From a virus, in the IMG/VR virus record IMGVR_UViG_3300010885_007853, positions 1-23,346 of that record: a stretch of 23,346 nt of DNA; one strand, 5' to 3'. Of this stretch, positions 1 through 23,346 are shown piece by piece. Positions within the stretch are counted from its first letter, which is position 1. Each line of letters starts with the position of its first letter. The notes under the pieces are model-generated. The model had not been told where the DNA came from and made no database searches. It worked only from the letters and a program-made list of their open reading frames with translations. Made by a program: the position numbers and the translations under genes.

Positions 1-372
1 AGTATGGTCTCCATCTACATATATGAAATCATAAGTATGATTAAGATTAGGTAGTACATACTCAGACTTAGATTGAATTGATAATAGGTTCTTATACTTC
101 TTGGTTCGTTCTAGGTAGTAGGTATGGACATTATCAAATGAAATGTTTTTATGTTCAGTTTCATCTGAACCTTTCCAGGTATCTATATCTGTCAGGGTAG
201 ATGTTGGGTCAGTTAATATATTATCAAGTAACCATACTGAAGCGTCGCCTGTATAGGCGCCAATCTGTAGGAACTTAAGGTTTGGTTTACCCTCAAACTC
301 GGTTAAATGGTTCTCAAAGTTATACTGTTGACCTACAAACCAGTTAGGGAAATTGGGTGTGTCGCTTTGCAT
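1..372 (-). CDS. SAM-dependent methyltransferase, class I (partial, C-terminus beyond left edge)
   Basis: Open from ATG at 372 to the edge of the window (124 codons, no stop). Residues 33-45 carry a glycine-containing motif I (LKFLQIGAYTGDAS) as in Rossmann-fold methyltransferases, and residues 114-124 carry YDFIYVDGDHT, the beta-4 signature of the Methyltransf_24/class I family. The spacing of about 80 residues fits that family. AGGA lies about 7 nt upstream of the ATG on the minus strand. The gene is transcribed away from the replication operon, from the shared AT-rich region at 373-558. The substrate cannot be told; such phage enzymes can act on sugars, small molecules or DNA, and no DNA-methylase NPPY/DPPY motif is visible in the part seen. 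The family call is fairly sure and the role is unknown. Confidence 0.8.
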   Translation of the reverse strand, partial: MQSDTPNFPNWFVGQQYNFENHLTEFEGKPNLKFLQIGAYTGDASVWLLDNILTDPTSTLTDIDTWKGSDETEHKNISFDNVHTYYLERTKKYKNLLSIQSKSEYVLPNLNHTYDFIYVDGDHT

Positions 373-430
373 TAGATGTCCTATCTGTGTATAATTGAAT
401 ATATTATAACCTATATATTAATAATATATA

Positions 431-444
431 GGCGCCAAGGCGCC
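431..444. repeat. GGCGCC-AA-GGCGCC repeat in AT-rich DNA
   Basis: Two copies of the self-complementary hexamer GGCGCC separated by AA, embedded in almost pure A/T. The 12-mer TATAGGCGCCAA at 427-438 also occurs at 252-263 inside the methyltransferase gene. It could be a bidirectional hairpin or a protein-binding site; there is no T-tract typical of an intrinsic terminator. Confidence 0.5.
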
Positions 445-479
445 ATATTATAATATATATATTATAATATATAACTAAA

Positions 480-537
480 TTTAGATAGTTCTCTCGTGTC
501 GAGTACTCTCCTGTCCTCCATGGGAGGACTATCTAAA
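480..537 (+). promoter_or_regulatory. Structured 5' leader of the replication operon
   Basis: A perfect 10-bp inverted repeat TTTAGATAGT (480-489) / ACTATCTAAA (528-537) encloses two smaller perfect hairpins, CTCG-TGT-CGAG (493-503) and GTCCTCC-ATG-GGAGGAC (513-529). The last shares AC at 528-529 with the outer arm, so the two structures compete at that point. The GGAGG at 523-527 resembles a Shine-Dalgarno sequence but has no start codon at a suitable distance. A role in mRNA stability or translational control of the first gene is inference. Confidence 0.5.
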
Positions 538-558
538 CACTACCAGACAGGAGTTAAA

Positions 559-687
559 ATGTTTAATAAAAGAATTAATGAAGTTATTGAAGAATTATCT
601 GATGCTATTTATCTTCTTAATGAAAACATTAAAGAGTTAAAAGAAGAAGTAGATTATCTCTACGATAAACTAGGTCTTGATGATTAA
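559..687 (+). CDS. Small acidic coiled-coil protein, unknown function
   Basis: 42 residues from ATG 559, preceded by ACAGGAG at 546-552, so this start is preferred over the in-frame GTG at 496, which lies inside the leader hairpin. The sequence is almost entirely helix-forming, with leucine/isoleucine spacing typical of a short coiled coil (residues 7-38) and many Glu/Lys. It is the first gene of the replication operon and overlaps the next ORF by 8 nt. The AGACAGGAG ribosome site matches the extended site seen before the minus-strand small genes. No family recognised; it may be an oligomerising accessory factor. Confidence 0.65.
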   Translation: MFNKRINEVIEELSDAIYLLNENIKELKEEVDYLYDKLGLDD

Positions 688-868
688 ACTTGATGGATAT
701 GAATTACCTGCTCACGTATCTTACTCAGCATTTACAACTTTTTTGACTTGTGGTTATCAGTATTACTTAGGAAGATTACTTCAAGTACCTGAGGAACCAA
801 GTGTCTGGTCTGCTGGTGGTAGAGCATTTCACTTAGCCACAGAATTGTATGACTTAGAAAATGAATGA
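680..868 (+). CDS. RecB/Cas4-like nuclease, N-terminal part (split gene)
   Basis: 62 residues from ATG 680, overlapping the previous stop by 8 nt. It ends at TGA 866-868 and overlaps the next ORF by 8 nt. The sequence SYSAFTTFLTCGYQYYLGR, with a single Cys (about residue 24), followed by GGRAFHLATE with its metal-liganding His (about residue 51), is the N-terminal signature of RecB/Cas4-type exonucleases. The rest of that family (the D and D-x-K motifs and three further Cys) lies in the next ORF, in the +1 frame. On its own this peptide would lack the nuclease active site. Removing one copy of the tandem ATGA at 861-868 would fuse both ORFs into a single enzyme of about 258 residues. See the finding on the split nuclease. 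Confidence 0.75.
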   Translation: MIKLDGYELPAHVSYSAFTTFLTCGYQYYLGRLLQVPEEPSVWSAGGRAFHLATELYDLENE

Positions 869-1457
869 GTTATGGACTAAGGCTTGGGAAGCAGAAACCA
901 AGGATATTGATTTAAGTACAGCCCGCACTGCGGGTCGTTCCACTAAAGAAAATCCTAACAAAGAGGATGCAACTTGGTGGTACCAACAGGGTTCCAAGTG
1001 GGTAGACAACTACATCTCTTGGCGCAAGAACAATAAAGACTGGAAGATATGGACTACCCCACAGGGTGTTCGTGCTATCGAGTTGGAGTTAAATCCCATA
1101 ATCGCTGACGTGCCAGTGAAGATGTTTATTGACAGGATATTTGAAGTTAACGGACAACTTGTGATTGTCGACTTGAAAACATCCACACGTAAACCAACAT
1201 CTGATTTACAACTTGGCTTTTATAAAGTTGGTGTAGAAGAGATGCTTGGTGTTGAAGTCAATCTAGGTAACTACTGGATGTCTCGTGAGTCAGGGACAGG
1301 AGAGATGATTGACCTTAGTAGATATACAAAAGATATGTTGGAATACTTTGTTGATGGATTCGACAAGGCTAGGAAGGCTGGTATCTTTCTACCAAACTTA
1401 CAATCGTGCAGTTACTGTGGACTCACAGAACACTGCCAATTTACGAAAGGCAAATAA
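861..1457 (+). CDS. RecB/Cas4-like PD-(D/E)XK exonuclease, C-terminal part
   Basis: 198 residues from ATG 861. The PD-(D/E)XK core is seen at MFIDRIFEVNGQLVIVDLKT (D91, then D104-x-K106), followed by QLGFY (Q117), the usual order in RecB-family nucleases. The C-terminus has C183-x2-C186-x5-C192, the three-cysteine half of a Cas4/AddB-type 4Fe-4S cluster; the fourth Cys and the motif-I His are in the preceding ORF. It probably trims DNA ends during replication or recombination. The ATGAATGA overlap with the upstream ORF would allow translational coupling. Family identification is firm; whether the product is one fused protein, two assembling chains or a damaged gene is open. Confidence 0.8.
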   Translation: MNELWTKAWEAETKDIDLSTARTAGRSTKENPNKEDATWWYQQGSKWVDNYISWRKNNKDWKIWTTPQGVRAIELELNPIIADVPVKMFIDRIFEVNGQLVIVDLKTSTRKPTSDLQLGFYKVGVEEMLGVEVNLGNYWMSRESGTGEMIDLSRYTKDMLEYFVDGFDKARKAGIFLPNLQSCSYCGLTEHCQFTKGK

Positions 1458-1834
1458 TGGCTAATGAAGACTGGAAACTGCAAGTTTCTTACAAGTCTCC
1501 TAATGGAGATTTGATTAACATACGTGCTAATACATCTGATGAACTGTCAGTGTTGCTTGAAGGTGTGAGTGATTACTCAACACAGATTGCAGCAACTGGA
1601 AAGTTAATTGCAGGTGCTTACACTGCTGCCCCTTTGGGGACCACTGGTTTAACTCAAGGCACTATGCCCGCAGTTACCTCATCAATCGTCCAGACATCGG
1701 AAGCGTCGCCTACTTGCATACACGGAAATCGGAAATTCTTGAGTGGTATCAGCAAGAAAAACGGAAAACCGTACAAGATGTGGGTGTGTCCACAGCCTCA
1801 AGGGGCGGACCAATGTCAAGTAATGAACGGTTAA
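1457..1834 (+). CDS. Small protein with C-terminal zinc-ribbon-like motif
   Basis: 125 residues. ATG 1457 overlaps the nuclease stop (TAATG) and has GAAAGG 6 nt upstream; an earlier in-frame ATG at 1406 lies inside the nuclease gene and is less likely. The N-terminal 35 residues resemble a small beta-rich domain (SYKSPNGDLINIRA). A Thr/Ala/Gly-rich linker (about 45-85) leads to a C-terminal set C87-x-H89...C111...C120 with GKPYKMWVCPQPQG between, which looks metal-binding. Its place after a RecB-like nuclease suggests a DNA-binding accessory, perhaps single-strand binding. Exact function unknown. Confidence 0.75.
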   Translation: MANEDWKLQVSYKSPNGDLINIRANTSDELSVLLEGVSDYSTQIAATGKLIAGAYTAAPLGTTGLTQGTMPAVTSSIVQTSEASPTCIHGNRKFLSGISKKNGKPYKMWVCPQPQGADQCQVMNG

Positions 1835-1858
1835 TACAACCAGAACTTGAATAAATTT

Positions 1859-1908
1859 GGTAAGAGAATTTTTAATTGGTGGGGAAGACAGTTAGAAATT
1901 CTCTTACC
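1859..1908 (+). repeat. Perfect 13-bp inverted repeat (stem-loop) before the ATPase gene
   Basis: GGTAAGAGAATTT at 1859-1871 and AAATTCTCTTACC at 1896-1908 are exact reverse complements around a 24-nt loop, filling most of the 95-bp gap between the zinc protein and the ATPase gene. No T-tract follows, so it does not look like a simple intrinsic terminator. It could be an RNA processing or stability element, an attenuator, or a binding site for a dimeric protein. Confidence 0.7.
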
Positions 1909-1929
1909 ATCATTAGATGGGAGAAGTAA

Positions 1930-2712
1930 ATGCGTACACTTGTTCGCTCTGTAGGTAGGTCAGATATTGGTGGAGAACCTCTGCCCTCTGTATTCAGAGC
2001 ATTTGAAAGTAATAAAATTATTTTGCGTAGAGCAGAAGTATCTATGCTTGCTGGTACTCCTGGCGTTGGTAAGTCAACGCTTGCCTTGGCCTTAGCATTA
2101 AAGATGAAGGTGCCTAGTCTTTATATATCAGCAGATACCAATGCTCATACTATGGCTATGCGATTAGCCTCAATGATTTCAGGCAAGAATCAAACTGATG
2201 TAGAACAGTTAATGAATACTGATTATGGTTGGACCAAAGCAACTCTTGCCAAAGGTTCACACGTAGTATGGTCATTTGAATCTAGTCCTACATTGCAGGA
2301 TATTGATGAAGAAGTTCAAGCCTTTGAAGAACTATGGGGCTGTCCTCCGACTGCAATTTTTGTAGATAACTTAATGGATATTGCTACTGATGGTGGCGAA
2401 GAGTTTGCCTCAATGAGAGCAATTATGAAGGAATTAAAGTACCTTGCTCGTGCTACCAATGCAGCAATTATTATTCTTCATCATACGAGTGAGGCAGTAC
2501 AAGGAGACCCTTGTCAGCCACGCTCTGCATTACAGGGCAAAGTAGCACAATTACCTGCCCTTATCTGTACACTTGGTGTAGTGGGAACATCAATGGCTGT
2601 TGCTCCCGTGAAGAACAGATACGGAAGGGCTGATGCAAACGCTAACTTGCTAACGTGGTTAGCGTTCAATCCTGAGTATATGTTTATGGACGATATACCA
2701 GAAAATATATAA
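1930..2712 (+). CDS. RecA/DnaB-type P-loop ATPase, replication or repair
   Basis: 260 residues, ATG 1930 preceded by GGGAG. A Walker A motif GTPGVGKST is at residues 42-50, a Walker B strand AIFVDN at 142-147, and a sensor-like strand AIIILHHTSE at 179-188, in the order and spacing of the RecA/RadA/DnaB (AAA_25) ATPase core. No separate DnaB N-terminal domain or Lon domain is present, so it is a minimal single-domain ATPase. Its neighbours (RecB-like nuclease, resolvase, primase) place it in DNA replication or recombination, either as a helicase-like motor or a RecA-like strand-exchange or loading protein. The family call is firm and the exact role open. Confidence 0.85.
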   Translation: MRTLVRSVGRSDIGGEPLPSVFRAFESNKIILRRAEVSMLAGTPGVGKSTLALALALKMKVPSLYISADTNAHTMAMRLASMISGKNQTDVEQLMNTDYGWTKATLAKGSHVVWSFESSPTLQDIDEEVQAFEELWGCPPTAIFVDNLMDIATDGGEEFASMRAIMKELKYLARATNAAIIILHHTSEAVQGDPCQPRSALQGKVAQLPALICTLGVVGTSMAVAPVKNRYGRADANANLLTWLAFNPEYMFMDDIPENI

Positions 2713-2720
2713 GGAGAATG

Positions 2721-2915
2721 ATGATACAAGAAGAAAACGATATGACTCAAGAGATACGTCAACTCGTATTACTTGAATTAAATGCAGAGATACAACACTT
2801 CATTGGCAAGATTGAACAAGCAAAGATTAATGCAAAAGATGAATGGGGAGATGGACTTAATACTGGTTTAGATTGGGCTGTTCGCATTCTTAAGAAAGAT
2901 AAGAGTGCATATTAG
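2721..2915 (+). CDS. Small hypothetical helical protein
   Basis: 64 residues from ATG 2721; ATG 2718 is directly adjacent and ATG 2742 (MTQEIRQL) is a later option. AAGGAGA at 2711-2717 supports 2721 (4-nt spacer). The protein is mainly amphipathic helix and ends in a short basic patch (LKKDKSAY). Its TAG overlaps the GTG of the next gene by one base, so translation is probably coupled. No family recognised. Confidence 0.65.
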   Translation: MIQEENDMTQEIRQLVLLELNAEIQHFIGKIEQAKINAKDEWGDGLNTGLDWAVRILKKDKSAY

Positions 2916-3262
2916 TGCCATCTCAATCCCGTAAACATAGGGGATATAGAAGTCAGAAAGTAGTTGCTGAATACTTAGTGGCTAATGGATTTCCATATGC
3001 AGAATCTACTGGTGCTGGGCGCAGTGGTACAGATATAACTGGCTGTATTGGTGTTGACTGGGAGATAAAAGCACGTACTGGATTTAATCCATCTAGTGCC
3101 ATTGCACAATTAAAGGAACGTGCAAAGAATGGTGTGCTTGGTTTAGTTTGTTTAAGACTCAATGGACAGGGAGAACAAAAAATTAAAGACTGGGTTGTAG
3201 TCTTAAGACTTGAAGATGCAGTGAATCTGCTTAGAGAGGCAGGATATGGTGAGAAAAAATGA
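2915..3262 (+). CDS. PD-(D/E)XK endonuclease, Holliday-junction-resolvase-like
   Basis: 115 residues from a GTG start overlapping the preceding stop (TAGTG). The active-site pattern of archaeal-type resolvase-like nucleases is visible: RKHRGYRSQKVVAEYL (E19 as first acidic ligand), then GAGRSGTDI (D40), then WEIKAR (E50-x-K52). Length is typical for a stand-alone resolvase. It probably cuts branched DNA formed in phage replication or recombination. Located between the ATPase and the primase and overlapping the primase start by 17 nt. A generic VRR-NUC-type nuclease is the main alternative. Confidence 0.8.
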   Translation: MPSQSRKHRGYRSQKVVAEYLVANGFPYAESTGAGRSGTDITGCIGVDWEIKARTGFNPSSAIAQLKERAKNGVLGLVCLRLNGQGEQKIKDWVVVLRLEDAVNLLREAGYGEKK

Positions 3263-3626
3263 CAATGACTTACCAAGTATCAGAGAAGTACTTACACACT
3301 ACGGAGCACACATACGACAAACTCGCGGACAAGTTAATCTCAAGTGTCCATTCCACTCCGATACTCACCAGTCGGGAAGTGCTAATCTCAACAATAATAT
3401 ATTCATCTGTTTTGCCTGCGGAATGCAGGGTAACAGTTTACAAATCATTAGCAAACAAGAAGGGGTAAATCTACGTGAAGCAAAGCGTATTGCAGAAAGA
3501 GTTGTTGGGGAAAGCAACGGAAAAGTACAGGGAAAACATTTATCAGGCGGAAGTCTACCTAAAAAACAGGGGCATTCCAATAGAGATAGCACGGCTGGCG
3601 CAATTAGGCGTAGTAGAGGAGCCTGA
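3246..3626 (+). CDS. DNA primase, CHC2 zinc-finger part (split gene)
   Basis: 126 residues from ATG 3246. Residues 34-58 form the CHC2 zinc finger of DnaG-type primases (C34-x2-H37-x17-C55-x2-C58, ending FICFACGMQGN), which recognises the template start site. Up to about residue 92 the sequence reads like a primase N-domain (LREAKRIAERVVGES); beyond that it turns basic and low-complexity (GKHLSGGSLPKKQG..), while the +1 frame carries convincing primase sequence. The last 152 nt overlap the TOPRIM ORF. Either a true short zinc subunit is made alongside an internally started TOPRIM protein, or ribosomes or the assembly shift frame by +1 between about 3475 and 3540. Confidence 0.8.
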   Translation: MVRKNDNDLPSIREVLTHYGAHIRQTRGQVNLKCPFHSDTHQSGSANLNNNIFICFACGMQGNSLQIISKQEGVNLREAKRIAERVVGESNGKVQGKHLSGGSLPKKQGHSNRDSTAGAIRRSRGA

Positions 3627-4095
3627 GGTTGGACACGAAACATACATTGGCAGACTTGCTATACCGTATGTCACCAAGACTGGTGTTGTTGATTTGCGAT
3701 TTCGTTCTCTTAACCCTGCTGTTGAGCCTAAGTATATGGGGCTAACTGGTGCTGAAACCAAAATGTATAACGTACTTGATATTGAAAAAGCAAATAACTT
3801 TATTGGGGTATGTGAAGGTGAACTAGATACAATAACTATGTCAGGTTGTGTTGGCATACCTTGCATTGGTGTACCTGGTGCTAATAGTTGGAAGAAACAT
3901 TACACAAGATTGCTTGCTGACTTTGAAAGAGTATTCGTTTTCGCAGATGGAGACCAACCTGGCACTGAGTTTGCTCGTAGCCTTGCTCGTGAATTACCAG
4001 TAACCATTGTTCAACTACCTGATGGGCACGATGTTAACTCAATGTTTGTACAAGAAGGTGCGAACTATTTTCACAATAAGATAAATAGTAAATGA
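3475..4095 (+). CDS. DNA primase, TOPRIM catalytic part
   Basis: 206 residues if translation starts at GTG 3475, which has AAGGGG ending 9 nt upstream; TTG codons at 3490-3505 are alternatives. A TOPRIM domain is seen at about 109-175: GVCEGELDTI with the catalytic Glu114, then VFVFADGDQPG with the Asp pair D158/D160. Upstream (20-105) is the DnaG-like region with the NRGI, GRLAIPY and LRFRSL segments preceding TOPRIM. It makes RNA primers for phage replication, probably with the zinc-finger ORF in the -1 frame just upstream. Its stop overlaps the next ATG (ATGA). The split is discussed under findings. Confidence 0.85.
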   Translation: MKQSVLQKELLGKATEKYRENIYQAEVYLKNRGIPIEIARLAQLGVVEEPEVGHETYIGRLAIPYVTKTGVVDLRFRSLNPAVEPKYMGLTGAETKMYNVLDIEKANNFIGVCEGELDTITMSGCVGIPCIGVPGANSWKKHYTRLLADFERVFVFADGDQPGTEFARSLARELPVTIVQLPDGHDVNSMFVQEGANYFHNKINSK

Positions 4096-4463
4096 ACCTT
4101 GAAGACCAACCACCCTACAATACTTGCAATGAATGTGGGCAAGAGTTTGATAGTTCTTTTGAGTTGGTCGACCACTTGCTAGAAGATGATGAAGAGTTTG
4201 ACCCTTATCTAGTTTTACCTAGTGGATACAGGTTAATGCTTGGTTCAATGCTTAAATTTATTTATAACAATGCAGATAGTCCTGAGCAAGTTAAGTTAAT
4301 TACTCAGTCAACCTATGTAACCCTCTTTGCTTCTGAGAATGGCTTTGAACCAATAGAAGAACTCATAGAAGATATGGTGGTTAAGTCAGCATTAAAGGAT
4401 TTTGATGATAGTCTTAAGACATTATTAGAAGAGGAAAACCCTACCAATGAAAGCGGAGAGTGA
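4092..4463 (+). CDS. Acidic protein with N-terminal zinc-finger-like motif
   Basis: 123 residues; ATG 4092 overlaps the primase stop by 4 nt. Residues 11-30 (TCNECGQEFDSSFELVDHLL) look like half of a C2H2 finger, with C12-x2-C15 and H28, but the second His is replaced by an acidic run (EDDEEFD). The rest is helical and strongly acidic, especially the C-terminus (TLLEEENPTNESGE). Unknown function; co-transcription with replication genes suggests a nucleic-acid or polymerase-binding accessory. Confidence 0.7.
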   Translation: MNLEDQPPYNTCNECGQEFDSSFELVDHLLEDDEEFDPYLVLPSGYRLMLGSMLKFIYNNADSPEQVKLITQSTYVTLFASENGFEPIEELIEDMVVKSALKDFDDSLKTLLEEENPTNESGE

Positions 4464-4469
4464 AGAAAT

Positions 4470-4853
4470 ATGGCAGATTATAACCCACTTGGAAAATCAA
4501 GGCTTCCACATATACTCGAAAGAGATTCAACAAAATTATCTGGTGTTAACGTTAAAGATTCCCCTGCTCTTAAACCAGAATTTAAAAGAGATGTAGAGGA
4601 TATATTTAATGAACTCAAAGATTTACTCCTCAGCAAACACATTGATTACGGTCCGAAAAACATCAGCGAATCCCCTGGTGGACCTGTCAATGGATTGCGA
4701 GTGCGTATGCACGATAAACTTGCAAGGATTAATAACCTTGTTGACCAAGGCGGGAAACCACAATACGAATCCCTTGAGGACTCGTTCAAGGATATGGCTA
4801 ACTATGCCATCATCGGACTACTAGTGCTCAGAGATAAGTGGGATAATGACTAG
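4470..4853 (+). CDS. DUF1599 / nucleotide-modification-associated (Nmad1)-like protein
   Basis: 127 residues, ATG 4470 with a purine-rich site (GGAGAGTGAAGAAAT) upstream. The core LLLSKHIDYGPKNI, then NGLRVRMHDKLARINNL, then EDSFKDMANYAIIGLLVL follows the conserved HxDYG / RxxDKLxRxxN / E..kDmaNYa pattern of the DUF1599/Nmad1 family, an all-alpha fold likened to MazG-type nucleotide pyrophosphatases. It may act on nucleotide pools or on base modification during phage DNA synthesis. The pattern was recalled by eye, so the family is likely but not certain. It overlaps the next gene by 8 nt. Confidence 0.7.
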   Translation: MADYNPLGKSRLPHILERDSTKLSGVNVKDSPALKPEFKRDVEDIFNELKDLLLSKHIDYGPKNISESPGGPVNGLRVRMHDKLARINNLVDQGGKPQYESLEDSFKDMANYAIIGLLVLRDKWDND

Positions 4854-5247
4854 CAAGTCTTCGTTTGATTTAGACTTTGGCTTTGGACGTAAGGGTGAAC
4901 AACTTGTAGATGAGTTGCTTACTGGCGAACGAACAGTTGAAGTAAAGCGTGATAGGAAATGGGCTAAGACTAATAACCTTTATATTGAAACTGAATGTTT
5001 CTTTAAGAAGATAGAGGATTGGGCACCGTCAGGATTGGGTGTAACTGAGGCTTCGTATTGGGCTTTTGTTTTAGAAGATAGCACACTCATTGTTCCTACC
5101 GACGCACTTAGATATGCAGTTGAAAAGTTTGGTAGAGAAATTACTTGCAACATTCCACCTAATATATCTAAAGGATTTTTAATTACAGTAGATGATTTAA
5201 TGACGGCAACTAGGTTACACAAGAGGGAAGTAAATGGAGTGGAGTAA
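4846..5247 (+). CDS. Putative PD-(D/E)XK-fold protein
   Basis: 133 residues from ATG 4846, overlapping the previous stop by 8 nt and the next start by 14 nt. The N-terminal half reads FGRKGEQLVDELL (E18) followed by RTVEVKRDRKW (E32-x-K34) and NNLYIET, the E...ExK layout of restriction-endonuclease-fold nucleases. The C-terminal half (SYWAFVLEDSTLIVPTDAL) resembles the strand-rich end of such domains. It could be a third nuclease of the replication module. The fold call is tentative because the first acidic ligand is not well defined. Confidence 0.6.
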   Translation: MTSKSSFDLDFGFGRKGEQLVDELLTGERTVEVKRDRKWAKTNNLYIETECFFKKIEDWAPSGLGVTEASYWAFVLEDSTLIVPTDALRYAVEKFGREITCNIPPNISKGFLITVDDLMTATRLHKREVNGVE

Positions 5248-5914
5248 GATAAAACCTTGGGAGTATGTTGTTGACGCAGTTGCTTCCGAGTATTATAAAA
5301 AATTTCCAATGGTTGAACTGAAAGATATTAAACAATCTTTATACCAATGGTTCTTTGAACACCCGAATAAAGTAGAAGAGTGGGAAAAGATTGGTGAGAA
5401 AGATGTAAAGAATTTAATCTATCGCTCTCTACGTAACCACGCTTTAGACTATTGTCAAGAGTGGAAAGCCAACACAAGTGGCTACGAAACCAGTGATTTA
5501 TACTACTATGAGGCAGGTTTGGTAGAGGCACTGTTGCCCTCTGTCTTAAGAGGTGAAATAAATATTGGTCACAAATTAGATTTAGGTGGAGTAAGAGGAA
5601 CATCTGCTCCTGCCGAAGGCGGTAATCTTATGGCTATGATGATAGAAATTGACTATGCATATTGGAAACTATCAAAAGAAGATAGAAAGATTTTATTCTT
5701 AAGACACGCAGAAACATTAGAATATAGATTAATTGCTGATGTCCTTGAACTTGGTTCAGAAGATACTGCCCGTATGAGGCAACGTCGTGCACTCAATAGA
5801 TTAATTCGTAGACTTGGTGGATTTAAACCATACAATGATGTTGATTTAGAAAAGCATAATGAAAATGGCAGCAATACTGAAGAACAACCTGCTGATACTA
5901 AAGGTAGTACTTAG
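5234..5914 (+). CDS. Sigma-70-like transcription factor
   Basis: 226 residues, ATG 5234 with GAGGGAAG upstream, overlapping the previous gene. Residues 10-105 look like a sigma region-2-type helical bundle (GEKDVKNLIYRSLRNHALDY). Residues 145-195 form a region-4-like helix-turn-helix (LSKEDRKILFLRHAETLEYRLIADVL then a basic recognition helix RMRQRRALNRLIRRLGG). The tail (200-226) is polar and disordered. Probably redirects host RNA polymerase to phage promoters; candidates are the repeated ATATTATAATATATA sites at 445-473 and 11670-11684. Last plus-strand gene of this block, convergent with the minus-strand cluster 8 bp away and without an obvious terminator. Confidence 0.75.
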   Translation: MEWSKIKPWEYVVDAVASEYYKKFPMVELKDIKQSLYQWFFEHPNKVEEWEKIGEKDVKNLIYRSLRNHALDYCQEWKANTSGYETSDLYYYEAGLVEALLPSVLRGEINIGHKLDLGGVRGTSAPAEGGNLMAMMIEIDYAYWKLSKEDRKILFLRHAETLEYRLIADVLELGSEDTARMRQRRALNRLIRRLGGFKPYNDVDLEKHNENGSNTEEQPADTKGST

Positions 5915-5922
5915 TAAATCTT

Positions 5923-6099
5923 TCATTTGTTATCCGTCTTATAAAATCCAGTGCCCTTGAATTGAATAGAGACAGAACTAAAAACTCTTTCTGCTATCTC
6001 ACCACAGACACATTCAACTTTATGACTTCGTTCATCTACACTTCTGCTTAAGATGTAAAGTGCTTGACATTTATTACATCTATACTCATAAGTTGGCAT
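5923..6099 (-). CDS. FmdB-like zinc-ribbon protein
   Basis: 58 residues. It begins MPTYEYRCNKCQ and has a second pair C30-x-C32-G, then FSSVSIQFKGTGFYKTDNK at the C-terminus. This matches the FmdB/Zn-ribbon_8 family (start MPxYEYxC, end FxGxGFYxTD), which is commonly about 60-100 residues long; this is a short full-length member. Role unknown, often annotated as regulatory. ATG overlaps the upstream gene's stop (TAATG), so it is coupled to it; it is the last gene of the minus-strand operon. Confidence 0.85.
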   Translation of the reverse strand: MPTYEYRCNKCQALYILSRSVDERSHKVECVCGEIAERVFSSVSIQFKGTGFYKTDNK

Positions 6100-6275
6100 T
6101 ACTCACACCCATCTATCTCTGTCGGAGCGGTGGCTACTGCCCCGCATTCATCACATACTTGGTCTAACAAATACATTCCTACCTGTCTAGTTTCAATATC
6201 CCAAATAACCTTTAAGTTCCACATCTTTGAACCACATACACATATGAATGTTGGTTCACCTCTTAAGTCAAACAT
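6099..6275 (-). CDS. Small double-CxxC zinc-binding protein
   Basis: 58 residues. Two cysteine pairs, C12-x-C14-G and C41-x2-C44-G, flank a strand-rich middle (SKMWNLKVIWDIETRQVGMYLL), as expected for a zinc ribbon. Start ATG at 6275 overlaps the transglycosylase stop by one base, and the stop overlaps the FmdB-like start, so expression is probably by coupled re-initiation; no good ribosome site is seen. Function unknown. Confidence 0.75.
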   Translation of the reverse strand: MFDLRGEPTFICVCGSKMWNLKVIWDIETRQVGMYLLDQVCDECGAVATAPTEIDGCE

Positions 6276-11668: not shown

Positions 11669-11684
11669 TATATTATAATATATA
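11669..11684. promoter_or_regulatory. TATATTATAATATATA element upstream of terminase
   Basis: An exact 16-bp match to 458-473 in the other divergent region, containing a TATAAT box (11674-11679). A start at about 11686-11690 would give a leader of roughly 60 nt. Candidate promoter for host polymerase or for the phage sigma-like protein. Confidence 0.5.
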
Positions 11685-11750
11685 GGAGAGGTCTACCGTT
11701 TTTAGGGACCGTTATTATACCGATTTATAAGGGACACAGAGGGCAACTAA

Positions 11751-13619
11751 ATGGGCAGAAAACCAGGGATACAAAATATCCCAAAGGGCGAGGCTCAGAA
11801 GAAAGTTCTAGCCCTACTTGAGCAAGGCTCTACTATTACCACCGCTATGGCAGCCGTAGGACGTAACGATGTTACCTTCCGCCAATGGTCAATGCAAGAC
11901 CCTGAGTTTAAAGAGATGGCTGACAAGGCCCGCCTGGCAGGTAAAGGGGTTAAGGCTGACCTGAAGGAACTCAAGGATATAACCTATGAGGATTTTTGTA
12001 CCCAGTTCTTAGAGACCCAGATATTTCCTCACCAGAAAAACTGGATTAATCTAATAGATGGCCAGGACCCTTCTTGGATTCACCCATCTATGATTTATGA
12101 CAAAGCCTCAGACAAACGTATCTTAATCAACGTACCCCCTGAGCACGCCAAGTCGACAACCATAACCTCTAACTACGTAACTTGGAAAATTGTGACCAAC
12201 CCTAACTCACGGGTTATCATAGTTTCTAAGACTCAGAGTATGGCTCGTAAATTTTTGGGACAAATCAAGGATAGATTAACCCACCCAAACTACACCAAGT
12301 TGCATACCGCATTTGGTCCTAACGGTGGATATAAGTCCGACGCTACACAATGGTCGGCAGATATGATTTATCTAGGTACAGGGCGAGACTCTGGTGAGAA
12401 AGACCCTACGGTGCAAGCCTTAGGTATTGGCTCTCAGATTTACGGTGCTCGTGCAGACTTGATTATCCTAGATGACGTTGTGATGAACTCAAATGCCCAC
12501 GAATGGGAGAAGCAAATTGAATGGCTTCAAAAAGAAGTCATCACTCGTTTGGGTCGACACGGCAAACTGCTTATAGTAGGAACCCGTGTTGCCCCAATAG
12601 ATTTATATAAGATGCTGCGGGATGGTTCACAATGGACTGGTGGTAAAACTCCATTTACCTATTTTGCCTGTCCTGCGGTTTTAGAGTTTGATGAGAAACC
12701 TGAAAACTGGAAAACCCTTTGGGCAAAGACTGATAGACCAGAGGGCGAAACAGATGAACCAGATGAAGACGGATTATACGCAAAGTGGGATGGACCAGCG
12801 TTATTTACAAGACGCTCTGAGGTTACCCCGTCTGTTTGGGCAATGGTTTACCAACAAGAAGATGTTATCGAAAATTCAATTTTCTCGCCGACCTGCGTTG
12901 CAGGTTCCGTCAATGGAATGCGAAAACGAGGACCTCTCAAGCCTGGAGTACCAGGGCATCCAAAACATCTTGAATCTTCATATACAGTTATTGGCCTCGA
13001 CCCAGCAATGGCAGGAGCCACAGGGGCGGCAGTAATTACCTACAATCGCTCTGATGGAAAAATTTATATTTTAGATTGTGTCAATATGACAGACTCTACT
13101 CCTCAGCGTATTAGAGATTTAATTGAAGAGTGGGTAATCAAATATAAACCCCAAGAAATAAGAATTGAAATCAACGCCCACCAGAAGGCTTACGCTTTGG
13201 ATGATGATTTAAGAAACTGGTTAGCCCAATACGGTTGCCAACTTAACTCGCACTTTACTGGTAAGAATAAATGGGATACAGGATTTGGTGTGGCCTCTAT
13301 GGCTTCACTGTTTGGGACAGTAAGAGATTCTCGTTTCCAAGATAACAACTTAATCGAACTTCCTTCCAATGAAGGTTCTGAAGGTCTTAAGACACTAGTT
13401 CAACAATTGATTACTTGGAAACCTGATACTAGGAACCCAACAGATACTGTAATGGCTTTATGGTTTGCCGTCATTAGAGTAAGAGAGTTAATGCAACAAA
13501 CCTCAAGTGCATCTAAGTTTGCCAACAACCGTTGGGCGACTAAGGCGCAAATGCAACAAAGACATTCAATTGATTTAAATGAAGCCTTCGCAGAACAATG
13601 GGCCGAAACATACAGTTAG
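11751..13619 (+). CDS. terL: Terminase large subunit (TerL)
   Basis: 622 residues, ATG 11751 with AGAGGG 7 nt upstream. An N-terminal helix-turn-helix-like segment (about 12-62, ending RQWSMQDPEFKEM) resembles a small-terminase DNA-binding region fused to the large subunit. The ATPase has a non-canonical Walker A (PPEHAKST, 129-136) and Walker B (LIILDD, 237-242). The nuclease domain starts at VIGLDPAMAG (D417), and a late DTVMALWFA motif supplies the last acidic residue. It cuts and pumps DNA into the prohead. No separate small terminase is seen beside it. Heads the virion operon; the portal ORF follows after 7 nt. Confidence 0.95.
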   Translation: MGRKPGIQNIPKGEAQKKVLALLEQGSTITTAMAAVGRNDVTFRQWSMQDPEFKEMADKARLAGKGVKADLKELKDITYEDFCTQFLETQIFPHQKNWINLIDGQDPSWIHPSMIYDKASDKRILINVPPEHAKSTTITSNYVTWKIVTNPNSRVIIVSKTQSMARKFLGQIKDRLTHPNYTKLHTAFGPNGGYKSDATQWSADMIYLGTGRDSGEKDPTVQALGIGSQIYGARADLIILDDVVMNSNAHEWEKQIEWLQKEVITRLGRHGKLLIVGTRVAPIDLYKMLRDGSQWTGGKTPFTYFACPAVLEFDEKPENWKTLWAKTDRPEGETDEPDEDGLYAKWDGPALFTRRSEVTPSVWAMVYQQEDVIENSIFSPTCVAGSVNGMRKRGPLKPGVPGHPKHLESSYTVIGLDPAMAGATGAAVITYNRSDGKIYILDCVNMTDSTPQRIRDLIEEWVIKYKPQEIRIEINAHQKAYALDDDLRNWLAQYGCQLNSHFTGKNKWDTGFGVASMASLFGTVRDSRFQDNNLIELPSNEGSEGLKTLVQQLITWKPDTRNPTDTVMALWFAVIRVRELMQQTSSASKFANNRWATKAQMQQRHSIDLNEAFAEQWAETYS

Positions 13620-13626
13620 GAAACAA

Positions 13627-15396
13627 ATGGCTTTAGACATTAGACAAATCGCTGCACGAGTTGAGTCACTCAAGTTTCGTGCTGCAGAGCGTGATGCTCG
13701 TGCTGGAGATGTACTTGCTGTACGTCAAGGCAAAATCGCCGACGTATATCCTGACTTTTTTCCAGAGGGCGTAGATTCAAATGTCGTTGCAAATTTTATT
13801 GATATTGTTGCCAGGGACCTTTCTGAGGTTATGGCGCCTCTGCCAGCAGTCAACTGTTCTGCGGCGAATTCTGTTTCTGACCGTGCCCGTGCTTTTGCTG
13901 ATAAGCGCACTCGCATTGCTTCTAACTATTTTAATCACTCTGACCTTGCGGTACAAATGTACTCAGGAGCGGATAGATATATAACTTACGGTTTCTCTGC
14001 GTTCGTAATTGAACTCGACGAACAAAACCAGATGCCTCGCATACGTATAGAAAACTCTAGGATGGCATATCCTGAATTTGACCGCTATGGACGTTGTGTT
14101 GCATTTGCCAAATTATACTCTTTGACATTGGGTGAGTTAACTGCTCAGTTCCCAGAGTATGAACGTCAACTACTTGGGCCTATGGGATATGACCAAGACC
14201 TAAATGGATTAATTGAAATCATACGCTACTACGATAAAGACCAGTCAGTAGTTTATGTACCGCGCCGTGATAACTTAGTTTTATCTAAGGCTAACAATCC
14301 AATTGGCAAGTTGATGATTGTAGTTGCCAAGCGACCAAACGTTGACGATGATATTCGTGGACAATTTGATGATGTGCTTGGTATTCAATTACTACGCAAT
14401 CGTTTTGCTATGCTTGCAATGGAAGCAGCAGAGAAATCTGTACAGTCTCCTATTGTACTTCCTAACGATGTAAACGAATTACAACTAGGTGGCGATTCGA
14501 TTATACGAACAGCCAACCCAGCAGGTGTACGCCGTGTAGAACTTACTCTGCCACAAGGTGCGTTCACAGAACAAACATTATTAAATCAAGAACTTCGTGT
14601 AGGTTCACGTTACCCTGAGTCTCGCACAGGAAACATTGACGCTTCAATTGTAACTGGCCAAGGCGTACAGGCTTTGATGGGTGCATTTGATACTCAAATT
14701 AAATCTGCTCAAGCAATCTTTGCTTCAGCGCTTCGTGAAGTAATCAGTATCTGTTTTGAGGTGGACGAAAAAGTATTCCCTGGCTCCAAAACTATACGTG
14801 GCGTAGATTCTGGTTCTCCATACGAGATTACCTACGAACCATCAAAAGACATCAAGGGCGACTACTCAGCCGATGTTCGATATGGAATGCTTGCAGGTTT
14901 AAATCCTGCCCAGGGATTAATCTTTATGCTACAAGCATTAGGTGGCGGACTTATCTCTAAAGATATGGCTATGCGTGAGATGCCATTCTCAGTTAACGTT
15001 GGACAAGAACAAGAGAAGATTGAAATTGAAAATATGCGTCAATCGCTATTATCTTCAATTCAGGCATATAGCCAAGCAATTCCTGGTATGGCAGCACAAG
15101 GTCAAGACCCAAGTGACATTGTAAAGAAGATTGCAAATGTAATTAAATTGCGGCAAAAAGGGACAACAATAGAGGAAGCAATCGCTGAGGTATTCGCCCC
15201 AGAGGCTGCTCCTGCACAACCACAGGTTCCTCCTGTTGGTCAGGCACAAATGGTTGAGCAATCGTCCCCTGCTCCCGCAGCCTCACCAGCAGGAGGCGCT
15301 CTTCCTCAAGAGGAAGCAGCACCAGACATTCAAACAATTCTCTCAAGTCTTACATCATCTGGTAAGGCAGGAGCAAGAGTCGTAACTAGAGGCTAA
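13627..15396 (+). CDS. Portal protein
   Basis: 589 residues from ATG 13627 (AGGAA upstream); an earlier in-frame ATG at 13579 lies inside the terminase gene and is less likely. The helical N-terminus, the middle containing VNCSAANSVSDRARAFADKR and RIENSRMAYPEFDRYGR, the VVYVPRRDNLVLS stem-like part and the Gln/Ala/Pro-rich C-terminal tail (from about residue 530) fit tailed-phage portal proteins of actinophages. Position directly after TerL supports this. It forms the dodecameric DNA gate in the capsid vertex. Confidence 0.85.
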   Translation: MALDIRQIAARVESLKFRAAERDARAGDVLAVRQGKIADVYPDFFPEGVDSNVVANFIDIVARDLSEVMAPLPAVNCSAANSVSDRARAFADKRTRIASNYFNHSDLAVQMYSGADRYITYGFSAFVIELDEQNQMPRIRIENSRMAYPEFDRYGRCVAFAKLYSLTLGELTAQFPEYERQLLGPMGYDQDLNGLIEIIRYYDKDQSVVYVPRRDNLVLSKANNPIGKLMIVVAKRPNVDDDIRGQFDDVLGIQLLRNRFAMLAMEAAEKSVQSPIVLPNDVNELQLGGDSIIRTANPAGVRRVELTLPQGAFTEQTLLNQELRVGSRYPESRTGNIDASIVTGQGVQALMGAFDTQIKSAQAIFASALREVISICFEVDEKVFPGSKTIRGVDSGSPYEITYEPSKDIKGDYSADVRYGMLAGLNPAQGLIFMLQALGGGLISKDMAMREMPFSVNVGQEQEKIEIENMRQSLLSSIQAYSQAIPGMAAQGQDPSDIVKKIANVIKLRQKGTTIEEAIAEVFAPEAAPAQPQVPPVGQAQMVEQSSPAPAASPAGGALPQEEAAPDIQTILSSLTSSGKAGARVVTRG

Positions 15397-15410
15397 CTAA
15401 GCGGGGGACA

Positions 15411-15953
15411 ATGACAACAATAATTGGTTTAGAACATAAAGACCGCTGCTTCATAGTTGCCGATAGCCAAACAACTGATGCTGATGGAAAAATTTATTCA
15501 CATCCAGAGGTTAAAAAGATTTCTGAAAATGGAATGTTTTTAATTGCTGGTTCAGGCGAAACATTACCCTGCGATATAGCACAACATATTTGGGAGCCAC
15601 CAACTCCCAGTAAGCAAGATAGAGAAAATTTATATCGTTTTATGATTGTAAAGGCTATGCCATCTCTGCGTAAATGTATGACAGATAATGGTTATAACTT
15701 TGATGAAGATACAAAAGAAACTCGCTTTCAATTTATTATGGCTGTTGGTGGAGAAATCTTTGATGTTGACCAAGAGTTATCAATAAGTAAATCTGCAGAT
15801 GGAGTATATGCTGCAGGCTCAGGCGCACCATATGCGCTAGGTGCTTTATATGCTGGAGCAGATGCACACGAAGCAATGGAGATTGCATCTAAACTTACTG
15901 CATTTACAGCAGGACCATATATATCAAAAGAACAACCTAAAAAAATTAAGTAG
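15411..15953 (+). CDS. Proteasome/HslV-like Ntn-hydrolase, probable head maturation protease
   Basis: 180 residues, ATG 15411 with GCGGGGG upstream. After removal of Met1 the chain starts with Thr-Thr (TTIIGLEHKDRCFIVADS), like HslV and proteasome beta subunits. D18 in VADSQTT takes the place of Asp17, V34-K35-K36-I matches the lysine motif (Lys33), and AGSGE (46-50) fits the conserved glycine turn. The later AAGSGAPYALGALYAGADAHEAM is the usual GSGxxxAxGAL helix. There are two extra residues between Asp17 and Lys33. It lies between portal and putative scaffold/internal proteins, where a prohead protease is expected; none of the common ClpP- or herpes-type proteases was seen. Confidence 0.8.
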   Translation: MTTIIGLEHKDRCFIVADSQTTDADGKIYSHPEVKKISENGMFLIAGSGETLPCDIAQHIWEPPTPSKQDRENLYRFMIVKAMPSLRKCMTDNGYNFDEDTKETRFQFIMAVGGEIFDVDQELSISKSADGVYAAGSGAPYALGALYAGADAHEAMEIASKLTAFTAGPYISKEQPKKIK

Positions 15954-15961
15954 GAGGCGTA

Positions 15962-16420
15962 GTGGCTGGCAACGAAAACAGTGGCGGTAATAGACCAACT
16001 GCACCTCAAAATAATACTGGCGTATCAGCAACAGGCGGTGCTGGTAGCAAAGATGGTCAACCAAATATGTACATTCCAGATATGAAAAGTTTAGGTTCTA
16101 CTGGAGTAGAAACTATGGCACAACAAGGTGGAGCAAAATTGGCTAAAGCAGAAGGAATACCAGCATTTGATATGAGTAGTATTAAAACTTTACTGGATGA
16201 TACCCAACGTCCATTAGAGCCACAATCTACTGGCGTAAACTTTGGTCGTGGAGCAGGAGAAGGCGTATTACCAGCCTCACTTCGTAGCGACGAAAGATTA
16301 ATTGAAAACAAAGAAATTATTAATAAGTATATGCCATCTTTAGTGGCTGCTGCTCAAGCCCCAGATGCGCCAGATTCATACAAACAATTTTTAAGTTTTG
16401 TTATAAAAGAGATGCAATGA
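15962..16420 (+). CDS. Hypothetical virion-module protein
   Basis: 152 residues from GTG 15962, with a strong AGGAGG upstream. The first 35 residues are Gly/Asn/Ser/Thr-rich and disordered; the rest has short helices, with a defined C-terminal helical part (DERLIENKEIINKYM, then PDSYKQFLSFVIKEM). Could be a scaffold-like or adaptor protein, based only on position after the protease. No family recognised. Overlaps the next start (ATGA). Confidence 0.7.
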   Translation: MAGNENSGGNRPTAPQNNTGVSATGGAGSKDGQPNMYIPDMKSLGSTGVETMAQQGGAKLAKAEGIPAFDMSSIKTLLDDTQRPLEPQSTGVNFGRGAGEGVLPASLRSDERLIENKEIINKYMPSLVAAAQAPDAPDSYKQFLSFVIKEMQ

Positions 16421-16611
16421 GTGCTTTTGCTCCTGGCAGTTTATATGACAATATTGATAAGTTTGCAAATTCTTTAGGCTATCAAAACCTAGGAATTATT
16501 ATGAAATTATCAGTAGTCCCTTGGGACTCAGTAGATGATAGGGACGCTTTTATTGAAGCAATTACACAAGAACAACCACAAGGCAGTGCACCTAGTCGTA
16601 AAAGAATTTAA
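16417..16611 (+). CDS. Hypothetical small protein
   Basis: 64 residues; ATG 16417 overlaps the previous stop. Mostly helical with a polar C-terminal tail (QEQPQGSAPSRKRI). No motif recognised; translationally coupled to its upstream neighbour and followed by the giant gene after 9 nt. Confidence 0.65.
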   Translation: MSAFAPGSLYDNIDKFANSLGYQNLGIIMKLSVVPWDSVDDRDAFIEAITQEQPQGSAPSRKRI

Positions 16612-16620
16612 GGAGATATA

Positions 16621-19600
16621 ATGTCATTATGGAATAGTTTCCTAGACAATATCGCCAAACCCGTCGGTGGTTTTATTGGTAACACTGCTGAATATTTGGC
16701 AGGTACATTTACTGGTAATTTTGGTTCACCATCTCAGTATATTTCAAATGTAGCCACTTCTGCTGGAGTTGAGATTGGAACAAGCAAACAACTGGCTGCT
16801 CTTGGATTAGAACAAGAAGCACAAAATATTATTAAAGAAAACTTAAAGTATTCAGTAAAGAATCAATCAGTTAGTAATGACTTAGTATTAAAGGCTGGAG
16901 TTAAACTTCACGATGAAGTTATTTCTCCATATATTACTCGTCCAATTTCTACTGGCGCTTTACTAACAGATTTTGATTCCCCTTTATACTCAAAAGATGA
17001 ATTTGAAAAAGGCTTTCAATTAGCAGATATTACCGAGGCTTATAATCGTTCTGCAGAGGTAAGCCTTGGTCAGGCTCTTACAAAATCAGATTTAACACCA
17101 ATCAAGCCAATAGCAAATGTTGTTTTTGATAAAGGTGGAATTGATTTAGATGAAGTTGATTTATGGAATGATGATGATATTCAGAGAGCATTTGTTGACA
17201 ATACGGTTGGAAGATGGTTTACTGGTCCAGTTGATTTTCTCGCAAGTAACGTTGCTATTGCTAAAGTATTTGGGCTTGCTGCTAAAACTGGCAATTTAGG
17301 TGCTCGTAAAGCAGGACTTGCTACACGAGGCAGAAATCTTTCTCAAGTCGAAAAAGACATTGATGATGGTATTTTATTTACTCAAAGCGATACTGCTTCT
17401 GGCAGACAGACTTCTATTGGCAGTGATGTTAATAAATTGGCTAGTACTTCTAATATTGATGAAGTATCTACAATACTTACAAAGTACACAAACAACGAAA
17501 ACTTATTTGGTCCAATACAAAGGGCGACTGACCCAAACACAGTTAAAGATTTAATCCTTGCCGATAAAGGTTATCTACCAGCATTAGATAGATTATCCAA
17601 GAATGCTCCTGCTGACCTTTATGAAATTGCAGATATGAACTCTATGATGAGGGCTAAAAGAGTTGAAGATGGCAAGCCACTAGAATTTTCAGATGAATCT
17701 TGGACTCGCTTAAATGCTGCATTTGATGACGCTATTAATCGTGTGCCTGAGTATAAATTTATTAAAGACTCATTGCTTGACCCAGGCACAGGAACCCCAT
17801 ATAAATTTGCAAGAGATTATGTACCTATGGAGCCAGTTCTTGGTAAAAGCGCACTTATTAAAACTCGTGATAAGTTACAGAACTTAAAGGCTTCTGCTAT
17901 CACTAGAGATTTTACTAGACTTGGTGGAATAGAAGAAAGAATCCTTGGCGGTTCTTTAAATGGACCTATTACTAAAATTGTAAGATTTGTTGGCACAGAA
18001 AAACCACTTGGCTTTGTAACATATTCTGGCTCTCGTCCACTTGACGGTATAAGAGAACTTGATGCATTCTTTGATGATATTGATTTATTTACTAATGGTG
18101 CTAATTTAATCAATATTACACCAAAAACAAAGATTACTGCTGGTGAATTTAGGACACAGGTAAAATCTAAATTTGCCAATGCTCAAACAAATATAGAGCG
18201 CAACAATGTTCTTGATGAACTAGAAGACCAAATAGGATTAATCCTTGCTTACTCAAAAGGATTTTTTGACACTAGAACGATTAGAACATTTACTCAAGAA
18301 ATTAAAAACCAGGTATTTGGTGCCACAAACTCTATTGCTCAAAAAGGTTACGCAATGGATGCTCAAGGGCAACGTGTCATTACCGATGCCCAAACTCAGC
18401 GTCAATTAATTGAGTCTCGCCGTATGGCGCCTTGGGGTTTGGTTGAGCGTGAATTAAACTCTGCTATTAAAAAGCGGAAGTTTGAAACTAAAGTTTATCA
18501 AGCAAATGATGCACTTAAATTTGTTTATGAAACATTCAATAAATACTGGACTATAGATGTTCTTGCACGTCCATTATATATTCCAAAACAATCATTATTT
18601 GAACCAATCCTAAGTGCTACCTTAGCACACGGAAATAAATTCATTACAGATAACATTCCAAATATGTCTAAAAACTTTAATGAAAATAATAAAAATAGAG
18701 CACTTGGTAAAGCAAATAGAGTTCTCAATAAAAAACAATTTGCTGCTGTTGATAAAGCAGTAACTGATATGTCAAAGCAGTTAGATGAGGCAATAGACTC
18801 TTTAGATAGATTAACTGCTGAGGCTGCCCTATATTTAGAGCCAGAAAAATATGCAGTTAAGTTGTCTCCTAAAACAATAAGAGACAATAAAGCCTTAATT
18901 ATGAAAGACCTAAAGGCTGCTTCTAAACTGGTTGATGATATTGAGTTTGAACTACGTGATGCAGTTCGTCCGTTTGGCGAGCAATCAGCCGTACCAACTA
19001 TTGCTTCACTTGAGCGTAGAGTTAACTTCTTAGAATCTTTATCTGGAACAAGCACAAAAAAGACAAAATTGTTTCCAAATATTAAAGAGTATACAGATGG
19101 CGGTAAAGGTGGACTTCCAGAAACGCGCAGTGTTGTTGGATTTGTTGATTCAAAATATCTTGCAAAAATGCCTGGAAATCCAGTTGATGCAGAGTTAGCA
19201 ACATCTTATAGAGAAATCTTCCGCACTGGAAAACTTGAGAATCCACTTGTAGTTATATATGACAACGAGACTGGCCTTGCTTATCTTGGTGAGGGGAACC
19301 ATAGACTTCAAGCCGCTCTTGCTGAAAATGTTCCTTATCTTCCAGTAAGAATTACTCGTGGTTCTGCACGAGAAATGAAAAATAGAGTTGAAAAGGGTCT
19401 TCCTGTTTTACAGGTTAAAAATGATAAAACTCTTCCTTTTACAACTGGTGGACCTAAAGGCCCAGTTGAATATATGCCAACTGACGTTCATCCAAGTTTT
19501 GTATTTGATAAAAAATTTCTTGTCAAAGAAGATGCTATTGCACAAACAAGTCCAACTGTTAGATATGCAGCAGACCTTGCTAACGCTAAAGCAGCAATCA

Positions 19601-22191
19601 CAAAGGCTAAAGGTTCCATACATACTCTAGCCCCAGAGGCTAAAGAAATTCTTGCTGCCAATAAAGAAATAGCAAATCAATATAAAGTTATTGATGATAT
19701 TCTTACTGGACTAGGCGATACAAGAAAAGCACAGGCTGATGTATACCTAAAAGATGCTGCTTATAAGAAACGTTATTATGGAAAACCACAACAATATATA
19801 GAAGTTGAAGGCAAGTGGATTCCAGCAGAGTCTCTATTTGCAGAAAATAAATTTGGTACTGCATTCAGCGAAGAGTTTGGAAACTCTCGCACCGTAGCAG
19901 CAAATTACTTAGGTCAAATTGGAATTGGGGTTCGTTCAAACCTTACGCTTCGCAGAGGACCATCTACCGTAACCTTTGTAAATGACCCAATTTATTTTGA
20001 TGAATTAGCATATTTTGCTAATCGTTCACTTCGTGGTGATAAGTTAGTAAATAAAATTCTTGCTGGTCAAGTGGAAAAAGAATTAATTGAATGGGGCTTA
20101 AGCAAAGAAGGTCAAGTCTATTTCCAACAATTTGGAGATGTAACTCCTTCAGTTATTGTAGAAACAGTAAGAGATAGAGTAGGCTTTGTAAATAGATATT
20201 TACCAAATGCTGAGGCACGAGCATTGGTACTTTCAAAGGAAGTTAACTCTGCTGAGTTGGCTCAAATTTTAAGCAAAGACTTAAATAGATTAAGTCCAAT
20301 TCATCCATTAGATTTTAATATTCACGTAGCATCTGAGTTTGGATATAGAACCTTAGACAAGATTGAGAGTGCTATTAATAAAGGTGCTTCTCGTATTTTC
20401 AGTTTACTGACTCGTCCAGAGAATCCAATACGTTGGGCGTCTGGCGATAGATTTTTTGCAGACAGTCTTGCTAGAAAAGGAAACGAATTAACTCAGCAAG
20501 GTTTTACTTTTATAAATAAAGATGGCACTTTTAATTTTGATAAATTAGAAGTTTTACGTTCTGCTGCTAGGCGAGAAGCATTAGAAATGAATGAGAAAAC
20601 ATTCTATACAATTCGTAGGCAGAACAGAGCATTATATGCTGCTAGATTAGCAACTGCTTTCCCTACTGCATCTTTAAATGCTTTCTATCGTTATGGACGT
20701 TTTGCCCTAAAGAATCCAGAACGTGTTGGTCAATTCTTATATAATTACCAGTCAGCGTTTAGGTCATTTGGTGTAGACCAATATGGAAATCCTACAGATG
20801 ACCCAATGAAGGCAACTCATTTAGTTGTACCAGGAACAAAAGAAATGGGATTTTTTGGCGGCAAAGGTGTTAGATTAAATGCTCGCTCAATAGGATTCTT
20901 ACTTAACTATCCATCTCCATCTATATTTTCTAGTGTTGCTGTTGCTGAAATTTACAAACGCAAACCATCAACAGAAGATTTAATGAAGAGTTGGTTAGGT
21001 TCTAACTACGATGTTTTATTTCCATATGGTCCACAAACCGACTGGAAATCTTCATTAATTCCAAGATGGGCAAAAGACGCTTGGTTCTACTTTAATGGTC
21101 CAGATGGAAATGCAGATTTCTTAAACTCTTGGAAAGATGTTCATAATTACTATATGACTTTAGATGACCTAGGTATTATGAAATATCCTGGTGACGAAGT
21201 AGTGTATCGTGATACTAGAAAGAATTTTGCGGTTAAGGCTAACTGGGCATTTGGAAACATCTTTGGTGTTCCAGCAAAAGTTGACACTAACCCGATGGCT
21301 TTGTACGAAGAGGCATATAATTTGCTTGTTAATAAGTACAGAGTAATTGCTAATAACGAGAAACTTGCAAGAGAACTTGCAGGTGCTGAGTTGACCGCTA
21401 AGTTAGGTCCAAACTTCCCACTTGATAGAGTAAGTTTTAAGGGTTCTTCAGCGAACGCTTATATTCAACCTAATTATGAATCTTATAAGCGTGTATTTGA
21501 AGACTCAACAGGACTTGCTGAAACTCTAGCAAGACAAAACCCAGAATTAGTTGGATTACTAGCCCTTGATGTTGACTCTAGCAAGGAAGAGTTTAATCTT
21601 TCTATCTTTAAAATACTTAATGACCCTAAAACTAAACTTCCAAATGGAAGTATATTAAATGACATTAAGTTAACTCCCAAGCAAGAAGAAGAACGCAGGC
21701 AAATCAATCGTGGCTGGGCTTTATATAATCAGTTAACTGATACACTAGAGGCCGAAGCAGCAAAAATTCCTGGTAAGACACTTCGTTCACGTCCAGACTT
21801 ACTAGAAGCACGACGCATTGTTGCTGGAGATTTAATTAGAAAGCAAAGTGAGTCTTGGTGGAAAGAATACAATGACCCACAACGTGGAGACAAATCTTTC
21901 CGTTATGCTTATGCATTAAACACTGTCATAAATAATGATGAGTGGATGAATAAATATGGCAATACAAAACTATGGAATGATGTCAAAGAGTTTATGACTA
22001 TCAGAAACACTGTAGTTGAAGTATACAAGGGTATGCCAGATAGAAGCGTTCAGAAATCTAGGGTAAAGAAAAACTATATAGCATTTATTGATGAGCGTAT
22101 GAAGACTTGGCACCCAAAATTACAAGAGTTAATTAACCGTAATTTTGAAGAAGACAATATGAAAGATGCTACTTTGAGAGAAGGTAAATAA
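16621..22191 (+). CDS. Giant 1856-residue virion-associated protein with ParB-like domain
   Basis: ATG 16621 follows AAGGAGATAT. The chain is long and largely helical. At about 830-935 lies a ParB/sulfiredoxin-like segment: FVDSKYLAKMPGN, later NPLVVIYDNETG, then GEGNHRLQAA (890-899), the G-x-x-x-H-R motif of ParB N-domains. A region around 1390-1620 is rich in aromatic, membrane-interacting-like stretches (AFPTASLNAFYRYGRFAL, SIGFLLNYPSPSIFSSVAVA). The length and domain embedding recall phage polyvalent proteins, which are packaged and injected with the DNA; T7 gp16-type internal proteins are another comparison. Role inferred from size, domain and position only. Confidence 0.75.
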   Translation: MSLWNSFLDNIAKPVGGFIGNTAEYLAGTFTGNFGSPSQYISNVATSAGVEIGTSKQLAALGLEQEAQNIIKENLKYSVKNQSVSNDLVLKAGVKLHDEVISPYITRPISTGALLTDFDSPLYSKDEFEKGFQLADITEAYNRSAEVSLGQALTKSDLTPIKPIANVVFDKGGIDLDEVDLWNDDDIQRAFVDNTVGRWFTGPVDFLASNVAIAKVFGLAAKTGNLGARKAGLATRGRNLSQVEKDIDDGILFTQSDTASGRQTSIGSDVNKLASTSNIDEVSTILTKYTNNENLFGPIQRATDPNTVKDLILADKGYLPALDRLSKNAPADLYEIADMNSMMRAKRVEDGKPLEFSDESWTRLNAAFDDAINRVPEYKFIKDSLLDPGTGTPYKFARDYVPMEPVLGKSALIKTRDKLQNLKASAITRDFTRLGGIEERILGGSLNGPITKIVRFVGTEKPLGFVTYSGSRPLDGIRELDAFFDDIDLFTNGANLINITPKTKITAGEFRTQVKSKFANAQTNIERNNVLDELEDQIGLILAYSKGFFDTRTIRTFTQEIKNQVFGATNSIAQKGYAMDAQGQRVITDAQTQRQLIESRRMAPWGLVERELNSAIKKRKFETKVYQANDALKFVYETFNKYWTIDVLARPLYIPKQSLFEPILSATLAHGNKFITDNIPNMSKNFNENNKNRALGKANRVLNKKQFAAVDKAVTDMSKQLDEAIDSLDRLTAEAALYLEPEKYAVKLSPKTIRDNKALIMKDLKAASKLVDDIEFELRDAVRPFGEQSAVPTIASLERRVNFLESLSGTSTKKTKLFPNIKEYTDGGKGGLPETRSVVGFVDSKYLAKMPGNPVDAELATSYREIFRTGKLENPLVVIYDNETGLAYLGEGNHRLQAALAENVPYLPVRITRGSAREMKNRVEKGLPVLQVKNDKTLPFTTGGPKGPVEYMPTDVHPSFVFDKKFLVKEDAIAQTSPTVRYAADLANAKAAITKAKGSIHTLAPEAKEILAANKEIANQYKVIDDILTGLGDTRKAQADVYLKDAAYKKRYYGKPQQYIEVEGKWIPAESLFAENKFGTAFSEEFGNSRTVAANYLGQIGIGVRSNLTLRRGPSTVTFVNDPIYFDELAYFANRSLRGDKLVNKILAGQVEKELIEWGLSKEGQVYFQQFGDVTPSVIVETVRDRVGFVNRYLPNAEARALVLSKEVNSAELAQILSKDLNRLSPIHPLDFNIHVASEFGYRTLDKIESAINKGASRIFSLLTRPENPIRWASGDRFFADSLARKGNELTQQGFTFINKDGTFNFDKLEVLRSAARREALEMNEKTFYTIRRQNRALYAARLATAFPTASLNAFYRYGRFALKNPERVGQFLYNYQSAFRSFGVDQYGNPTDDPMKATHLVVPGTKEMGFFGGKGVRLNARSIGFLLNYPSPSIFSSVAVAEIYKRKPSTEDLMKSWLGSNYDVLFPYGPQTDWKSSLIPRWAKDAWFYFNGPDGNADFLNSWKDVHNYYMTLDDLGIMKYPGDEVVYRDTRKNFAVKANWAFGNIFGVPAKVDTNPMALYEEAYNLLVNKYRVIANNEKLARELAGAELTAKLGPNFPLDRVSFKGSSANAYIQPNYESYKRVFEDSTGLAETLARQNPELVGLLALDVDSSKEEFNLSIFKILNDPKTKLPNGSILNDIKLTPKQEEERRQINRGWALYNQLTDTLEAEAAKIPGKTLRSRPDLLEARRIVAGDLIRKQSESWWKEYNDPQRGDKSFRYAYALNTVINNDEWMNKYGNTKLWNDVKEFMTIRNTVVEVYKGMPDRSVQKSRVKKNYIAFIDERMKTWHPKLQELINRNFEEDNMKDATLREGK

Positions 22192-23066
22192 TGGATGAGA
22201 AAGCCTTAGCAGCAGCCGTTGCTGCAGCACTTGCTGCGGTTGGTTTAGGCGGCGGCGACTCTGGTAAAACAATCTCTTCTGAAGCCATTAAACTTACTCC
22301 AATAGGAGCAAAGCAATTACTTGAAAGCATTGCTACCGATATTCAATTTACTGGCAAGTTCAGTAAAGAAGATGTTGCAGCATTTGTATCTGCTTATAAT
22401 CAAAAGGCTAATGAGCAGTTAGATACAGTAGTCCGTGAGGCTAAAGAAACCATCAAGACTGGTAAGACTGCTGATGTTTCTGAGACTGTTAAGAATATTA
22501 TCACAACAAAGTATCCATCTTTTTTTGACCCAAAGACATTCACTAGAGACTTTATCTGGTCAAAGGTAAACTTTGCTGATGAGAAGGCGCTAGGAGCCAA
22601 GGCACTAGATGCCCTTACTGAGGCTCGTAGCATTGCCAAAGCATTTAACTTAAGTACAGTTTCTGAGGTAGAGATTCAAAATGCTGCCAAACAAATTGCT
22701 AGTGGCAAGATTTCTGCAAGTGATTATAAGACCCAATTAGCAACCAAGGCTGCGGTTGAATATCCACAATATGCTGACCGTCTTAAGACAACACCTAATG
22801 CAACTGTTAGAGATTTAGTTAATCCAGTATTAAAAGTGATTGCTGATGCTTGGGAAGTAAGCGTAGATTCTCTTGACTTGAAAGACCCATTTATTGATAA
22901 GTTAATTAGACCAGATGGGGTTATTGGAAAACTACCACCAGCATCTGTTGGCGAAGCAATGAATGCGGCAATGGCACATCCCAATAGAGATAAAACAAAA
23001 GGTTCAATTCAAGATGCAACCACAGCGGCTACTCAGTTCGCTAGAGCGTTAGGATTTGGTGCATAA
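22191..23066 (+). CDS. Hypothetical helical virion-module protein
   Basis: 291 residues; ATG 22191 overlaps the giant gene's stop (TAATG). Alanine-rich N-terminus (MDEKALAAAVAAALAAVGLGGG), then a chain of helices without cysteines or known motifs. Compatible with an internal head or ejection protein working with the giant protein. A palindrome copy lies at 22780-22789 in the coding sequence. No family recognised. Confidence 0.7.
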   Translation: MDEKALAAAVAAALAAVGLGGGDSGKTISSEAIKLTPIGAKQLLESIATDIQFTGKFSKEDVAAFVSAYNQKANEQLDTVVREAKETIKTGKTADVSETVKNIITTKYPSFFDPKTFTRDFIWSKVNFADEKALGAKALDALTEARSIAKAFNLSTVSEVEIQNAAKQIASGKISASDYKTQLATKAAVEYPQYADRLKTTPNATVRDLVNPVLKVIADAWEVSVDSLDLKDPFIDKLIRPDGVIGKLPPASVGEAMNAAMAHPNRDKTKGSIQDATTAATQFARALGFGA

Positions 23067-23346
23067 TGGCAACAAAAGAAGAAGTAGCAGCAGCGAAAGC
23101 AAAAGCAGCACAACAGGCGTCAGCATTGGCATCTGCTAAAGCACAAGAAGCAGCAGCCCAAAAAGCACTTTCTGCATACGGAACTCCATCAGAGATTAAT
23201 TTTGCAAAAAACATTTCTCCAAGATTTACTGCAATGCAAGATATTGCAGGAAGAATTTTAGCAAAAGCACCAACCAGACCTGAGGTATTGCAAAATGCAG
23301 GAGTAACTCTTAATCAGTTACAACAAACATTTAATACAACGCAAGC
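23066..23346 (+). CDS. Hypothetical protein (partial, C-terminus beyond right edge)
   Basis: 93 complete codons from ATG 23066 (overlaps the previous stop, TAATG), open to the edge. The first 35 residues are an Ala/Lys/Gln-rich helix (MATKEEVAAAKAKAAQQAS), then SAYGTPSEINFAKNISPRF and a second helix. Probably another structural or internal virion protein. Confidence 0.7.
   Translation, partial: MATKEEVAAAKAKAAQQASALASAKAQEAAAQKALSAYGTPSEINFAKNISPRFTAMQDIAGRILAKAPTRPEVLQNAGVTLNQLQQTFNTTQ

Follow-up and report, generated by a model that had tools for sequence, protein, structure and literature searches.

Our analysis indicated that actinophages of a widespread freshwater lineage each retain a single Ntn hydrolase gene, which in most cases occupies either of two defined places. 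The encoded enzyme, whose gene lies beside the portal gene in the window, has in our judgment a somewhat better than even chance of being a cytoplasmic, infection-phase threonine peptidase that acts on proteins of the host (or on early proteins of the phage) rather than a dedicated head maturation protease. The window, meaning the whole stretch of 23,346 nucleotides analyzed (IMG/VR record IMGVR_UViG_3300010885_007853), is a 23-kb virus record and probably a fragment. The case carries a warning that position alone is no ground for naming a protease a prohead protease.

A predicted threonine hydrolase with an intact active site

The genes around the hydrolase followed one another in one direction, in the order terminase, portal, Ntn hydrolase, 152-aa protein, 64-aa ORF, 1,856-aa giant protein, and 291-aa protein (Table 1). 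The Ntn ORF started with ATG, ended with TAG, and encoded a protein with the N-terminus MTTIIGLEHKDRCFIVADSQ; the strand opposite was filled with stop codons. The hydrolase had originally been placed directly after the portal gene, and this held: 14 bases separated the portal stop from the Ntn start (8 bases separated the Ntn end from the next gene), and the Ntn gene adjoined the portal gene in 156/157 close loci with more than 300 bases of upstream sequence.

Table 1. Features of the window and their positions
Feature	Coordinates	Strand	Remarks
229-aa ORF	10396-11085	-	strong match to PHROG 6361 (function unassigned); weak SprT-like metallopeptidase match, E 0.00086, below the cut-off
Terminase large subunit, 622 aa	11751..13619	+	PHROG 38, E 1e-63
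Portal protein, 605 aa	13579..15396	+	PHROG 104, E 3.2e-30; directly upstream of the Ntn gene
Candidate ribosome-binding site of the Ntn gene	15403..15407	+	G-rich ggggg, letters read directly; putative role
Ntn hydrolase, HslV/BPH-like, 180 aa	15411..15953	+	PHROG 1040; predicted nucleophile Thr2 after Met removal, Asp18, Lys36
152-aa protein	15962..16420	+	PHROG 8200, no function assigned; same family at the same place in Manuel (gp08)
64-aa ORF	16417..16611	+	weak PHROG match only
Giant protein, 1,856 aa	16621..22191	+	fast-evolving; relative of Manuel gp10 (PHROG 10618)
291-aa protein	22191..23066	+	PHROG 6654, common to Manuel gp12/gp13

The original prediction of a proteasome/HslV-type hydrolase was borne out by both profile and fold. 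The window protein matched PHROG 1040, labeled "peptidase HslV family" (E 3.8e-29), and a profile of 24 relatives retrieved, among solved structures, BPH (1.1e-10) and HslV (1.5e-10), followed by proteasome beta chains. With the Pfam Proteasome family (PF00227), the window protein remained below threshold (17.4 bits; cut-off, 22.4), whereas the relative in isolate E7 exceeded this gathering cut-off with 25.5 bits; the NCBIfam HslV equivalog scores of the window protein lay below both cut-offs (17.2 versus 137 bits and 15.5 versus 157.75). An AlphaFold model built from 22 aligned relatives (mean pLDDT, 92.6; pTM, 0.88) exhibited the four-layer Ntn fold, with helices 51-60 and 74-92 present in the 180-residue chain. 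Comparison of a predicted structure with HslV and proteasome beta, the check proposed at the outset, gave matches to both: Foldseek ranked BPH first (E 1.2e-11), HslV next, and then proteasome beta, and VIA-align returned Z-scores of 18.3 for BPH (RMSD, 3.1; 167 residues), 17.6 for HslV, and 17.2 for Anbu, although the scores of BPH, HslV, Anbu, and proteasome beta were only about 1 to 2 apart. The top match among predicted viral structures was an HslV-like protein of an uncultured phage. Judged from its sequence and predicted structure, the window protein belongs to the HslV/BPH group of Ntn hydrolases and retains the complete Thr-Asp-Lys site.

Met1-Thr2-Thr3 and Asp18 were in place as first described, and the VKK motif was also present; only its second lysine (K36) was conserved, whereas K35 varied. 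Across 100 distinct full-length close relatives (101 distinct sequences, one of them cut), Thr2, Thr3, Asp18, Lys36, and Gly49 were invariant and residue 35 was variable, and in a wider set D18, K36, G136, and G138 were identical in 281/281 distinct full-length relatives. Thr2 was invariant among Ntn sequences with an intact start, partly by construction, since Thr2 belonged to the start pattern of the search; 11 profile matches without a standard start were left out of this comparison and of the survey given below. Seven of them, Ntn genes of replication modules (L272-L278), seem to begin with I-T-T, as if from an ATT, ATC, or ATA codon, and the remainder are truncated or fused. The corresponding mature numbering in Fuchs et al. 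2021 (PMC8665760) is Thr1, Asp17, and Lys33.

No propeptide was found beyond Met1, and the median dN/dS of window-class Ntn genes (0.067; 792 pairs) indicated purifying selection. Taken together, the intact Thr-Asp-Lys site, this constraint, and the Ntn-like model suggest that the protein is very probably an active enzyme, in keeping with the active threonine protease expected from the start.

The capture of the gene from an actinobacterial 20S proteasome, which had been raised as a possibility, was unsupported, as both profile and fold were nearer to BPH and HslV than to proteasome beta. A scan of genome contigs with the family seed A5 produced 12 pattern matches and 0 confirmed relatives, so that no cellular relative was confirmed, and a WhiB scan aimed at host genomes gave no matches.

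Carriers and locations of the gene

The nearest named relatives of the window were OX376640 and OX376641, the Planktophila phages LanE43AprE7 (E7) and LanE43AprF5 (F5), which were isolated on "Ca. Planktophila" (PMC10202952). By this kinship, the window phage most likely infects a freshwater actinobacterium. In both isolates, the Ntn gene adjoined the portal gene and its product was 40% identical to the window protein, belonging to class C versus class A for the window. The order in E7 was that of the window (terminase, portal, Ntn, PHROG 8200, giant protein), and the giant protein was followed by two proteins, a scaffold-like protein, and an N4-type major capsid protein. The main text of the paper on these isolates (PMC10202952) names no protease. 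Further relatives were present in Microbacterium, Moorella, Xanthomonas, and other phages. The Ntn relatives of DSL-LC01, D'Alembert, and Arthrobacter phage Pitbull were located away from the head genes, and each of these three phages also has a separate annotated head maturation protease; that of AAS21 adjoined nucleotide-metabolism genes.

All scans together yielded 418 Ntn ORFs, of which 298 were portal-adjacent, 107 lay among replication genes, 11 were elsewhere, and 2 were undecided, a split that depends on the protein seeds used and is no census; duplicates (L001, L085, L086, L089-L101, and L186) were dropped from this survey. Exactly one Ntn match was found in each of 47 distinct matching records, and this single copy in every record suggests that both places serve the same role. 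Within the sister aquatic phages G030-G033, the gene was surrounded by RecB-like, DnaB, Holliday-junction resolvase, and primase-like genes, in some cases with a WhiB-like gene, as named by resemblance and by profile matches of the E7 homologues. A third location is perhaps represented by L172 (1064-1606), where a window-class Ntn gene had no portal gene beside it and a CHAP-like neighbor, as read from the sequence.

Among 16 records picked for the lack of an Ntn gene at the portal, 4 (G030-G033) carried it elsewhere and 12 had none. Of these 12, 8 were fragments of 13-27 kb, and the other 4 were contigs of 42-47 kb that grouped with the Streptomyces phages in the portal tree. Conversely, 13 of 15 records picked by their capsid protein had one Ntn gene, portal-adjacent in 13/13 (derived aquatic clade); of the other two, G047 had a portal gene and no Ntn gene, and G043, a fragment, lacked even the portal gene. 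The slot was also without an Ntn gene in L238, L239, and L257, whose contigs are short.

The head module with and without the enzyme

Searches with the portal and capsid proteins led to Streptomyces podophages of the Beephvirinae, and the window portal was 41% identical to that of Manuel in an alignment with Beephvirinae portals. Manuel, FlowerPower, JXY1, and Abafar had the terminase, portal, giant, scaffold-like, and N4-type capsid genes in the same order, and PHROGs 8200, 10618, 6654, 8424, 7813, and 1357 were common to Manuel and the Ntn-carrying phages. Nevertheless, no Ntn hydrolase match with E values up to 10 was obtained in any of these four whole genomes (4/4), and none (0/4) of the 42-47 kb contigs on the Beephvirinae side of the portal tree carried the gene. 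Where Ntn was absent, the slot between the portal and PHROG 8200 genes was mostly taken by short ORFs, 42 to 89 aa in length. No prohead protease was recognized among the head-module proteins of Manuel that were tested (10 in one search and 9 in another), and the sole peptidase was of the cell-wall type (NlpC/P60). The Abafar paper (PMC11536984) reports icosahedral heads by TEM.

The capsid protein began at the same conserved residues in Manuel, E7, and the aquatic record without Ntn (G047), and these collinear N-termini indicate that the capsid carries no additional N-terminal domain that a protease could take off; the scaffold-like protein was encoded by its own gene. The E7 capsid protein (L087 17567-18763) carried an insertion of about 80 residues that was absent from Beephvirinae capsid proteins.

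The original prediction had assigned the enzyme to the prohead-protease slot, noting that no other protease was seen there. The latter observation stood: the HK97-type prohead protease (Peptidase_S78) was found in 0/17 related long records, and no other protease was recognized among the tested E7 head-module proteins. The assignment itself was not supported and was rejected as the main reading. The gene does lie within the head module by its portal adjacency, yet G030-G033 have it in the replication module; the module is complete without it in 4/4 Beephvirinae, and so does not need it; and it is not inherited together with the capsid, since capsid proteins 91-95% identical occurred with class B versus class C Ntn proteins. 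The collinear capsids and the separate head proteases of more distant carriers were further grounds for this rejection.

Exchange of Ntn classes at the portal

The Ntn and portal trees were built by a quick maximum-likelihood method, and SH-aLRT was their sole measure of support. In the Ntn tree, which omits the 2 rows of undecided location and rows shorter than 150 aa, the portal-adjacent genes formed several distinct classes interspersed with classes from the replication module. The portal tree (64 representatives; 10/299 portals with too little downstream sequence were excluded) revealed at least 16 class changes at the slot, 3 of which were presence/absence changes and one of which is doubtful, because the row scored as having none (L358) holds a broken or fused Ntn frame. 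In this locus (2083-4275), the portal reads into an Ntn protein lacking its first 17 residues, through either a deletion fusion or an assembly error.

Exchange was also evident between close relatives. In 22 disjoint locus pairs, the portals were at least 88% identical and the Ntn class differed; phages exchanging Ntn subfamilies in place had portal identities of 88-94%. Of the 22 pairs, 14 were listed; in these, the Ntn proteins were 34 to 48% identical, and upstream nucleotide homology ended no more than 37 bases from the start codon of Ntn in 10/14 and 111 to 145 bases ahead of it in 4/14. No homology block longer than 80 bases was detected within the Ntn gene of these listed pairs, and homology resumed downstream in 12/14.

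The 152-aa neighbor was equally similar in class-discordant and class-concordant pairs of similar portal identity, with no link between its identity and the Ntn class, indicating that Ntn changes on its own. Comparisons of giant-protein N-termini at high portal identity covered just 5 and 4 class-discordant pairs. E7, with a class C Ntn, and G042, with class B, had capsid proteins that were 95% identical, and further class-discordant capsid pairs comprised five at 88-93% identity and one at 85%; the class E label of G048 and G050 reflects only the closest among six seeds, at 35-36% identity, and probably stands for a further class. One would expect a head protease that cuts at specific sites to remain linked to its substrate, and here the Ntn class was exchanged independently of portal and capsid.

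The surroundings of the slot were themselves variable. An 8-kb island, described in PMC10202952 and wholly different between E7 and F5, adjoined the Ntn slot, and the hypervariable giant protein (including its relatives) fell within it: the N-terminal 300 residues were about 27% identical in same-class phages with portals 92-95% and Ntn proteins 94% identical. A gene of 84-90 aa (e.g., L087 8033-8284) came next after Ntn in many loci of classes B and C and in few of class A (45/59 and 24/54 for classes B and C, and 16/108 for class A, among loci in which the next gene was found).

Likely function and alternatives

We favor, by a modest degree of belief, a self-contained, phage-encoded threonine peptidase of the HslV/BPH group that works during infection. 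Met1 would be removed by the host methionine aminopeptidase, and the subunits would assemble into a ring as in BPH. Once the actinobacterium is infected, the mature enzyme would act in its cytoplasm on peptides, on unfolded proteins, or on one chosen protein, either alone or together with an unfoldase of the host. By its position next to the portal gene, the Ntn gene of the window lineage is part of a presumed late operon, at the edge of a recombination-prone island, and is exchanged there as an allelic cassette. Counting against an infection-phase role are the portal adjacency in 13/13 of the capsid-picked carriers and the failure to recognize an alternative head protease. The portal-side, co-directional, and tightly spaced arrangement fits late expression and leaves room for a role in the virion or head.

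Exchange of intact, diverged alleles at one place resembles, by analogy, the behavior of genes in host conflict. It is conceivable, and we hold this tentatively, that the gene is an exchangeable "proteasome cassette" whose enzyme is aimed at a variable host target and is under arms-race selection, the targets being a defense protein, a regulator, or a superinfecting phage. If true, the cassette would represent a proteasome-type phage weapon and no structural enzyme. Since the slot borders the 8-kb E7/F5 island, recombination alone could also produce frequent exchanges.

A rather unlikely alternative is that an unfoldase of the host (HslU/ClpX/Mpa type) uses the protein as a substitute or additional core, so that regulated proteolysis in the host is redirected. 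The predicted fold is HslV-like, and an HslU/ClpX-type AAA_2 unfoldase gene was found in 0/17 related records, so any unfoldase must be that of the host; the nearest fold, however, is that of BPH. PF00004 matches occurred in 14/17 records, within the DnaB-like helicase ORF in E7 and in ORFs of similar length elsewhere.

A head maturation protease, as first proposed, that cleaves the capsid, scaffold, or giant protein at assembly appears distinctly unlikely. The near-constant portal adjacency in close loci and the empty search for Peptidase_S78 or another head-module protease speak for it. Nonetheless, the head module of Beephvirinae is complete without Ntn (with icosahedral heads in Abafar, according to PMC11536984), capsid N-termini are collinear with and without the enzyme, capsid proteins 91-95% identical are paired with different Ntn classes, sister aquatic phages keep the gene in the replication module, and DSL-LC01, D'Alembert, and Pitbull each combine a relative with a head protease of its own kind.

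It is still less probable that the protein is a non-degradative Ntn enzyme, such as a ligase, an amidase, or a connectase-like processing enzyme with a single target. Connectase, a ligase, belongs to the same superfamily, as stated in Fuchs et al. 2021 (PMC8665760), and an invariant catalytic core within an otherwise variable protein would suit such an enzyme, but the model had no evident connectase-type helical insertion and the closest folds were those of degradative proteases. We consider it highly improbable that movement and exchange merely reflect a recombination hot spot with little benefit from the gene: the position at the edge of the E7/F5 island and the slots without Ntn in L238, L257, and G047 would agree with this, but the low dN/dS, the invariant catalytic residues, and the one copy kept wherever it is located speak against it.

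The infection-phase peptidase that we favor can be approached in cultured members of the lineage, as E7 and F5 make the role of a phage proteasome-like protease directly testable.

Comparison with known systems

Phage proteasome homologues have already been published, as documented in Fuchs et al. 2021 (PMC8665760), which describes PPH and AAH as proteasome-like homologues in Caudovirales that belong to group I and are related to HslV and BPH. Our searches of open-licence papers found none on the portal-side position, the relocation, or the in-place exchange of Ntn.

The cellular relatives provide the structural frame. BPH (5ovs/5ovt/5ovu), the proteasome homologue of beta-proteobacteria, is the nearest solved fold and shares the N-terminal threonine nucleophile, but it is a cellular protein with 25% identity to the window protein. 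HslV (ClpQ) has a compact subunit with the same catalytic residues, and HslV of E. coli also starts with MTT; the window protein nevertheless lies far under the HslV equivalog cut-offs, and the phage genomes have no HslU-type gene.

Among phages, members of PHROG 1040 are the same family by profile, with an intact Thr/Asp/Lys site, and the PHROG is filed under "other" and not under head and packaging; several of its members, among them those of DSL-LC01, D'Alembert, AAS21, and Pitbull, are found at a distance from the head genes, unlike that of the window. E7 and F5 share the portal-side Ntn gene, E7 also sharing the gene order, and differ in the class of the enzyme (C versus A). The Beephvirinae have the head genes and order of the window lineage and lack Ntn in 4/4 genomes. 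According to the PPH/AAH paper (PMC8665760), PPH has about 140 residues and lacks the second helix H2, whereas the window protein has 180 residues and helices 51-60 and 74-92 in its model; of the two differences, that in length is the firmer. AAH is said in that paper (PMC8665760) to have no known actinobacteria-specific phage carrier; should the family prove to be AAH, window-type phages would fill that gap. Finally, Fuchs et al. 2021 (PMC8665760) reports no genomic context hinting at the function of the phage proteasome homologues; the context there is uninformative, whereas the context described here is both specific and shifting.
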